NCBI GenBank assembly: GCA_028819575.1
Contig: JAPPLB010000141.1
Coordinates: 1-64,000 of the forward strand
Direction of reading: 5' to 3'
DNA from: Bryobacterales bacterium
GTDB taxonomy: Bacteria; Acidobacteriota; Terriglobia; Bryobacterales; UBA6623
DNA length: 64,000 bases
Made by a program: the position numbers and the translations under genes. The notes beneath the pieces were generated by a model. It saw only the letters and a program-made list of their open reading frames with translations. It was not told the origin of the DNA and searched no databases. Positions 1 through 64,000 of this stretch are shown in pieces. The first letter of the stretch is position 1. Every line of letters starts with the position of its first letter.

Positions 1-51
1 CCTGGCGGTCGTATCGTGTGCTTCGACCGTCGGGTGGTGAGAAATGCAGGT
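1..51 (+). repeat. Interspersed inverted-end element, copy 1 (right end, cut by window edge)
   Basis: The window opens inside the right half of the family: the segment ending in GGGTGGTGAGAAATGCAGG is the same as the right end of the full copies at 5.2, 13.7 and 20.9 kb. The rest of the copy lies outside the window. It sits downstream of the cytochrome c peroxidase gene, which is on the opposite strand. Confidence 0.9.
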
Positions 52-235
52 TAGCCTCTACGAGTAACGATACGGCGCATCAAGCTGCCATTCATCCAGA
101 GACCCTGGAGTCGGTTCCGCCTATAGCAGACAAAGAAGAGCCGCTGCAGCCTTGTTTCGGAAGCGGTGGGTTTGATGGGATGGGTGATGGTGATGGGCCG
201 AACCCATGAAGGCGCGGCCCAAAAGGAAGCGCCGG

Positions 236-1312
236 TTACGGCAACATCGGTTCCGTAATCGTGTACTCGACGTCAAGCGACTTCAAGAACGCCACCAGGT
301 CCGCCTTGTCCTCGTCGGTGAGGTTCGCGTTCTTGGCGTCGGCCAGATTCGTCTCGTCCAACCACTCGTTGGCCTTGCCTCCGGTAGACATCAACTCGAC
401 GGCATCCTCGATCGTAGCCACGCTTCCATCGTGCATATAGGGCGCAGACTTGCTGATGTCGAGCAAGGTCGGCGTCTTGAACGCGCCCGTGTCCTTTTCG
501 TCTCCCGAGACCTTGGCGCGGCCCACATCGGGCGTTTCCGCATCCATGCCGATGCCGACATTGTGGTACTGCAGGTCGGTCAGCAGAAGGCCGTCATGGC
601 AGTTGGTGCACTTGGCCTTCTCACTGAACACAGTCCAACCGCGCTTCGCGTCTTCGCTGATGGCCGAGTCGTCCCCGGCACGGAACCTTACCCAGGCCGA
701 ATCGGCGGCCACGATCGTGCGCATGAACGAAGCGACGGCCTTCGCTACGTTATCCGGCGTGGCGTCCTCGCCAAAGATCGTGTTGAACTGCTCTTTGTAG
801 CCCTCGATCTCGTTCAACTTGGAGCAGATGTCATCCATACTAGGTGCGCCGTCATTGCCGGATGCGCCCATGTTGCCCCCGCTCCAGGCGCCTTGCACCT
901 GTTTCTCGAGCGCACCAGAACGGCCGTCCCAATAAAGCTCCGAGTGGTAGCCGATATTCCAGAGCGTCGGGCTCGATCGCGTCAACGTCTTGTCGAACGC
1001 ACCGATGGCGACCGGCTTGCCGTCGGTCAGGCCGTGTTCCTTGAGGTGGCAGCCATAGCAGGAACGATTGCCGTCACCGCTCAGCCGCTGGTCGTAGTAA
1101 AGCTGTTTGCCGAGCGCAACCTTTTCCGCGGTCATTGGGTTGTCCTCAGGAATCTCCATCTCGGCGTAGCCTTCAAGCTGCGGGAAGGCGGCCTCTTCCG
1201 GTTCGGGCTCTTCGGATGTCGGGACGTCGCAGCCCACGAATCCGATCGCCGCGACCAATACCGCCAAAGCCACCGTCACCATAGGACGATTTTCTTGCCA
1301 AAAGGACAGCAT
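236..1312 (-). CDS. Di-haem cytochrome c peroxidase (MauG/CCP family), lipoprotein
   Basis: A 358-residue secreted c-type cytochrome. Two haem-binding motifs are present, CYGCH near residue 85 and CTNCH near residue 237, in the order and spacing of bacterial di-haem peroxidases, which reduce hydrogen peroxide with electrons from small periplasmic donors; the MauG branch instead performs oxidations. The N-terminus is a hydrophobic stretch ending in a lipobox-like FVGC, so the protein is probably lipid-anchored at the periplasmic face. A conserved SAPYMHDGS stretch in the C-terminal half is typical of the family. It is monocistronic as far as can be seen, with a repeat copy downstream. Family assignment is firm; peroxidase versus other di-haem oxidase activity is not resolved. 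Confidence 0.9.
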   Translation of the reverse strand: MLSFWQENRPMVTVALAVLVAAIGFVGCDVPTSEEPEPEEAAFPQLEGYAEMEIPEDNPMTAEKVALGKQLYYDQRLSGDGNRSCYGCHLKEHGLTDGKPVAIGAFDKTLTRSSPTLWNIGYHSELYWDGRSGALEKQVQGAWSGGNMGASGNDGAPSMDDICSKLNEIEGYKEQFNTIFGEDATPDNVAKAVASFMRTIVAADSAWVRFRAGDDSAISEDAKRGWTVFSEKAKCTNCHDGLLLTDLQYHNVGIGMDAETPDVGRAKVSGDEKDTGAFKTPTLLDISKSAPYMHDGSVATIEDAVELMSTGGKANEWLDETNLADAKNANLTDEDKADLVAFLKSLDVEYTITEPMLP

Positions 1313-1429
1313 GACGTTTCTCCTTTGAGGCTTCTTCGCAGGAAGGCTTCCCGTTCTGAAGCGTAGTTATTGTATCCCCGCGTTTTGGCCCATATCAAGG
1401 GGGAATCCGTGTTTCGAGACTCGTCGTCC

Positions 1430-2887
1430 CTAGCGAAACTCCGCCTTTACCTGCTTGAGCTCCGCCGCCTCCGGCAACTTGCGGTAATAGGGATCGAGAG
1501 GAAAGCATCCCGAGATCATGCCGTTTCGCGGTCCCGTCGTGCAGTCGCTGAATGTACGGCAGACCCGTTTCGTTTCCAGCGAGCCGCTGACAAGAACGTC
1601 CCGCGGCAGCGTCGGATACGACAACACCACTCGACCCAATCCCACCGAATCCGTCCGCCCCGTCCGCACGGCCCATTGCGCCACGTGCGGCAGATACTCC
1701 TGCAGATAAGAGTACGCGGTGCCCACGACCGTCATGCCGGGAAAGCGCTTCTTGATCGCGGCAGCCACCTCGATTTGGCGGGCGCAACCGACAAGCGGGT
1801 CTTCGGGCGGCTGATAGCCGTCGGACGGTGGAAACAGCGCCGGGCGCTGAATGTGCGGGTTGTAGTAGGGGCTGCCGCCGCTCACGTTCAGCATCCGAAT
1901 CCCGAGTTCCTGCAGCAGCGTGACGAACTGCTCCGTCTCGCTCAGGTCGTAGTCCGTCGGATCATCGGCGTCGACCCCGAACCCATAGCGGTAGGCTCCC
2001 GAGAACTGGTCCGGGATGCCCGGTCCGAGCTTCGTTCCCTCGCGCCGGCTCGCATCGGGGTGAAACGGGATCAAATCAAAGGCGCTCATACGGACCGCGA
2101 TCTTGATCTTCTTAGTACTTGATCGGATGCCCTGAACGACTTCGCGCAGGAAACGAGTTCGATTCTCGAACGACCCGCCGTAGGGTCCCGGCCGGGTGTG
2201 GCTGCTGAGGAACTCATGTCCGAGATAACCGTGGCAGTGCTTCACGTCGACAAACATCGCTCCGCACTCCTCGGCGATCTTGCCCGCCGCGATGAAGCGA
2301 TCGATGATGCGCCGGATATCGTCGTCCGTGAGCACCGGATAGTCGTCTCCCAGGCCGAACTTGCGGTCAAGCACCTGGTGGCGGTACAGGATTTTGGGCT
2401 CGGGCTTGTCCTTGCGAAAGGGTTTCGAGAAGCGGCCCGAATGTGTGAGCTGAAAGCCGACGAGCAGATCATCCGTCGACCCGACCTCGATACGGTGCGT
2501 CTCGAGAAGCTCATCGAGAAGTTTCGCCAAGCCGTCTTGCGTCTCTTCACTGATGATCAACTGGTTAGGATTGGCTCGCGAATCGGGCAGAACCGCCATC
2601 GCTTCGCCACCCCAAATCCACTTAGCGCCGCTGCGCCCGAAGTTGCGCCAGCGCCGGCGAACCAGTTCGCTCGGACGCCCGTCGGTTTCTCCGTCCCACC
2701 CCTCCATCGGATGGATCGTGAAACGATTGCCGACCCGAAATCCATCCACCGTCATCGGAGCGGCCAACGGAGACCCCGGGGCCGTCTCGATGGTGTCTTC
2801 GCACTGGATCTTGAGTCCGAGCTTCGCCAAATGCGCACGAAACGATTCGACCGTCTTGAAAGTGGCCACGCGAGGGTAAGAGGACAT
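1430..2887 (-). CDS. NADH:flavin oxidoreductase, old yellow enzyme family
   Basis: About 485 residues. The fold is recognisable from the FMN/active-site elements NRFTIHPMEGWDG near the N-terminus, FVDVKHCHGYLGHEFLS in the middle (the H-x-x-H substrate region) and the C-terminal part with VGLGRVVLSYP. Old-yellow-enzyme relatives use FMN and NAD(P)H to reduce activated C=C bonds or to demethylate or dehydrogenate small substrates. The track ORF starts at 3049, but the extension has no family similarity; MSSYPRVATF at 2887 is a better start and leaves a 146-bp divergent promoter region shared with the phosphotriesterase-like gene. Two cysteines near the C-terminus (CRTFSDCTTG) recall the Fe-S form, but the four-Cys cluster is not complete. 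Confidence 0.85.
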   Translation of the reverse strand: MSSYPRVATFKTVESFRAHLAKLGLKIQCEDTIETAPGSPLAAPMTVDGFRVGNRFTIHPMEGWDGETDGRPSELVRRRWRNFGRSGAKWIWGGEAMAVLPDSRANPNQLIISEETQDGLAKLLDELLETHRIEVGSTDDLLVGFQLTHSGRFSKPFRKDKPEPKILYRHQVLDRKFGLGDDYPVLTDDDIRRIIDRFIAAGKIAEECGAMFVDVKHCHGYLGHEFLSSHTRPGPYGGSFENRTRFLREVVQGIRSSTKKIKIAVRMSAFDLIPFHPDASRREGTKLGPGIPDQFSGAYRYGFGVDADDPTDYDLSETEQFVTLLQELGIRMLNVSGGSPYYNPHIQRPALFPPSDGYQPPEDPLVGCARQIEVAAAIKKRFPGMTVVGTAYSYLQEYLPHVAQWAVRTGRTDSVGLGRVVLSYPTLPRDVLVSGSLETKRVCRTFSDCTTGPRNGMISGCFPLDPYYRKLPEAAELKQVKAEFR

Positions 2888-3033
2888 GCGGGTTGAGTCA
2901 CCAGTATAGGTTGAGCGGAGCGGCGCGCTCTCTGGCGCGGACTGAAGAAAGCCCATCGCTGCCAGACGGCGCGGCCTGCGCGCGGCCGGAGCGCCGCCGG
3001 GTTTTACTTTGATACGCTTTTGCTGAACAACCC

Positions 3034-4083
3034 GTGGCGACGGACACACAAGGGAAGATCCTGACCGTAACCGGTCCGATCGAACCGGCAGATCTGGGCA
3101 AGACCCTCATTCACGAGCACCTTTTCTTCGACCTGAGCTGCTACTTCCGTCCGCCGGAAGATGAGCGCGGCAAGAGCCTTGCCGACGAGCCGCTGCAGTT
3201 GTCGAATCTGGGCTGGGTACGGCAGAACATCATGAGCTCACGGCCCAACCTGGTGATGGACGATGCCGGCGTCGTGGAAGCCGAAGTGGGGAAGTTTCAG
3301 GACCTCGGCGGCTCAGCCCTGGTGGACCAGACCATTCGAGGCATTGCTCCAAACCCGCAAGGGCTGGCACGGGTCTCCGCTCGCACCGGCGTCCGGATCG
3401 TTGCCGGCAACGGCTATTACATTCATCCCTCGCACCCTCCGGACATGGATGACAAGACCATTGCGGATATCCGTACCGAAATCATCCGCAACGTGACCGA
3501 GGGCATCGACGGCAGCGGCATTCGGTCCGGCCTGATTGGCGAGATTGGGGCATGTTGGCCGCTTCATCCGAATGAAGAGAAGTGCATCCGGGCATCCGCG
3601 CAGGCGCATCGGGAAACCGGAGCGCCCATCTCGATTCACCCCGGTCACAGTGTCGACTCGCCGCCAACGATACTGGACATTCTCGAGGCGGAGGGAGTCG
3701 CCCCCAGCCGCGTCATGATGAGCCACATCGAAAACAGGAACCGTGACGAGATCGACCTCTATCGCAGGCTTGCCGACCGCGGATGCAACCTCAGCTTCGA
3801 TTCTTTCGGCCGGGACATCTACTTCGCATACGCGGGCCGCCATCACCCTTCGGATGACATTCGAGTCAACGTCATCTCCGAGCTGGTGCAGCAGGGGTAC
3901 GTCGGCCAGATCTACGTCGCACAAGACTGCAGCTTCAAATCGGACCTGGCCACGTACGGCGGGTATGGGTACGGTCATGTTCTCGAAAATATCGTCCCCC
4001 GTCTGAAGGCGCGAGACGTCTCCGACGATGATCTCGACAAGATCCTGGTCGAGAATCCCAGACGTTTTCTGACGATGCAGTAA
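3034..4083 (+). CDS. Phosphotriesterase-family (amidohydrolase superfamily) hydrolase
   Basis: A 349-residue metal-dependent hydrolase. The metal-site residues of the family are visible in order: HxH in TLIHEHLF (about residue 28), Glu in IGEIGACW in place of the carboxylated Lys, His in SIHPG, His in MMSHIENR and Asp in AQDCSF. Such proteins hydrolyse lactones, phosphoesters or related bonds; the substrate cannot be read from sequence. The start is a GTG with no strong Shine-Dalgarno. It is divergent from the old-yellow-enzyme gene and is followed 142 bp later by an HpcH/HpaI aldolase in the same direction, which suggests a catabolic group for one compound (inference). Confidence 0.88.
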   Translation: MATDTQGKILTVTGPIEPADLGKTLIHEHLFFDLSCYFRPPEDERGKSLADEPLQLSNLGWVRQNIMSSRPNLVMDDAGVVEAEVGKFQDLGGSALVDQTIRGIAPNPQGLARVSARTGVRIVAGNGYYIHPSHPPDMDDKTIADIRTEIIRNVTEGIDGSGIRSGLIGEIGACWPLHPNEEKCIRASAQAHRETGAPISIHPGHSVDSPPTILDILEAEGVAPSRVMMSHIENRNRDEIDLYRRLADRGCNLSFDSFGRDIYFAYAGRHHPSDDIRVNVISELVQQGYVGQIYVAQDCSFKSDLATYGGYGYGHVLENIVPRLKARDVSDDDLDKILVENPRRFLTMQ

Positions 4084-4225
4084 CCGGAAATCTCATGTCG
4101 CGGCCGTCGCGAGCTCGATCCGCCAAACTCTTTCGGCGCAACTCACCGTGCCTGCCCGGCGGTGGGGTGCCGACAAAGTAGGTCGAACCACAAACCGTTT
4201 TTTCGCTCGTGGGAGCTGACACGAC

Positions 4226-5029
4226 ATGCCTGATTTTGTAAATCCCTTGAAAGAGAGACTCGCCGCCGGTGATCCTGTGCTCGGGAGCTGGATCTGGTTC
4301 ACCGACCCTTGCTCCGCCGAAATGATGGCGCAGGCCGGGTTCGATTGGCTGCTGATCGACTTGGAGCACAGTCACATCGGCCCGGCGTCATTGCGCAACA
4401 TCATCATGGCCGTCGATCGTTACGAGTGCGCCCCGATCGTGCGCACCAAGGTGGGTGATATCGACTCGATCAAAGTGTCGCTCGATGCGGGTGCGATGGG
4501 CGTGATCATCCCCCAGATCAATACTCCCGAGGAAGCGCAGTGGGCCGTCACGCACACCAAGTACGCGCCGCTGGGCAAGCGGGGCATCGGGGCCATGCGC
4601 GCAACGTCCTACGGAACTCGCTGGGACGAGTACCTGAGTCAAGCAAACGAACAGATCCTGACGATCGTGCAAATCGAGGACAGGCAGGCGGTCGACAACC
4701 TTCCTCACATCCTGAGCACACCCGGACTGGACGGTATCTTTGTCGGCGCATTCGACCTCTCCCAATCGATGGGGATTCTGCCCGGCCAAACCGATCCGAG
4801 GCTGGATGCAACCATAGATCAGGTGATCGACGCGGCCCGCTCCCGAGATCTGATCGTCGGGGCCTGCGTGACCTGGGACAACGTTGACTCTCTGGTTTCG
4901 AAAGGCGTAACGCTGCCGATCATCGGAGCGGACGTTGAATTCATGTTCGAGACGGCTCGCGCCTGCACGAAAAAGTGGCGAAAAGCCCGAGAAAAGGTGT
5001 CCGTCCAGGCCGCCGGCTCCCACGAGTGA
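4226..5029 (+). CDS. HpcH/HpaI-family aldolase (2-oxo-acid aldolase)
   Basis: 267 residues with the class II HpcH/HpaI signature: GFDWLLIDLEHS near residue 40 (catalytic His), the metal ligands Glu in IVQIEDRQAV and Asp in FVGAFDLSQS, and MGVIIPQIN. These enzymes cleave or form 4-hydroxy-2-oxo acids to pyruvate plus an aldehyde, with a divalent metal. It is probably co-transcribed with the upstream phosphotriesterase-like gene, so a lactone or ester opening followed by aldol cleavage is a plausible route (inference). The gene ends shortly before an SDR remnant on the other strand. Confidence 0.88.
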   Translation: MPDFVNPLKERLAAGDPVLGSWIWFTDPCSAEMMAQAGFDWLLIDLEHSHIGPASLRNIIMAVDRYECAPIVRTKVGDIDSIKVSLDAGAMGVIIPQINTPEEAQWAVTHTKYAPLGKRGIGAMRATSYGTRWDEYLSQANEQILTIVQIEDRQAVDNLPHILSTPGLDGIFVGAFDLSQSMGILPGQTDPRLDATIDQVIDAARSRDLIVGACVTWDNVDSLVSKGVTLPIIGADVEFMFETARACTKKWRKAREKVSVQAAGSHE

Positions 5030-5042
5030 GGCGGTCGCGTCA

Positions 5043-5480
5043 TCAGCTCATTATCAGCCCGCCGCCGATGTTCAGGGCCTGACCCGTGATGTTGCCGTTG
5101 CAGTCACCGCCAGAAACGAGACGAGTTCCGGCGCCACGAGGGCTCGATGATCTTCGCGAGCGGAAACTCCGCCAGTAAGCCGCAGCGCGGAACTCATCCG
5201 GAGGAACGCCGGCTTCTGACCTGCATTTCTCACCACGTGGCGAGGCGAAGTGCGTGAGAGGGCTGTCAGGACGAGGCGCGAGCCGCTTGGCGCGCGCAGG
5301 CGTACTTGAACAGTACGTTGAGCACGGCAAGCAAGCGCAACGAAGTCATGGCGGTCCTATCGCGTGCTTCGACCGTCGGGTGGTGAGAAATGCAGGCTGG
5401 AGCATCCTCTTGAAGACCTTGCCGCGCCATCTCGGTGCCGGTCCAGCCGGGACAGACGGCGTTGACGGTGATGAGACGGG
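5043..5480 (-). pseudogene. Short-chain dehydrogenase/reductase remnant, frameshifted and interrupted by a repeat
   Basis: On the minus strand, 5480-5399 encodes an SDR piece (APRLITVNAVCPGWTGTEMA), and the very C-terminus NITGQALNIGGGLIMS is encoded at 5090-5043. Between them lies a complete 180-bp repeat copy, then sequence in which typical SDR stretches occur in different frames: FPLAKIIEP, then VAPELVSFLA, then GGDCNGNITG. At least two frameshifts are therefore needed. The 5' part, with the nucleotide-binding glycine motif and YxxxK, is missing; the stop of the LolD-like gene lies just upstream. This is a dead 3' fragment, not a small gene; the 95-residue ORF in the track is a shadow of it. 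Confidence 0.85.
5219..5398 (+). repeat. Interspersed inverted-end element, copy 2 (complete, 180 bp)
   Basis: A full reference copy. It starts ACCTGCATTTCTCACCAC and ends GTGGTGAGAAATGCAGGCT, nearly perfect inverted termini of about 19 bp. In the middle is a perfect internal hairpin, CGTACT-TGAAC-AGTACG. Other shared blocks are GAAGTGCGTGAGAGGG, GAGCCGCTTGGCGCGCGCAGG and GTGCTTCGACCGTCGGGTGG. It lies inside the decayed SDR gene. Confidence 0.95.
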
Positions 5481-5513
5481 GCGCCGGGGCAGTCGGTGGC
5501 GGCAGGCGCGGTC

Positions 5514-6206
5514 TCAGTTCGCCGCCAACACCAGCTTGCCGTCGGTAAGTTCGGCGCGTTGGGGAAACCGCCGCGCCAGATCGAGACTGTGGGTCACGGT
5601 AATGAGGATGGTGTTCTCCTCCCCGTGGAGCTCGAGCAGCAAGTCCGCGACGGCTTCGGCCGTTTGGCGATCGAGATTGCCCGTCGGCTCGTCGGCAAGA
5701 ATCAGCGGGGCCTTGTTGACCAGCGCCCGAGCGATGGCGACGCGTTGACGCTCGCCGCCGGACAACTCCGCAGGGCGATGCTCCATGCGACCGCTCAACC
5801 CAACGCGATCCAGCAGCTTGAGCGCCCGCTGCTCGGACTCAGCCGGACTTTGCGCCGAACTGGGCGCCATCGTCGGGATCAGCACGTTCTCGAGAGCCGT
5901 GCACTGCGGTAACAGGTGATGCTCCTGGAAAATGAAACCGACTTGTTCATTGCGGAACGACGCCAAGTCCGTCTCGTCGAGCGCGAAAGGGTCCTGGAAT
6001 CCGACCGACAGGGAGCCGGCGGTGGGAGTCTCGAGTGTCCCGAGCATGTAGAGCAGAGTGCTCTTGCCTGAACCCGAGGGCCCCATGATCGCAAGGGCAT
6101 CACTGCGCTTCAACTCGAACGAGACGCCGCCAATGACGACGAGCGGATCGCCGGGAGTGGAGTACTCCTTTCGGAGATCACTTACTACCAGGTGCGCTTC
6201 TGTCAT
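5514..6206 (-). CDS. ABC transporter ATP-binding protein, LolD/MacB type
   Basis: A 230-residue ATPase subunit. Walker A GPSGSGKS (about residue 40), signature LSGGERQRVAIARAL and Walker B LILADEPTGNLD are all intact. The LDRVGLSGR and EPTGNLD contexts are those of the LolD/MacB group, which works with FtsX-like permeases in lipoprotein release or efflux. No permease gene is found nearby: an SDR remnant lies downstream, and a thioesterase lies 183 bp upstream with non-coding sequence between. It is an orphan subunit here and must pair with a permease elsewhere, or has lost it. Confidence 0.9.
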   Translation of the reverse strand: MTEAHLVVSDLRKEYSTPGDPLVVIGGVSFELKRSDALAIMGPSGSGKSTLLYMLGTLETPTAGSLSVGFQDPFALDETDLASFRNEQVGFIFQEHHLLPQCTALENVLIPTMAPSSAQSPAESEQRALKLLDRVGLSGRMEHRPAELSGGERQRVAIARALVNKAPLILADEPTGNLDRQTAEAVADLLLELHGEENTILITVTHSLDLARRFPQRAELTDGKLVLAAN

Positions 6207-6389
6207 CGACCGATCAGTTCCGGAATCAGGATCAATGCTGTGCCTCAGGGCTTTCCGAGTGTCTTCTCAGCGGCTCCGGGGTTGCTCTCGAAGAGCGTCC
6301 GTACTCCAGATGAGCCTCCGGGTCGCCATGACCGCTGCTCCCTCTGACAACCTAACAAGGCGTTCACGCACACGACAAGCCTGGCCGGG

Positions 6390-6824
6390 TCATTCTGATA
6401 CTTCCGCGAACGGGGCAACCTGCAACGCCTCGTCGATCACCGGCGGGATCGGCGTTGACTGCATGACGCCGTCGGGGGTCTTGCTGACACAGGCGATGAC
6501 AAGACGCCCGTGAGCGACTTCTTCCCCGTCGTGGTTGTAAGCAATTTCGTAGTGGATCGAGGACCGTCCCTTTTTGACGACCCAAATGTGAATGTCGAGC
6601 TCATCTCCAAAGCTGACGGTCTTTTTGAAGTCGCACTGTGCGGAAACGCGCGGCCTCCAGATGTTGTGCTTGTGGGCGAACTTGAGCGGGTCGAGATCGA
6701 GCGAGGAAAGGAACTCGATCTCCACCTCTTCCATGTAGCGGAAATAGTTCGTGAAGTGGATGATCCCGGCCATGTCCGTGTCCTGCCAATAGACCTTGCG
6801 TCGATAGTGGTATTCGTACGCCAT
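6390..6824 (-). CDS. Acyl-CoA thioesterase, 4-hydroxybenzoyl-CoA thioesterase (YbgC-like) family
   Basis: 144 residues with a single hot-dog fold. The type I active-site motif is clear near residue 16: DTDMAGIIHFTNYFRYMEE (catalytic Asp, then G-x-x-H and the Y-x-x-x-x-E helix). The family hydrolyses acyl-CoA or aryl-CoA thioesters; YbgC-type members are often linked with envelope phospholipid metabolism, others with aromatic catabolism. It is transcribed toward the LolD-like gene. A repeat copy begins 9 bp upstream of the start codon, so its promoter must lie in or beyond the element. Confidence 0.87.
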   Translation of the reverse strand: MAYEYHYRRKVYWQDTDMAGIIHFTNYFRYMEEVEIEFLSSLDLDPLKFAHKHNIWRPRVSAQCDFKKTVSFGDELDIHIWVVKKGRSSIHYEIAYNHDGEEVAHGRLVIACVSKTPDGVMQSTPIPPVIDEALQVAPFAEVSE

Positions 6825-6832
6825 GATGGGCT

Positions 6833-7003
6833 AGCCTGTATTTCTCACCATGTGGCGAGGCGAAGTGCGTGAGAGGGCCGTCAGGCATTTCTTCTGGAGC
6901 GAATCAGGTTCCCACCAATGATTTTCACGAATCACGAGACACGAAACACGAATCACGGCTTTTTTCGCGTGCTTCGACCGTCGGGTGGTGAGAAATGCAG
7001 GCT
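6833..7003 (+). repeat. Interspersed inverted-end element, copy 3 (variant middle)
   Basis: Both ends are typical (CTAGCCTGTATTTCTCACCA and GGTGAGAAATGCAGGCTAG) and both are flanked by TA. The normal centre is replaced after GGCCGTCAGG by unrelated sequence carrying the second module, CGAATCACGAGACACGAAAC and following bases. The right end contributes the stop codon of the downstream minus-strand glycosyltransferase gene. Confidence 0.92.
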
Positions 7004-8309
7004 AGAGTCTCCTTTCTCGATACGGCGTCAGGTTTTCGTACAGGGTCAGCATTTGCCCGGCCATACGTTTGCTATGAAAATAATCTTGAACCTTGCGCCG
7101 GCCAAGGGTGCCCATCTCCTCGGCCATCTCCGGGGAGGTCATGAGCATCTCGAGGTTCTTCGCCAGGTCAGCCGCGTCTCCCGGCTCGCACAGTAGTCCG
7201 CCTCCGGTAGCGTCGATCAACTCGGGGAAGACCCCGATGCGCGGCTGAACCACCGGCACCCCGCAAGCCCACGCTTCCATCACATAGAGGCCCTTGGGAG
7301 CTCCGTAGGAAGTGGGCACGGACAGTACATCAAGTCCGTTGAGAAAAGCGATTTTCTGCTCGCGGTCAACTTCGCCGACATACTCGAAGTCCTCAGCGAA
7401 GCCTGCGTCTTGCACCTGTCGTTCAACGTCGGCGAGAAAGGATCGATGCTCGGGACTGAGCCAACCCGCCACCCGGAGCCGGATGCGCGGCCTTCCGAAG
7501 GTGTTCATGGCTCGCAGCTTGGCCACCGCATTCGCCAGTGTCCGCAGGCCCTTCTCGGGAGCGACCCGCGCAAGATACCCCACCACGAACTCGTCGACGG
7601 CGCGCCGTTGCCGACCGGCGTAACCCACCAAATCAATGCCGGAGTGGACAACCGGAACCTTGTCGGGATGAACCGCGAGGTGCCCCGCCATCTCTTCGGC
7701 GTGAGCGCGGCTGGGCGAGACAAACACATCCATCGATGCTGCCAGCTCGGGCAAAAGGGCAAAGGCCCTCTCGCGGTAGGGAGACGGCATGCTCGACAGG
7801 AACAAGTCTTCGCCTTGCAGAGAACAAACGACCGCCGAGCGCAAGCGCTTCTTGAGCATCGGTGCGACCCCGGCGAGCATCGAGTTCGTGATGTGAACCA
7901 CGTCCGGCTGCCAGGCCGCTAGCGAGTCCACGAGCGGATCGAACTCCCGCCGGTACGGTCCGGTTTCTCCTTCCAACACGCCAACGGTCATCGCACCGAG
8001 CTCTTCCGGGCGAGTGCTAACGGCGAAGCGGGAGATCCACCGCAGCAGCTCAGGCCGGTCCAGAAAGCCGCTGAGCGGCCGCGGAACAAAACGGAGTGCC
8101 GGCAATACCTGTTGCAGGTAGATTTTCAAACCCCCAAGGAACACCCGCCTCGAACTCACGTCCTGCTCGTCCGTGCGGATCGGGGTGTAAGTGGGAATCA
8201 ATTGGACCTCGTGGCCCAGGTCGATCAGGGCCCGCGCCAACGTGTTGTCCCGCAGGCAGTTGCCGCAGATCGTACCGCCGGCTCCCGCGGTAATGTAGGC
8301 GATCTTCAC
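7002..8309 (-). CDS. Glycosyltransferase family 4 (GT-B fold)
   Basis: 435 residues. The N-terminal domain starts MKIAYITAGAGGTICGN, the nucleotide-binding core contains VVGYLARVAPEKGL (about residue 243), and the C-terminal acidic motif VMEAWACGVPVVQPRIGVFPELI matches the E-x7-E retaining GT4 pattern. The enzyme probably transfers a nucleotide-activated sugar to an envelope or storage glycan; the acceptor is unknown. It is the last gene of an operon with 4-bp ATGA overlaps (DUF3311, symporter, this gene). The TAG stop is formed with the last bases of a repeat copy, so the C-terminus may have been cut or capped by the insertion; ERRL is a plausible but unverified natural end. Confidence 0.88.
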   Translation of the reverse strand: MKIAYITAGAGGTICGNCLRDNTLARALIDLGHEVQLIPTYTPIRTDEQDVSSRRVFLGGLKIYLQQVLPALRFVPRPLSGFLDRPELLRWISRFAVSTRPEELGAMTVGVLEGETGPYRREFDPLVDSLAAWQPDVVHITNSMLAGVAPMLKKRLRSAVVCSLQGEDLFLSSMPSPYRERAFALLPELAASMDVFVSPSRAHAEEMAGHLAVHPDKVPVVHSGIDLVGYAGRQRRAVDEFVVGYLARVAPEKGLRTLANAVAKLRAMNTFGRPRIRLRVAGWLSPEHRSFLADVERQVQDAGFAEDFEYVGEVDREQKIAFLNGLDVLSVPTSYGAPKGLYVMEAWACGVPVVQPRIGVFPELIDATGGGLLCEPGDAADLAKNLEMLMTSPEMAEEMGTLGRRKVQDYFHSKRMAGQMLTLYENLTPYRERRL

Positions 8310-9886
8310 GGGCGCTCACCTTGGTCCGTCGCTGGGGCTGCGGTCTCGATGGGAAGGTGAGCCGCTATGTTGGCAGGCGGGAAGAATTTGTGGAGCGTTG
8401 CCTCTGAGGGCGCTGCGGTAACCAACGAAACGCCGACAAGCGTTAGGAGCGAGACCGTGAAGACCGTGGCGACAGGCAACATCCCCAAAAACAAATACGA
8501 CCCGTCAACACCATACCCCGATGCGCGAAAGAGCAGCGCCCATGTGCCCGCCGTGGCCGCAATGGATGCGATTGCCCCTGCCTTCGTGCAACGCCTCCAA
8601 TACAGAGCGGCGCATACTAGTGGGAACAGGCCCGCAAAGCCGGTAAAGCACCAGACGCCGACAGGGAAGACCTGCCGCGGCTCGGTGAGCGACAGCAAGT
8701 AGGTGATCGCGACGATGGCCACGATGAAGATTCTCCCCAGAAGAACACGCCGGCGGTCACCGAAGCGGCCTTCGCCGAAGTAGTGCGCGACGATGTCGGT
8801 CGTGAACATGGTCCCGAGGCAGAAGAACTGTGAGTCGAGCGACGACATGATGGCGGCCAGGATGCCGGCGCCGAGTAGCCCACCAATCACGGGGGTGGTC
8901 AGGGTGTGGACCATGGTCGCAAGTTCGGTGTTCCTGGGAGAACCTGGGGACACAATGAGCGAGCCGTCCGGCAGTGCAGCGGACGTTGCCCACACACCAA
9001 TCAGGACACAGGGGGCCCAGACGATCAGAATGAAAATCGGATGCATCACAATGCTCAACCGAAACGTCTTGGCCGATCGGGCGGTGAGCCAGTGCTGAAA
9101 AACATGCGGGAACATGCCGACCGACAGCGGGATGAAGAAATAGGTGAAGAACTGGAGCTGTGTGACGCTGTCGCCCCGCATCAGCCTTTCGGGGTGGGAT
9201 TCGAAAACCTGGCGGCTCGCGGCGGCCAGCCCTCCCAGTTTCGAGGAGATCAGCCAGAAAGCCAGCAGACCGGTGAGCATGAAGACTGCCGTCTGAAAGG
9301 TGTTGGCCCATGCCGCGCCCCGGAGTCCGCCAAAGAACACGTAGGAAAGGACGGCGCAAGAAATGATCAGTCCTGTCAGCCAGGGGGGCAGGCCACCGTT
9401 GGTAGCCGCGAAGGCGCCTGGAAAGGCGCCTTGCGTCAACGACTGCACGACGCCGCCCGCGCCGAGCAGACCGATCAGCAGGTAGGGAATGACAAGCGCC
9501 ACGAGGATCGGGAAGAGAATCAACCCCAGCAGATCGCTGTCGAAACGAGCCCGGAAGTACTGCACCTGGGTCACGTAACCGTAGCGCTTGCCGATCGCCC
9601 ACAGGCGGATGCCGATGAAGAAGAACACTCCCGCGTGGACGAGTCCCGACCAGGAAGCCAACATCCCGTAAACGCCGATGCCGACACGATAGGCTTCGCC
9701 CGTGCTGCCCACGAGTGCGAAGGCGGTCATCGTGGTTCCGAACAGCGACATCATCAGCAGCACCGGGCCGATAGAATGGCTGGCCATGAAGTAGTCCGCG
9801 GCAGTGCCTCGAAAGACACGGTTCGCGGCCACGCCCAGGCCAACGAGCAGACTGAGATAGCCCGCCATGATGATGAGAGATGTCAT
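8306..9886 (-). CDS. Sodium:solute symporter (SSS family)
   Basis: About 526 residues with many hydrophobic segments, beginning MTSLIIMAGYLSLLVGLGVAANRVF. The stretches ADYFMASHSIG, ALVGSTGEAYRVGIG and the GAGILAAIMSSLDSQFF segment are characteristic of SSS (solute:Na+) symporters for small carboxylates, amino acids or sugars. The track ORF is 57 residues longer at the N-terminus; that part overlaps the upstream DUF3311 gene in another frame and is rejected. The ATG at 9886 overlaps the DUF3311 stop (ATGA), and the stop overlaps the glycosyltransferase start, so the three are co-translated. Confidence 0.9.
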   Translation of the reverse strand: MTSLIIMAGYLSLLVGLGVAANRVFRGTAADYFMASHSIGPVLLMMSLFGTTMTAFALVGSTGEAYRVGIGVYGMLASWSGLVHAGVFFFIGIRLWAIGKRYGYVTQVQYFRARFDSDLLGLILFPILVALVIPYLLIGLLGAGGVVQSLTQGAFPGAFAATNGGLPPWLTGLIISCAVLSYVFFGGLRGAAWANTFQTAVFMLTGLLAFWLISSKLGGLAAASRQVFESHPERLMRGDSVTQLQFFTYFFIPLSVGMFPHVFQHWLTARSAKTFRLSIVMHPIFILIVWAPCVLIGVWATSAALPDGSLIVSPGSPRNTELATMVHTLTTPVIGGLLGAGILAAIMSSLDSQFFCLGTMFTTDIVAHYFGEGRFGDRRRVLLGRIFIVAIVAITYLLSLTEPRQVFPVGVWCFTGFAGLFPLVCAALYWRRCTKAGAIASIAATAGTWALLFRASGYGVDGSYLFLGMLPVATVFTVSLLTLVGVSLVTAAPSEATLHKFFPPANIAAHLPIETAAPATDQGERP

Positions 9887-10116
9887 GGGCGAGGCAGGTC
9901 CTCGTCGCGCTCTTCGGCGAAGGCCTCCGTATCGGACGGCCAGGCGTATCTCAGCGTGAGATACCAGGCTCCAGCGACAACGAGTGAATAAACGGCATGA
10001 TATGCCAGCCCAACGGGCAGGAAGCCGAGGACGAGCGTCGGATCGTCCCAAAGCCAAAAGTCCTGGTGCAGGAGGGCGAGTGCAATCAGGAGGAGATAGA
10101 CGGCTCGCTTGCTCAT
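9883..10116 (-). CDS. DUF3311-like small membrane protein, symporter partner
   Basis: 77 residues with two hydrophobic segments (AVYLLLIALALLHQDF and AVYSLVVAGAWYLTLRYAW) and a short acidic tail. Size and the motif HQDFWLWDDPTLVLGFLPVGLAYH fit the DUF3311 proteins found immediately upstream of SSS transporters, where they are thought to be an accessory subunit. The MSKRAVYLL start at 10116 is chosen over the longer track ORF because the extension (MIAVFPSRRC and following) is not membrane-like. The stop overlaps the symporter ATG. Confidence 0.8.
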   Translation of the reverse strand: MSKRAVYLLLIALALLHQDFWLWDDPTLVLGFLPVGLAYHAVYSLVVAGAWYLTLRYAWPSDTEAFAEERDEDLPRP

Positions 10117-10256
10117 CAAGGCGCCGATGACGAGTAAGATTCCACAGTCTAGCAAAGGCCTGAAAGCAGATTGAAAGGCGTTTCCTGCCATGGGCTCGGC
10201 AGGCTCTGCAACAAGTCCGGCAAGGTTAGGATCAATCTGGAGAAACTCACATCTCC

Positions 10257-10286
10257 TTGAGGGAAAAACTGCAATCATGTTATTCT
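10257..10286 (+). promoter_or_regulatory. Possible sigma-70 promoter for the DUF5715 gene
   Basis: TTGAGG (10257-10262) and TATTCT (10281-10286) are separated by 18 bp. The predicted start of transcription falls at or within a few bases of the ATG-ATG at 10291/10294, so the message would have almost no leader. Hexamers match consensus at four of six positions each. Confidence 0.4.
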
Positions 10287-10290
10287 GTAG

Positions 10291-10917
10291 ATGATGCTCC
10301 GAACATTTCTGACCTTTGTTGTTCTAGCAGGGCTCGCCTCTCAGGCGGCAGGGGCCACGCGCTCCTCTCTTCGCGCCGACTTCCGGTCGCAGGTGATCCA
10401 GAACGAACGAGCCGATCTGGACGGGCTGTCACGCTTCGAAGGCTCCGACATGGTCAAGCGCTTTGCGCGGTTGCAGTTGCTGGAGCAGGTTCCTTTCAAA
10501 ACACGGAATTACTACATCCACAGAATTCCGGCCGAGTATCGCTACTTGCGCCCTTGGGCCAAGTTGTTTCTGGACCGCCTCAGCCGCCAGTTCCGCTCGC
10601 GCTTCGGACAACCTTTACGCATTACAGGCCTGACTCGTACTGCCGAGTACCAGCAGTCTCTGCGCAGGCGCAACCGGAACGCCGCCGCCGCCCGTGGACC
10701 GAAACGGTCCGTTCATCTCACGGGCGCCTGTCTCGACATCTCGAAGAAGGGCATGACGGGCAGCCAGGTCAGTTGGATGCGACGAGTTCTGCTCTCGATC
10801 AAACAGAAGGGCTATCTCTTTCCGGTGGAGGAGTTCAAGCAGCCGAACTTCCATATCATGGTCTACCGGAACTACCCCGAATACGTCGCCAGATTACAAG
10901 CCGGAACGCGTCGATAG
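10291..10917 (+). CDS. DUF5715 / peptidase M15-like secreted protein
   Basis: 208 residues with a signal peptide (MMLRTFLTFVVLAGLASQAAGA). The C-terminal half has the zinc D,D-carboxypeptidase-like layout: SVHLTGACLDIS (His and Asp as in M15 SxHxxGxAxD) and PNFHIMVY (second His). LRITGLTRTAEYQQSLRR upstream also matches this fold. The family probably acts on peptidoglycan or is a relative that binds it. The ORF stands alone between divergent and following genes; the next gene, a degenerate S41 protein, is in the same direction 123 bp on. Confidence 0.75.
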   Translation: MMLRTFLTFVVLAGLASQAAGATRSSLRADFRSQVIQNERADLDGLSRFEGSDMVKRFARLQLLEQVPFKTRNYYIHRIPAEYRYLRPWAKLFLDRLSRQFRSRFGQPLRITGLTRTAEYQQSLRRRNRNAAAARGPKRSVHLTGACLDISKKGMTGSQVSWMRRVLLSIKQKGYLFPVEEFKQPNFHIMVYRNYPEYVARLQAGTRR

Positions 10918-11040
10918 GCCGGGTCCTTTCGCCTCATTTCCTTCCTCTGTGAACCGACCTCTCGGCCGGTACGTAGTATCATGGAAACCGGAGAACGTCA
11001 GCCGGGCCGCCCCGACCCTGATGTGGAGAGAGCATCCCTG

Positions 11041-12303
11041 ATGAACGCTCGAGCAAAATTTGTGGTGGTGTTCGTGTCTACGCTGTTGACGGTGATGCTC
11101 GTCATCGGCGCCTTGATGGGTAAGAGCAAGGAGGGAGAAGGCGCGTATCGTCCACTGCAGGTTTATACGGAAGTTCTGGCGCGGATCAAAGGAGACTACG
11201 TCGAGGAACCGAACATGGACAAGGTCACGCGCGGCGCGATCCAAGGCCTGGTTGAATATCTCGACCCGCTGTCCAGCTACCTGACGGCCGAGCAGTATCA
11301 GGTTTTCGAGAAGAGCCGTGGAAACGAGGACCTCGGCACCGGGCTTTCGACCGGCCTCGTTGTCTTCAAACAACGGCTTTCCTACACCCAGATCTTGTAT
11401 GTCGTGCCGGACTCGCCGGCCGACAAAGCCGGTATCCGCAAAGGGGACCTGATTGAGGCGATTGACGGCGTGAGCACACGTTCGATGGCTCCCGCTTACA
11501 TGCAGAGCGTTCTGAGCGGGAAACCAGGCTCGCGAGTGCGTCTGCTCGTTCGCCCCGCGCGTCAACCCGATGAGCCCGAGGAATATGCAATGGTCCGCGT
11601 GAAGGTCGCATTGCCTTCGATTACCAGCAGGAAACTGGACGATGGAATCGGATATATCGATCTGGACGTGCTGGATTCCGAACGTATGAATCAGGTTGCC
11701 GCCGCCATCAAGTCTCTGGAGTCGACAGAAATCAGCAAGCTCATTCTCGACCTGAGGGGCAACGCTCTGGGAAACCCTGAGCAAGGTCTATTATTGGCTG
11801 ACTACTTCATCCGGGAAGGAAAGCTTGCCTCGCTCAAGGGGCAAAGGCATCCTGAAGAAACTTTCATCGCCAAAGCGGACAACACTTTGACGAATCTCCC
11901 GGTTGTGTTTATCACCGACCGCGCAACCGCTGGCGGCGCCGAAATCGCGGCGGCCGCGATTCTCGACACGGGCCGGGGTAAGGTCGCCGGCGAGCGAACC
12001 TACGGTTTGGCTGCCTATCAGAAGACGATCTCCCTCGAAGACGGGTCGGCCTTAATCCTCTCCGTTGCCAAATACCACCGGTCTACGGGGGATGCCTTCC
12101 AGGATGGCGGGGTCGAGCCGTCCGATCCGGTTGACGCCTCCGAACTTCGCCGCTACCGGCTGTCGGAAATGGAGCTGATCGAAGTGCAATCCGACACTAC
12201 ACCGGAAGCTCTCGAAGGCGATCCTGACAAGGACCCCTATCTCAAGAAGGCGATCGAGATCCTGAAGACATCCGAGGAAGAACCGGCCAAGAAGGCCGCA
12301 TAG
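11041..12303 (+). CDS. S41 (CtpA/Prc) family protein lacking the catalytic Ser-Lys dyad
   Basis: 420 residues: an N-terminal membrane anchor (FVVVFVSTLLTVMLVIGALMG), a PDZ domain around residues 95-175 (YVVPDSPADKAGIRKGDLIEAIDG) and an S41 core (LILDLRGNALGNPEQGLLLADYF). In active members the nucleophile lies in SxSxSEI and the general base in TFGKG 25 residues later. Here these read ATAGGAEI (Gly298 at the Ser site) and TYGLAAYQ (Leu323 at the Lys site). The fold and flanking motifs are well kept (ILDTGRGKVAGERTYG), so this looks like a maintained pseudoprotease, perhaps a PDZ scaffold or decoy. MNARAKF is preferred over the track start 20 codons upstream. Its TAG stop coincides with the edge of a repeat copy. 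Confidence 0.82.
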   Translation: MNARAKFVVVFVSTLLTVMLVIGALMGKSKEGEGAYRPLQVYTEVLARIKGDYVEEPNMDKVTRGAIQGLVEYLDPLSSYLTAEQYQVFEKSRGNEDLGTGLSTGLVVFKQRLSYTQILYVVPDSPADKAGIRKGDLIEAIDGVSTRSMAPAYMQSVLSGKPGSRVRLLVRPARQPDEPEEYAMVRVKVALPSITSRKLDDGIGYIDLDVLDSERMNQVAAAIKSLESTEISKLILDLRGNALGNPEQGLLLADYFIREGKLASLKGQRHPEETFIAKADNTLTNLPVVFITDRATAGGAEIAAAAILDTGRGKVAGERTYGLAAYQKTISLEDGSALILSVAKYHRSTGDAFQDGGVEPSDPVDASELRRYRLSEMELIEVQSDTTPEALEGDPDKDPYLKKAIEILKTSEEEPAKKAA

Positions 12304-12486
12304 TCTGTCTTGCTCACCACGAGGCGTGGCCAAGTGCGTGAGAGGGCCGTCAGGACAAACCGCAGGCCGCTCGGCGCGCGCAGGGGTTAGCGGCCTGATC
12401 GCTTCCTTTGGCCCTCGGGTTACGAAACACGAACCACGGCCTTGTTCTCGCGTGCTTCGGCCCTCGGGTGAAGAGAAATGCAGGCG
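12302..12486 (+). repeat. Interspersed inverted-end element, copy 4 (variant middle, diverged ends)
   Basis: The left end (AGTCTGTCTTGCTCACCACG) is diverged but aligns base for base with the consensus; the right end reads GGGTGAAGAGAAATGCAGGC. The centre carries the variant block GGGGTTAGCGGCC and the second module TACGAAACACGAACCACGGC, shared with copy 8. The left edge provides the stop codon of the S41-like gene; it separates two convergent genes. Confidence 0.85.
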
Positions 12487-12495
12487 AGGCTCCGC

Positions 12496-13530
12496 CTACA
12501 GCTCAACCACCGCCTTCAACACGCCATCCGAATAGTTGGCCACTGCTTCGAACGCCTTCACTCCTTCCTGCAGAGGAACATGGTGCGTTATGAATCGGCC
12601 GGTGTCGATCTGACCGCGAACCAGCATGTCAAGCGCTTCGTGATCGTTGGCGTTCGAGCGCTTCTGGACGTGGATGCTGATTTCCTGATGCATGGCCCGC
12701 CAGAGGTCCACGCCGACGAACTGCTGTGAGGGAATCCCGATAATCACCAAGCGGCCGCCGAATCGCAGGCAATGCAGAGCGGTGTTGATGGAGTCGGGCT
12801 TGCCGGCGGCGTCGATGGCCACATGGACGCCCAAGCCGTGGGTCAGGTCCATCACGGCATCCCGCACCGACTCACGGTCGACATGGACCGCAGCGTCAGC
12901 TCCGGCTTCCCGGGCGGCCGCCAGACGATGTTCGATCCGGTCGGCGGCGATGATACGTGAAGCACCGGCGATCTTCGCTGTAGCTACGCCTAGCACGCCA
13001 ATCGGACCCGCGCCCATCACGAGCACCGTCTCACCCATCTGGAGGCCGGCCAGCTCGACGCTATGTACGAGTACGGCCAACGGCTCGATCACCGTGGCTT
13101 CACTGAAGCTCATCTCTTCGGGAAGAGGGACGACGTTGTGCGCGGGCACGACGGCGTACTCCCGCAGAAGGCCGGGACCCTGTGCTCCACCCAGGAATTG
13201 CGAGTTCAGGCAGAGGTTCGGACGGCCGATCCGGCAAGGTTCGCATTGTCCGCACGTGAGCGCCGGCTCAACGGCGACGGGCGTTCCTGCTGCGAGATGT
13301 TCGACTCCCGGTCCGATCTCCTCGATCGAGCCCGCCGGTTCGTGGCCCAGAACCGATGGGTAGACCGCCTTCGTGCCGGCGCAAGCGTCTTCCAGGTAGT
13401 AGTGCATGTCACTGCCGCAAACACCGCAGGCGCGGATGCGGACCAGAACTTCCCCGCGGCCCGGCTCGGGCGGGTCCGGCATCGTGGCCAATTCAAGCGT
13501 TCGAGGAGCGACAAGTTGGAGAGCCTTCAT
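12496..13530 (-). CDS. Zinc-dependent alcohol dehydrogenase (threonine/sorbitol dehydrogenase-like, MDR family)
   Basis: 344 residues. The catalytic zinc site (CGVCGSDMHYY near residue 37, GHEPAG with the glutamate) and the structural-zinc cysteines (CGQCEPCRIGRPNLC) are intact, as is the Rossmann motif GAGPIGVLG. It belongs to the medium-chain dehydrogenases that oxidise polyols or amino-alcohols with NAD(P)+. The track ORF begins inside the neighbouring repeat and carries about 129 false residues; MKALQLVAPRTLEL at 13530 is the family-like start. No cognate pathway gene is adjacent. Confidence 0.9.
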   Translation of the reverse strand: MKALQLVAPRTLELATMPDPPEPGRGEVLVRIRACGVCGSDMHYYLEDACAGTKAVYPSVLGHEPAGSIEEIGPGVEHLAAGTPVAVEPALTCGQCEPCRIGRPNLCLNSQFLGGAQGPGLLREYAVVPAHNVVPLPEEMSFSEATVIEPLAVLVHSVELAGLQMGETVLVMGAGPIGVLGVATAKIAGASRIIAADRIEHRLAAAREAGADAAVHVDRESVRDAVMDLTHGLGVHVAIDAAGKPDSINTALHCLRFGGRLVIIGIPSQQFVGVDLWRAMHQEISIHVQKRSNANDHEALDMLVRGQIDTGRFITHHVPLQEGVKAFEAVANYSDGVLKAVVEL

Positions 13531-13657
13531 AGCCTTTGGAGCGGAGAGCGCTTCGGGATATCGTTCGATTGTAACCTCTTGTCCGAGACTCTCCGCCGCA
13601 TCCAGCAGCGGCTGGCTCGGCTGCGGCGCCGATCGTCGTCCTGTAAGCAGGACAGCT

Positions 13658-13837
13658 AGCCTGCATGTCTCACCACGAGGCGAGGTGAAGTGCGTGAGAG
13701 GGCCGTCAGGACGAGGCGCGAGCCGCTTGGCGCGCGCAGGCGTACTTGACAGTACGTTGAGCACGGCAAGCAAGCGCAACGAAGTCCTGGCGGTCGTATG
13801 GCGTGCTTCGACCGTCGGGTGGTGAGAAATGCAGGCT
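13658..13837 (+). repeat. Interspersed inverted-end element, copy 5 (complete, 180 bp)
   Basis: Ends AGCCTGCATGTCTCACCACG and GGTGGTGAGAAATGCAGGCT, both flanked by TA within CTAG. The internal hairpin is one base short of copy 2 (CGTACTTGACAGTACG). It lies in the divergent region between the alcohol dehydrogenase and indolepyruvate oxidoreductase genes, 43 bp before the latter's start. Confidence 0.95.
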
Positions 13838-13880
13838 AGAGTTGCGTCTTTTGTGTTGTAGAGTGAGAGTCGCTTCCCGC

Positions 13881-16800
13881 ATGCCGCGCGATTTCTCTCT
13901 GGACGACAAGTACACACTGGAATCCGGCAGCGTTTACATGACCGGAATCCAGGCCCTCGTGCGCCTGCCGATCGAGCAGATGCGCCGTGACCGCCGCGCG
14001 GGCCTGAAGACGGCGGCCTGGATCTCCGGCTATGAGGGCTCGCCCCTCGGAGGATACGATCTCGCTCTCGCTCGTGCCGGCAAACATCTCTCTGACCACA
14101 ACATCCGCTTCCTGCCCGGGGTCAACGAGGACTTGGCCGCCACGTCGGTCATGGGGAGCCAGCTTTTCCAAGCCCTTCCCGACCCGCAAGTCGATGGCGT
14201 GGTCGGAATCTGGTATGGCAAGGGACCCGGTGTCGACCGTAGCGGTGACGTCTTTCGACACGCCAATCTCGCAGGAACCGGCAGCAACTGCGGCGCACTG
14301 GCGCTCGCGGGCGACGATCACGTCTCGAAGAGCTCGACGATCCCCCATCAGAGCGAAATCTCGTTCTACAACCATGCCTTGCCGACTCTGACTCCCGGAA
14401 ACACGCAAGAGGTGCTCGACTACGGCTTGTGGGGTATCGCGCTCTCTCGCTACACGGGCGCCTGGACGGGCATCAAGGTTTCCACGGACATTTGCGACGG
14501 CGGCGGCGCCGTCGAGGTGTCGCCGGATCGGGTCCCCATCGTCGAGCCGGATCTCCTGATCGACGGCGAGCGCTACGAGAAGGTGATGAACCCGCTGCTG
14601 ATCATCCCCATCTCTCTGCGGCTCGAACGGGAATTGCATTACCGGCGCATGGCGGCCGCGAGAGAATTCGCGCGTTGCAACGACATCAACCAGATCAGCC
14701 CGCGGCACAACGATGACCGCCTGGGCATCGTCACTGCCGGAAAGAGCTATTACGACTTGATGTCGGCCTTCCAAAATGTCGGTATCGGGCCGGCCGAACT
14801 CGAGGCGGCCGGTATCCGGATTCTCAAGTTGGGGATGGTCTTTCCTTTGGAACCGACGATCATCAATGAGTTCGTCGGGGGGCTCGACCGCGTCCTGGTG
14901 ATCGAAGAGAAGCGCAGTTTCATCGAGCTGCAATTGCGGGAGTTGCTGTATCACCTCGAGCGGCGGCCGGCGATTTGGGGCAAGCTTGATCCCGCAGGGG
15001 ATGAGTTGCTGCCCGCCAGCGGGGAGTTGGACGCCGAAATCATCACCAGAGCTCTGGGCCGCTGGTTGGGCCGTGGTGAAGGCATTGATCGCCGCTTGGC
15101 CGAGTTGGCCGAAATCGAAAAGCGCTTTGTCCAAAGCAAGTCCGCACCGCCGCGCATTCCGAGCTACTGCTCAGGATGTCCTCACAACCGCTCGACCTAT
15201 CTGCTCGAGGGTCAGATCGCCGGCGGAGGCATCGGCTGTCATGGCATGGCGGCGTCGCTCGGGGAGGCCAACCGGGGCATCGAGTACATCGCTCAGATGG
15301 GCGGTGAGGGAGCCGCCTGGATCGGCGCGTCCCCGTTCAGCGGCAGGGACCACATCTTTCAGAACCTCGGCGACGGAACGTATTTTCATTCCGGGCGCAT
15401 GGCGGTCAACGCCGCGGTTTCGGCAAACGTCAACATCACCTACAAAATCCTCTACAACGGCGCCGTCGCGATGACGGGCGGTCAGGACATCGCTGGCAGC
15501 TTGCCGATTCCGGCCCTGACACGCGAGTTGGAAGCCGATGGAGTCAAGCGAATCTCTCTGCTGACCGACGACCTCACCCGTTATGAGAACCGCACCGGTT
15601 TAGCGGAGATCACAGAAGTGCGCCCTCGTGAGGATCTGGATCTTGTCCTGAGAGATCTCGAACGGACACCCGGAGTCACGGTGATGATCTATGACCAGAT
15701 GTGCGCCGCCGAGAAACGCCGCCGCCGCAATCGTGGCCTCATGGCGCAGCCGGTCCGGCGGCTGATGGTCAACGAGCGCGTTTGCGAAGGCTGCGGCGAC
15801 TGCGTCGCGAAATCGAACTGCGTGTCGCTGCACCCGGTGGAAACGGAGTTTGGCCCGAAGACACGCATCCACCAGTCATCCTGCAACGCGGACTATACCT
15901 GCGCGCTAGGGGACTGTCCGTCATTTGTCAGCGTCATGGTCGAGGAAGGGACCGGCCTCAGGAAGCGTCCGCTGCCCGATCTGCCCGCGGCGACGGTGGC
16001 CGAGCCCGTGCAGAAAGTCACGGCCGGGCGTTCCTATCGCATTCTCATGCCGGGAATCGGCGGGACCGGCGTCGTCACGATCAACGCTGTGCTCGCGACG
16101 GCCGCCTTGCTCGACGGAAAATTCACCACGACTCTCGATCAGACCGGTCTGGCGCAGAAAGGCGGGGCCGTCGTCTCCCATCTTGTGATCGGGGAGGAAC
16201 CGATCGAAGAATCAAACCGCATCAGTTACGGCGCCGCTGACCTGCTGCTGGGCTTCGATGCCATGGGCGCTGCAGCCGCGGCCAACCTCTGCCGCACGAG
16301 TCCCGAACGCACCGTGGCGGTGGTCAACTCGCATGAACTCCCGACCCACGAGTCGATCCGAAAGGGGCTCACCGTTCTTTCGGCTGACGGCTACTTCGCT
16401 CGCGCTGTCCGCGAGCATACGCGCGGCGGGAAGAGCATCTTCCTGGATGCATCCCGGCTTGCCGAATCGCTGTTCGGCGGGCATCTCCAGACCAATGTGT
16501 TCCTGCTCGGCGCAGCCTACCAAGCGGGCTTGCTTCCTCTTCGAGCGTCATCCGTCGAGGAGTCGATTCGCCTGAACGGCGTCCAGGTCGACCGTAACGT
16601 GGCCGCCTTTCGCCGCGGCCGCCAATACGTCGCCGATCCGGCGAAGGTCGAAAGCCTCGCCGCGCCCGAGCGGCCCGCGAAAGCTCCACGAACTCTTGAT
16701 GGCCGCATCCGGCTTTTCACCGATGAGCTCGTCTCGTTCCAGAACGCGGCCTACGCCAGACGGTACGAACAACTCGTTGCTGAAGCCCGCCGAGCCGAGC

Positions 16801-17324
16801 AAGCGGTTGCTCCCGGCAGCACCGTTCTGACGGAAGCCGTTGCGCGGTACTGCCACAAGTTGATGGCCTACAAGGATGAGTACGAGGTCGCGCGGCTTCT
16901 TACGCTGCCTGACCTCGATGAGCAGGCCAAAGCAATGTTCGAGGCGCCCGTCAAACAGGTCTATCATCTTCATCCACCCTTGCTCCGGGCGATGGGGCTC
17001 AAGCGGAAACTCTCGCTGGGACCGTGGGCTCGTCCCTTCCTCAAGACGCTGGCCGCGATGAAGTTCCTCCGTGGCAGCGTGCTGGACCTTTTCGGCTACG
17101 CCTATTTACGCCGTCAAGAGAGGGCGTTGATCGGCTGGTACGAAGAGATGATTCGTGGTTTCTTGCCGACCTTGACCGCCGCGAACCTGGAGACAGCCGT
17201 CGAGATCGCCCGGCTTCCGGACCGTATCCGCGGCTATGAGCAAATCAAGCTCGCATCGATCGAAGAGACCCGCCAGGCAGCTATCGCGATGCTCGCCCGG
17301 CGCTCTCGATCTGCTGCCGCATAG
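13881..17324 (+). CDS. Indolepyruvate ferredoxin oxidoreductase, fused alpha/gamma form
   Basis: A 1147-residue single-chain 2-oxoacid oxidoreductase. The N-terminal half has the pyrimidine/TPP regions (ISGYEGSPLGGYDLAL, GVNEDLAATSVMGSQ; TPP-side GIGCHGMAASLGE near residue 455). A ferredoxin-like cluster region CEGCGDCVAKSNC plus CNADYTCALGDC lies near residues 637-680, followed by the gamma-type domain (IGGTGVVTINAVLA, LDQTGLAQKGGAVVSH) and a C-terminal helical region of the DUF6537 kind. Such enzymes oxidise aryl-pyruvates to aryl-acyl-CoA with ferredoxin in amino-acid breakdown. The track start lies in the repeat; MPRDFSLDDKY at 13881 is the genuine start. The gene is followed by a hairpin plus T-run. 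Confidence 0.92.
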   Translation: MPRDFSLDDKYTLESGSVYMTGIQALVRLPIEQMRRDRRAGLKTAAWISGYEGSPLGGYDLALARAGKHLSDHNIRFLPGVNEDLAATSVMGSQLFQALPDPQVDGVVGIWYGKGPGVDRSGDVFRHANLAGTGSNCGALALAGDDHVSKSSTIPHQSEISFYNHALPTLTPGNTQEVLDYGLWGIALSRYTGAWTGIKVSTDICDGGGAVEVSPDRVPIVEPDLLIDGERYEKVMNPLLIIPISLRLERELHYRRMAAAREFARCNDINQISPRHNDDRLGIVTAGKSYYDLMSAFQNVGIGPAELEAAGIRILKLGMVFPLEPTIINEFVGGLDRVLVIEEKRSFIELQLRELLYHLERRPAIWGKLDPAGDELLPASGELDAEIITRALGRWLGRGEGIDRRLAELAEIEKRFVQSKSAPPRIPSYCSGCPHNRSTYLLEGQIAGGGIGCHGMAASLGEANRGIEYIAQMGGEGAAWIGASPFSGRDHIFQNLGDGTYFHSGRMAVNAAVSANVNITYKILYNGAVAMTGGQDIAGSLPIPALTRELEADGVKRISLLTDDLTRYENRTGLAEITEVRPREDLDLVLRDLERTPGVTVMIYDQMCAAEKRRRRNRGLMAQPVRRLMVNERVCEGCGDCVAKSNCVSLHPVETEFGPKTRIHQSSCNADYTCALGDCPSFVSVMVEEGTGLRKRPLPDLPAATVAEPVQKVTAGRSYRILMPGIGGTGVVTINAVLATAALLDGKFTTTLDQTGLAQKGGAVVSHLVIGEEPIEESNRISYGAADLLLGFDAMGAAAAANLCRTSPERTVAVVNSHELPTHESIRKGLTVLSADGYFARAVREHTRGGKSIFLDASRLAESLFGGHLQTNVFLLGAAYQAGLLPLRASSVEESIRLNGVQVDRNVAAFRRGRQYVADPAKVESLAAPERPAKAPRTLDGRIRLFTDELVSFQNAAYARRYEQLVAEARRAEQAVAPGSTVLTEAVARYCHKLMAYKDEYEVARLLTLPDLDEQAKAMFEAPVKQVYHLHPPLLRAMGLKRKLSLGPWARPFLKTLAAMKFLRGSVLDLFGYAYLRRQERALIGWYEEMIRGFLPTLTAANLETAVEIARLPDRIRGYEQIKLASIEETRQAAIAMLARRSRSAAA

Positions 17325-17325
17325 A

Positions 17326-17343
17326 GGCGGTCCGCCGTTTTTT
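17326..17343 (+). terminator. Probable intrinsic terminator after the indolepyruvate oxidoreductase
   Basis: One base after the stop codon comes GGCGGTCCGCC followed by GTTTTTT. The stem is short (4-5 bp, tight loop) but GC-rich and directly followed by six T. It separates the oxidoreductase from the promoter of the porin gene. Confidence 0.6.
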
Positions 17344-17373
17344 CGCCTCCCCCATCTATTGGATAAGTGTTGC

Positions 17374-17403
17374 TTGACACTATTTCGTTGGGTACCCTAG
17401 AAT
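17374..17403 (+). promoter_or_regulatory. Sigma-70-type promoter for the porin gene
   Basis: A perfect -35 (TTGACA, 17374-17379), an 18-bp spacer and TAGAAT (17398-17403). The surrounding AT-rich stretch stands out against GC-rich flanks. Predicted transcription start is about 17410, which leaves only about 12 nt before the GTG at 17422 or about 63 nt before the in-frame ATG at 17473. Confidence 0.75.
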
Positions 17404-17421
17404 TAATTTTCTAGATGCCTT

Positions 17422-18807
17422 GTGATTTATTTAGGTAAAACTAAATCAAGATGCTTCACAAGCTTTCGGTTGATGGGCTGCATCATTTGGGCTTCGTCAC
17501 TGATCGGCCAATCGCCCGAACCGGTTGCAAAGGATCCTGTTCAGTCCCGCCTCGAAATGCTGGAGGCGCGCATCCGTCAACTCGAAGCTGAAATCGCCGT
17601 ACTCAAACGCGCCGGCCAAGAGCCCGACGAGGAGCCCGGAATCTTCTCCCGGCAATCAGCGTCTGTCGTTCCGGTTCCCGAGCCCGAACCTCTTGTCGAG
17701 CGGCCCCTGCCCATGGCAGAGGTCATCCCGAGCGCCGCCGACCGGTCGTCCCGCGAGGACTCTTTCGAGATCCGCATGCCGATCTCGGGCTATATGGAGT
17801 CCCACGTCAACAAGGCCGAAGGCGAGCCCGCGATCGGCGACTTCCACCGCTTCGTCCTGCTCTTCGGACACAGCTTCAGCGACCGTATCCAATTCTGGTC
17901 GGAACTCGAACTGGAACATGCCTTGGTCGAGGGAGGAAGGCCGAGCGGCGAATTGGAACTCGAGCAAGCCTATCTCGACTTCCTCGTCAAACCCTGGTTG
18001 AACTTCCGTTCGGGCATCATGCTCGCTCCCGTCGGCCTCGTGAACGAACGGCACGAGCCTCCGTCGTTCAACGGAGTCGAGCGGCCCTTTGTCGACACCG
18101 TCATCCTGCCCAGCACCTGGTTCGAACCCGGCGCCGGCATCTTCGGCGACTTGGGCGGCGGCTTCGTATACAAGTCGTACGTGATGGCTCCGCTGAACGC
18201 TTCTCTCTTCAACGCAGAAGAGGGTATCCGTGAAGGCCGGCAGAAAGCCTTCGGGTCGATCATGCAGAACCCCGCGATTACGGGGCGTCTCGAGTATCAC
18301 GGCCTGCCGGGCCTGTCGCTGGGCGGCAGTTTCTGGACCGGTAAAAGCGGTTTCGCCACTCCCGGCATCAACCCTCGGGTCAACGTTTTTGAGTTCGATG
18401 GACGATTCAGCGTTTCACGATTTGATTTCCGCGGGGAATGGGCGAACCTGACCCTCGATCAAACCGAGCGGCTGAATTCGTTGCTCCAGCGCACAACAGG
18501 CGTCAACCCAAACATCGCTGAAAGAATGCGCGGATTCTATCTCGAGGGGGCGTACCACTTGCTCCCGCTCCGGCAGCGATACGACCTGGTCGCGTTTTCT
18601 CGTTACGAGAACTTCGATACCCAAAACCGCGTGGCCCAAGGCTTTCTTCCTCTCAAGGAGTTCGACCGCGATGCGCTCGTCACGGGGTTGACATTCTTTC
18701 CCGAGCCGGATGTCGCGCTCAAGTTCGATTACACCGTTCTGCGCAACCAGAGTCGACTCATCAAGGCCCGTAATGGGGTAAACCTTGGCATTGGATGGTG
18801 GTTCTGA
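17422..18807 (+). CDS. Outer-membrane porin, OprO/OprP (phosphate-selective) type
   Basis: 461 residues. After a signal-like N-terminus (positive KTKSR, then FTSFRLMGCIIWASSLIG) comes a short predicted coiled coil (RLEMLEARIRQLEAEIAVLKR), a Pro/Glu linker, and a long beta-barrel domain with alternating aromatic strands ending in GIGWWF, a terminal-aromatic barrel signature. The coiled coil resembles the trimerising N-terminus of OprO/OprP relatives. The GTG start gives a complete signal peptide; the internal ATG at 17473 (MGCIIWASS) would lack a charged n-region but sits better relative to the promoter. The gene is followed by a short repeat copy, then by copper and haem proteins. Confidence 0.75.
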   Translation: MIYLGKTKSRCFTSFRLMGCIIWASSLIGQSPEPVAKDPVQSRLEMLEARIRQLEAEIAVLKRAGQEPDEEPGIFSRQSASVVPVPEPEPLVERPLPMAEVIPSAADRSSREDSFEIRMPISGYMESHVNKAEGEPAIGDFHRFVLLFGHSFSDRIQFWSELELEHALVEGGRPSGELELEQAYLDFLVKPWLNFRSGIMLAPVGLVNERHEPPSFNGVERPFVDTVILPSTWFEPGAGIFGDLGGGFVYKSYVMAPLNASLFNAEEGIREGRQKAFGSIMQNPAITGRLEYHGLPGLSLGGSFWTGKSGFATPGINPRVNVFEFDGRFSVSRFDFRGEWANLTLDQTERLNSLLQRTTGVNPNIAERMRGFYLEGAYHLLPLRQRYDLVAFSRYENFDTQNRVAQGFLPLKEFDRDALVTGLTFFPEPDVALKFDYTVLRNQSRLIKARNGVNLGIGWWF

Positions 18808-18815
18808 TGTTCTTG

Positions 18816-18929
18816 ACCTGCATTTCTCACCTCCTGGGGTCAAGTACGTTGAGCACGGCAAGCAAGCGCAACAAAGTCCTGGCGGTCGTATCGTGTGCTT
18901 CGACCGTCGGGTGGTGAGAAATGCAGGCT
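18816..18929 (+). repeat. Interspersed inverted-end element, copy 6 (internally deleted, 114 bp)
   Basis: Both termini are present (ACCTGCATTTCTCACC and GGTGGTGAGAAATGCAGGCT) but the left arm and half of the central hairpin are missing: sequence jumps from CACCTCCTGG directly to TCAAGTACGTTGAGCACGG. It begins 9 bp after the porin stop codon. Confidence 0.93.
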
Positions 18930-18956
18930 AGGGGAAAAAGCAGGCGAGGCCCACGA

Positions 18957-19337
18957 ATGAGACGTCACGACCCCCGAACGGTTCCGCTGTTGCTCTTGAT
19001 CTCTCTGGGCCTGTTCGCGATCACGTCATCCGAGGCCGAGTCCGAACGCGAACAGCCCGACCGCGTTATCAGCGTAGTGGCCGAACGCTTCAGCTTCGTG
19101 CCTTCCGTCATTCGCCTGAAACAGGGCGAGGTAGTCGAATTGAGGATCCGCAGCCTCGACACCAACCACGGCTTTCGCATCCGGGAAGCCGGTGTCAATG
19201 TGATCGTTCCCAAACGTGGGCGCGGCGACGCCCGTATTCTCTTCCGCGCACAGAAGAAGGGCGTCTTCCCGTTCGAGTGCTCGAAGGCTTGCGGCGCGGG
19301 TCACACCATCATGCGCGGTCGGATTGTTGTGCGATGA
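18957..19337 (+). CDS. Secreted cupredoxin with a CuA-type site (stand-alone)
   Basis: 126 residues: a signal peptide or single anchor (VPLLLLISLGLFAITSSEA) and one cupredoxin domain. The CuA ligand pattern is complete: His71 (DTNHGF) and C108-SKA-C112-GAG-H116-TI-M119, as in cytochrome oxidase subunit II and NosZ. Unlike subunit II there is no transmembrane hairpin, so this is a soluble or anchored electron carrier or copper carrier in the periplasm. Its stop overlaps the start of the di-haem oxidoreductase (ATGA), implying a functional pair. The track ORF starts in the repeat; MRRHDPRTV at 18957 is preferred. Confidence 0.85.
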   Translation: MRRHDPRTVPLLLLISLGLFAITSSEAESEREQPDRVISVVAERFSFVPSVIRLKQGEVVELRIRSLDTNHGFRIREAGVNVIVPKRGRGDARILFRAQKKGVFPFECSKACGAGHTIMRGRIVVR

Positions 19338-20605
19338 AGACCCGTTCACTCGTATGGGCCGGGTTATTGGCCGCTCTGCTATCGGTGATCGCAATGGCGC
19401 CCGGCCCAACAGCGAGGGCGGCGGACTCACAGCGCCGACTCTCGCCCCCCACGCGCCTGGTGCAATCTTCCGCCCGGAATCTCAACGGAGCACCTGCGGG
19501 ACGCCCCTCGCAACCCGGCAACCCGCTCCCCGGCATCACCGAACAGGAGTTTGAATTCTTTCGCATCGGTCTCGACGATTTCCTCGAAGTCGAGGACGCC
19601 GCCGAGGGGCTCGGCCCGGCCTTCAACGGACTCAGTTGCGCGCAATGCCATGCAACCCCCGCGATCGGCGGGATCAGCCCGGTCTCGGAAGTGCATGCCG
19701 GCCGCGTCGATCAGAACGGCAACTTCACCGTTCTGGGGGGCGATACCATGTTCCATCTCTTCTCGCTCCCTGACCAGCAATGCCAACCGCGAGTTCCGCG
19801 GGAAGCCAATGTCTTCGCCCGACGCATTCCGATCCCGCTTTTTGGAGCAGGTCTCGTCGAAGCCATCGCCGATGAGACCATCCGTGCTCGTGAAGACCCC
19901 GGCGATCGGAACGCCGACGGTATCAGCGGCCGGGCAGCCGTCGTCGTCGACGTCGCCAGCGGCCGGGAACGGGTCGGCCGATTCGGCTGGAAGGCCCAGC
20001 ACGCCACCCTGCTCACCTTCGGGGCGGACGCCTACCGCAACGAGATGGGTATTACCAACGACCTTTTCCGCACAGAAGTCGGCGCCGGCATCGATCCCGA
20101 ACGGCTTGATCTTTGCGATCCGGCTGCCGATCCCGAAGACAGCCTGGAGCCCCTTACCGGTTTGCGCGGCATCGACGCCTTCGAGGCCTTCATGAAGTTC
20201 CTCGCCCCTCTGGAACGCGGACCGGTCAACGAAACCGTCATACGGGGAGAAACTCTCTTTTCGGCGATCGGCTGCATACACTGCCATGTTCCCATGATGG
20301 TCACCGCCGAAAGTCCGAACCCCGTCTTCGATCGTCGTGAGGTCTTCCTGTTCTCTGACCTACTGCTGCACGATGTCGCCACAGGAGACGGCATCCCCCA
20401 AGCATCGGCTCTTGCCCATGAAATCCGAACACCCGCGCTGTGGGGTCTGCGCCACCGCCGCCCGCTGCTGCACGACGGCAGCGCCGCCAACCCCGAGCAG
20501 GCTGTCTTACGCCACGGCAACGAAGCGCAACGGTCGGCGGACAGCTACCGCAGGCTTTCGGAGGAAGACAAATCTGCCCTGCTTGCTTTTCTCGACTCAC
20601 TCTGA
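19334..20605 (+). CDS. Di-haem thiol-oxidoreductase-like protein (DHOR/DUF1111 family)
   Basis: 423 residues with a signal peptide (LVWAGLLAALLSVIAMAPGPTARA). Two c-haem motifs are present: CAQCH near residue 116 and CIHCH in the C-terminal half. GLGPAFNGLSCAQCH, GRFGWKAQHATLLTF and the C-terminal EIRTPALWGLRHRRPLLHDG are signatures of the DHOR family, distant relatives of the CCP/MauG group. The reaction is unknown; redox work on thiols, copper or peroxides has been proposed for relatives. It is translationally coupled to the CuA cupredoxin upstream, which could be its electron partner. Confidence 0.88.
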   Translation: MKTRSLVWAGLLAALLSVIAMAPGPTARAADSQRRLSPPTRLVQSSARNLNGAPAGRPSQPGNPLPGITEQEFEFFRIGLDDFLEVEDAAEGLGPAFNGLSCAQCHATPAIGGISPVSEVHAGRVDQNGNFTVLGGDTMFHLFSLPDQQCQPRVPREANVFARRIPIPLFGAGLVEAIADETIRAREDPGDRNADGISGRAAVVVDVASGRERVGRFGWKAQHATLLTFGADAYRNEMGITNDLFRTEVGAGIDPERLDLCDPAADPEDSLEPLTGLRGIDAFEAFMKFLAPLERGPVNETVIRGETLFSAIGCIHCHVPMMVTAESPNPVFDRREVFLFSDLLLHDVATGDGIPQASALAHEIRTPALWGLRHRRPLLHDGSAANPEQAVLRHGNEAQRSADSYRRLSEEDKSALLAFLDSL

Positions 20606-20860
20606 CCTGAAACATCCCCCTATGCAAGCAGCGTTGACACCAACCCGAAGGGTTCCTCTTGCAGGATTCACACCCGGGCGGAGCAAATCCCTGGGAGCGC
20701 GCGGGTGCCCTCTGGGCGCCTGCCCGCCTCTCCGCATGATCCGCTGGCAGGCGGATGAAAAGCGAACCCAAAACATCGTCCGAATCAAGCAGCCATGACG
20801 CCGATCCGGATGTTTCTTGCTCGAATGATCCGCACCGCGTAGCGGGGCGGGGGCGGGACT

Positions 20861-21040
20861 AGCCTGCATGTCTCACCACATGGCGAGGCGAAGTGGGTGA
20901 GAGGGCCGTCAGGACTAGGCGCAAGCCGCTTGGCGCGCGCAGGCGTACTTGAACAGTACGTTGAGCACGGCAAGCAAGCGCAACGAAGCCCTGGCGGTCG
21001 TATCGTGTGCTTCGACCGTCGGGTGGTGAGAAATGCAGGT
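20861..21040 (+). repeat. Interspersed inverted-end element, copy 7 (complete, 180 bp)
   Basis: Ends AGCCTGCATGTCTCACCACA and GGTGGTGAGAAATGCAGGT, with the intact CGTACT-TGAAC-AGTACG hairpin. It lies in open intergenic sequence: 255 bp without a recognisable gene on its left (only high-GC sequence seen) and 91 bp to the DUF362 gene on its right. Confidence 0.95.
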
Positions 21041-21131
21041 CAGCCTGCCGTAGCCTGAAACCGGCAAGGGCAGCCATCCACCGTTCGAAGTTCGTGCTGC
21101 TAGAATGGGTCCGAATTCAAGGGAGGCGTAC

Positions 21132-22274
21132 ATGCACTTTGATCGACGCGAGTTCCTGGCCGCCGGTGCAGCCGCCGCCGCTGCTGCTTGCAACCGGAAA
21201 GCCGCCGAAAGCAAAGCGGCCGCTTCCGGTTCTTCGACCGGCGCAAAACTCGGTATTCCGGGCCCCTATCCGGGACGCGTTGTGGCCGTCAGCCATCCCG
21301 GCAGCATCATCTCTGACCGCTATCAGGCCGAGCCGGTCCGCCGGATGATGGAGCGCGGCATGCTCGAGCTGACGCATGCCGAGAGCTGGGCCGATGCATG
21401 GCGCGTATTTTTCGAGCCGGGAGACGTCGTCGGTGTCAAGCTCAATCCGGTTGGCCAGCCTGCCGTGATATCGGCGCCCGAGGTGCTGCACCCGATCATT
21501 GACGGCCTGGAGCAGGCCGGAGTCAAGCGCAAAGACATCATCGCCTACGACCGCTATCACGACCAATTCCTCAAAGCCGGGTTCGACAAATGGCTTCCGG
21601 AAGGAGTCCGCTGGATGTCGGCGTCACAGAATTTCCGCAACTTCCAGATGGATATGGAGGGATACGACCGCGACACGTACATGGAGATGCCGCTGGTTCA
21701 CCCGGACTACAAGGAGGAATTCAGCCTGAACGATCCGCACATCCGGCGCTCCTACGTCTCGAACTTTTTCAGCAAAGAGATCAACAAGATGGTCAACCTG
21801 TGCCTGCTGAAGCACCATCAGTCAGCGGGCGTGACCCTGGCGCTGAAGAACCTCTCGCACGGTCTCGTCAACAACGTCAATCGCAGCCACGTCACAACTA
21901 CGGCTAATGCCTGCGGTCTTTTCATTCCGGCCGTGGTCGACTTGCCGGTCGTTCGGGAAAAGGTCGTCTTGAACATCCTCGATGGGGTCAAGGCCGCCTA
22001 CCATGGTGGTCCCGGCACGACGGTCAGCAAGTACGCCTGGAATCACAAGACGATGTACTTCGCGACGGATCCGGTTGCGCTCGACAAGACCGGTTGGAAG
22101 GCCATCGACAAAAAACGTGAGGAGGTCGGGGTCGCTCCGATCGCCCTCCTTAAACCGGACGAAGACAGCCTTTGGCTGAATTGCCATGTGGAGCACATCG
22201 AGATCGCCGGCAACTTCGGTCTCGGCGTGTTCGACGACGAGCAGATCCGCGTCAAGCGCATTGATCTGGCTTAG
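21132..22274 (+). CDS. DUF362 family protein, Tat-exported lipoprotein
   Basis: 380 residues. The N-terminus DRREFLAAGAAAAAAAC joins a Tat-like RR-x-F-L motif to a lipobox cysteine. The body has the DUF362 features VGVKLNPVG, LKHHQSAGVTLALKNLSHG and FATDPVALDKTGW. DUF362 proteins are often Fe-S linked, but no CxxCxxC cluster is seen here. Function is unknown. A good Shine-Dalgarno (GGGAGG) precedes the ATG at 21132, and a TAGAAT (21101-21106) could be the -10. The TAG stop is made with the first bases of a repeat copy (GCTTAGCCTG), so the C-terminus VKRIDLA may be native or clipped. Confidence 0.82.
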   Translation: MHFDRREFLAAGAAAAAAACNRKAAESKAAASGSSTGAKLGIPGPYPGRVVAVSHPGSIISDRYQAEPVRRMMERGMLELTHAESWADAWRVFFEPGDVVGVKLNPVGQPAVISAPEVLHPIIDGLEQAGVKRKDIIAYDRYHDQFLKAGFDKWLPEGVRWMSASQNFRNFQMDMEGYDRDTYMEMPLVHPDYKEEFSLNDPHIRRSYVSNFFSKEINKMVNLCLLKHHQSAGVTLALKNLSHGLVNNVNRSHVTTTANACGLFIPAVVDLPVVREKVVLNILDGVKAAYHGGPGTTVSKYAWNHKTMYFATDPVALDKTGWKAIDKKREEVGVAPIALLKPDEDSLWLNCHVEHIEIAGNFGLGVFDDEQIRVKRIDLA

Positions 22275-22448
22275 CCTGAATTTCTGACCACGTGGCGAGG
22301 TGAAGAGTGTGAGAGGGCCGTCAGGACGAGGCGCGAGCCGCTTGGCGTGCGCAGGGGTTGCGGCCTAATCGCCTGCTTCGGTCCTCGGGTCACGAAACAC
22401 GGCCTTTTTTCGCGTGCTTCGGCCGTCGGGTGGTGAGAAATGCAGGCT
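22273..22448 (+). repeat. Interspersed inverted-end element, copy 8 (variant middle)
   Basis: Ends AGCCTGAATTTCTGACCACG and GGTGGTGAGAAATGCAGGCT. The centre is the variant shared with copy 4: GGGGTTGCGGCC, then a partial duplicate of the right-end block (TGCTTCGGTCCTCGGGT), then the second module CACGAAACACGGCC. The left end overlaps the stop codon of the DUF362 gene. Confidence 0.93.
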
Positions 22449-22563
22449 GGATGGTTTCTCCCACGTTCGTTTCGGAAGCCCGCCGCTCCCGCCTGCCAAG
22501 CGGAGTGCTCACAAAACTTCATGTAACCCTCGGGGGCGATTGCTAATCTGACTGAGTAGGGTA

Positions 22564-25089
22564 TTGTCAGTGGGCGTTCCTTTCGTAACAGGCCTGATAG
22601 CTGTCTTGCTGCTGTTCCCCGGGGCGGCGTCCGGCCAGGAAAACGGTTCCGCGATCGTCGGACAGGCTGTGGTCGTGGGGCCGAACTCGGAACGCTTCGG
22701 CGCCGCCGGAGCGCAGATCCGCCTGCAGTCGGTTTCCGAGGTGGAGCCGGATTCCGAATCGCAACAGGCAGAGGCGCCCGCAGCAGAGCCCATTGCCGAA
22801 ACGGACGAACTCGGCATCTTCCGCTTCTCCGGCATCCCCGCCGGCTGTTACGTAACGGTCGCAACGGCTCCGGGCATGATCGGTCAGAGCGACTTGTTTT
22901 GCTTGCCTGCCGAGGAGCAGCCTTTCCGGCTCGCCATCGAAATGCAGGTCGAGGCCGTCGTCGAGTCCGTCGAAGTGACCGCCTCCGCCATTACGATCGA
23001 CCCCAGCGAAACGTCCTCCTCTGGATCTGTTGGTTTTTCGACCATAGATAACGCGCCCAAGGCGAACAGACGATACGAGGACGTTATGCCGCTCATTCCC
23101 GGAGTGCTGCGCGGCAACGAAGGCGAGATCAACCTCAATGGCGTTCGCGCAAGCCAGAGTGGTTCGCAACTGAACAGCGTCGACATGACGGACCCGGTGT
23201 CACGCACTTCACAATTCAGCATGCCACTCAGCGTCATCTCGAACGTACAAGTCCTTTCGACTCCTTACGACGCGAAATTCGGCGGCTTTGCGGGAGCAGT
23301 ATCCACGGTCGAGACCAAGCCGGCGAACTTGTCGAAGCTCACGGTCGACCTCCAGAATTTCGGTCCACGCATCCGTCGCAGAGACGGCGCGATCATGGGA
23401 ATCGAGTCGTTCACTCCAAGACTCACCGTCAACGTTCCGATCAAGGACGGCCGTCTCGCTCTTCTCCATTCCACGGAATACCAGTTTGTACGGGCGGATC
23501 AGGAAGACGCCAATCTCCCGCTGCTGGAACGGGATGTCGAGCGCGAGTCGCTGACTGTCTTCAACCAGTTCGACGCCCGCATCTCAAACCGCAATCGGAT
23601 GTCACTGAGCGTTCTCGTTTACCCCGAGAAGCTCAGCTACTTCGGCCTGAACGCATTCAACACGCAGCTTTCGACTCCCGACTTGCGGCGGCGCGGCCAA
23701 CTGGTGACTTTGAGGGATACCCACGAATTCCAGTCCGGCGCGCTGCTGATCTCGAGCCTCTCCTATCAGGACCTCGACAACGATGTGAAGCCTCGGACGT
23801 ACGATCCTTCGTTCATCGATCTCGAGCGCGCCCGTGGAGCATTCTTCAACCGGCAAGCCCGTCGAACGATACGCCGCAACCTGTCCGGGCAATACCATCT
23901 CGCCCCGCTGGGCAATCACCAGATTGTGACCGGCATCCAGTGGGGCCTCGAGTCCTACAGGGGTGAACAGATCTTCAATCCCATTACCTGGCTGGGCATG
24001 AACAACCGGGTCGTCTCCGAACTGGACTTCACGAATCCAACGACCGTTCGCGCGAACAAGAACGACCTTGCCGCGTTCGTGCAGGACAAGTGGTCCGTGT
24101 CGGAAGCGCTGACACTCGACCTGGGCGCAAGGCTCGAACGTGACTCGATCGCCATGGAGTGGAATCCTTCCTTCCGCGCCGGCTTCGCTTACGCTTTCGG
24201 TGGCGGCTCGCGGACCGTGCTCCGCGGCGGCAGCGGACTGTTCATCGACCGCATTAGCCTGCTCGTGCCGACGTTCATGCAACTTCCGGTGCGCATCGAG
24301 ACGCGCTTCGATCCCTCTGGAGACGTCACCTCATTGCGGCGGTTCGATCCGCGCATTGACGGAAAGATCCGCAATGCTCACAGCTTGGGTTGGAACCTGC
24401 AACTCGACCACGAGTTGATCAACGATCTGTTCCTCCGGGTCGGCTACCAGCAAAGGCGAACAACGCGCAATTTCCTGATCGAACCAAGCTTCCCCGTCGG
24501 ATCGAACGACGAGGCAAGCGCCCTGATTCTCAGCAACAACGGGCGAGACCATTATCGGGAATACCAGGTCACGGCGCGCTACCGCCTCAAGGGGACGGGT
24601 CATATCACGGCGTCATACGTTCGGTCCTCGTCCGTCGGCGACCTGAACGACCTGGGCTCGATCTACGGTCCGACGCCTCTTGCGTTGATTCGCCCGAACG
24701 AGCGGGGTCCTTTGAGATTCGACGTTCCCCACCGCCTTCTCGCTTGGACGGAATTCCCCTTGCCGTTCGGCTTGAAGGCCATCCCCGTATGGGAAGTGAG
24801 AAGCGGTTTTCCCTACTCGAATATCGACGAATACCGTGACTTCGTGGGCGCCCGCAACCGCGCAGGACGATTCCCGGCCTTCAATGCAATCGATTTCCAG
24901 GCGACGAAGCAGTTCACGATCAAGCTGATGGGCAAGGAGCGGCGTATCCGAGCAGGAATACGGCTCTTCAACATCTTGAACAATTTCAATCCGCAGGATG
25001 TCCAGGAAAACCTGTCGAGCCCTTTCTATGGAACCTTCTATCGCGGTGTGAAACGCAAGATCCGCGGGGTGTTCGAAATTGGTAACTAG
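22564..25089 (+). CDS. Oar-like TonB-dependent receptor with carboxypeptidase-regulatory-like N-terminus
   Basis: 841 residues: a signal peptide (FVTGLIAVLLLFPGAASG), a carboxypeptidase-regulatory-like domain (about residues 30-120, ending in an IFRFSGIPAGCYVTV strand), a plug domain (LIPGVLRGNEGEINLNGVRASQSGSQLNSVD) and a beta-barrel to the C-terminus. This is the Oar/OmpA-linked receptor type expanded in Acidobacteriota, probably for uptake or display of large substrates. The start is uncertain: TTG at 22564 or GTG at 22570 both give a good signal peptide. It is somewhat shorter than the 1100-residue relative at 51.6 kb. No TonB box can be named with confidence. Confidence 0.85.
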   Translation: MSVGVPFVTGLIAVLLLFPGAASGQENGSAIVGQAVVVGPNSERFGAAGAQIRLQSVSEVEPDSESQQAEAPAAEPIAETDELGIFRFSGIPAGCYVTVATAPGMIGQSDLFCLPAEEQPFRLAIEMQVEAVVESVEVTASAITIDPSETSSSGSVGFSTIDNAPKANRRYEDVMPLIPGVLRGNEGEINLNGVRASQSGSQLNSVDMTDPVSRTSQFSMPLSVISNVQVLSTPYDAKFGGFAGAVSTVETKPANLSKLTVDLQNFGPRIRRRDGAIMGIESFTPRLTVNVPIKDGRLALLHSTEYQFVRADQEDANLPLLERDVERESLTVFNQFDARISNRNRMSLSVLVYPEKLSYFGLNAFNTQLSTPDLRRRGQLVTLRDTHEFQSGALLISSLSYQDLDNDVKPRTYDPSFIDLERARGAFFNRQARRTIRRNLSGQYHLAPLGNHQIVTGIQWGLESYRGEQIFNPITWLGMNNRVVSELDFTNPTTVRANKNDLAAFVQDKWSVSEALTLDLGARLERDSIAMEWNPSFRAGFAYAFGGGSRTVLRGGSGLFIDRISLLVPTFMQLPVRIETRFDPSGDVTSLRRFDPRIDGKIRNAHSLGWNLQLDHELINDLFLRVGYQQRRTTRNFLIEPSFPVGSNDEASALILSNNGRDHYREYQVTARYRLKGTGHITASYVRSSSVGDLNDLGSIYGPTPLALIRPNERGPLRFDVPHRLLAWTEFPLPFGLKAIPVWEVRSGFPYSNIDEYRDFVGARNRAGRFPAFNAIDFQATKQFTIKLMGKERRIRAGIRLFNILNNFNPQDVQENLSSPFYGTFYRGVKRKIRGVFEIGN

Positions 25090-25388
25090 CCGGAAGAGGT
25101 TCCGACAACGCAGATAGATATGCCCGCGATTGTGGAAAGAGCATCGAGTTGAAGTTGCGGGATCGGCTGTCGTGCACACGACGTCAAAACGCGTTCACCC
25201 GTTAGCTGTCATACAAGGGACTGTCGCTCGTCCGTTGCCGCGCCGTACGGACAGCTTGGTGAAAGGCCCGCCGCATCGCTGATATCGGCTGCTCCTGCCG
25301 GCTCCCGTCCCACGCCATCACCGCGATCACTGTGGGGCTTTGCCCCCCTCAGGCCATGCCAGGACCATCGGAGACCAAGAATCAAGAG
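25090..25388. other. Intergenic region with nothing recognised
   Basis: 299 bp between the convergent Oar-like receptor and the formylglycine-generating-enzyme-like gene. No ORF with family similarity, no repeat copy and no convincing terminator with a T-run was seen. Confidence 0.6.
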
Positions 25389-26321
25389 CTAATCCAACGT
25401 CTTCGCAACGCGAAAGCCGAAGCTGCTGATGCGAAGGGCGGCGCGGTCCCAGATGCGCGCGCCGGGACGGAGGAACCCCCCATAGCTGACCCAGGAACCG
25501 CCGCGCAACACACGGCGGCCGCAATTGCCTTCCCAGCAGTCCTCCGTCCACTCCCACAAATTCCCGACCATGTCCGACAGAGCGACTCCGTTGGCGCCGT
25601 AGGAGCCGACAGGACAGGTTCCTCCATGAATTCCTCGGTTACGGCACCCTCTGGGCGACCCGGCGGCCGCGCGTCCCCACTCGTCCTCGGTCGGCAACCG
25701 GTACGTACCGCCCGTGGTTTGGCTCAGCCACGACACATACTCCTGCGCGTCGTTCCAACTCACGCACGTCACCGGATGGCGATCCGTCTGTCGAAAACCG
25801 GGATTCCTCCACGAGTCGCCTTGAACAATGCTGAAACATCCGGCGCCCGCACCCCCGCCGGTCGCCGACGCGAATGCCCGATACTCTCCGACCGTCACCT
25901 CGTAGCGGCCCAGCGCCAGCCGGCCGCCCGGCATGACCACCATCTCCGGGCACTCGTCACAATCCCGGAACATCTCGCCCGGTTTCTGATGTCCTTCGCC
26001 GCCGGCCGCAACCCTGGAATCCGGAGCAGGAGATGCAGACAACCGCGCCTCGACTGCAAGTGGATCACCCCCTGTGCCGCGCAACTCCGACAGCCGAATC
26101 TGCGCGAGGACGCGAAAAACCCCGTTCGGGAACTGCTCGATGTATGCCTCGTACTCCGCCGGGTTGGTGCTGTTCATAATCGACTGCCAGAACAGGTTCT
26201 CTTGCTCCTCGGTGGCTGCCGGAGCACTCGCGGAGACCGGCGATGGGGAGTCCGGTCCAGCGCCGCGATCCTGCGCCGATGCCGGGGGCGCAGCCAGCAG
26301 GACGAGCGCGATGACAAACAT
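25389..26321 (-). CDS. Secreted formylglycine-generating enzyme (SUMF1/FGE-sulfatase) family protein
   Basis: 310 residues: a signal peptide (MFVIALVLLAAPPASAQ), a helical linker, and a C-terminal SUMF1 domain from about residue 125: MVVMPGGRLALGRYEVTVGEY, HPVTCVSWNDAQEYVSWLS, YRLPTEDEWGRAA, DMVGNLWEWTEDCW, RRVLRGGSW and FGFRVAK. Genuine sulfatase-activating enzymes need a specific cysteine pair; here Cys residues occur in pairs (CRNRG..CPVG, CWEGNC) that look structural, and no sulfatase is adjacent, so it may be a non-enzymatic FGE-fold protein. The linker NPAEYEAYIEQFPNGVFRVLAQIRL is common before secreted peptidase or FGE domains. The start 14 bp from a repeat copy replaces the longer track ORF. 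Confidence 0.85.
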   Translation of the reverse strand: MFVIALVLLAAPPASAQDRGAGPDSPSPVSASAPAATEEQENLFWQSIMNSTNPAEYEAYIEQFPNGVFRVLAQIRLSELRGTGGDPLAVEARLSASPAPDSRVAAGGEGHQKPGEMFRDCDECPEMVVMPGGRLALGRYEVTVGEYRAFASATGGGAGAGCFSIVQGDSWRNPGFRQTDRHPVTCVSWNDAQEYVSWLSQTTGGTYRLPTEDEWGRAAAGSPRGCRNRGIHGGTCPVGSYGANGVALSDMVGNLWEWTEDCWEGNCGRRVLRGGSWVSYGGFLRPGARIWDRAALRISSFGFRVAKTLD

Positions 26322-26334
26322 GAGATGCAGCGTT

Positions 26335-26514
26335 AGCCTGCATTTCTCACCACGTGGCAAGGTGAAGTGCGTGAGAGGGCCGTCAGGACGAGTCGCGAGC
26401 CGCTTGGCGCGCGCAGGTGTACCTGAGAGTCCATCGAGCACGGTAAGCGAGCGCAACGAAGTCATGGCGGTCTTATCGCGTGCTTCGGCCGTCGGGTGGT
26501 GAGACATGCAGGCT
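26335..26514 (+). repeat. Interspersed inverted-end element, copy 9 (complete, 180 bp)
   Basis: Ends AGCCTGCATTTCTCACCACG and GGTGGTGAGACATGCAGGCT; the central hairpin is mutated (GTGTACCTGAGAGTCCATC). It lies 14 bp upstream of the FGE-like start codon, so it occupies the promoter-proximal region of that gene. A further 283 bp between this copy and copA holds no recognisable gene. Confidence 0.94.
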
Positions 26515-26797
26515 GGAAGCCTCCCGCGTTCATCCGGCTGTGGGAGGCGCACACGATACGTTTCCTGCCCCAGGCTCATCAAGCTTATCTTACCTATTCG
26601 ATAGCGACGCATCACTCCGATGGATGGTTCCACAGTGAGCGTCTGAGCCAGCTGGACGACGGGGCGCTCGGTGGAAGCCGGCTTGTCGGCTGCGAAAAGG
26701 CGCCAGTCGCCCCCATGCCGCGCGGCTTCCGGTCCTCCTTCCGGGAAACAGTGTGCTTTGCTTTCGGTCGGGACCGGCTGAACAACCCATTCAACGA

Positions 26798-29061
<2,264 letters not shown>

Positions 29062-29065
<4 letters not shown>

Positions 29066-29556
29066 GGCTTGCTCCTCTCTGAAGGCCTGCGCCGACCCGC
29101 TCTCCCCGACAGGGGCCGAACCACAACGGCATCCAACCCCTCGATGAGCCCGCAGATCATGCCTTCTTTCTCGCCTTCCCGGTCCCAAGCGTCGAGAGTC
29201 CGTTTCAGATCACGGCGGTAGCGCCGGAGTTCCGTCAACTTCTCATCAAGTTCGTTGAGCCTCTGCCGCGCCATCTGCCGGACTTCCACACACGGTCGCC
29301 GGCCTTCCCTCGCTTCGGCGATGATCCACGTAATTTGATCCAGAGTGAAACCGACAGCCTGTGATTTCTTCACAAAAGCCAATCGCTCAAAGACGGAATC
29401 GTCGTAGAGGCGGTACCCGGAAGCTGTCCGTCCGGCGGGTTCAATCAGCCCTCGGCTTTCGTAGAAACGCAAGGTTTCGACAGCAATATCGCTGCGTTTG
29501 GCGACCTCTCCGATCTTGCGGAGGGGGCCTCGGGCATCACGTTCCGCCGGGGTCAT
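29062..29556 (-). CDS. MerR-family metal-responsive regulator
   Basis: 164 residues: an N-terminal winged helix (KIGEVAKRSDIAVETLRFYESRGLIEPAGRTASGYRLYDD), a dimerisation coiled coil and a C-terminal metal loop. A cysteine in RRPCVEVRQMA lies at the position used by MerR/ZntR as a ligand (Cys79/82 equivalent), and a single Cys occurs in MICGLIEG; the CueR CxxxxxxxC loop is not complete. The regulator therefore senses a metal, but Cu versus Zn/Hg cannot be fixed by residues alone; the downstream CPC ATPase argues for copper. About twelve residues precede the conserved start of the HTH; the ATG at 29556 is only 6 nt from the -10. Confidence 0.88.
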
Positions 29557-29562
29557 GCCTTT

Positions 29563-29594
29563 AGTATATAGTCTATAGTTGGCTATAGAGTCAA
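29563..29594 (-). promoter_or_regulatory. MerR-type promoter and operator for the regulator-copA operon
   Basis: Read on the minus strand: -35 TTGACT (29594-29589), a 20-bp spacer and -10 TATACT (29568-29563). The over-long spacer of 19-20 bp is the hallmark of promoters untwisted by MerR regulators. A dyad CTATAG-CCAA-CTATAG (29588-29573) fills the spacer exactly where the regulator should bind. The transcription start is predicted at the A of the regulator's ATG. Confidence 0.85.
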
Positions 29595-29649
29595 GGGATA
29601 TGGTTGAGCGAAGGGTCCGGGCTGCGTAACTGCTTGCCGAGCCCCGCAG

Positions 29650-30339
29650 TTATCGCTGCGGGAAAACCCGCTTGGTGCCCCTGGGGATATCGAGCTTGAA
29701 AATCCTGTCGGGGATCTTCGGGTTCAACTTGACGTCGTTGTACGTGAAGACGCGGTAGTCTTCGCCACCCGGCTGGTGCAGTTTTTGTCGGACGGCCTGC
29801 CAGGTCTCTGTCGAGACCCACATTTCCAGCTTGGGAACCTGCTTGCGCATTCCTTCCGACTTCGGGATCAGTTCAAGTCTGACGGTTGCTTGATCAGCGG
29901 CATGATCTTCTCCGAGCAATTGAAGCTTGTAGTTCTCGCGAAGATAGTCGGCTGTGGTGCCGAATCCCAGCAGAAAGGCCTGCTGGAACGTATCCCGATG
30001 CTTGGCGATACTGTACTCCTCGACGGTTGCGATGCGCGGGCGGTAGATCTCGGCTTTATCGCCGCTGACGGCCAGGTGATAGTTGTAGGGCTCGCGGAAG
30101 TTGATGAGCAGCCGGACCTTGCCGTTCTTGTCCTTGCGGACGTACATCTCGCCGGACTCGGTGGTCTTCTCTTCGAGAAGCGCCATGTACTTCATTCGCG
30201 TGATGCCGGCTTGCATGCTTTCGAAACCGGAGGCCGTGCGATCCATGTTGGCCAGTAGTTGCTCCAGATCAAGGCTCGCGGCCGATGCCGGCGTCAAGGC
30301 CGCCAGGACAAGACAGAGAAGTCGTTCCTTCAGGTGCAT
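29650..30339 (-). CDS. LolA-like outer-membrane lipoprotein-sorting protein
   Basis: 229 residues with a signal peptide (LLCLVLAALTPASA). The body is a LolA/LppX-type half-barrel: DLEQLLANMDRTASGFESMQAGITRMKY, GEMYVRKDKNGKVRLLINF, and late strands VPKLEMWVSTETWQAVRQKLHQPGG and DYRVFTYNDVKLNPKIPDRIF. Such proteins carry lipoproteins or other lipids across the periplasm. This variant may not be the housekeeping LolA, since acidobacterial genomes have several copies and no lolCDE neighbour is seen. Confidence 0.8.
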   Translation of the reverse strand: MHLKERLLCLVLAALTPASAASLDLEQLLANMDRTASGFESMQAGITRMKYMALLEEKTTESGEMYVRKDKNGKVRLLINFREPYNYHLAVSGDKAEIYRPRIATVEEYSIAKHRDTFQQAFLLGFGTTADYLRENYKLQLLGEDHAADQATVRLELIPKSEGMRKQVPKLEMWVSTETWQAVRQKLHQPGGEDYRVFTYNDVKLNPKIPDRIFKLDIPRGTKRVFPQR

Positions 30340-30400
30340 ACGAAAGCCTGTTCAAAAGTACGCAATACGGTCGAATCCGGTTACGCAAAGCCGGGAGCAG

Positions 30401-30769
30401 TTACGGACGGACGTAGACCAGATAGGCGGTGAGTTCGCCATCGGCTCCGCTGGAGGGTCGCGTCTCGACGACCTCCAGGTTCCGGCCTGTCTGGCGTCGC
30501 AGAAGATCTTGAATCGCGGCGGTGAGGTCTTCGCCTGTTTTCTCCCCCATCGCCGAGGATTCCACCAGGAACACTCGGGTGCGCTGTTCGTCGCTGAGCG
30601 TCTGCACTTCACGGACGCGGGGCAAGCGGGGCTGATCGTTGAACAGGCTGCGCGGCGTGAAAAAAATGAATGCCAGAATCGCGGCAACGATCAGATCGTA
30701 CTGCCAGGAACCGCGCCGATGACTCCAGAACAACACAGGCCGCAGGCCACTCCACAGCTTGCGAAGCAT
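30401..30769 (-). CDS. Hypothetical membrane-anchored protein
   Basis: 122 residues, not recognised. One transmembrane segment near residues 25-40 (YDLIVAAILAFIFFTP) follows a positively charged, cytoplasmic-looking N-terminus (SHRRG); the remainder is a small soluble domain (VREVQTLSDEQRTRVFLVES, DLTAAIQDLLRRQTGRNLEVVETRP). It is divergent from the DUF1385 gene. On the minus strand TAAACT lies exactly 6 nt before the ATG, suggesting a leaderless transcript. Confidence 0.6.
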   Translation of the reverse strand: MLRKLWSGLRPVLFWSHRRGSWQYDLIVAAILAFIFFTPRSLFNDQPRLPRVREVQTLSDEQRTRVFLVESSAMGEKTGEDLTAAIQDLLRRQTGRNLEVVETRPSSGADGELTAYLVYVRP

Positions 30770-30830
30770 GTCGTCAGTTTATCGTAGAATGAGTTGCGTC
30801 CGCAGCCGTAAGTGACTGTTCCCTGGGACG

Positions 30831-31853
30831 ATGACCGTTCTCCAGACCAGACTCCGCCAGTTCGTGAATGCGGCGGCGCACCTGCAACTCATGCCGGTGC
30901 TGTCGAGCGGGGATGACCCCTTGATCGGCGGTCAGGCCGTGATCGAAGGTGTCATGATGCGCACGCCGCACAGCTACTGCACGGCGGTGCGGCGACCGAA
31001 CGGCGAGGTGGTTACGGATGAGTCTCCGATCAGCCGGCCGTCGGAGCGTCGAAAGATCTGGGGCTGGTTCGGCGTTCGTGGTTTGGCCACGCTGGGTCAA
31101 GCTCTGAAGCTGGGGTTCAAGGCGCTGCAGTTCTCGGCCGTGAACTCCATAGACGAGGAGAAAGAAAAGGCCGGAAAGGGACCGACGGAGAAAGCGGACG
31201 GGAAAACCGCCGAGATCCCGGGTTGGATGATGGCGCTGAATATCGCGTTCTCGATCGGTTTCTTCATCTTCTTGTACAAGTTTGTGCCGCTCGTAGCGAC
31301 GACGCAGATCCAGGAAGTTACGGGTTGGCTGCAGGGGAACTTCGGATTCAGCCTGATCGACGGCGTAATTCGACTGGCGATCTTTCTGACCTTCCTCACG
31401 CTGGTCTCTCGGATGAACGACATCCGCCGTGTCTTCGAATACCACGGCGCGGAACACAAGGTCGTCTTCAATTACGAGTCGGGCAAGCCGGTCGAAGTGA
31501 GGAATGCTCAGGGCTGCAGCAGATTCCATCCTCGCTGCGGCACGAGCTTCCTGATGGTGGTGATGATCGTCAGCATAGCGGCATATGCACTATTGCCGTT
31601 CGAGGGTTTCGCATTGCAGTTCCTTTCGCGAATCGTCATGTTGCCGGTGATCGCGGGGGTGAGCTACGAAGTCATTCGCTTCGCCTCCCGGCACGGCAAC
31701 CTCGTGATGGTCTGGCTGGTGGCGCCGGGGTTGTGGCTGCAGCGCATCACCACAAAAGATCCATCTGACGATCAGGTCGAGATCGCGATTCATGCCCTCA
31801 ACGGCGCAATGGATCTCGAACGGCGGCAGGGTGGCGAATTGATCGTCGCGTAG
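30831..31853 (+). CDS. DUF1385 (YqhQ-like) membrane protein
   Basis: 340 residues. The N-terminal signature [18 protein letters not shown] is diagnostic for DUF1385. At least four hydrophobic segments follow ([69 protein letters not shown]), plus [14 protein letters not shown] and [12 protein letters not shown]. The family is a poorly understood inner-membrane protein frequently encoded just upstream of prfA, as here (14 bp gap). It is likely co-transcribed with prfA and prmC. Confidence 0.9.
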
Positions 31854-31867
31854 CCCGGAGTTTCCTC

Positions 31868-32950
31868 ATGGAGTGGCTGAACAAGCTGGAAGAGGTAGAG
31901 GCTCGCTATCAGGAGCTGTCCGAGCAGATGGCCGAGCCGTCTGTGATTGCGGATCCGTCTCGCTACCAGCGGATCGCCAAGCAGACAGCCGATCTGGCCC
32001 CGGTTGTCGAAAAGTTCAACCTCTGGAAGAAGCTTAAGCATGATGCCGAGTCAGCGCGCTCGATGCTGGATGAGCCGGATCCGGAAATGGCTGCGTTAGC
32101 GCGTCAGGAGCTTGACCAGGCGGAAGCCGGGCTTGCCGACCTCGGCGCGGAGATCAAGGTCCTGCTGTTGCCCAAGGATCCCAATGACGACAAGGGTGTG
32201 ATTCTTGAAGTGCGCGCCGGAACCGGTGGCGGAGAGGCCACGCTTTTTGCCGCCGAAGTGTTCCGGATGTATGTCCGTTACGCAGAGTCGCAGCGTTGGA
32301 AAGTCGAAATCATCTCCTCGAACGAGACCGGCATCGGGGGATACAAGGAAATCATCGCCATGATCACCGGCGACCGAGTCTACAGCAAGATGAAGTTCGA
32401 GAGCGGTGTTCACCGTGTGCAGCGGGTGCCGCAAACCGAAACGCAAGGCCGAGTGCATACTTCTGCCGTAACCATCGCGGTGATGCCGCAGGTGGACGAG
32501 GTGGAAGTGGCGATCGACCAGAAAGATCTGCGGATCGACACCTACTGTTCTTCGGGACCCGGCGGCCAGTCGGTCAACACGACCTATTCGGCAGTACGCA
32601 TCACGCACCTGCCCACGAACCTGGTTGTCACGTGCCAGGACGAGAAGTCGCAGATCAAGAACAAAGCGAAAGCCTTGCAGGTGCTGCGCTCGCGTCTTTT
32701 TGAGATCGAGGCCGAAAAGCGACAAGCCGAGCAGGCGGAGCAGCGCCGCAGCATGGTCCGCACAGGTGACCGCAGCGAGAAGATTCGCACATACAACTTC
32801 CCGCAGAATCGAGTGACGGATCATCGGGTGCCCGGGCTCACGGTTTACGAACTCGATCAGATTCTCCAGGGAGCCCTGAACAAATTGGTTGAGCCCGTGA
32901 CCGCCCACTTTCAGGCCGAGCGTCTGAAGAGCGTCCGGGATGCCGCCTGA
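31868..32950 (+). CDS. prfA: Peptide chain release factor 1
   Basis: 360 residues, standard RF1 length. The peptidyl-tRNA hydrolysis motif GGQ lies in [21 protein letters not shown] near residue 236, and the stop-codon-reading tripeptide is P-x-T type (RVPQTETQG), which marks RF1 (UAG/UAA) rather than RF2. A Shine-Dalgarno-like CGGAG precedes the ATG. It overlaps prmC by 11 bp, the methyltransferase that modifies the GGQ glutamine, so substrate and modifier are co-expressed. Confidence 0.96.
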
Positions 32951-33806
32951 GCCCCGAGCCTCATTGACGCCGGCCTCGATTTCGCAAGCCCTTCGGAAAG
33001 CGGCGCAACTCTTCGAGGATTACGGGGCCGGCGTTCCACGGCTGACGGCGGAAGTGCTGTTGAGTCACTGTCTCGGAGTCGAAAAACCGCATCTCTACGG
33101 GCATCCCGGACAGATTCTTTCGCCGAAACAGTCCGCGTGCTTCGAGGAGTACGTGCAACAACGTCTGGACGGCAAGCCCACGCAATACATCACCGGCACG
33201 CAGGAGTTCTACGGCATCTCATTTCGCGTTGATCCTGATGTTCTGATTCCGCGCCCGGAGACGGAACTATTAGTGGAGGAAGCCCTGGCGCACACCTCGG
33301 AGACAGGGCAGATCCTGGATCTGGGAACAGGCTCGGGATGTATCGCGGTGGCAATCAAGTCGAACGCTCCGCGCAGCCGCGTGATCGCCACGGACATTTC
33401 CGGGCCTGCGCTACGAGTGGCCCGCCGCAATGCGGTCGAACACGGCGTCCAGGTCGACTTTGTTCATGGTGATCTGGTGGACGCATTCCGACGTGAGAGC
33501 TTGGGAATGATCGTGTGCAATCCTCCTTATGTTCCTCTGAAGGACCTTCCCGGACTGCAGCACGAGCTGCGATACGAACCCGGAGTCGCCCTGTTCGGTG
33601 GACAGGATGGATTGGAGGTCTATCGCCGCCTTATCAAGTCCGCGGTGTCCGCACTGAAGCCCGAAGGCCGGCTGTTGCTGGAGTTAGGCTATAATGGCCG
33701 GTCCTCGGTCGAGGCGCTGCTCTCGGATGCCGATTGGCATCTGCCGATCGTCCGGACCGACTTGGCGGGCATCGATCGCGTGCTCGCCGTCCGACGCCGC
33801 TCTTAG
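32940..33806 (+). CDS. prmC: Release factor glutamine methyltransferase
   Basis: 288 residues. The N-terminal helical domain ([29 protein letters not shown]) and the SAM-dependent methyltransferase domain ([14 protein letters not shown]) are followed by the catalytic NPPY motif ([14 protein letters not shown]), specific to N5-glutamine methyltransferases. It methylates the GGQ glutamine of release factors; its gene overlaps prfA. Confidence 0.95.
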
Positions 33807-33849
33807 TCCGGCGTATTCCTCTCGATCTCCCGCTATCTGGTTCCTCACA

Positions 33850-35082
33850 ATGAAAATCGCAAAAGTTGAAGCCTTTCTCCTTTCGTCGCCGCTCGATGAG
33901 CCGTTGCTGCTGCCCTTCCATGGCGGCGAACGAACCATCCTCAAGCGCGATGCGATGTTGATCCGTGTTACGGCGGACAACGGGCTGAAAGGATATGGGC
34001 CCGGACCCGCGCACGAACGCGCCGAACGCGAGATCAACGAGACGATCGCGCCCTTCCTCGAGGGCCGCGACCCGGCTCAATGGCGCACGTTCGAATTCCC
34101 CGGCGAGCTGGCGCTGCAGAAGACCTACCGCGCCGTCGAAGTGGCGGTGATCGATCTGGCGGCCCGTTTCGAAGGGGCTCCAGTGTCGGAACTGGTGGGG
34201 GGGCGCAAACGGGACCGTATCAAGCTGTATGGCAGCGCCGGCATGTACATGAGCCCTGAAGAGTACGCTGATGAGGCCAAGGCCATTGCTGATCTCGGAT
34301 TCACGGCCTACAAGATGCGACCCGCCCGCGGCCCGGAAAAGGACCTTGAAACCATTGCCCGGATGCGTGAAGCCGTCGGGCCCGACGTGGGTCTGATGAT
34401 CGACGCCCATGCCTGGTGGCGCATGGGTGACAAGAGCTACTCCCAACAGACCGTCGAACAGTTGGCCAGGGACAGCCAAGCCTACAAACCGACCTGGTTC
34501 GAGGAAGCGGTTCCTCCCGACGACCACGCGGCCTTGAAGCAGCTCCGGGATACGGGTCTGGTGCCGGTGGCCTCGGGCGAGCACGAACCGGACGAGTCGT
34601 CATTCATGGATCTGATCGAAACCGGTTCCGTTGACTATGTGCAAATGGACGTTTGCTGCCAGGGCGGATTCGAGATGGGCCGGCGCGTCTTCGAAGCGAC
34701 GGCTCGGCACGGTTTGCGTTTCGCCTTCCACTGCTGGGGCACGCTGCTGGAGGTGATCGCAGCCGGACAGCTCGGGATTTGCTGGGACGAGGACGTCATC
34801 GAGTGGCTGGAATACCCTTGTCACGCCAACCGCGGCAAGCCCGGCATGTACCCGTTCCTCGTGGCGGATGACGTCCTGAAAGACCCGTTGCCCATCGAGA
34901 ACGGTGATCTCATCGTGCCAAACGAGCCTGGTCTCGGCATCACGGTCGACGAGAGCGTCATCGATCGGTATCCCTACCAGCCGGGACCATGGTCCATCTT
35001 CAAGATCGATTCGCCGCCGGAAACCCTGGCAGTTTCGGGCGACCACAGCGTCTTGTGGGTGGATCCCGTCTCAGGGGCATAG
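33850..35082 (+). CDS. Mandelate racemase/muconate lactonizing (enolase superfamily) enzyme
   Basis: 410 residues with the two-domain enolase-superfamily layout. Metal ligands are visible as Asp in LMIDAHAWWRM, Glu in WFEEAVPP and Glu in ASGEHEP. A lysine-containing TAYKMRPARG strand and a C-terminal His in FAFHCWGTLLE match the general acid/base pair of the mandelate racemase subgroup. Such enzymes abstract a proton alpha to a carboxylate (sugar-acid dehydratases, epimerases); the substrate is not inferable. MKIAKVEAFLLSS at 33850 is the correct start; the track extension overlaps prmC. Confidence 0.88.
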   Translation: MKIAKVEAFLLSSPLDEPLLLPFHGGERTILKRDAMLIRVTADNGLKGYGPGPAHERAEREINETIAPFLEGRDPAQWRTFEFPGELALQKTYRAVEVAVIDLAARFEGAPVSELVGGRKRDRIKLYGSAGMYMSPEEYADEAKAIADLGFTAYKMRPARGPEKDLETIARMREAVGPDVGLMIDAHAWWRMGDKSYSQQTVEQLARDSQAYKPTWFEEAVPPDDHAALKQLRDTGLVPVASGEHEPDESSFMDLIETGSVDYVQMDVCCQGGFEMGRRVFEATARHGLRFAFHCWGTLLEVIAAGQLGICWDEDVIEWLEYPCHANRGKPGMYPFLVADDVLKDPLPIENGDLIVPNEPGLGITVDESVIDRYPYQPGPWSIFKIDSPPETLAVSGDHSVLWVDPVSGA

Positions 35083-35096
35083 CATCGAGGGCGATA

Positions 35097-36560
35097 TCAG
35101 CAAGCGCTTCCAGGAACAATACGGTAGTCACCTCTCTTGGTCCGGTCGATGAAAGTGATGCAAAGGTCTTTGCCGATGTCTTCCACATTTCGATACCGCC
35201 AGAATTCGAATGGGTAACGTATCTGCGGCGAGCCGTCGGGGCGAACTTCGATCTCGTCCGGCGGTCCGTAGAGGATGTAGATGCGACCGCGGTCGGATTG
35301 CCAGCCAAGTTTGTCTGACACCATCTCGAAGCGCTCGTTCGCATAGGCGATACGGCGGTAGTGTTCATCCCTGTATTCGTTCTTGGCGGTTCGCGGGGTC
35401 GGATCTCGGCGAAGCCAGAACTGTTCCATGAACTTCTCCCGTTCGTCGTCGGTAGTAAGCCTCTGGTACGCGGTCCGCTCTTCGTCAGCGATGATATAAA
35501 CCACATCCTGATTGAGCCATCTCAAATCGGGCCTGCTTTCAGCACCCTCAGTCCCGCTGGGAGGCACGGCTGCCGAACATGCAGCCAGAGCCAATCCGGT
35601 GAGAGCCGCTAAGACCAGGGCAGTCGGCAACGACATCCCTTGTCCGTTCGATTTCGCAGAATACAGCAATCGATGAATGCGTTTCACGAGACTTCCTCCT
35701 GAAGCAGCCACAGCCGGCTCGCGGCCTGACCAGCGATTTTGTTCGAGCGTGGCAAGAGCTATGGCGTACTCGTGCGCATCGCCATTCATGGCAACGACCA
35801 TGTCGTCACAGCATTTTTCGCGCTCGGAACGCATTACGCCAGAGATCCACCACACCACCGGGTGATAGAAAAGCAGGCCCTCTACCACTCGCTGCAAGTG
35901 ATTCGCCAAGTAATCGTAGCGTCGGATATGGGCTAGCTCATGTAATAAAATCGCTTCGACCTGCCCTACAGGGAGGCGGGCGATCAGACCGATCGGCATC
36001 AGGACTAACGGGCGGAAGTGACCCAGAAGCACAGGTGTATCCACCAAGCAGGACTCCAGCAGCAGGATCGGCCTCGAAAGCTGCAATCGAGCGCCTAGTT
36101 GAGCCAGTGCATTCCGCCAGCGTTCAGGAGCGCAACAGACGCCTCGCCTGCGAAGCCGCCGTGCCGATAACCAGCCGAATACATGCCACAAGCAGGAGGC
36201 TCCGACGCCTGCCGCCCAAAACGGCGCCAGCCAGGGCGCGATGACGGCGAGACCCCGATTCGGTGCGTTCACAGCTTCGATCGCAGGCTGCAGACCCCAC
36301 GCGAGAAAAAAAGGTGCTTGTACGGCCTGCCGTCCCTCCGCAACGTCCGGTAGTAGGCGAACCAATGTGAGACCGCAGACGACGACGATCAAGACCATCG
36401 CCACACAAGACGCAGCGTATCGAATGCGAGGGGACTGCGCCGTCAAAAGCATCACGCCGAGCGCTGCGGCGACGATCGCTCCTTGCCACAGTGAATGCAG
36501 GATCGTCAAGCCAACCATTCCGGCCACGGGCGTCTCCACAAATGCCTCGAGGAGGTTCAT
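35097..36560 (-). CDS. M56 (BlaR1/MecR1-like) membrane metallopeptidase with a C-terminal GWxTD domain
   Basis: 487 residues. Four or so transmembrane helices (ILHSLWQGAIVAAALGVMLL, CVAMVLIVVVCGLTLV, LAVIAPWLAPFWAAGVGASC) surround the zinc-protease motif HELAHIRRYD near residue 208, with the downstream glutamate in SEREKCCDDM. After another helix (SLPTALVLAALTGLALAAC) comes an extracytoplasmic GWxTD-type domain (VYIIADEERTAYQRL to LWRRDPTP-like FWLRRDPTPRT, GRIYILYGPPDEIE) instead of the penicillin-binding sensor of BlaR1. By analogy the peptidase cleaves the BlaI-type repressor encoded upstream when its outer domain senses a signal. Start and repressor stop overlap (ATGA). Confidence 0.87.
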   Translation of the reverse strand: MNLLEAFVETPVAGMVGLTILHSLWQGAIVAAALGVMLLTAQSPRIRYAASCVAMVLIVVVCGLTLVRLLPDVAEGRQAVQAPFFLAWGLQPAIEAVNAPNRGLAVIAPWLAPFWAAGVGASCLWHVFGWLSARRLRRRGVCCAPERWRNALAQLGARLQLSRPILLLESCLVDTPVLLGHFRPLVLMPIGLIARLPVGQVEAILLHELAHIRRYDYLANHLQRVVEGLLFYHPVVWWISGVMRSEREKCCDDMVVAMNGDAHEYAIALATLEQNRWSGREPAVAASGGSLVKRIHRLLYSAKSNGQGMSLPTALVLAALTGLALAACSAAVPPSGTEGAESRPDLRWLNQDVVYIIADEERTAYQRLTTDDEREKFMEQFWLRRDPTPRTAKNEYRDEHYRRIAYANERFEMVSDKLGWQSDRGRIYILYGPPDEIEVRPDGSPQIRYPFEFWRYRNVEDIGKDLCITFIDRTKRGDYRIVPGSAC

Positions 36561-36943
36561 CGCTTACCTCCCGGGTAGTCGTCCAGCAGCTTGCGCAGGG
36601 CGGCGAGTTCCTTTTTCGTAGTCTTGCGTGATGACAGCGCACCTATCATGAGCGCCTTCGCCGAACCACCGAATGCGCGTTCCAGCAGGTCGCCGGCCAG
36701 TTGCCGCTGGGTCCATTCACGCGATCGAGAGGGTTTGTAAACATGCGCACGTTGACTCTGATCTCTTTGCGCCAAGCCTTTCCCGGCCATGATCTGCATG
36801 AACTTCAAGACGGTGCTGTACTGCATGGGACGCCGCCGTATGAGCACGTCGTAAACCTCACGCACGGTGGCTGGTCCGATGCTCCAGAGCACGGTCAGGA
36901 TTTCGAGTTCCGCTTCAGTGGGTTTTGACAGCTCATCCTTCAT
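36557..36943 (-). CDS. BlaI/MecI/CopY-family transcriptional repressor
   Basis: 128 residues. The winged helix is typical (PTEAELEILTVLWSIGPATVREVYDVL, PMQYSTVLKFMQIMAGKGL), followed by a dimerisation region (LAGDLLERAFGGSAKALMIGAL). Family members repress their own operon until cleaved by the partner M56 protease encoded next. A symmetrical operator covers the promoter immediately upstream, consistent with autoregulation. The ATG at 36943 is only about 8 nt after the -10, so the mRNA should be nearly leaderless. Confidence 0.9.
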   Translation of the reverse strand: MKDELSKPTEAELEILTVLWSIGPATVREVYDVLIRRRPMQYSTVLKFMQIMAGKGLAQRDQSQRAHVYKPSRSREWTQRQLAGDLLERAFGGSAKALMIGALSSRKTTKKELAALRKLLDDYPGGKR

Positions 36944-36980
36944 ATACGAATACCTTACTAGTAAATGTTTCGTATGTCAA
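36944..36980 (-). promoter_or_regulatory. blaI-type operon promoter with a 32-bp symmetrical operator
   Basis: On the minus strand: -35 TTGACA (36980-36975), a 17-bp spacer and -10 TAAGGT (36957-36952). Two inverted repeats share one centre (36959.5): outer arms ATACGAA/TTCGTAT (36944-36950, 36969-36975) and the inner perfect palindrome TTACTAGTAA (36955-36964). Together they overlap the -10 and the end of the -35, as a repressor operator would. Confidence 0.78.
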
Positions 36981-37116
36981 GAAATTTTTTCGGCCGGTCC
37001 GCTTGTCGATGTAAACGCATAGAACGAATTAGAGGGCATCCGTAAGCGGCAGGGAGGGCCGCGCGGCGCTGCTGAGATCGTACGACCCCTGGCTCTGCGC
37101 CTTTGCGCCAAGCCGG

Positions 37117-37146
37117 TTGACGCGCTGTTTCAACCGCCGCTATCAT
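37117..37146 (+). promoter_or_regulatory. Sigma-70-type promoter for the tatA-tatC operon
   Basis: TTGACG (37117-37122), an 18-bp spacer and TATCAT (37141-37146), each one mismatch from consensus. The expected transcript start near 37153 leaves a leader of about 38 nt with an AGGAAG Shine-Dalgarno before the tatA ATG. Confidence 0.65.
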
Positions 37147-37190
37147 CAAGTTGGCCTTGTTGCAGGCCCTTGGGAAACAGGAAGAATCGA

Positions 37191-37616
37191 ATGGGACCCC
37201 TTGGCGTACCGGAGATGATTTTCATCTTCGTGTTGGCTCTGCTTGTGTTTGGACCCAAGAAGCTACCTGAACTTGGCAAGACGTTCGGGAAAGGGATGGC
37301 CGAGTTTCGGCGCGCTTCCAACGAGTTGAAGACTACGTTCCAGACGGAGATGGACAACATCGAACGGGAGACCAAGCTCAAGGAAACAGCCAACGAAATC
37401 AAGGACGAAGTCAACAAGCAGATCAGTTCGAATTACTACGACGACAGCGAAGACGACTATTACGAGTACGACGACACGCCCTACGATAGCGGGGCCTCGG
37501 CCGCGAAATCCAAAACCGCATCCACGACCGAGACCAGCAAAAGCCCCTCCATCGACGGCGGTTCGAGCGTCGGATCCGGCAACGGCCAAGGCGCCCCGGC
37601 TGTTGCCAAGCAGTGA
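37191..37616 (+). CDS. Twin-arginine translocase subunit TatA/B family, with an acidic Tyr-rich tail
   Basis: 141 residues. The short N-terminal helix and hinge (LGVPEMIFIFVLALLVFGPKKLPELGKTFGKGMAEFRRASNELK) is the TatA/TatB signature, with an FGPKKLPELG hinge. TatA forms the Tat pore and TatB the receptor; length and long tail could fit either. The C-terminal half is unusual: an amphipathic helix, then an acidic tyrosine cluster (NYYDDSEDDYYEYDD) and a Ser/Thr/Gly-rich end. AGGAAG precedes the ATG at 37191, preferred over the track start 21 bp upstream. tatC follows 68 bp downstream. Exported Tat substrates (DUF362, DapA-like) occur in this window. Confidence 0.85.
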   Translation: MGPLGVPEMIFIFVLALLVFGPKKLPELGKTFGKGMAEFRRASNELKTTFQTEMDNIERETKLKETANEIKDEVNKQISSNYYDDSEDDYYEYDDTPYDSGASAAKSKTASTTETSKSPSIDGGSSVGSGNGQGAPAVAKQ

Positions 37617-37684
37617 ACGGAAGCCGGCGGAACCGAGCGCCCAACGCCGACAGATCCAAAACCAAAGCCAGTTAGCAAGGGCTG

Positions 37685-38956
37685 ATGAGTTCTGACGATC
37701 AAGACTCGCGGGAGAGCCGCGACCAGACAACTTCGTCCGCCGACGAACCGGATCACGAAACCGAAGGCGTAGCATCGGATGCGTCCGATGCGCCTGAGGA
37801 GTCCGCCAGTGGTGCGGAAGAGAAGCCGGCGGCCGAAAGCGACAAAGCGCCCGAGGCTGAAGGCGAGCCCTCCACCACCAAGGGCGAAACACCAGCGACC
37901 TACTACGACGACCCGTACGACGAGTACGAGCACGACTACCAGGAGCCGTCAAAGACGGCCTCCACCGCGGTCACGACCACCCAGCCCGAGGCGCCAAAAT
38001 CACCTCCTCCCCCACCGCCCCCCGCCGACACCGAAGAAGAAGAGGACGAAGAGGAGGACGGCATGGTGCGGATGTCGTTCCTCGAGCACCTCGAGGAACT
38101 TCGAACGCGAATCATTCGAGCCCTGGTCGGACTGGTCGTCGCATATGCGATTGCACTGACTGCGAAGAACTACCTCTTCCGGTTGATGCGGGCGCCCTTC
38201 GACGCCGCGGTCGAGACCATCCGACTCAACTCGCCGGACGTCAATATTCAACTCGTGGCGCTGACGCCGATCGAGCAGTTTCACTTGATCTGGCTCAAGA
38301 TCCCGATCGTAGCGGCCGTCTTCATGGCGGCGCCCTGGTGGATGTACCAGGTCTGGGGGTTCGTGGCGCCGGGCCTCTATCGCAAGGAGCGCCGATGGGC
38401 CTCGCCGTTCATTCTGTTCGGCAGCGCCCTGTTTATCCTCGGTGGCGTTTTCGGGTATTTCGTGGCGCTGAAGTTCGCCCTGGCCTTCCTTCTCGATGTC
38501 GGTGGAGAGGAAGGGGTCCAACCGCTGATCAGCATCAATGCGTACTACAGCATGTTCGTCAGCATCATGCTCGGGTTGGGCGTCGTATTCCAGATGCCCA
38601 TCGTCATCTTTGTCTTGACGACTCTGCGTATCGCGAGCCCCAGCTTTCTGATGGGCAACGTCCGCTACGCCATTCTGGCGATCTTCGTCTTGGCGGCCGT
38701 GATCACGCCGACGCCGGACATCTTCAACATGATCACGTTCGCGACGCCGATGATCCTGCTGTTCTACGTGGGCATCGGCGTGAGCTATGTGTTCCTGCTG
38801 CGGCGCGAGGGCAAGAGCCTGCCTTGGGGCAAGATCATGCTGGCCATCCTGTTCGTGCTTGCCATCATTGCGGTCATCATCTACTACTTGCACACGGAGT
38901 TGGGTTACCAGTTCGTGCGCGAGTTTCCCTGGTTTGTCGCTCCGACCGGGCAGTAA
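37685..38956 (+). CDS. tatC: Twin-arginine translocase subunit TatC, with a long acidic N-terminal extension
   Basis: 423 residues, against about 250 for typical TatC. The conserved protein begins near residue 129 (MSFLEHLEELRTRIIRAL), with the TatC landmarks LTPIEQFHLIWLKI, GFVAPGLYRKERR, YYSMFVSIMLGLGVVFQMPI and the TPTPDIFN loop. The first 128 residues are disordered-looking: Ser/Asp/Glu-rich, with a TYYDDPYDEYEHDYQ tract, then a run of prolines and EEEEDEEE. The tyrosine-acid tract resembles the tail of the TatA/B protein encoded just upstream. TatC is the receptor for twin-arginine signal peptides. Confidence 0.92.
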   Translation: MSSDDQDSRESRDQTTSSADEPDHETEGVASDASDAPEESASGAEEKPAAESDKAPEAEGEPSTTKGETPATYYDDPYDEYEHDYQEPSKTASTAVTTTQPEAPKSPPPPPPPADTEEEEDEEEDGMVRMSFLEHLEELRTRIIRALVGLVVAYAIALTAKNYLFRLMRAPFDAAVETIRLNSPDVNIQLVALTPIEQFHLIWLKIPIVAAVFMAAPWWMYQVWGFVAPGLYRKERRWASPFILFGSALFILGGVFGYFVALKFALAFLLDVGGEEGVQPLISINAYYSMFVSIMLGLGVVFQMPIVIFVLTTLRIASPSFLMGNVRYAILAIFVLAAVITPTPDIFNMITFATPMILLFYVGIGVSYVFLLRREGKSLPWGKIMLAILFVLAIIAVIIYYLHTELGYQFVREFPWFVAPTGQ

Positions 38957-39223
38957 CGCCGCGCTGTGCGTTCTTCTCGCACATCGCGAAATCAAGTTGC
39001 TCCTGCAAGTCGAAAGTCTGGGCGGCATCACCGACGAACCGCTCGACCGACTGCATGAAGAGGTCGTCGGCTGACAAGAGCGTTGCTGGACAAACGTCCT
39101 GATCCCGGTGACGATCTTGAGCGCCTAGCCGGCGACTTCCGGGTTGATCGCGTCACCCGGTGACGAGGAGCTACGGCAGGTTCTTGCGGAACGTGCGAAG
39201 GCGGGAGCCTGTCCTGCCGGTTC

Positions 39224-39667
39224 TCAGGAACCGGCTTTGTCGAGCAGGTGGCCGTATTCGTCTTCAGGGGCGCTCTCGGTCGTCACAGTCAGACCGCGCG
39301 CGGCCCAACCGGGATAGGTCGGTTGGCCCATCGGGTCGGTCTCGCCGCCCATGCCGCCACGCATATCGACCACGCTGGTGAAACCGGCGTTGAGAAGCTG
39401 TGAGGCGGCTTGCATGGAGCGGCCGCCCTTTTGGCAGCCGGTGATGCACTTGGCGTCCCGGCCGAAGTTCGCCTCCACGACTTCGACGAAGCGGTAGTTG
39501 GGCTGCATCCTGCCGTAAGGATCGCGATCGAGGACTGGGATGTTCTTGGCTCCCGGTACATGTCCGGCCTCGAACTCGGCCACGGTGCGCACGTCGAGGT
39601 AGATGCAGCTTTCGTCAGAGTCGAGAAGCTCTTTGGCTTCTTCGGGAGAGATTCTTTTGATGGACAT
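39224..39667 (-). CDS. Rhodanese-domain protein
   Basis: 147 residues, a single rhodanese domain. YLDVRTVAEFEAGHVPGAKNIP is the N-terminal motif and the active-site loop is CQKGGRS (catalytic Cys near residue 84, after CITG), with SVVDMRGGMGG following. It probably transfers sulfane sulfur or acts as a redox chaperone in the cytoplasm. The MSIKRISPEEAKELL start is used; the track's upstream start adds non-homologous residues. Downstream 267 bp to tatC contain no gene; a 15-bp palindrome (CGTCACC-C-GGTGACG, 39151-39165) is the only notable structure. Confidence 0.87.
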   Translation of the reverse strand: MSIKRISPEEAKELLDSDESCIYLDVRTVAEFEAGHVPGAKNIPVLDRDPYGRMQPNYRFVEVVEANFGRDAKCITGCQKGGRSMQAASQLLNAGFTSVVDMRGGMGGETDPMGQPTYPGWAARGLTVTTESAPEDEYGHLLDKAGS

Positions 39668-39826
39668 GATGGGATTCCTGATGTAAACCAACGAGCATAG
39701 CACGCGCCTTCAGGCCGAATGCCGCCGCTTAACAATGACTCTCGGGGATAACAACCCGTGTAAGCGCCAACCCGTTCACAGCGCTCTCGGATGACTGCTG
39801 CGAAAGAAGTAGCATGGCAACTCCAT

Positions 39827-39835
39827 TGCTATAAT
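39827..39835 (+). promoter_or_regulatory. Extended -10 promoter for the DUF3604 gene
   Basis: TGCTATAAT is a perfect -10 with the TGn extension. It lies inside the track ORF beginning at 39791, which argues that translation starts later (39884 or 39893). No good -35 is seen, as expected for an extended -10. Confidence 0.6.
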
Positions 39836-39883
39836 CGCCCTGCTCGGGAAGCCCCGAGACGCACTCTGATCGAAGCAAGACAA

Positions 39884-42697
39884 ATGCTGAGCATGAGACC
39901 GAAGAAGCAGTGGGTTTTGTGGGTTGTCGTGGTATTGGTCTGGTTCGCACCACTTGGGGCAGCGCAGACATCGATGCGGACGGACACGCTGTTTCTTCGG
40001 TTAGGGATCGGCGTGGAAGAGGATCAACGGTGGGACGGCTCGGTCGACGTCTTGGGTGGGAATGTTGTTCTGGTCGAAGGGTGGCAGTTCTCGAAAGACG
40101 ACAGCGTGACCGGGCCGAAGTCCTGGCGCCTGACCAATCGCCGGGACGAGGTGGCGGGTTTCGCCCGCATCAACTACACCGAGATGAGTCCGGCTCAACG
40201 CCCGCGGGTTTTGCATTTTCCCGTGGGAGTCTTCGTCACGATCAGGCACAGCGGCGGTGCGACCGTTTCGGTGCAGACGACTCAGGGCAGCTTCGCTTTT
40301 TCACTCTCCGATGTCGGCCTTGATCCGAGCTCGTTTCTGGGGGGACGCGCCTCCGTCGCTTGGAGTCCGACTGTCGAGAAACTCACAACGGATGAATACG
40401 AAGATGACGAGGCCGCCATCACACGATTGCCTGACGGGTCGCTCGTCATCGCCTGGGTGGCCTATCGGGAACGGGGCGACCACGTCATGATCCGAACCGG
40501 CCGCGCAGGGCGCTGGTCGGCGCCGGAGGAGGTCACTCCCGAGCCGGCCGACCTGTTTCGATGCTCTCTTGCAGTTGACGCTCAGGGCGGACTTTGGGTG
40601 TTTTGGAGCCGTCGCGACGGGACGAGTTGGCAAATCTGGGGCCGCCGCAAGCACAACGGTTCCTGGCAGGCGCCGGTAAAGTTGAGCGGCGACGGCACGA
40701 ACACCTTCCACCGCGCGTCGGCTTCCAAGGACGGGCACGTGTTCGTTGTCTGGCAAAGCTTTCGAGGAGATCCCGGTCAGGCGCAAAGCGATGTCTACCT
40801 GCGGAGCTTCGCGGGGGGCGAGTGGTCCGAAGAGATGCGCGTCAGCGAATCGATGGCCAACGATTGGGAGCCACAGGTCGCCGGAGGTGCGAATGGCTCG
40901 GCCTTTGTCGTCTGGGACAGTTACCACAGAGGCAACTACGACATCTTTTTTCGCTCCTTCGAGAGCGGCAAGCTGGGTTCGCTGCAGCAGGTGACCTCCA
41001 GCACCCGCTTCCAGGCGCACGCTTCCGTAGCAGTGGACGCCGAGGGCCGGCCCTGGCTCGCCTGGGACGAGTCCGGCGTGAACTGGGGCAAGGACCAGGG
41101 CTTCCTCATCAACCCTCCGATGTCGGCGCCGCTGCATCAGGAGAGGTCGATACGAGTGGCCATGCGGGACGGCAAGGCTTGGCGCGAGCCAAAAAGGAAG
41201 ATCGAGCCGTTCTACGTATACCGGTTACATCCGAACTTCGAGAATCCTCAGATCATCTTCGACGGCCGCGGCGCATTGAACATGGTCTTCCGCCACTGGA
41301 CACGCCAGCGCGCCCGCGCCATCGGCAGCAAACTCGGTTGGGAGAACTACCTCACTCGCTATGACGGCGAGTCGTGGACGCAGCCCATCCCGCTCGCGCA
41401 TAGCCGAGGGTCGATCGAGAAACGACCGGCGTTGACGATAGACGCCGCCGGTAGTGTCTGGGCGGCCTGGATGACCGACAACCGACCGTTCGAGGACATG
41501 ATCCCTCGCAACGCTGAGATTTACGCGGCGAATCTGGGACGCTCAAGACTGCCTCCGAGATTCGACAGCGGAGCTCTGGGCGATTTCGAAGATCCGTTCA
41601 CCGAAGAGGCGCCCATCCATCCCACCGAGAAGGAGGACCTCGCCAAGATCCGGGCATACACGATCGAGTCCGGCGACACGAAATACAAGATCTACCGCGG
41701 CGACATGCACCGGCATACCGACGTCTCGCAGGACTTCAAGTATGACGGATCTCTCATCGAGGTCTATCGTTATGCGCTCGACGCAGCCGGTTTGGACTAC
41801 ATCGTCCCGACCGATCACCAGTTGGGTTTCGATCACGAGTTCACCTGGTGGCAGGACGAAAAGCTGACCGACCTGTTCCACATCGCGGGTACGTTCACGC
41901 CATTGTTCGGTTACGAGCGCAGTCTGCCGTTCCCGAACGGGCACCGAAACGTGATTTTCGCGAAACGCGGGACTCGTACCTTACCGATTCCGGATGACGA
42001 GCGGCGCGGCGAAGCAGGAGCGGCCAAACTGTACGAGTACCTTCGGCAAAATGATGGCATTTCGATGCCGCATTCCTCCGGAACCGCCCAGGGGACCGAC
42101 TTCCGCGACAATGACCCCGAGGTCGAACCGCTCATCGAGATCTATCAGGGCTACCGCGCCAGCTACGAATACAAGGGTGCTCCGAAGGCTGCCAGCGACG
42201 AAAAACTCATCACGCAGCGTAGCGGTTACAACCCCAACGGCTACTGGTGGAATGCGTTGGCCAAAGGGCTCAAGCTTGGCGTTCAGGCCAGCTCGGACCA
42301 TTGGTCAACGCATATCTCTTACGCCTGCATCCTGAGTCCGGAGTTCACTCGCGGGGCGATGTTCGATGCGATCAAGAAGCGCCATGTCTACGCAGCCACC
42401 GACAACATTATTCTCGATTTTCAGGCCGAGGCGGCAGGCAAGTCGTACATCATGGGCGACATCATCTCATCCAATGAGGTTCCCAAGCTCAAGATTCGGG
42501 CCATCGGCACCGACAAGATCAAGCAGCTCGTCATTGTGAAAAACCAGACTTTCGTGTACACCGGACGGCCCAACAGCAAAGAGGTTTACCTCGAGTTCCA
42601 AGACCGCAATTTCGAACCGGGAGCAAATTACTATTACGTGCGGGTGCTTCAGAACAACGAGCAGATCGCCTGGAGCTCGCCGATCTGGGTGGAGTGA
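39884..42697 (+). CDS. Secreted DUF3604 (PHP-like metal hydrolase) protein with N-terminal beta-propeller
   Basis: About 937 residues. A signal peptide (WVLWVVVVLVWFAPLGAAQ) is followed by about 500 residues of sialidase-like propeller repeats, each with an Asp-box-like strand (for example AVDAQGGLWVFWSRRDGTSW, ITRLPDGSLVIAWVAYRE, TIDAAGSVWAAWMTDNR). The C-terminal 350 residues carry a PHP/DUF3604-like metal site: YRGDMHRHTDVSQD, DYIVPTDHQLGFDHEF, MPHSSGTAQG and a late GVQASSDHWSTH. These fit a secreted metal-dependent hydrolase that acts on a polymer or ester held by the propeller; the substrate is unknown. The start is taken after the extended -10. Confidence 0.82.
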   Translation: MLSMRPKKQWVLWVVVVLVWFAPLGAAQTSMRTDTLFLRLGIGVEEDQRWDGSVDVLGGNVVLVEGWQFSKDDSVTGPKSWRLTNRRDEVAGFARINYTEMSPAQRPRVLHFPVGVFVTIRHSGGATVSVQTTQGSFAFSLSDVGLDPSSFLGGRASVAWSPTVEKLTTDEYEDDEAAITRLPDGSLVIAWVAYRERGDHVMIRTGRAGRWSAPEEVTPEPADLFRCSLAVDAQGGLWVFWSRRDGTSWQIWGRRKHNGSWQAPVKLSGDGTNTFHRASASKDGHVFVVWQSFRGDPGQAQSDVYLRSFAGGEWSEEMRVSESMANDWEPQVAGGANGSAFVVWDSYHRGNYDIFFRSFESGKLGSLQQVTSSTRFQAHASVAVDAEGRPWLAWDESGVNWGKDQGFLINPPMSAPLHQERSIRVAMRDGKAWREPKRKIEPFYVYRLHPNFENPQIIFDGRGALNMVFRHWTRQRARAIGSKLGWENYLTRYDGESWTQPIPLAHSRGSIEKRPALTIDAAGSVWAAWMTDNRPFEDMIPRNAEIYAANLGRSRLPPRFDSGALGDFEDPFTEEAPIHPTEKEDLAKIRAYTIESGDTKYKIYRGDMHRHTDVSQDFKYDGSLIEVYRYALDAAGLDYIVPTDHQLGFDHEFTWWQDEKLTDLFHIAGTFTPLFGYERSLPFPNGHRNVIFAKRGTRTLPIPDDERRGEAGAAKLYEYLRQNDGISMPHSSGTAQGTDFRDNDPEVEPLIEIYQGYRASYEYKGAPKAASDEKLITQRSGYNPNGYWWNALAKGLKLGVQASSDHWSTHISYACILSPEFTRGAMFDAIKKRHVYAATDNIILDFQAEAAGKSYIMGDIISSNEVPKLKIRAIGTDKIKQLVIVKNQTFVYTGRPNSKEVYLEFQDRNFEPGANYYYVRVLQNNEQIAWSSPIWVE

Positions 42698-42707
42698 TTC
42701 CTTCCGG

Positions 42708-42814
42708 CCTGCGCGCGCCAAGCGGCTCGCGCCTTTTTCCTCCGCCCGGCTTGCGCCTAGTCCTGACGGCCCTCTCACGCACTTCGCCTCGCCGCATGGT
42801 GAGAAATGCAGGCT
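42708..42814 (-). repeat. Interspersed inverted-end element, copy 10 (reversed, left half)
   Basis: In reverse orientation this copy has the terminal GGTGAGAAATGCAGGCT at 42814, then the blocks GCGAGGCGAAGTGCGTGAGA and GGCGCGAGCCGCTTGGCGCG, and stops at GCGCAGG. A roughly 24-bp internal duplication of the AGGCGCAAGCC segment is present. Its end overlaps the stop codon of the VWFA gene. Confidence 0.93.
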
Positions 42815-43859
42815 AAAGTCTCGGCCGGTAACCGGCTCTTGTGCGGATCCGGTGCTTGCTCAGCGCGTCACTTATGAGTTCGACGCTGATGCTCCGCCAG
42901 CCGCGGTTCGGATTGGGCTGCGGATAGTAGGTAAGGGTATAGGAACTGCCGAGCTCCTCTCGGATCTCGGTGAAAGCCTCGGCCTGTCTCTGCCAGCTTC
43001 TTGCGAAGAAGGCCCTACCGCCAGTGCTCTGAGTCAGACGGCGGAACACGTTCCGAGAGATCGGGTCCTTGTTCACCTCTTTCGTACTGATGACGTAGAT
43101 CGGGATCCCCTCGTCCTCCGCAAGTGCGCGGACATCGTCGGGAGCAACGGCGCTCGCCGTATCGGGCCCGTTTGAGAACACGATCACAACCTTGCGGCCG
43201 GGCACCGTGGAGGCGTCGCGCAGGGTGAGAAGCAAGCAATTGTAAAGCGCCGTCTCGTCGCCCGCCACGGCAAGACGGAGTCCGCGGATCGCATCCCAAC
43301 GATTGTTTGTCAGCGGTGCGTGACGTGTCAGATTACGGCTGTAGCCGTAGACGGCCACGGAATCAGCTCCATCGAGCCCGCGAATGAAATCGGCGATGGC
43401 GTCTTCCGCATAGACAAAGCTGCGGTACATGAAGTTGCTGGTGTCGAAAAGAACAAAAACGTTGGTCCCCACCAGAGACGGTTCAGCCGCTGCGGAGGTA
43501 TCCGGCGCCTCCGTGGCAATCGGCGCGGGTGTAGTAGGAGTGATCGCAGCCACGGCGCGCTCTCCCGAAGCGGACAGACGTCGGGGTGCTTCGTTTCCTT
43601 CTGCAAAGGTCGCCAAAGTTTGCTGGATACCGTCTTCGTAGACACGGAAATCGCTTGGCTGCAGATTGCGAACGTAGCGGCCGCGGCGGTCGGTGATCGC
43701 CACGTTGAGCAAGACCAGATCGACCTCGACGCGGAAGAGCGGGTCTTCAGAGCTTACTTCCTGCCCCACGGCGGGAAGTTCAAACTGGATGCCCATGGAA
43801 AGCAAAAGGGCAAGAGACAACAGCGAAACCATCCCGCAATGAATGATTGCCCGTTTCAC
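42813..43859 (-). CDS. VWFA-domain secreted protein (acidobacterial VWFA-related family)
   Basis: 348 residues: a signal peptide (IIHCGMVSLLSLALLLSMGIQ), the short N-terminal beta motif typical of this family (LFRVEVDLVLLNVAITDRRGRYVRNLQPSDFRVYEDGIQQTL) and a von Willebrand A domain (VFVLFDTSNFMYRSFVYAEDAIADFI, with the DxSxx-like DTSNF MIDAS). These proteins mediate surface or complex-assembly binding. The GTG start at 43859 has a strong AAGGAG nine bases upstream; the track start reaches into the neighbour. The gene is 26 bp after the 1134-residue protein and probably in its operon. The TAG stop is formed with a repeat end. Confidence 0.84.
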   Translation of the reverse strand: MKRAIIHCGMVSLLSLALLLSMGIQFELPAVGQEVSSEDPLFRVEVDLVLLNVAITDRRGRYVRNLQPSDFRVYEDGIQQTLATFAEGNEAPRRLSASGERAVAAITPTTPAPIATEAPDTSAAAEPSLVGTNVFVLFDTSNFMYRSFVYAEDAIADFIRGLDGADSVAVYGYSRNLTRHAPLTNNRWDAIRGLRLAVAGDETALYNCLLLTLRDASTVPGRKVVIVFSNGPDTASAVAPDDVRALAEDEGIPIYVISTKEVNKDPISRNVFRRLTQSTGGRAFFARSWQRQAEAFTEIREELGSSYTLTYYPQPNPNRGWRSISVELISDALSKHRIRTRAGYRPRL

Positions 43860-43885
43860 TCTGATTTTCTCCTTATTCTCCGGAG

Positions 43886-46800
43886 CTACTCCTGTCCGGC
43901 GCGCAGTGGATCGGCTTTGCGCGGCTTCATCTGCTGTCGATAACGTTCTGCAACAACCTGCATCGAGTGTAGCAATGCGGGCCAATCATCCAAGTTGGTG
44001 GCGAAGATGCGTTCGATTGATCTTTGCGTCCACTCCGGTATGAGCAAGTTCAGACGCACGGGTTCGATGTGCAACTCGTCGGCGAGCGTAGCCCAATACA
44101 GATTTGTCGATTCCCAACTCTCAGCCATAATGCGGCTGGAAAATTTCATCATGGCCGGGAAAAGCGGTAAATGTAACAGGTCCGAACGATACGTATGAGA
44201 GAGTGCCGGGTGAGGGGTGCCGAAGATGCCGGCGATTCTCTCGTAGGCAAACCGCTCGCGATCGCTCTCCCTGAGCGCTGCGATCTTCCGCCAGATGGGA
44301 CCTCCGACATTCAGTGCGTCATTGCCGTAGTTCTCACCGAAGACAGTTGCGAGGCGGTATCGTTCGGCGGGCGTCAGACCGTCGATCCCTTCTCTGACCT
44401 TCCCATCGGCCGCAAGCCGGCGCAACAGATGGAGCCGGTGCGGTCCCAATCGCTTCCGCAAGATGGGATCGATCGTGGCGGCCAATTCCTCATCGACAGC
44501 CGAAGCGGCCACGAGCAAATTCGCGAGCCGTAGATGAAGCGCAACGAAATGTTGTTCCTCCCGTGTCACTCCCCACCAGCGAGGAACGACTGCTCCGATC
44601 ATGATCTGCGGCTCGAGGTCCTGCCAGATCAGCGCCTGCCGCTCGGTCGGAACGAGGAAATTCTGCTCTGCATCAGCCAAAGCGAAAGCGAGCCCATTCA
44701 GAGAGCCCACCATCCGGCCGCCTGCGCTGTTCGGCCAGCCTGTTCCACTCAGACGCGGCTGCGACCAACTCTTTGTTTGCTGTGACCCGAAGAAGTCGTG
44801 ACTGCGCACAAAGAGCGGATTTGCTCGAATCAGCTCGGCTCCCGGGGGTGAGTAATAGATGTAGTTCAGGCCCACGAGCGAATCCCGCAGGATAGAGGCG
44901 AAGTTCCCGCGGATGTTCAACAGACTTTCCGGCTGCCCGCGAGCCTTATCGACGGCTCGGCTCAGATTCATCGAACGCTGACGCTGAATGTGTTTCTCGA
45001 TCCAAGTCCCTTGCGCGAATGTGTTCGACTCTTCCGATGACAGGCTCGAACGCGGCAGCCGCACCTCTGAGATACGAGACGCCAGCCGATTCGCCATCGC
45101 GACATTGAAGCTCTCACCGCGCGACACCCGTTCCAGATGATCCGCGAGGTCGAAGATGTCTTTGACCGAGACCAGCCGCTGCGAGGTGAAGCGGCTGTTG
45201 AGCGTCCTGACCATCTCTTCATGAATGCTGCGTTCATTCGGATTCGGATTTCCGGCCAGCAACTCGATCAGCCTTTCCTGGGGGGATTCGTCCTCCGACG
45301 AACCGGTGGCCGCCAACAAGACTTTGACGCCCGCCCGGCCGGCCTCGAAGATGGCTTGCTCGCTGCCGACATCCCGCAGCACGTCCATCAGGGCTCGAAA
45401 CGAACGCTCGGCGTCGGTGGAAGGGATCTGCCCCTGTCGGACGAAAATCCGCCACAGACTGAACAAGGCTTGATGCGTGCCGATCGCATCCGCCCGCCGT
45501 GTGAGGTTGCGGCCTTTTTTGAATTTTGGCAGTGAGTCGAAGTACGCCAAGATCGTCTCATCCGACAGAGTCGGCGCTTCGTTGAACATGCTGAACTGAT
45601 CACCGAAATCGGGATAAGCCAACAGCAACTTCTCCACCGCTGCTGGAGACATGGGCTGATCCCGGGCGCGATCCATGTTTGTGAGAGAGATGAACATCTG
45701 CAGCGGCTCGTTCTCGACCATCTTGCGGCACATGCCGAACATGGCCTCGACGACGTCGTCCGGCTGCGTCCAATGAGGAGCCGCTTTCGCGAGACGCCCG
45801 TCGTATTCGCCGTGGGGGTGAACCGTGAACAGATTCTTCCACGGACCTATTCCGCCCGGGAGATGAATCTGACCATTCGGCTTCACATCAAGGCGTGTAA
45901 TGAGCAGCATCAGGTCCGAGTTGGCCCTGAAAATCGGCCGCGCCGGACCGGGGCTCGTCACCTTGCCCCGGACGGCCATGTAAAACCGTTCAAGCCGCGT
46001 CGGGTCACTAAAATACTCCGCCACACGGCCATCCACCCGCCACATCGAATCGTAGTAGGAGACCATCCAGCCGTCATCCAGCTCGACCAGCCGCTGCAAG
46101 AACTCCGCCCCTTGGTCGGGAGAAACACCAACAAGCTTGTGCCAGACGTCACGAGCTTTCGGACCCAACGGAACCACAGCCTTGCCTTCTTTCAACTCGA
46201 ACATGCCACCGAAAAAGTCGAGCACGTTGGCGAAGTCGAGCATGCGCTCGCTGCCTATCTTCTCCCGCAACGCCAAAGCGGTGGGCCGATGTATCTTGCC
46301 AAGAGCGAGATACAGCCGCGCCATGATGGGATTCGCCAGCAGGTTATCGACGAAATCGCCCTCAGCCTTGCGTCTCACAATGCCCATCCAGTAGTCCTTG
46401 CCGAAAAGCACGGGCAGGTGGGTCGACTTGTACGGCATCTCGAAGGCCCTCTCCTGACGGAAGGCTTGCTCCAAGTCGGCTAATGGGAATCCCGAATCGA
46501 TCGAAAGAAACGCCCGCGACGGATTGACGGTTTCCAGCACCGCTTCCGGGCCGCACTCGTTCCGCAGCCGGAAGCCCAGGATCTTGAGGATCTGCGCTGT
46601 CTCTCTCGACTCACAGGTGGGAATGCGGATCGTCTCGTCGGCTCCTGCGAGTTGCTCCAACTCCCGCGCCTGAGACAGGTATTGCTGAATGAGCTTGAGG
46701 TACTCCGTCGGAACCATCGAGTCCAGACCCGCGGTGGCCCGATACCCGCTTGTCACAATGTTGCGCGCAAGCGCAGGGAACAGTTGCTCGGGGCTCTGGT

Positions 46801-47290
46801 CAGAGGAGAGCGCCGCCATCCGTCGAAACGAGAAGAGAGGCCCCGGAATGCTAGCCCATGCATTGGCGCCCTCGTTGGCCGGAGCGGGCTCGACAATCTG
46901 TTCGGCAAGACGCAACTCCCGCCCGCCGGCGTCACGGTACATTTGTAAAAGCCGGCCCACTTCTTCGTCGTGACCGTCCGCCAGAGCGATGACGACCAGT
47001 CGGCGCATCAGGCTCCGGCGACCGTCCGCGTCAGAAGCAGGCGTGTTGTTCAGAACTTTCTCGTATGCCTGCAAACGGTCTGCGTCCCCATAGCGGTCAA
47101 GGAACTCGGCGTATTCAAGCAAGTCCTCGTGGCTTGACTGGGGCGCTGCCGCTGCGTCGGCCAAGACCTGCCGAGCCTGGAGGGGTTCGCCCGATTGCTC
47201 CAGTTCGGCCGCATGACGCGCAGCTTCACTCTCCGCCCAAAGAGGCAGTGCGCATACCACAAAAAGGGTCACCATCAGAGTGCGACTCAT
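43886..47290 (-). CDS. Large secreted protein of unknown function
   Basis: About 1134 residues; not recognised. A signal peptide (TLMVTLFVVCALPLWA) is followed by helix-rich repeats reminiscent of TPR/Sel1 (ARHAAELEQSGEPLQARQVLADAA, LLEYAEFLDRYGDADRLQAYEKVLN), then a long region without clear motifs. It lies directly upstream of a VWFA protein in the same operon, so the two may form a surface complex. Start is taken at MSRTLMV, with GGAG six bases upstream; MM at 47293 or 47314 are alternatives. No transmembrane anchor is seen beyond the signal peptide. It may be lineage-specific. Confidence 0.65.
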   Translation of the reverse strand: MSRTLMVTLFVVCALPLWAESEAARHAAELEQSGEPLQARQVLADAAAAPQSSHEDLLEYAEFLDRYGDADRLQAYEKVLNNTPASDADGRRSLMRRLVVIALADGHDEEVGRLLQMYRDAGGRELRLAEQIVEPAPANEGANAWASIPGPLFSFRRMAALSSDQSPEQLFPALARNIVTSGYRATAGLDSMVPTEYLKLIQQYLSQARELEQLAGADETIRIPTCESRETAQILKILGFRLRNECGPEAVLETVNPSRAFLSIDSGFPLADLEQAFRQERAFEMPYKSTHLPVLFGKDYWMGIVRRKAEGDFVDNLLANPIMARLYLALGKIHRPTALALREKIGSERMLDFANVLDFFGGMFELKEGKAVVPLGPKARDVWHKLVGVSPDQGAEFLQRLVELDDGWMVSYYDSMWRVDGRVAEYFSDPTRLERFYMAVRGKVTSPGPARPIFRANSDLMLLITRLDVKPNGQIHLPGGIGPWKNLFTVHPHGEYDGRLAKAAPHWTQPDDVVEAMFGMCRKMVENEPLQMFISLTNMDRARDQPMSPAAVEKLLLAYPDFGDQFSMFNEAPTLSDETILAYFDSLPKFKKGRNLTRRADAIGTHQALFSLWRIFVRQGQIPSTDAERSFRALMDVLRDVGSEQAIFEAGRAGVKVLLAATGSSEDESPQERLIELLAGNPNPNERSIHEEMVRTLNSRFTSQRLVSVKDIFDLADHLERVSRGESFNVAMANRLASRISEVRLPRSSLSSEESNTFAQGTWIEKHIQRQRSMNLSRAVDKARGQPESLLNIRGNFASILRDSLVGLNYIYYSPPGAELIRANPLFVRSHDFFGSQQTKSWSQPRLSGTGWPNSAGGRMVGSLNGLAFALADAEQNFLVPTERQALIWQDLEPQIMIGAVVPRWWGVTREEQHFVALHLRLANLLVAASAVDEELAATIDPILRKRLGPHRLHLLRRLAADGKVREGIDGLTPAERYRLATVFGENYGNDALNVGGPIWRKIAALRESDRERFAYERIAGIFGTPHPALSHTYRSDLLHLPLFPAMMKFSSRIMAESWESTNLYWATLADELHIEPVRLNLLIPEWTQRSIERIFATNLDDWPALLHSMQVVAERYRQQMKPRKADPLRAGQE

Positions 47291-47493
47291 CATGTTCTCC
47301 CGTTGAAAGATCATCCGAAGCCACCGGATGTACTTGGCCCCTTCCTCAACTCCAATCGGGCCGATTGTAAGTTGTTACCTCGGCTACTGACAAGCAATTG
47401 AAGCGTTTTTTCCCTTTCTCCAACCATATAAAAAAACGGACATCCTTGAAACATACTCCTGGGAGGGATCCCAGTTGCTGGAAAGAGCCTCCT

Positions 47494-49329
47494 CTATGTC
47501 CCTGCCGCCCCGTTGCGGCCGGCGAAGAAGCGATGAATACGCTCGGCCTGCACTTGTCCGACAACCTTCTGAAGGTCATCGAGCGAGCTGGTTTCGATCC
47601 TGTTCAGACTTCCAAGGGTGCGCAGAAGCCTGCGAGCCGTTTTCTCTCCGACACCGGGGATCTCAAGCAGCACGCTTTTGAGTCTTCGTGAACCTCGACG
47701 CTTGCGATGGAAAGCGACAGCAAAGCGGTGGGCCTCGTCGCGAACCTTCTGCATCAGGTGGAGCACGGGAGAGAAGCGGTCCAAGTAGACCGGCTCGTCC
47801 TCTTGGCCGGCAACGTAGATGATTTCTTCACGCTTGGCGATGGCGGCGACGGACTGGTTGATAATGCCCAGCGCCTCGAGGGCCTCGACGGTAGCGTGCA
47901 GTTGCCCTACCCCGCCGTCGATCAAAATCAAGCCCGGAAACGGCTTCTGTTCATCCTGAAGACGCCTGTACCTGCGCGTCACGGCCTCCCTCATCGATGA
48001 GAAATCGTCGATGCCGTCAACGGTCTTGATGATGAACTTGCGGTAGTCGCCTTTCTTCATGCGGCCGTTTTCCCAAACGACCATCGAGGCGACCGTATCG
48101 CTTCCCTGGATATGCGAAATATCGAAGCATTCGATGCGTTCCGGGGGAGCGGAAAGATTCAGCGCGTCGACCAGTGCGTCCATGATGGCTTTTGACGAAG
48201 GTTTCATCACCCGGAAGCGTTGCTCGAATCCGTGACGAGCGTTGGTCTCGACCAGATCAAGCATGGCCCGTTTCGAACCGCGCTGCGGCGTCGCAATGAC
48301 AACTTTGCGTTTCCGCCTCTCGCTCAGGAGCTCTTCAATGACATCGCGGTCGTCAAAGTCGACCGGAACATGAATCAGTGAAGGAACATACTGCGCATCC
48401 AAGTAGATCTGCATCAGCAGGCTCGAGAGGAACTCTCGTTTCTCGAACTGATCAACGTTTTCCCAATAGAACTCGCGGCGGTCGACGACGCGTCCGTTCC
48501 GAACGTGAAAGAGATTTACGGCCACCAAAGGAGGTTCGGCATGGACCCCGAAAATATCGATGTCCCGGCCTTCCACGGCAGCCACACGCTGCCGCTCCTT
48601 GAGTTCATCGACCGTCGCAATCAGGTCCCGCAGTGCTGCGGCTTGCTCGAACTCCATCTCCTCGGCGGCCGCCTGCATTCTATGGCGCAGATCGCGGATC
48701 AGATCCGTATGGCGGCCTTCCAGGAAAGCGCGGACGTCGGCTACGGCCCGGCCGTAGACGGCGTCGGTCGTCAGTCCTGCGACGCAAGGTCCCCAACAGC
48801 GCTGAATGTGGTATTCGAGACACGGTCGAGGGTGGTTGCGCGTCAGGTCTACGCGGCAGGAAGGAATGCGGAAATAGCGGTGAATGAACCGCACGATGCG
48901 ATGGGCGAGATTACCGGGAAAATAGGGGCCGTAGTAAGTCGAACCGTCCTTGCGAAGGCGACGCGTCACATAGACGCGCGGGAAACGCTCCCGAGTCAGC
49001 TTGATGTAGGGATAGGTCTTGTCATCCCGCAGCAGGACGTTGTACCGCGGTTGTCGTTGCTTGATGAGGTTGTTTTCGAGAGCGAGCGCCTCTTTTTCGT
49101 TGGCTACGGCGATGTAGTCGATGTCCCGGGCTTCAGAGAGCAATGTGCCCGTCTTGGCATCGGCGAGTTTGTCCTCAAGAAAGTAGCTGCGAACACGATC
49201 CCTCAGACTCTTCGCTTTTCCGACGTAGATCACCCGCCCGCGTCCGTCCTTGTACAGATAGACGCCAGGAAAAGCGGGGAGGGCCGCGGCCTTCTCTTTT
49301 AGCGCATCGAGATGGGGAAAGACGCTCAA
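47494..49329 (-). CDS. uvrC: UvrABC system protein C
   Basis: 611 residues. The N-terminal GIY-YIG-type nuclease (FPGVYLYKDGRGRVIYVGKAKSLRDRVRSYF), a UVR motif (DLRHRMQAAAEEMEFEQAAALRDLIATVDELK), the RNase H-like endonuclease domain (CFDISHIQGSDTVASMVVWENGRM, LILIDGGVGQL) and the terminal HhH pair (LLEIPGVGEKTARRLLRTLGSLNRI) are all present. It makes the dual incisions of nucleotide-excision repair. The track start is a TTG; a GGAGG lies 12 bases upstream, so TTG is accepted with some caution. Confidence 0.94.
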   Translation of the reverse strand: MSVFPHLDALKEKAAALPAFPGVYLYKDGRGRVIYVGKAKSLRDRVRSYFLEDKLADAKTGTLLSEARDIDYIAVANEKEALALENNLIKQRQPRYNVLLRDDKTYPYIKLTRERFPRVYVTRRLRKDGSTYYGPYFPGNLAHRIVRFIHRYFRIPSCRVDLTRNHPRPCLEYHIQRCWGPCVAGLTTDAVYGRAVADVRAFLEGRHTDLIRDLRHRMQAAAEEMEFEQAAALRDLIATVDELKERQRVAAVEGRDIDIFGVHAEPPLVAVNLFHVRNGRVVDRREFYWENVDQFEKREFLSSLLMQIYLDAQYVPSLIHVPVDFDDRDVIEELLSERRKRKVVIATPQRGSKRAMLDLVETNARHGFEQRFRVMKPSSKAIMDALVDALNLSAPPERIECFDISHIQGSDTVASMVVWENGRMKKGDYRKFIIKTVDGIDDFSSMREAVTRRYRRLQDEQKPFPGLILIDGGVGQLHATVEALEALGIINQSVAAIAKREEIIYVAGQEDEPVYLDRFSPVLHLMQKVRDEAHRFAVAFHRKRRGSRRLKSVLLEIPGVGEKTARRLLRTLGSLNRIETSSLDDLQKVVGQVQAERIHRFFAGRNGAAGT

Positions 49330-49520
49330 GCGATGCGGGAACCTCCAACGATATTATCAATCGACCTGAAAAAACCCGCCGCCGGAACCTGCGACCTACG
49401 TCAGATCGTCACTCTGTCCGTGACCAGGGCGGATTACCAGCAAGAGCGTTAGCAGGCTAGAGCCGCGATGCCCGTTCAGCGCTGTCTCAGGAATCCTTGC
49501 AGATGGGGGTTCGACCCGAC

Positions 49521-51602
49521 TCAAGGAAGCAGCACGATTGGCGCTCGGTGGAAGGCGAACTTGCGGTCAATCTCGTCGATCACGTTGACTTGGCAGACGT
49601 ACTCTCCGGGGGCGAGATCGTCCAACGGAATCTGAAACTCGACTGGCGCCGCTTCACGTTTCGTTTCGGACTTGATGGAAACCTTCAGCGGCTCAGACTC
49701 GAACATTTTCACGCCGTCCCGGTAGAGCGCGACGATCGAAGACAGGGACACCGCTTCCCGCCGGCCTTCCGAGCCCGGATCATACACCTCGAAGTAAACA
49801 AACATCGGCTGTCTCTTGCGGAAGACCCGCGTGATGCTCGGGATCAGTTTTTGGCCGTCCTGCACGAGCGGATGGGAGGCGAGAACCTTCTTGTCGCGCT
49901 CCGCCGCACCGATGGCATCTTCCAGCGATTCCCGCTGATTCGACCACACCACCGAGCTGATGCGCGCATACGACTTCTGCTCGCCGAGATCGGGGATTTC
50001 GAAGCGCGTCTCGAACGTTCCCATCTTCCCTGTCTGGTTCTCGCGTGTGAGAAACTTCAGGGTGTATTCGCCTGGCGGCAGAGTGAAACCTGTGTCGTAT
50101 TGCAGGTTCCGGGAGTTCAGCCTTTCGGCATTCGCGCCCCGCAACTTCACTTCGATGTGGTCCCGTAGATTGGCCACCATCTTCCCTCGGCTGTCGCGCA
50201 CTTGCCCGATGAAATCCAAACGCTGCTGCTCCCGGTCGCCTTTTGGGACAAACTCCAACTCGGAATCGGGAATCTTTACCGCCACCGGGACGAAGTAACG
50301 GTCGCGGCCCAGCCGGAAATAGTTCACTTCCAGCGCCAGCCTCAGGTCAGTCACCGGATCGCCTAACAACAACGCCTCTTCAAGCTGTCGTTCCTTGTCG
50401 CCCCGTGAGAATCGGCGGAAGTCCTTCGAGCCGAAATACCCGGAGCGGTAGTCCAGCTTGGCCCTTGGCATCGACTGCACACGTACCTTCACTCGCCGGA
50501 ACCGCCCGTCCGTCTTCTCGTTCGTGCTGTAGTAACCCAGGATGTAGTAGCTGGCAATCTCTTGCTGGGCGCGCCTGATACCCAGCGTCAAATCGTTATT
50601 GTTGAGGAACACCTTGCCACCGGTGTCGCCGGCGAGGGTGAACAGCGTGTCCTGCGAGTCGTTGAATCGTCCGCGCCGCTGCCGCTGACCTTCACCGGAA
50701 TAGGCTCTCGTACCGCGTTGCGAGCCCGCTGTAGCGTCACCCAACGGGGCCTCCGCCACGAGACCACGCGTATCGATCGGATAGAACGACACGTTGGCCC
50801 GCACTGCCGAGTTGACCGTCGAGCGTAACTGCGAGTTGTTCTCGACACCCGTCCGGCTCACCCCGCTCGAGAAATACACAAGCGCCTTCTTCTCGGGCAG
50901 CGAGGCCAGCATCTTCGTCGCCGATTCCAGCGCACTCAGCTTGCGGTCCGTATTGAAGATGTTGAACTCTGTCTCATCCGCCACGAAGGCCGCCCCGTCA
51001 TCGACGGCCGCGGCTTCATCCGTCTCGGCATCGACGGCCAACTCGCTCGCCTCGCCAAATCGGAAACCCGCGATGACCTCACGCAGCAACTCACGGTTGT
51101 CAGTAAAGTCCTGCAACACCTGCAAGCGGCTTGAAAACGCCATGATCGCGACCAGGTCCACTGACGACATCTGATCGTCGAGGAACCGGTCCGCCGCCTT
51201 CTGGGCGCGAATCTGGTCTGCCGGAGGCATCGACGAGAAATCGAAATAAAGCACCATGAGCCGCTTATCGCGATAGCGCACTTTTCCTGGCGCGGAGGGT
51301 GTGATTTCCTGCTGCCTCTCCGCCGTCTCTGGCGACTGGGCCGTCTCCCTTTCGGCAAGGGTTTGCGGATCCGCCACGGCGTCGAGTTGCTGGAACTCGA
51401 AGACCGAGATCTCCTGTTTCTTGCCGTCTTCCAGAATCTCGAAATCCTCCGGCCCGAGGTCCGCCACAGGCCGGCCATCGCCGTCGCGCACTCCCACGTT
51501 GACGATGACGAGGTTGGTCGACACCGAGAACTTGAATGACCCGTCCGGCTCCTGCGCCGCCAGGACGATTGCAGAGATTAAGCAAAGTATGAAAACCCGC
51601 AT
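49521..51602 (-). CDS. VWFA-domain secreted protein, long acidobacterial form
   Basis: 693 residues: a signal peptide (MRVFILCLISAIVLAA), the family's N-terminal DFEILEDGKKQEISVFEFQQLD, a VWFA domain (LMVLYFDFSSMP, VDLVAIMAFSSRLQVLQDFTD, ALVYFSSGVSRTG) and a C-terminal beta-rich region (YILGYYSTNEKTDGRFRRVKVRV, PPGEYTLKFLTRENQTGKMG, GEYVCQVNVIDEI) not shared by the shorter VWFA protein at 42.8 kb. The ATG at 51602 follows the stop of the Oar-like receptor by two bases, so it is translationally coupled and likely works with the receptor at the surface. Confidence 0.86.
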   Translation of the reverse strand: MRVFILCLISAIVLAAQEPDGSFKFSVSTNLVIVNVGVRDGDGRPVADLGPEDFEILEDGKKQEISVFEFQQLDAVADPQTLAERETAQSPETAERQQEITPSAPGKVRYRDKRLMVLYFDFSSMPPADQIRAQKAADRFLDDQMSSVDLVAIMAFSSRLQVLQDFTDNRELLREVIAGFRFGEASELAVDAETDEAAAVDDGAAFVADETEFNIFNTDRKLSALESATKMLASLPEKKALVYFSSGVSRTGVENNSQLRSTVNSAVRANVSFYPIDTRGLVAEAPLGDATAGSQRGTRAYSGEGQRQRRGRFNDSQDTLFTLAGDTGGKVFLNNNDLTLGIRRAQQEIASYYILGYYSTNEKTDGRFRRVKVRVQSMPRAKLDYRSGYFGSKDFRRFSRGDKERQLEEALLLGDPVTDLRLALEVNYFRLGRDRYFVPVAVKIPDSELEFVPKGDREQQRLDFIGQVRDSRGKMVANLRDHIEVKLRGANAERLNSRNLQYDTGFTLPPGEYTLKFLTRENQTGKMGTFETRFEIPDLGEQKSYARISSVVWSNQRESLEDAIGAAERDKKVLASHPLVQDGQKLIPSITRVFRKRQPMFVYFEVYDPGSEGRREAVSLSSIVALYRDGVKMFESEPLKVSIKSETKREAAPVEFQIPLDDLAPGEYVCQVNVIDEIDRKFAFHRAPIVLLP

Positions 51603-51604
51603 TG

Positions 51605-54600
51605 TCAAAACCTGAACCGCAGACTGGCGCGCATCGTTCTCATCGCCGCCGTATTGGTCGCCAAACCGAAGTTCGACGCATTCACCGTTGTGGCCAAGCC
51701 CGAAAAGTTGACCTTGTTCGTGACATTGGCGCTGTCCACACGAAACTGCACCGTTCGCCGGTCTTGGCCGAGGCGAAACGTGCGCCCGACTCCAAAATTG
51801 AGCGTGACCAAACCCGGACCCGGAATCGTATTGCGCGCTGCATTACCGAAGCGCTCCGGGGGCGGAGTCGTAAACGCCAAAGGATTGAAGAACCTGCCGC
51901 CGCCGTCCACCGGAAGTCCGGTTGCGTCCGCGCGCCCCGATCCCACTACGCCGCTGCCGCCGGTATTTGCCTGGTTGCCAAGCACGACCGCCGTAAACGG
52001 AGTGCCCGAGTTAGCCGTCACACCGCCGGTGAAGCTCCAATCGCGAAAGATCGTTTCGAACAAGTTCCTGGAAGGAGATCCCTGCGGTCCACCCACCGGT
52101 GACTCGAGCACATACGAGAGGCTGAGCGCATGCCGCTGGTCGAAGCTCGACAGCCCCCGCTCGAGGCTCAAGTTCCGATCGTAGAGCGCCACCACCGCCG
52201 CCCCACCTCCGAAAGTCGAAACGTTGTCGAGGGACTTCGAATACGTGTAGAGCGCATTGACCGAAACGCCTCGACGGAATCGCCGATTCAGCCGTAACTG
52301 CCCCGCGTGGTAGGTGGAGTTGCCTTCGGAACTGTCGAACGTGAACCCCACCGCATTGCTGATGCGACGGCGTTCCTCCGCCGTGAGCGGCGAACCCGAC
52401 GGCGCCCGATTCGGTGAACGCTGAATGTCGAGCCGCGTACCCTTCGTCCCGAGATAGCCCACCTCCAACACCATTGCTGCCGGCAGATCCTGCTGCACCG
52501 CCAGGTTCCAGGTCTGCGCATAGCCGACGAGATAGTTCCGATCTACCGCAAAGGTGTTCGTAATGTCCTGATCGGGCCGTGTCGCAAAGCCGTTCCGGAT
52601 CGTCAGAATCCGGTCCAGCGTCGTCGTCAATGTACCCGTCGTCGCAAACGGCGGCTGTTGCCCCAAGCGGCTGGCGGCGTTGTTGTACACCGAGCCGTTG
52701 TAGTACCAGCCGTAGCCGGCGCGCAGCAGTGTAGAGCGTTTGGGAAAAGGCTTCCAGGCAATGCCGAATCGAGGCGCGAGGTTGTTGCGGTCCGACTCGA
52801 TCAACGCCGCCGGGAACGGCCCGCTGAATGCGCCATCCATGCCCGGCAACACGGGCGCCACGCCGGTGAATCCCGGCGCGACGTCGAGGTTCACGATCCG
52901 ATTGAACTTTTCCTGGAACGGCCGGAGGAACTCATACCGCAGTCCGAAGTTCACGGTGAAGTTCGCGCTCACTCGCCAATCGTCCTGGGCGTACAAGCTG
53001 AATGCCGGAGCACGGAAATACGTATCGGGGTTGCCAAACCGAATCGAGCTTGACTGCGGCAGACCCAGGACGAAGTCAGCGAAGTCGAACCCGGTGTTCG
53101 CCAGCGGCAAGCCCCGGCTGTCGAACGCGCTGGTCCTCAAACCACTGAAACTCAGGCTGCCTCGCGCGTTCTGCTCACTGATCGTGTTGAGCTGGATCCA
53201 GCGGTAGTTGCCACCGATCGACAAGTTGTGATTCCCGTGCACCGAAGTGACGCTCTCGCTGATTTCCAACGTTTGATCGCGGCGCAGCATCGGGCTGCCA
53301 TCGGTGAGATTGCCGAAGTTCGTGAATGTCAGGTTTGGCGGGCCAAAGTTGATCGGCGCATCGGACGTATCCTCAATCCCAAGGTCTCCGGCCACATCGG
53401 CGCCGAACGCGAAGAATGGAAGCGTCTCGATACGATTCCGTGAAAATCGCAGCCGCAGGTTGTTGATCACATTCGTCTTCACGTTGCGCGTCCAACCGAC
53501 ACTCGCGCTCTGCGCGCGGCTGCCTGTCGTGTCACGGAACCCGAACAATTGCACGGTTTCGGAATCCCGCATCCGCAGGTTGTAGGAGACAGACAGCCGG
53601 TCCGCTTCGGAAAGGCTCCGTCCCATCCGCACGCTGAAGTTGTCGGTGTCTTGCGGTACGGAGGTAATGAACTGGTAGTTCTGCACTTGTCCGGGCTGAT
53701 TCGGAAGCGGGATAAACGGAATCAAACCCAGTGCAGCCGAATCCAACCGCGATACAGGAATCACATTGTTGGGGAAGGCCTCACCCGCATCAAACACCGT
53801 CACCGGCCCCGAAGCCACGGAATTTGAAAAGTCGCCCAAGCGCTCCAACGCCGAGGGCAACGTCGATGTGCGGTTAAAGGGGTTCCGACTGCGTGCTCCG
53901 TTATAGCGGAAGAAGAAGAATGTCTTTTCGTCGTCCACGATCTTCGGGATCTTCAACGGCCCACCGAACATCGCCCCGAACTGATTCTGTGCGTAGGAAG
54001 GCTTGTCCACCGTCTGGCCGGTAAGTGAATAAGGCCGGGCATCCAACGCCGAATTGCGAAACGAGAAGTTGAGCGAGGCGCGCATCGAGTTTCTTCCGGC
54101 CCCAATCCGGTTGCCGAACTGCATCGTCCCGCGACGCCGCATCCATTCACGCATGCGCGCCAGCCGCTCGGGCGTCATCTCACCTCTGCCCGGCCCGCCA
54201 GGACCACCGGGTCCGCGGCCGCCCGCTCTTCGGCCGCCAGGACCTCCGCGTCCACCGCGGCCGCCACGCGCGCCGCCGAACCCCCGACCGCCGGAGCCTC
54301 GGCCGCCGCGACCAAATCCCGGTCCTCCATCCGTGTCGTTGCCGCCGCGATTGGCAAAAGGATTCCCTTGTTGTGAGGGCCCGCCAAAACCCAGCGCCCG
54401 CATGTCGAACTGACCGTTGCTCCCCGGCGCCTGCAAACCACGGCTCAAGCTGCCGGTCACGAGGAACGACTCATTGGCGTCCTGCTCCGACGCCATCGAG
54501 ATCGTCGGATCGGGCATCGCCGCCAATTCGTTCATGATGCTGTTCTGCTGCGATTCGTTCACAAGCAGCCGCTGAAAGCGCTCTCGACGCTCCGCCCGCG

Positions 54601-54943
54601 AGAGCTGTTCTCCGTCCCCGGGGGCCGCCTGCTGTTGCCGAGCCGCCAGCGTCAACTCCCATTCCGTGGGACTCGCACCGTCGGTGATTTCAATTTCGCG
54701 CGTGACCGACTCGAATCCGAACATGCTCACTTCCAGCGTCCAGATGCCGGGCTGCATCCGGTCAAAGCGGTACTGCCCGGTCTGATCGGTCGAAGTCACC
54801 CGTGTTGTCTCCCCGTGCGTGGCAATGACCGACGTGCCGGGGATCGGCAACTCGTTCGATCGAACGAGGCCGACATGCTCGGCAGCCGAAACGCTTCCCA
54901 CTGACACAGAGAAAACGAAAAGGAACCGCGATAGTAAGGTCAT
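51605..54943 (-). CDS. Oar-like TonB-dependent receptor with a Gly/Arg-rich segment
   Basis: 1112 residues: a signal peptide (MTLLSRFLFVFSVSVGSVSAA), a carboxypeptidase-regulatory-like domain (IPGTSVIATHGETTRVTSTDQTGQYRFDRMQPGIWTLEVSMFGF), a low-complexity RGG-type stretch near residues 205-262 (RGGRGSGGRGFGGARGGR), then plug and barrel (FGAMFGGPLKIPKIVDDEKTFFFFRYNG, SVGWTRNVKTNVINNLRLRF) ending in SLRFRF. It is the acidobacterial Oar type for large substrates or surface adhesion. The arginine-glycine insert lies between the regulatory domain and the plug and is unusual for an outer-membrane protein. Its stop is next to the VWFA start, so they form an operon. Confidence 0.87.
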   Translation of the reverse strand: MTLLSRFLFVFSVSVGSVSAAEHVGLVRSNELPIPGTSVIATHGETTRVTSTDQTGQYRFDRMQPGIWTLEVSMFGFESVTREIEITDGASPTEWELTLAARQQQAAPGDGEQLSRAERRERFQRLLVNESQQNSIMNELAAMPDPTISMASEQDANESFLVTGSLSRGLQAPGSNGQFDMRALGFGGPSQQGNPFANRGGNDTDGGPGFGRGGRGSGGRGFGGARGGRGGRGGPGGRRAGGRGPGGPGGPGRGEMTPERLARMREWMRRRGTMQFGNRIGAGRNSMRASLNFSFRNSALDARPYSLTGQTVDKPSYAQNQFGAMFGGPLKIPKIVDDEKTFFFFRYNGARSRNPFNRTSTLPSALERLGDFSNSVASGPVTVFDAGEAFPNNVIPVSRLDSAALGLIPFIPLPNQPGQVQNYQFITSVPQDTDNFSVRMGRSLSEADRLSVSYNLRMRDSETVQLFGFRDTTGSRAQSASVGWTRNVKTNVINNLRLRFSRNRIETLPFFAFGADVAGDLGIEDTSDAPINFGPPNLTFTNFGNLTDGSPMLRRDQTLEISESVTSVHGNHNLSIGGNYRWIQLNTISEQNARGSLSFSGLRTSAFDSRGLPLANTGFDFADFVLGLPQSSSIRFGNPDTYFRAPAFSLYAQDDWRVSANFTVNFGLRYEFLRPFQEKFNRIVNLDVAPGFTGVAPVLPGMDGAFSGPFPAALIESDRNNLAPRFGIAWKPFPKRSTLLRAGYGWYYNGSVYNNAASRLGQQPPFATTGTLTTTLDRILTIRNGFATRPDQDITNTFAVDRNYLVGYAQTWNLAVQQDLPAAMVLEVGYLGTKGTRLDIQRSPNRAPSGSPLTAEERRRISNAVGFTFDSSEGNSTYHAGQLRLNRRFRRGVSVNALYTYSKSLDNVSTFGGGAAVVALYDRNLSLERGLSSFDQRHALSLSYVLESPVGGPQGSPSRNLFETIFRDWSFTGGVTANSGTPFTAVVLGNQANTGGSGVVGSGRADATGLPVDGGGRFFNPLAFTTPPPERFGNAARNTIPGPGLVTLNFGVGRTFRLGQDRRTVQFRVDSANVTNKVNFSGLATTVNASNFGLATNTAAMRTMRASLRFRF

Positions 54944-55284
54944 CGGCTTTTCCGACCAAGGCGGACGTATCTTTCCTTACGTTACCGGCAAGCAGCGGAA
55001 GTGATGTTAAATCAAGGTAAAAAGACCGGCCTGCAGTTCCGAAGCATGCTCCGGGAGTCTGGTCGACGCAATATAGAAAGTGCGCCTGTCCGCGCAATCC
55101 AGAACGTTCTCCTTTCTCAGCATGGGTTCATTGTGTGTTGGCCGCAGCGGAACGAGCCCGGAGGGCGACGGGAGCCACGGCCAACGGCGCTCGTCGCGAG
55201 GCCGACCGAGAAAGGCGGACGGCGCCCGGGCATTTGATCGGGGGGTGGGCACCCGAGCAATACCGGGAAATGGTGGGTAGGGAA
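54944..55284. other. Intergenic region, no gene recognised
   Basis: Between the Oar-like receptor start and a short repeat module. A GC-rich stretch (about 55130-55250) reads through in the track as a basic 78-residue ORF (PGGRREPRPTALVARPTEKGG), which looks like translated non-coding DNA. A promoter for the receptor should lie here but no strong hexamer pair was seen. Confidence 0.55.
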
Positions 55285-55325
55285 GCATAAAAGCCGTGTT
55301 TCGTGTCTCGTGATGCGTAAAAACC
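55285..55325 (-). repeat. Second short repeat module, stand-alone copy
   Basis: On the minus strand it reads TTTTTACGCATCACGAGACA then CGAAACACGGCTTTTATG, matching the module nested in copy 3 (CGAATCACGAGACACGAAAC) and, more distantly, copies 4 and 8. It abuts the Uma2 fragment and forms its premature stop. Confidence 0.75.
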
Positions 55326-55454
55326 CTAAAGGCCATGTTGCCGGCGCGGGGGCAGCATCTCGATCAGTTTTCCTTCGCCGAGTTCGTGCTGCGTCCCACT
55401 GCCGGGGAGTCCCTGGTACTCAGCGAGGGATAGCAGTGTGGCCGAGGAAGTCAT
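55326..55454 (-). pseudogene. Uma2-family (DUF820) endonuclease N-terminal remnant
   Basis: 42 codons from an ATG at 55454: LLSLAEYQGLPGSGTQHELG, then EGKLIEMLPPRRQHG. This is the N-terminal pattern of Uma2 PD-(D/E)xK proteins (xEYLxLPxxxxxxELxxGxLxxMxPPxxxH). The catalytic D..E-x-K part is missing; the reading frame ends in the adjoining repeat module. No intact Uma2 gene is found nearby. It was not in the ORF track because it is shorter than the cut-off. Confidence 0.7.
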
Positions 55455-55575
55455 GCCCCGACCTTAAGATTACCGCCTTGCGGAACAAGGCAAAGAAACG
55501 CCAATCCGTCGCTGTGACGGCCCCTTGTTAGACTGAAATCGTTTCGGGGTCCGGCACGTCGAAGACAGGGGTCTG

Positions 55576-56598
55576 ATGTACGACGGCAGAGGGCAGGCGC
55601 GTCTCGCCGCATCCGTCTTGAGCGGAGTGTGTGTATTGCTGTGCCTGCTGACACCGATACGGGCGCAAGATGCCTGGCAAGAGGCCATCGATGCGGGCGA
55701 CCTGGCGCTGGCCACAAACCAGCGCCAAGAGGCCCTCGAACAATTCGCAACTGCGCGGCGAGTCTCCGCCGGGTTTGGGGCCGCCGACCCCAGGCGAGCC
55801 GTAACTCTGGTCCGCCTAGCCCGAGCGTACCGCTCTCTGGGAGATCTGGCCAAGCCGGAGGAGCTGTACGAAGCTGCGATTGACGTTTCCGAGAAGGCCT
55901 ATGACCCGTCGAGCCTGGAGTTCGCCGAGTATCTCAACGAGGCCGGACGCTATTTCCACTCGAGGCGCAAATACCGGCGAGCGGAGGAACTCTATAGAAG
56001 CGCTTTCGCGAACCGCGTCAAGCATCTCGGCAGGGAGCACGCTGACGTTGCCGAGAGCATCAACAACCTCGCAGTCCTATATGAGAACGAGGTCCGCTAC
56101 AGCAAGTCAGAGGTCTACTATCAGCATGCCCTGAGGATTCGCGAAACGGTGCTTGGACCCGAACACACCGATACCGTCGTCACGATGGAGCACTATGCAC
56201 GGTTGTTGGTCAAAATGAATCACAGCGATCAAGCCCAGCCTCTGTTGGAGCGAGCGGAGGCCGTACGAGCACGTCACGTGGCGCAAGCCACCGAGGCTGT
56301 TTCGGGTGAGGTTTTTCGACTCGGCCCAGGAGTGATTCCAGCTCGACTCAACGAGAGAACCGAACCCGAGTACACGGAAGAAGCCCGTATCGCACGACAT
56401 GAAGGCACCGTAGTCATGCAAGCGGTCATCACACCCGACGGGGGTGTTGCAGGCCTCAGGCTGGTGCGCAGTCTCGGCTTGGGACTCGACGAAAAAGCCG
56501 TGGAGGCGGTGCGAAGTTGGCGATTCGATCCAGCCCGAAAGGGCAATGCACCGGTTGCGTTTCGAGTCAGTCTGGAAGTGAGCTTCCGAATCCTCTGA
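55576..56598 (+). CDS. Secreted TPR protein with C-terminal TonB-like domain
   Basis: 340 residues: a signal peptide (ASVLSGVCVLLCLLTPIRAQ), about five kinesin-light-chain-like TPRs (DPRRAVTLVRLARAYRSLGDLAKPEELYEAAIDV, HADVAESINNLAVLYENEVRYSKSEVYYQHALRI), and a C-terminal TonB-family domain (EPEYTEEARIARHEGTVVMQAVITPDG, VEAVRSWRFDPARKGNAPVAF). It may link periplasmic assembly of the nearby Oar/VWFA system to energy coupling, but has no anchoring helix. The TGA stop overlaps the first base of a repeat remnant. Confidence 0.83.
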   Translation: MYDGRGQARLAASVLSGVCVLLCLLTPIRAQDAWQEAIDAGDLALATNQRQEALEQFATARRVSAGFGAADPRRAVTLVRLARAYRSLGDLAKPEELYEAAIDVSEKAYDPSSLEFAEYLNEAGRYFHSRRKYRRAEELYRSAFANRVKHLGREHADVAESINNLAVLYENEVRYSKSEVYYQHALRIRETVLGPEHTDTVVTMEHYARLLVKMNHSDQAQPLLERAEAVRARHVAQATEAVSGEVFRLGPGVIPARLNERTEPEYTEEARIARHEGTVVMQAVITPDGGVAGLRLVRSLGLGLDEKAVEAVRSWRFDPARKGNAPVAFRVSLEVSFRIL

Positions 56599-56632
56599 CC
56601 TGCATTTCCCACCACCCGACGGTCGAAGCGCG
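56598..56632 (-). repeat. Interspersed inverted-end element, copy 11 (reversed right end only)
   Basis: ACCTGCATTTCCCACCACCC followed by GACGGTCGAAGC is the reverse complement of the family's right end. These 35 bp make up nearly the entire gap between two convergent genes; the first base is the last base of the upstream TGA stop. Confidence 0.9.
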
Positions 56633-56634
56633 TC

Positions 56635-57864
56635 TTATTCGGCCGGGAACCAATCCGGAGTGAAGGGGATGCGAATCGGCTCAAAGCCCTCCGAGCCTGT
56701 AATTTCAATCTCCGAGCCGATCAGGCGAACGTCGCGCACTGCCTCGAACCCTTCCGGCACGGACGCCATGACGACCATATAGCGCGCCGTGATCTCGGCC
56801 TTCGAGTCGAGCCAGCCGAACGTGCGAGTCCCATACATTTCGGGTTTCGCAAAGTAGGCTTTCGCGGTCCCCGGAATCCGCGTATTACCGAATTCCATGC
56901 CGCGGGTCATCGCCTCGCCATTCCACGGCGGGAGCTGGATGTGCCGATTTTCCTCCCACACCATCATCCACGGGGAATCCTTGCGCAGGAACACGTACGC
57001 GATCAGGAGGCGGTGTTCAGCATTGATCGCCGAGACGAATTGCACATCGCGACCCTCGTCCAACAGGAAAAACGCCATCTTCTGGCTGGGAGGTTCGGGA
57101 GCGAAACGCCGGTAGTCCCGCTCAGGATGACCGGGCGGACCCACCGGCCAGTTTCCAAGAGGCTCGTAGTTCTTGTCGCCACCGAGGTCGCCCTTGGTGG
57201 CCGAGGCGTCGAAGAAGGTGTGTTCGGGATCGAGAAACGGCGGACCGAAGGTGGGATGCTGAACCCAGCCGAAGGGCCGGTCGAGCCCCAACTTGTTCAA
57301 CGCCGTTTCTTCGACATACAGGACCGGCTGACCGTCAGCGAGCCGCATCGTTCTCGTTATGGCCGTAGCCGAGTTCTTCAAGTCGAGCTTGTGGACCAAG
57401 GAACGCTCATCCTGAGAAATCATCTCGGCAGCGAGCAGCGACACCTCGCCGTGATAGGCCATGCCTTGCCGGTACTCCGTTTCCGACGGCGCACCCCAGA
57501 AGTCAAAGCACAAATTGTGACCCATGATCCCGGCCAACAGAGCCGCCTCTGAATCGGTTCCATAGATCTCACCGTGCTTGCCGGCGTCGAATTCCCAAGG
57601 GTCGAGCGAAGGCCACGGCGGAATCCAAAGCGGATTGAGGGAGTCGCCGCTGTCCGTCTTCAAGACAATCTCCGCAAGCTGCCCTCCGCCTTCGAGAATG
57701 GTGACACGCAGACGGTCATTCTCAATACGCCAAGCGTTACGGTTCTCGAACATGGCCATCTCCCCGCGTTCCTCCGCCACCGGCTGGGGGGCGCATCCGA
57801 CCGACCCGAGCAGGAGAAGACCGCTTACAAGAACAACAACGGGTTCAAGTCGCCGACTTGTCAT
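56635..57864 (-). CDS. Galactose-mutarotase-like (aldose-1-epimerase fold) lipoprotein
   Basis: 409 residues with a lipoprotein signal (VVVLVSGLLLLGSVGC). The beta-sandwich body has the features of mutarotase-like proteins that bind hexoses: AWRIENDRLRVTILEGGGQLAEIVLK, a strand-rich middle, a WQ-like PFGWVQHPTFGPPFL turn and YMVVMASVPEGFEAV. The exact catalytic His/Glu pair of aldose 1-epimerases cannot be matched, so function may be binding only. It is probably anchored at the periplasmic face. Confidence 0.7.
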   Translation of the reverse strand: MTSRRLEPVVVLVSGLLLLGSVGCAPQPVAEERGEMAMFENRNAWRIENDRLRVTILEGGGQLAEIVLKTDSGDSLNPLWIPPWPSLDPWEFDAGKHGEIYGTDSEAALLAGIMGHNLCFDFWGAPSETEYRQGMAYHGEVSLLAAEMISQDERSLVHKLDLKNSATAITRTMRLADGQPVLYVEETALNKLGLDRPFGWVQHPTFGPPFLDPEHTFFDASATKGDLGGDKNYEPLGNWPVGPPGHPERDYRRFAPEPPSQKMAFFLLDEGRDVQFVSAINAEHRLLIAYVFLRKDSPWMMVWEENRHIQLPPWNGEAMTRGMEFGNTRIPGTAKAYFAKPEMYGTRTFGWLDSKAEITARYMVVMASVPEGFEAVRDVRLIGSEIEITGSEGFEPIRIPFTPDWFPAE

Positions 57865-57927
57865 AGGCGTTCATTATGCATCAAAGGAAGATCTCGGAGC
57901 ACAATCCGGCAGCATCTCCCTCTCGGG

Positions 57928-58920
57928 CTACAGAGTCCCTTCCGGAAGCGACTCGATGATCCCGTTCAATACCTGATCCGCCGTCTTGCCCTCGGCGTGC
58001 GCGTCGAAGTTGAGGATGATGCGATGCCGCAACGCGGGCAACGCCAGCTCACGCAGATCACCAAGGCTTACGTTGAGCCGCCCGCGCATCAGAGATCGCA
58101 CGCGGCCAGCCTGGATCAGCGCCTGTGCTCCGCGAGGCGAACTTCCATAGCGGATGTACTTCTTGGCCGAGGCGTGAGCTTCCTCTCGCTCGGGTTGAGT
58201 GGAGAGAATCAGCCGAATGGCGAAGTCGCGAACATGCGGCGCGATCAATACATCATGCGCTCCGCGCCGGGCGTCGAGAACTTGTTCCCGATCCATGACC
58301 TGGTGGACCACCGGCGACTGCGGAGCCATGGTCCGGTCCACAATCTCTTCCATCTCCTGCTTTGTCGGATACCGCACGACCAGCTTGAGCAGAAATCGAT
58401 CCAACTGTGCTTCCGGCAGCGGATAGGTTCCTTCCATCTCCAACGGATTCTGCGTGGCCATCACGAGAAACGGATCTTCGAGCTGGTGGGTCGTCGTACC
58501 CGTCGTCACCGTCCGCTCCTGCATCGCCTCGAGCAGCGCGGATTGCGTGCGCGGCGTCGCGCGGTTGATCTCGTCCGCCAGCACCAGATGCGCGAAGATC
58601 GGCCCGGGTTGGAACCGCAATTCCTTTGACCCCAGCGAGTCGGCCTCCAGCACCATGCTTCCGACGATGTCGGCGGGCATCAAGTCGGGCGTGAACTGTA
58701 TGCGCGAATCGTCCAGGTGCATGGCGCGGCCGAGCGTACGGAGCAGAGTCGTCTTACCAAGTCCGGGCACACCTTCCAACAGCACGTGTCCGCCCGCCAC
58801 CAGAGCAATGATCACGCCCTCGACCACGTCGTCGTGTCCGACTATCACCTTGCCGATCTCGTCACGGACGAGCTTCATCTGATCGGTGACGGTTTGAAGG
58901 AACTGCTCGCTGGCAACCAT
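57928..58920 (-). CDS. MoxR-family AAA+ ATPase
   Basis: 330 residues. Walker A (LLEGVPGLGKTTLLRTL), Walker B (FAHLVLADEINRATPRTQSALLEAMQE) with the MoxR signature, sensor 1 (FLVMATQNPLEMEGTYPLPEAQLDRF) and a C-terminal lid (IRLILSTQP, GSSPRGAQALIQAGR) are all present. MoxR ATPases act as chaperones that activate partner VWFA or metal enzymes. Its start overlaps the stop of the next, acidic protein gene (TAATG), so they are one operon; no VWFA partner is in the same operon within the window. Confidence 0.93.
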   Translation of the reverse strand: MVASEQFLQTVTDQMKLVRDEIGKVIVGHDDVVEGVIIALVAGGHVLLEGVPGLGKTTLLRTLGRAMHLDDSRIQFTPDLMPADIVGSMVLEADSLGSKELRFQPGPIFAHLVLADEINRATPRTQSALLEAMQERTVTTGTTTHQLEDPFLVMATQNPLEMEGTYPLPEAQLDRFLLKLVVRYPTKQEMEEIVDRTMAPQSPVVHQVMDREQVLDARRGAHDVLIAPHVRDFAIRLILSTQPEREEAHASAKKYIRYGSSPRGAQALIQAGRVRSLMRGRLNVSLGDLRELALPALRHRIILNFDAHAEGKTADQVLNGIIESLPEGTL

Positions 58921-60410
58921 TAATTCCTGCTCTTCTGCCGCAACGTTTCGAAGTACTTCTGCACGTAGCGGCGATAGGCATAGGGTATTTCGTCTCGACT
59001 CACGCGACCACCAGGGTCGCGATGCCCCGCAGCGGTCGGAGAATAGGGTGTTCGAAGCTGCTGCGGAACAGCCTCGGTCTCGATCAGCACCTCACCGGAC
59101 ATGTCTTCGGCCCTCTGCTGATAGAGTTCACTGAGTTCGCCCATGACCTGCATTTGCTCGGCGGCGCTCAGTTCCTTGCTCCCGTCCTTGCTCCCGGCCG
59201 AGGACACACTGGACCCTTCCGGCGAAGCCGCCGAGCTTTCGCTGCCCGAGTCACCTTGGGTCAGTTCCTGAGGCGCCTCGGGGGCTGCTCCGCTGGCGCT
59301 TTCGGCATCCGCGCCGCTTTGTCCGGAATCGGGCGCCTCCGCCGCCGTTTTCTGGCCTGACTTCGCACCTTCAGCGGGTGAAGGCTGACCTGATTGCTGC
59401 TCGGAAGAGTCACCCGGGTCCGAACCCGACGGCGGGTCCATACTCAAACTCGAAAGCATATTGCGAAAAGCATCTTCAAGGCGCGAGAGCAAATCGTTCG
59501 ATGCTTCGTTCTCCGCGCCCTGTCCGGCCGATCCCGCTTCCGCATTGGGATCACTTTCCCTGCTCTGCTGAGAAGGATCCCTCGACTCGGAGTCCTCCTG
59601 TTCTTCGCCGCCTTCGCCCGAGCCAGCGGCGAGCTCGTCTCCAAATTCGTCGTCTATCGAGAGCCCCTCCACTTCGGGCAATGCCGATGACCCTTCACCA
59701 AGCGCATCTCCTGTCGGCGCCTCGCCTTCGATCACGTCCGGTACGGGATCGGGCTCAGCCGTGTTCGGCGACTTCTCCAGCTTGCTTTCCTTGCGCAGCG
59801 ACTGTGACGGCTCCTCTCCGTGACTCCTTGCCTCCATCGAATCCTCACGCCGCAGTTCATGGCCCGCATCGGCATAAAGCGCTGGCGCCTCAATCGGGAT
59901 GAGCGACGGCTGCAACGAAAAACTCGATTGCGACCCGTAGCGGATGCCCAGCAGAACCAGAAGCAATAGCAGCATCGCCGCGAACGCATACCCGGATCTC
60001 GGAACCTCCAGGGGCAGAGCCACCGCCAAGTCGCCTGACGACGCCAGGGGAGCTGCCTGCTCCCTCTGAACCCGCGCAAGCGGACCGGCCTCGGACGGAT
60101 GCAGCGCGAAATAGTAGGCCGTTGAGATTTGATCGTCCGTCTCCCATGCCGAATCGACACGCTGCGCGACACCATAGTGGGACGGGCGCCCGCGCAACCA
60201 ACGATAGCCCCCGGCCATAAAGCCGGCCGCCGCGAAAACAACGATCAGGTCGACCGGCAGCCAATCTGTCCCGAAGACTGCGACCAGCAGCGGACCGAGC
60301 AAAGCAATGGTCCCAGCGAGGGCAATCTCACGAAACGTCGACTGAGTGACCGCGCGAGTGTGAGCACGCTCCACCGTCTTCATCACCGGGTCCGAACCTG
60401 ACACTGACAT
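58920..60410 (-). CDS. MoxR-operon membrane protein with a long acidic disordered domain
   Basis: 496 residues. Two transmembrane segments near the N-terminus (IALAGTIALLGPLLVAVFG, VDLIVVFAAAGFMAGGY) and another (FAAMLLLLLVLLGIRYG) are followed by about 250 residues rich in Ser, Gly, Glu and Asp with Gln runs (EEPSQSLRKESKLEKS, SGEGGEEQEDSESRDP) and a short helical C-terminus. It resembles the large acidic proteins encoded beside moxR in acidobacterial and planctomycete MoxR gene clusters, but I cannot name a family. TATAAT lies at 60437-60432. Confidence 0.65.
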   Translation of the reverse strand: MSVSGSDPVMKTVERAHTRAVTQSTFREIALAGTIALLGPLLVAVFGTDWLPVDLIVVFAAAGFMAGGYRWLRGRPSHYGVAQRVDSAWETDDQISTAYYFALHPSEAGPLARVQREQAAPLASSGDLAVALPLEVPRSGYAFAAMLLLLLVLLGIRYGSQSSFSLQPSLIPIEAPALYADAGHELRREDSMEARSHGEEPSQSLRKESKLEKSPNTAEPDPVPDVIEGEAPTGDALGEGSSALPEVEGLSIDDEFGDELAAGSGEGGEEQEDSESRDPSQQSRESDPNAEAGSAGQGAENEASNDLLSRLEDAFRNMLSSLSMDPPSGSDPGDSSEQQSGQPSPAEGAKSGQKTAAEAPDSGQSGADAESASGAAPEAPQELTQGDSGSESSAASPEGSSVSSAGSKDGSKELSAAEQMQVMGELSELYQQRAEDMSGEVLIETEAVPQQLRTPYSPTAAGHRDPGGRVSRDEIPYAYRRYVQKYFETLRQKSRN

Positions 60411-60715
60411 CAGACGAAAAAACGAAAACCTATTATAGTGTCACGTTCCCGGTGATACTCCCCGTTCGCTCATCCGCCCCGCGGCGCCCTGGCTGACAAT
60501 ACCGCGCCCACAGCCTCTTCGGGCAAGAGCAGTTCCAACTATACTCATCGAACCTCTTGCTAGAACGGTCGTCCCGAATGCTTCAAAAATCCGGTGCACA
60601 ACCGCGACACACGTGAGCGGCCACTTCTCTTGAAGCCCCTCGTGAACGGCCTGGATACTCTCCCCAGTCAGGCCGCCGCGTATCAACCAAACTCAGTAAT
60701 TCAAGCCCACCTCGC
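60411..60715. other. Divergent intergenic region with promoters for both neighbours
   Basis: On the minus strand TATAAT (60437-60432) serves the MoxR-operon acidic protein. On the plus strand TATAAT (60716-60721) sits directly before the thyX-like gene. The remaining sequence contains no ORF with family similarity and no repeat copy. Confidence 0.6.
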
Positions 60716-60721
60716 TATAAT
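60716..60721 (+). promoter_or_regulatory. -10 element immediately before the ThyX-like gene
   Basis: Perfect TATAAT ending exactly six bases before the ATG, placing the predicted +1 at the A of the start codon. No Shine-Dalgarno is present, so translation is probably leaderless. No convincing -35 was found. Confidence 0.65.
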
Positions 60722-60727
60722 CTGGCG

Positions 60728-62194
60728 ATGGTGGCGCAACCGGACGCCTCAGCTCCAGCTCGTCGGGTGATCGTGGTGGCGCCGATGCCGCCGGAGAAGA
60801 GTGCCTATGCACTGGCGCGCTATAGCCGGTCGCCGGATTCGATCACGCAGAGTTTAGAGTGGGTCCGGGGACACGATTCAGCGAAGTTTCTCGACAGCTT
60901 CTATTTCCAGTACGGCCACGCCTCGATCGCCGACCTCGGCCATACGATCTTCTGCTTCGAGGGCATCTCGGAGCTGGCGGCGATCGAAATCGAAGACGAG
61001 CAGCTCTGGGACGGACAGGCGAAATCGAGCCGCTACCAGGATTTCTCCAAGGGCAACATCGTCACGCCTCCCGAACTGCTCGACACCGGAGGAGAGGCCG
61101 TTTACCGCGCGGCGGCGGAGAAACTGCTCGACACCTACCTCGATATCCACCGGCGTCTGGTGGAGCACCTGACCGAAAAGCATCCCCGTCCTGAAAAGAT
61201 GAAGGCGGGCGCATACAAGCGGACGATCGCAGCCCGCGCCTTCGATGTTTCGCGCTATCTGCTTTGGCTGGGGATCTCGACCAACATCGGACAGGTCACC
61301 AGCATCCGTACCCTCGAAAAGCAGATGCAGCGCTTGGGGGCTTCAGACTACAGGGAGGTACGGGACCTCGCCGCTGAGATGCACGAGGCCTGTGCGACAC
61401 CACCGGGATGCCCGTGGTATCCGGAGCAGGATCAAGAGCCGTTGGCGCCGACGTTGGCGAAATACGCCGAGCCGGATCTGCGCTCGAAAGCCTCACGCGA
61501 GAAGGTCGCCGCCTGGGCACAACAGAACCTCAATCTTGCAGGCGATGCCGAACTGCCAGACGTAGATCTCATCCGCCCGACAGACCCGCTCGATGAGACG
61601 GCGGCGACGCTGCTCTATGCCGTGACGCCGCATCCGTTCCGGGTCATCCTCGACGAGGTCAGCGGCTGGAGCCGCGCAAGGCGGCGGGAGGTGCTCGACG
61701 TGGCTCTGGAAGACCGCCACCGGCGCGACGAGCTGCTCCGCGAGTTCTGCAGCGGCTACAGCTACGTGTTCGATATCGTGTGCGACATCGGCGCTTATCG
61801 AGACTTACATCGGCATCGGCGCTGCCAGCAAATCCGCCAGAAGTTCACGGGGCGGCTCGGGCATGACCGGCCGGCGCTCGTGGATGAGGCGGGTGTCGGG
61901 CATCTGTATGACCAGGCGTTGGCGGATGCGGCGGAGGCCCGCAGGAAGCTGGCGGAGCAGTCGGACACGGCGACGCACTACCTGCTGCCGTTCGCAGCGC
62001 GCATGCGATCACTCTACAAGATGGATTTCGCCGAGGCAGAGTACATCGCACGGGTCCGCTCGGGCGTGAAGGGTCATATCTCCTACCGTACCGTGGCCTG
62101 GAAGATGCGCGAGCGCATCATGGAACGAGAGCCGGAACTTGGCGCACTGGTGGACGCCACACCACCGGAAGTGGAAGACGCATTGACGCGGTAG
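60728..62194 (+). CDS. Double-domain ThyX-like (flavin-dependent thymidylate synthase family) protein
   Basis: 488 residues, about twice the usual ThyX length, with two ThyX-like halves. The first (about residues 40-230) has GHASIADLGHTIFCFEGIS and the tail of the ThyX motif (QAKSSRY, residue 98-104), but the RHR part is lost (EDEQLWDG). The second (about residues 295-480) has the RHR part (YRDLHRHRRCQQIRQ, residue 357-371) but lacks the following N-E-x-S-x-R-Y. The canonical motif RHRxxSxNExSxRY is thus divided between halves. Whether the two complete one site or the protein is a flavin-binding relative with another job is not clear. It is likely translated from a leaderless mRNA. Confidence 0.75.
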   Translation: MVAQPDASAPARRVIVVAPMPPEKSAYALARYSRSPDSITQSLEWVRGHDSAKFLDSFYFQYGHASIADLGHTIFCFEGISELAAIEIEDEQLWDGQAKSSRYQDFSKGNIVTPPELLDTGGEAVYRAAAEKLLDTYLDIHRRLVEHLTEKHPRPEKMKAGAYKRTIAARAFDVSRYLLWLGISTNIGQVTSIRTLEKQMQRLGASDYREVRDLAAEMHEACATPPGCPWYPEQDQEPLAPTLAKYAEPDLRSKASREKVAAWAQQNLNLAGDAELPDVDLIRPTDPLDETAATLLYAVTPHPFRVILDEVSGWSRARRREVLDVALEDRHRRDELLREFCSGYSYVFDIVCDIGAYRDLHRHRRCQQIRQKFTGRLGHDRPALVDEAGVGHLYDQALADAAEARRKLAEQSDTATHYLLPFAARMRSLYKMDFAEAEYIARVRSGVKGHISYRTVAWKMRERIMEREPELGALVDATPPEVEDALTR

Positions 62195-62367
62195 GCGCAC
62201 GGAGTTGTTGCTCTGATGACCGTCGCCGACCGGGAACGCCATTCCCGGGGGCGCCGGGAAACCGTTGCGGCACTACAGCTAACGAGGAAGTCCTCAGACC
62301 GACAAACAGGACAACTGATCGCCGCGTCAACTTGACTCGAATGTGAACCTTGGCAGCGCAGAAAAAA

Positions 62368-62766
62368 CTAGCGGCTGAGGGCTTGATAGAGCAGGCCCAA
62401 GACCGGAGCGGCCACCAACGCAACGAGCGGCCAGATCACGCGCCAGATCACTCGTTGCAGGAGGTCAATCCGCTCGGACTGGGCGTCGATCCGCTCGGAC
62501 TGGGCGTCGATCCGCTCGGACTGGGCTTTGATTTCAGCTTTGACCTCAGCGATCTGGGCATCAATCCGGGCGCTCAGGGCATCGATCCGGGTGCTTTGGG
62601 CATCGATGCGGGCACCCAGGGCATCGATCTTGGCTCCGAGAACAGCGATGACATTCTGCCCGCTCAGATCCCGGATTTCCTCGATGGCGGCATGGACCAC
62701 TCGGGGGTCGGGTTCGGGACTGCTCAGAGCGAGATAGATGGCTTCGGTGGCGCTTTCAGCAGCCAT
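62368..62766 (-). CDS. Coiled-coil membrane protein (DUF1640/MCU-regulator-like)
   Basis: 132 residues. After a helical N-terminus comes an uninterrupted heptad array (RIDAQSTRIDALSARIDAQ, then QSERIDA three times) and a C-terminal transmembrane helix (VIWPLVALVAAPVLGLLYQAL). The organisation (coiled coil plus tail anchor) is like DUF1640 proteins; identity as such is tentative. The heptads are encoded by 21-bp tandem repeats, so copy number may vary between strains. Confidence 0.65.
   Translation of the reverse strand: MAAESATEAIYLALSSPEPDPRVVHAAIEEIRDLSGQNVIAVLGAKIDALGARIDAQSTRIDALSARIDAQIAEVKAEIKAQSERIDAQSERIDAQSERIDLLQRVIWRVIWPLVALVAAPVLGLLYQALSR
62466..62528 (-). repeat. 21-bp tandem repeat (three near-identical units)
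   Basis: The units CGATCCGCTCGGACTGGGCGT and close variants repeat at 21 bp within the coiled-coil gene, encoding QSERIDA heptads. Degenerate 21-bp units continue to about 62640. Confidence 0.85.
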
Positions 62767-62913
62767 GATCGCACTCCATCATAGCACCTCCGAGAAGCAG
62801 CCCCTTCTCTTTCGGGCACTCTATTGCCGTTGTCCCGTGAGGCGCCCGACGGCTTTCCGCTCCGACCTCAAAACCCGCCGGGACCGGCGGGAAATCCTAT
62901 TGAAAGATCACGG

Positions 62914-63591
62914 TCAGAAGGCTTTCCTGGTCAGCCGGTGGACGTCAAAGGAGGCCGTATCAGCAATGGCCATCACGGCCATCACGCCCGCTTGGATCGG
63001 ATCGCTCACCACGAGGTCCGACGCGTCGGGAACGCTTCCGGCCATATTCAAACAGATGACGATCAGACCCTTGTCTCGCACCTCACGAACCGCGTCTTCG
63101 ATTTCTCCGCCCATCAACGCCCCGGCGAGAACCAGCGCCCGCGCACGCGGCAGGCGCGCCACGGCCTTGACCGCTTCCGCGACCTGCGCTTCTCCGACCA
63201 GAGGAATCGTGTCGACCGAGATCCGTTCTCCGCGAAGATTGTGACGATCCGCCTCGGCGACCGCGCCGACCGCGACTTGTCCGACCTGAGCCCCGCCGCC
63301 GATGATGATCAAGCGCTTGCCGAAGACACGCTTGAGAGTGTGCTGCTCGGCTACGCGAGCCACTTCGGGCAGTTCCTTCAACTGCTTGATGATCGGGTCA
63401 AGATCGTCGACACCGCCAATTTCAAAGAAGACGGTCTCGATCGGCTTGCGGCTGTCGAGGATCGCCACCCAGGTGATGTTGCCACCGGCGCGCGCGATGA
63501 TGCCGGTGAGCTGATGCAATACACCCAGCTCGTTCCTGACCTCGGCGACCAAGCCTCTCGTCGTGTTCTCTTCGTGGGCTTCCTGGTCCAT
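62914..63591 (-). CDS. ACT-domain protein with a DUF5612-like C-terminal domain
   Basis: 225 residues. An N-terminal ACT domain (GLVAEVRNELGVLHQLTGIIARAGGNITWVAIL, about residues 12-80) is followed by a domain with IIGGGAQVGQVAVGAVAEADRHNLRGERIS, VDTIPLVGEAQVAEAVKAVARLP and GALMGGEIEDAV..VICLNMAGSVPDASDLVVSDP. This architecture is best known from methanogenic archaea (DUF5612), where it is thought to sense an amino acid or metabolite. Small-molecule binding is likely, enzymatic activity unknown. TATACT followed by GGAGG lies about 50 bases before the start. Confidence 0.7.
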   Translation of the reverse strand: MDQEAHEENTTRGLVAEVRNELGVLHQLTGIIARAGGNITWVAILDSRKPIETVFFEIGGVDDLDPIIKQLKELPEVARVAEQHTLKRVFGKRLIIIGGGAQVGQVAVGAVAEADRHNLRGERISVDTIPLVGEAQVAEAVKAVARLPRARALVLAGALMGGEIEDAVREVRDKGLIVICLNMAGSVPDASDLVVSDPIQAGVMAVMAIADTASFDVHRLTRKAF

Positions 63592-63691
63592 TGAGCTGCA
63601 CCCAAGCGCAGGCAGCGCGCTGCAACGAACGCCGCCGAAGTACCTCCAGTATAGCCAGCGGCTTCAGACGGACCTCGCGGAAGGCGTCCGG

Positions 63692-63697
63692 TATAAT
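63692..63697 (+). promoter_or_regulatory. -10 element for the DapA-family gene
   Basis: A perfect TATAAT 41 bases before the ATG; the leader contains AGAGGA about nine bases before the start codon. No good -35 is seen. Confidence 0.5.
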
Positions 63698-63738
63698 GCC
63701 CTTCGCCACCATTCCGCCTCTTCGAGAGGAACCTCGTA

Positions 63739-64000
63739 ATGACTCCAATCTATTCACGCCGCCGCATGATGTCCATGCTGGGAGCTGCAGCTCTCGGTTC
63801 GTCCGTTCGCTTGTCCGGAGCCGCCGGCAAAACCATGAGGGGCGCCTTCATCATCATGGCTACCCCTTATACCGAGGCGAAGGAAGTCGATTACGAGGAT
63901 TTGGCCGGCGAGGTCGACTTCCTCCATCGCTGCGGAGTACAAGGCATGGTGTGGCCACAATTCGCCAGCGAGTATCCCTACCTGAAAAAAGAGGAGCGCT
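63739..64000 (+). CDS. Tat-exported dihydrodipicolinate synthase (DapA) family protein, 5' part
   Basis: The first 87 codons run off the window, so the track does not list it. The N-terminus TPIYSRRRMMSMLGAAALGS is a Tat signal (SRRRMM), followed by a DapA/N-acetylneuraminate lyase-like start (GAFIIMATPYTEAKEVDYEDLAGEVDFLHRCGVQGMVWP). DapA-fold aldolases form or cleave pyruvate adducts through a Schiff-base lysine, which lies beyond the window. Export of a DapA-fold protein is unusual but recurs in Acidobacteriota. Confidence 0.82.
   Translation, partial: MTPIYSRRRMMSMLGAAALGSSVRLSGAAGKTMRGAFIIMATPYTEAKEVDYEDLAGEVDFLHRCGVQGMVWPQFASEYPYLKKEER

Follow-up and report, generated by a model that had tools for sequence, protein, structure and literature searches.

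A double ThyX protein of Bryobacterales with its active-site residues divided between two fused Thy1 domains, a probable thymidylate synthase with composite sites

In the canonical ThyX of Mycobacterium tuberculosis, FAD is held by the RHR residues 95–97 of subunit A together with Ser71 and Arg190 of subunit B, while Arg95 and Arg199 of A hold dUMP together with Arg87, Ser105 and Arg107 of C, and Tyr108 of C serves as a lid (PMC6514825). Similarly, in the ThyX of PBCV-1, Gln75 and Arg182 are contributed by one monomer, and Ser88 and Gln89 by another (PMC3498832). An earlier note on the DNA studied here, made from the letters only, had stated that ThyX sites are built from several subunits of a homotetramer, and this agrees with both reports. 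Since the RHR and SxRY parts of one canonical site come from different subunits, a division of the motif between two fused domains is just what specialisation of subunits would predict. As for the reaction, ThyA yields dihydrofolate, so that dihydrofolate reductase (DHFR) is needed, whereas ThyX releases tetrahydrofolate, so that it is not; the ThyX of Chlamydia trachomatis has served as the positive control for complementing a thyA deletion of Escherichia coli (PMC9931769). A review of 2018 lists the Acidobacteria as ThyX organisms (6/6, with ThyA 0; PMC5954106).

The window, i.e. the whole stretch of 64,000 nucleotides of Bryobacterales DNA that was analysed, carries an intact open reading frame of 488 codons, with ATG at 60728 and the stop codon at 62192–62194 (Table 1). 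The Pfam Thy1 model (PF02511) matches the encoded protein twice, with an E-value of 1.3e-23 and a score of 84.2 bits for the whole protein, against a gathering cut-off of 24.8 bits. In the scan of the genome, both stretches exceed this cut-off individually (60779–61393 with 50.7 bits, 61760–62134 with 32.2 bits), and no match to the ThyA model (PF00303) is found in the protein. On the other hand, the NCBIfam equivalog model of ThyX (TIGR02170) gives only 21.1 bits against its cut-off of 87.9, which counts against thymidylate synthesis, although such a low score fits a diverged form. The contiguous ThyX motif RHRxxSxxxxSxRY is not found within either domain. Overall, the double ThyX would behave like a ThyX, yet the strict motif and equivalog tests exclude the label of canonical ThyX. 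Its neighbours in the window (a MoxR ATPase, a TPR/TonB-C protein and an ACT-DUF5612 protein) show no evident thymidylate connection; the last, with ACT and DUF5612 domains, is encoded at 62917–63591 on the minus strand.

Table 1. Coordinates of the double ThyX gene, its halves and its putative site residues in the window (Tm, T. maritima TM0449 numbering; Mtb, M. tuberculosis numbering; roles are predicted)
Feature	Position	Strand	Basis
Double ThyX (Thy1-Thy1) gene, whole	60728..62194	+	488 aa plus stop; Pfam Thy1 twice
Half 1, Thy1 domain, residues 18-222; dUMP-side and second-FAD-contact roles	60779..61393	+	PF02511, 50.7 bits; role table
H64-A-S66, half 1, GHxS motif (Tm H53/T55, Mtb Ser71; 'subunit B' FAD contact)	60917..60925	+	alignment; role from PMC6514825
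D90-E91-Q92, half 1, at the canonical RHR place (RHR lost)	60995..61003	+	alignment
S100-S-R102-Y103, half 1 (Tm S88, R90, Y91; 'subunit C' dUMP side)	61025..61036	+	alignment
R176, half 1 (Tm R147)	61253..61255	+	R in 40/40 half-1s
R194, half 1 (Tm R165, Mtb Arg190; 'subunit B' FAD contact)	61307..61309	+	alignment; PMC6514825
Half 2, Thy1 domain, ~residues 279-470 (Pfam match 345-469); FAD-side role	61562..62137	+	Pfam, 32.2 bits; PDB matches of half-2 model
R362-H363-R364, half 2, RHR of the ThyX motif ('subunit A' FAD site)	61811..61819	+	40/40 half-2s
R444, half 2 (Tm R174, Mtb Arg199; 'subunit A' dUMP contact)	62057..62059	+	40/40 half-2s

The motif is divided between the two domains. 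Half 1 carries Q97-A-K-S100-S-R102-Y103 (QAKSSRY) with D90-E91-Q92 in the RHR position, while half 2 keeps R362-H363-R364 and has no SxRY. When both halves are counted, the full set of site residues (R78, H79, R80, R174; T/S55, R165; S88, R90, Y91, R147) is present. The earlier note had placed the QxxSxRY end in the first half only and the RHR start in the second only, and had concluded that neither half alone makes a complete site; sequence and alignment bear out both statements. It had further proposed a shared composite site, and this proposal gains strong support from a role table, in which we have compared the halves of 40 diverse Acidobacteriota doubles of the phylum sample described below with 30 Acidobacteriota single ThyX proteins and T. 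maritima TM0449 (the reference sequence being identical to PDB 1kq4 in an alignment check). In all 40 of these alignable doubles, the division holds residue by residue, with the residues of the A role in half 2, and those of the C role and the Ser/Thr of the B role in half 1. In TM0449 numbering, R78, H79, R80 and R174 are found in every half 2, and S88, R90 and R147 in every half 1, with Y91 in 39. At position 55, all half-1s have S or T versus R or K in all half-2s. Conversely, the counterpart positions in the other half have been lost or are scattered: S at position 88 is found in only 3 of the 40 half-2s, the six commonest half-2 residues at position 147 do not include R, and half-1s have H at position 79 in 13 doubles and R at position 78 in 5. 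The replacement of RHR in half 1 is nearly fixed within subfamilies, with EDExLWDGQ in that of the window protein and HxHPFYNSEQ in another. The division is a property of the whole family and not an oddity of a single gene.

Certain positions are less favourable. R165 is less clear cut (23/40 half-1s and 18/40 half-2s), which counts against the composite-site reading, and the half-1 residue at the position of R174 is uncertain, as the alignment is gapped there. At the position of Gln-75, half 2 has Q in 30 doubles and D in 10, including the subfamily of the window protein, and half 2 has H in place of the canonical Gln-180; both observations count against thymidylate synthesis.

Beyond the Acidobacteriota, the division is seen in most of the plasmid and phage doubles that we have aligned. 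Actually, the plasmid doubles of Bacteroidota and Actinomycetota and the doubles of phages show the same division, with the Microcystis phage double being more diverged. In Tunturiibacter phage Tunturi_5 (309 kb), a phage with an acidobacterial host, the region 44986–49467 encodes a double ThyX that is 39% identical to the window protein and, adjoining it, a dCMP deaminase; since this deaminase makes dUMP, the arrangement counts for thymidylate synthesis. A search of viral metagenome contigs for relatives of the double ThyX found none. As separate observations, half 2 reads RHN in place of RHR in the doubles of plasmids from Bacillus licheniformis and Paenibacillus, whose function has possibly changed, and one Acidobacteriota genome (G126:C1:4377200-4379800) has a single ThyX whose motif is apparently split by an intein (KHRI / ACLTGDAVV ... 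VVHN / SEFNEISGRY) in a 692-codon frame.

The nearest public relatives of the window protein are from Bryobacterales (Acidobacteriota, Terriglobia), the closest being encoded by the MAG APA_bin_29 with 97% identity, and relatives are encoded on 375 stretches of the species collection. An artefact of chance or assembly is rejected on this account, and also as full-length relatives are present in 36 of 41 related genomes. Among 63 aligned sequences with 58–97% identity to the window protein, S100, R102, Y103, R176, R194, R362, H363, R364 and R444 are invariant, and the invariance of the motif residues S100, R102, Y103, R362, H363 and R364 indicates that they are not there by chance. In addition, both halves are under purifying selection, with dN/dS of 0.02–0.34 where computable. 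A maximum-likelihood tree built from 25 doubles places the half-1s in one group (97/89) and the half-2s in another (98/89). Since each kind of half is one group, the doubles are likely to have arisen by one duplication and fusion, and the simplest history suggested by the sequences would be this single event, after which losses always went the same way.

For the whole protein, an AlphaFold2 fold model from 63 sequences has reached a pLDDT of 86.9 and a pTM of 0.89, and that of half 2 alone 89.6 and 0.87. The models have the ThyX fold: the best 50 listed PDB matches of the whole model and of the half-2 model alike are all ThyX-family chains. The superposition is good in the core only, as half 2 superposes at ~4 Å over 140–151 columns at best and at 12–14 Å overall, and in the models the regions outside the ThyX core differ or sit differently. 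At the sequence level, a single-sequence phmmer search of the PDB with the window protein gave no ThyX match, and a profile search gave weak ThyX matches only, so that the structural link rests on Pfam, the fold models and the motif alignment.

Based on the above analyses, we can propose a predicted arrangement, in which the quaternary structure, the number of sites, the cofactors and the activity would be as follows. Half 2 would play the role of 'subunit A', supplying the FAD-holding RHR and the dUMP contact of the Arg-174 type. Half 1 would play that of 'subunit C', with SxRY and the Arg-147 type on the dUMP side, and also that of 'subunit B', giving the second FAD contact with GHxS and the Arg-165 type. 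Two chains are predicted to pair as a dimer of doubles, i.e., a pseudo-tetramer (1-2 / 1'-2'). Under 222 symmetry, a site A built from A, B and C implies a site D built from D, C and B. With the half-2s in places A and D and the half-1s in places B and C, the sites of A and D would be complete, and those of B and C would be dead. The retained residues agree with this assignment. There would thus be two complete composite sites per four domains, compared with four in canonical ThyX, each site consisting of one half 2 and both half-1s. As in ThyX, dUMP, FAD, NADPH and methylene-tetrahydrofolate would be used, and tetrahydrofolate released. We may further suppose that the two decayed sites have been repurposed, e.g., to bind a regulatory nucleotide or a metal, which would make the enzyme an asymmetric, regulated ThyX; the nearly fixed stretch of half 1 and the invariant Arg/Lys at position 55 of half 2 make this conceivable, though we regard it as rather unlikely.

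The genome of the window, a draft of 5.37 Mb that is 98.7% complete, has no ThyA (PF00303), no second Thy1, no DHFR (folA) and no TK1-type thymidine kinase (tdk). A dUTPase is present, and so is one deoxynucleoside kinase of the dNK family, with which some salvage is possible; the latter counts against thymidylate synthesis by the double. In a sample of 149 Acidobacteriota genomes with completeness of at least 90%, Thy1 is found in 113 and full ThyA in 31, with no overlap (p 4e-27, Fisher, ignoring relatedness). This mutual exclusion holds for full ThyA only, as weak PF00303 matches also occur in 7 Thy1 genomes. From the match tables, we have ourselves classed 77 of the 113 Thy1 genomes as clear doubles, 3 as probable doubles and 32 as singles, with 1 case being unclear. 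DHFR is found at convincing scores in all 31 ThyA genomes, in 8 of the 32 singles, and in only 1 of the 77 doubles (ThyA versus double genomes: p 3e-26, Fisher, ignoring relatedness); three doubles have a weak DHFR match below 27 bits. That is, the doubles follow the pattern of ThyX, with ThyA replaced and DHFR dispensable, and doubles without DHFR are a signature of the ThyX reaction. The pattern is nevertheless spread over many families, and there is a contrast even inside one of them (f22), where G116, with a single ThyX, has no DHFR, and its relatives carry ThyA together with DHFR.

Some further cases have been observed in this sample. The remaining five genomes (G019, G032, G074, G115 and G148) have only a divergent PF00303 protein, which may be the sole thymidylate synthase where both Thy1 and full ThyA are missing. 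In the genomes without Thy1, such proteins are encoded in frames of ~280–460 aa with ...DPPCLQ... or ...TPCFV..., and the f29/g56 genomes with a divergent PF00303 protein also have no DHFR. In family f27, a double ThyX still occurs together with DHFR in G071, and ThyA together with DHFR in its relative G093, possibly a recent replacement.

These results bear on the other ways of reading the double. The earlier note had also considered a repurposed flavoprotein. In such a protein, non-catalytic or with a new task, fold and flavin binding would be retained and dTMP synthesis gone. This would account for the absence of a contiguous motif from either half, the score under the ThyX equivalog cut-off, and D for Gln-75 in the subfamily of the window protein. 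It is nevertheless disfavoured by the presence pattern, as full ThyA and Thy1 are mutually exclusive in the 149 genomes and the doubles go without DHFR; moreover, exactly the residues of one whole site have been retained, split by subunit role, and no further known dTMP synthase is found in the genome. A separate thyA or thyX, which the note had named, along with failure of the gene to complement, as what would speak against thymidylate synthesis, was looked for in this genome and neither was found, leaving that reading unrefuted. We regard the flavoprotein as improbable. Even less probable is a relative that modifies C5 of another nucleotide, by methylating UMP like PolB or by hydroxymethylation, with thymidine salvaged from outside. 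PolB is indeed a ThyX homologue with a different specificity (PMC5003785), PDB 4p5b is among the fold matches, and the dNK-family kinase could be invoked for the salvage; but the double is the only thymidylate synthase candidate in most of the sampled genomes without ThyA and single ThyX, all of which would have to be thymidine auxotrophs, and many have no tdk; moreover, half 1 shows no variation at the dUMP-side residues S88, R90 and R147. Finally, that one half alone catalyses and the other is structural, the division being decay without complementation, is very improbable given that 40 doubles have the RHR set missing from half 1 and the S88/R90/R147 set from half 2, that both halves are under purifying selection, and that solved structures combine both parts in one site.

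Taken together, the double ThyX is very probably the functional ThyX-type thymidylate synthase of its cell, with composite sites and two fused, specialised domains that go back to an ancient duplication. If true, this would be a clear example from nature of an essential enzyme whose subunit roles have specialised after a fusion, so that an obligate homo-oligomeric active site has become complementary half-sites that are kept across a phylum and reach plasmids and phages. It would give a thymidylate synthase to many Acidobacteriota whose sole candidate scores far under the ThyX equivalog cut-off. The division would also be a built-in test of the part that each subunit plays in ThyX, and questions on half-of-the-sites behaviour in ThyX could be directly tested, as two of the four sites have apparently been lost in evolution.

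Among known systems, ThyA (PF00303) makes the same product, dTMP, but its fold is unrelated, and it makes dihydrofolate and needs DHFR. Canonical ThyX, also called FDTS (EC 2.1.1.148; TM0449, 1o26 and 4gt9; M. tuberculosis, 2af6 and 3gwc), shares the Thy1 fold and motifs with the double, likewise has one complete set of site residues, and likewise replaces ThyA with DHFR dispensable. It differs in that the double has two fused domains with the motif divided between them, and would have two composite sites per four domains, while canonical ThyX is a homotetramer with four identical sites. The C. trachomatis ThyX, about 530 aa long, may be of the double type. Searches of the open-access literature have not turned up any account of a site divided between halves in this way. 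The double architecture itself is already in the databases as FAD-dependent thymidylate synthase: RefSeq and GenBank proteins of ~490–565 aa annotated as '(FAD-dependent) thymidylate synthase', such as WP_009276148.1 (Parabacteroides plasmid), gp020 of Microcystis phage Ma-LMM01 and gp50 of Tunturiibacter phage Tunturi_5, have the same architecture and, in most of those aligned, the same division, though they are only 24–39% identical to the window protein.
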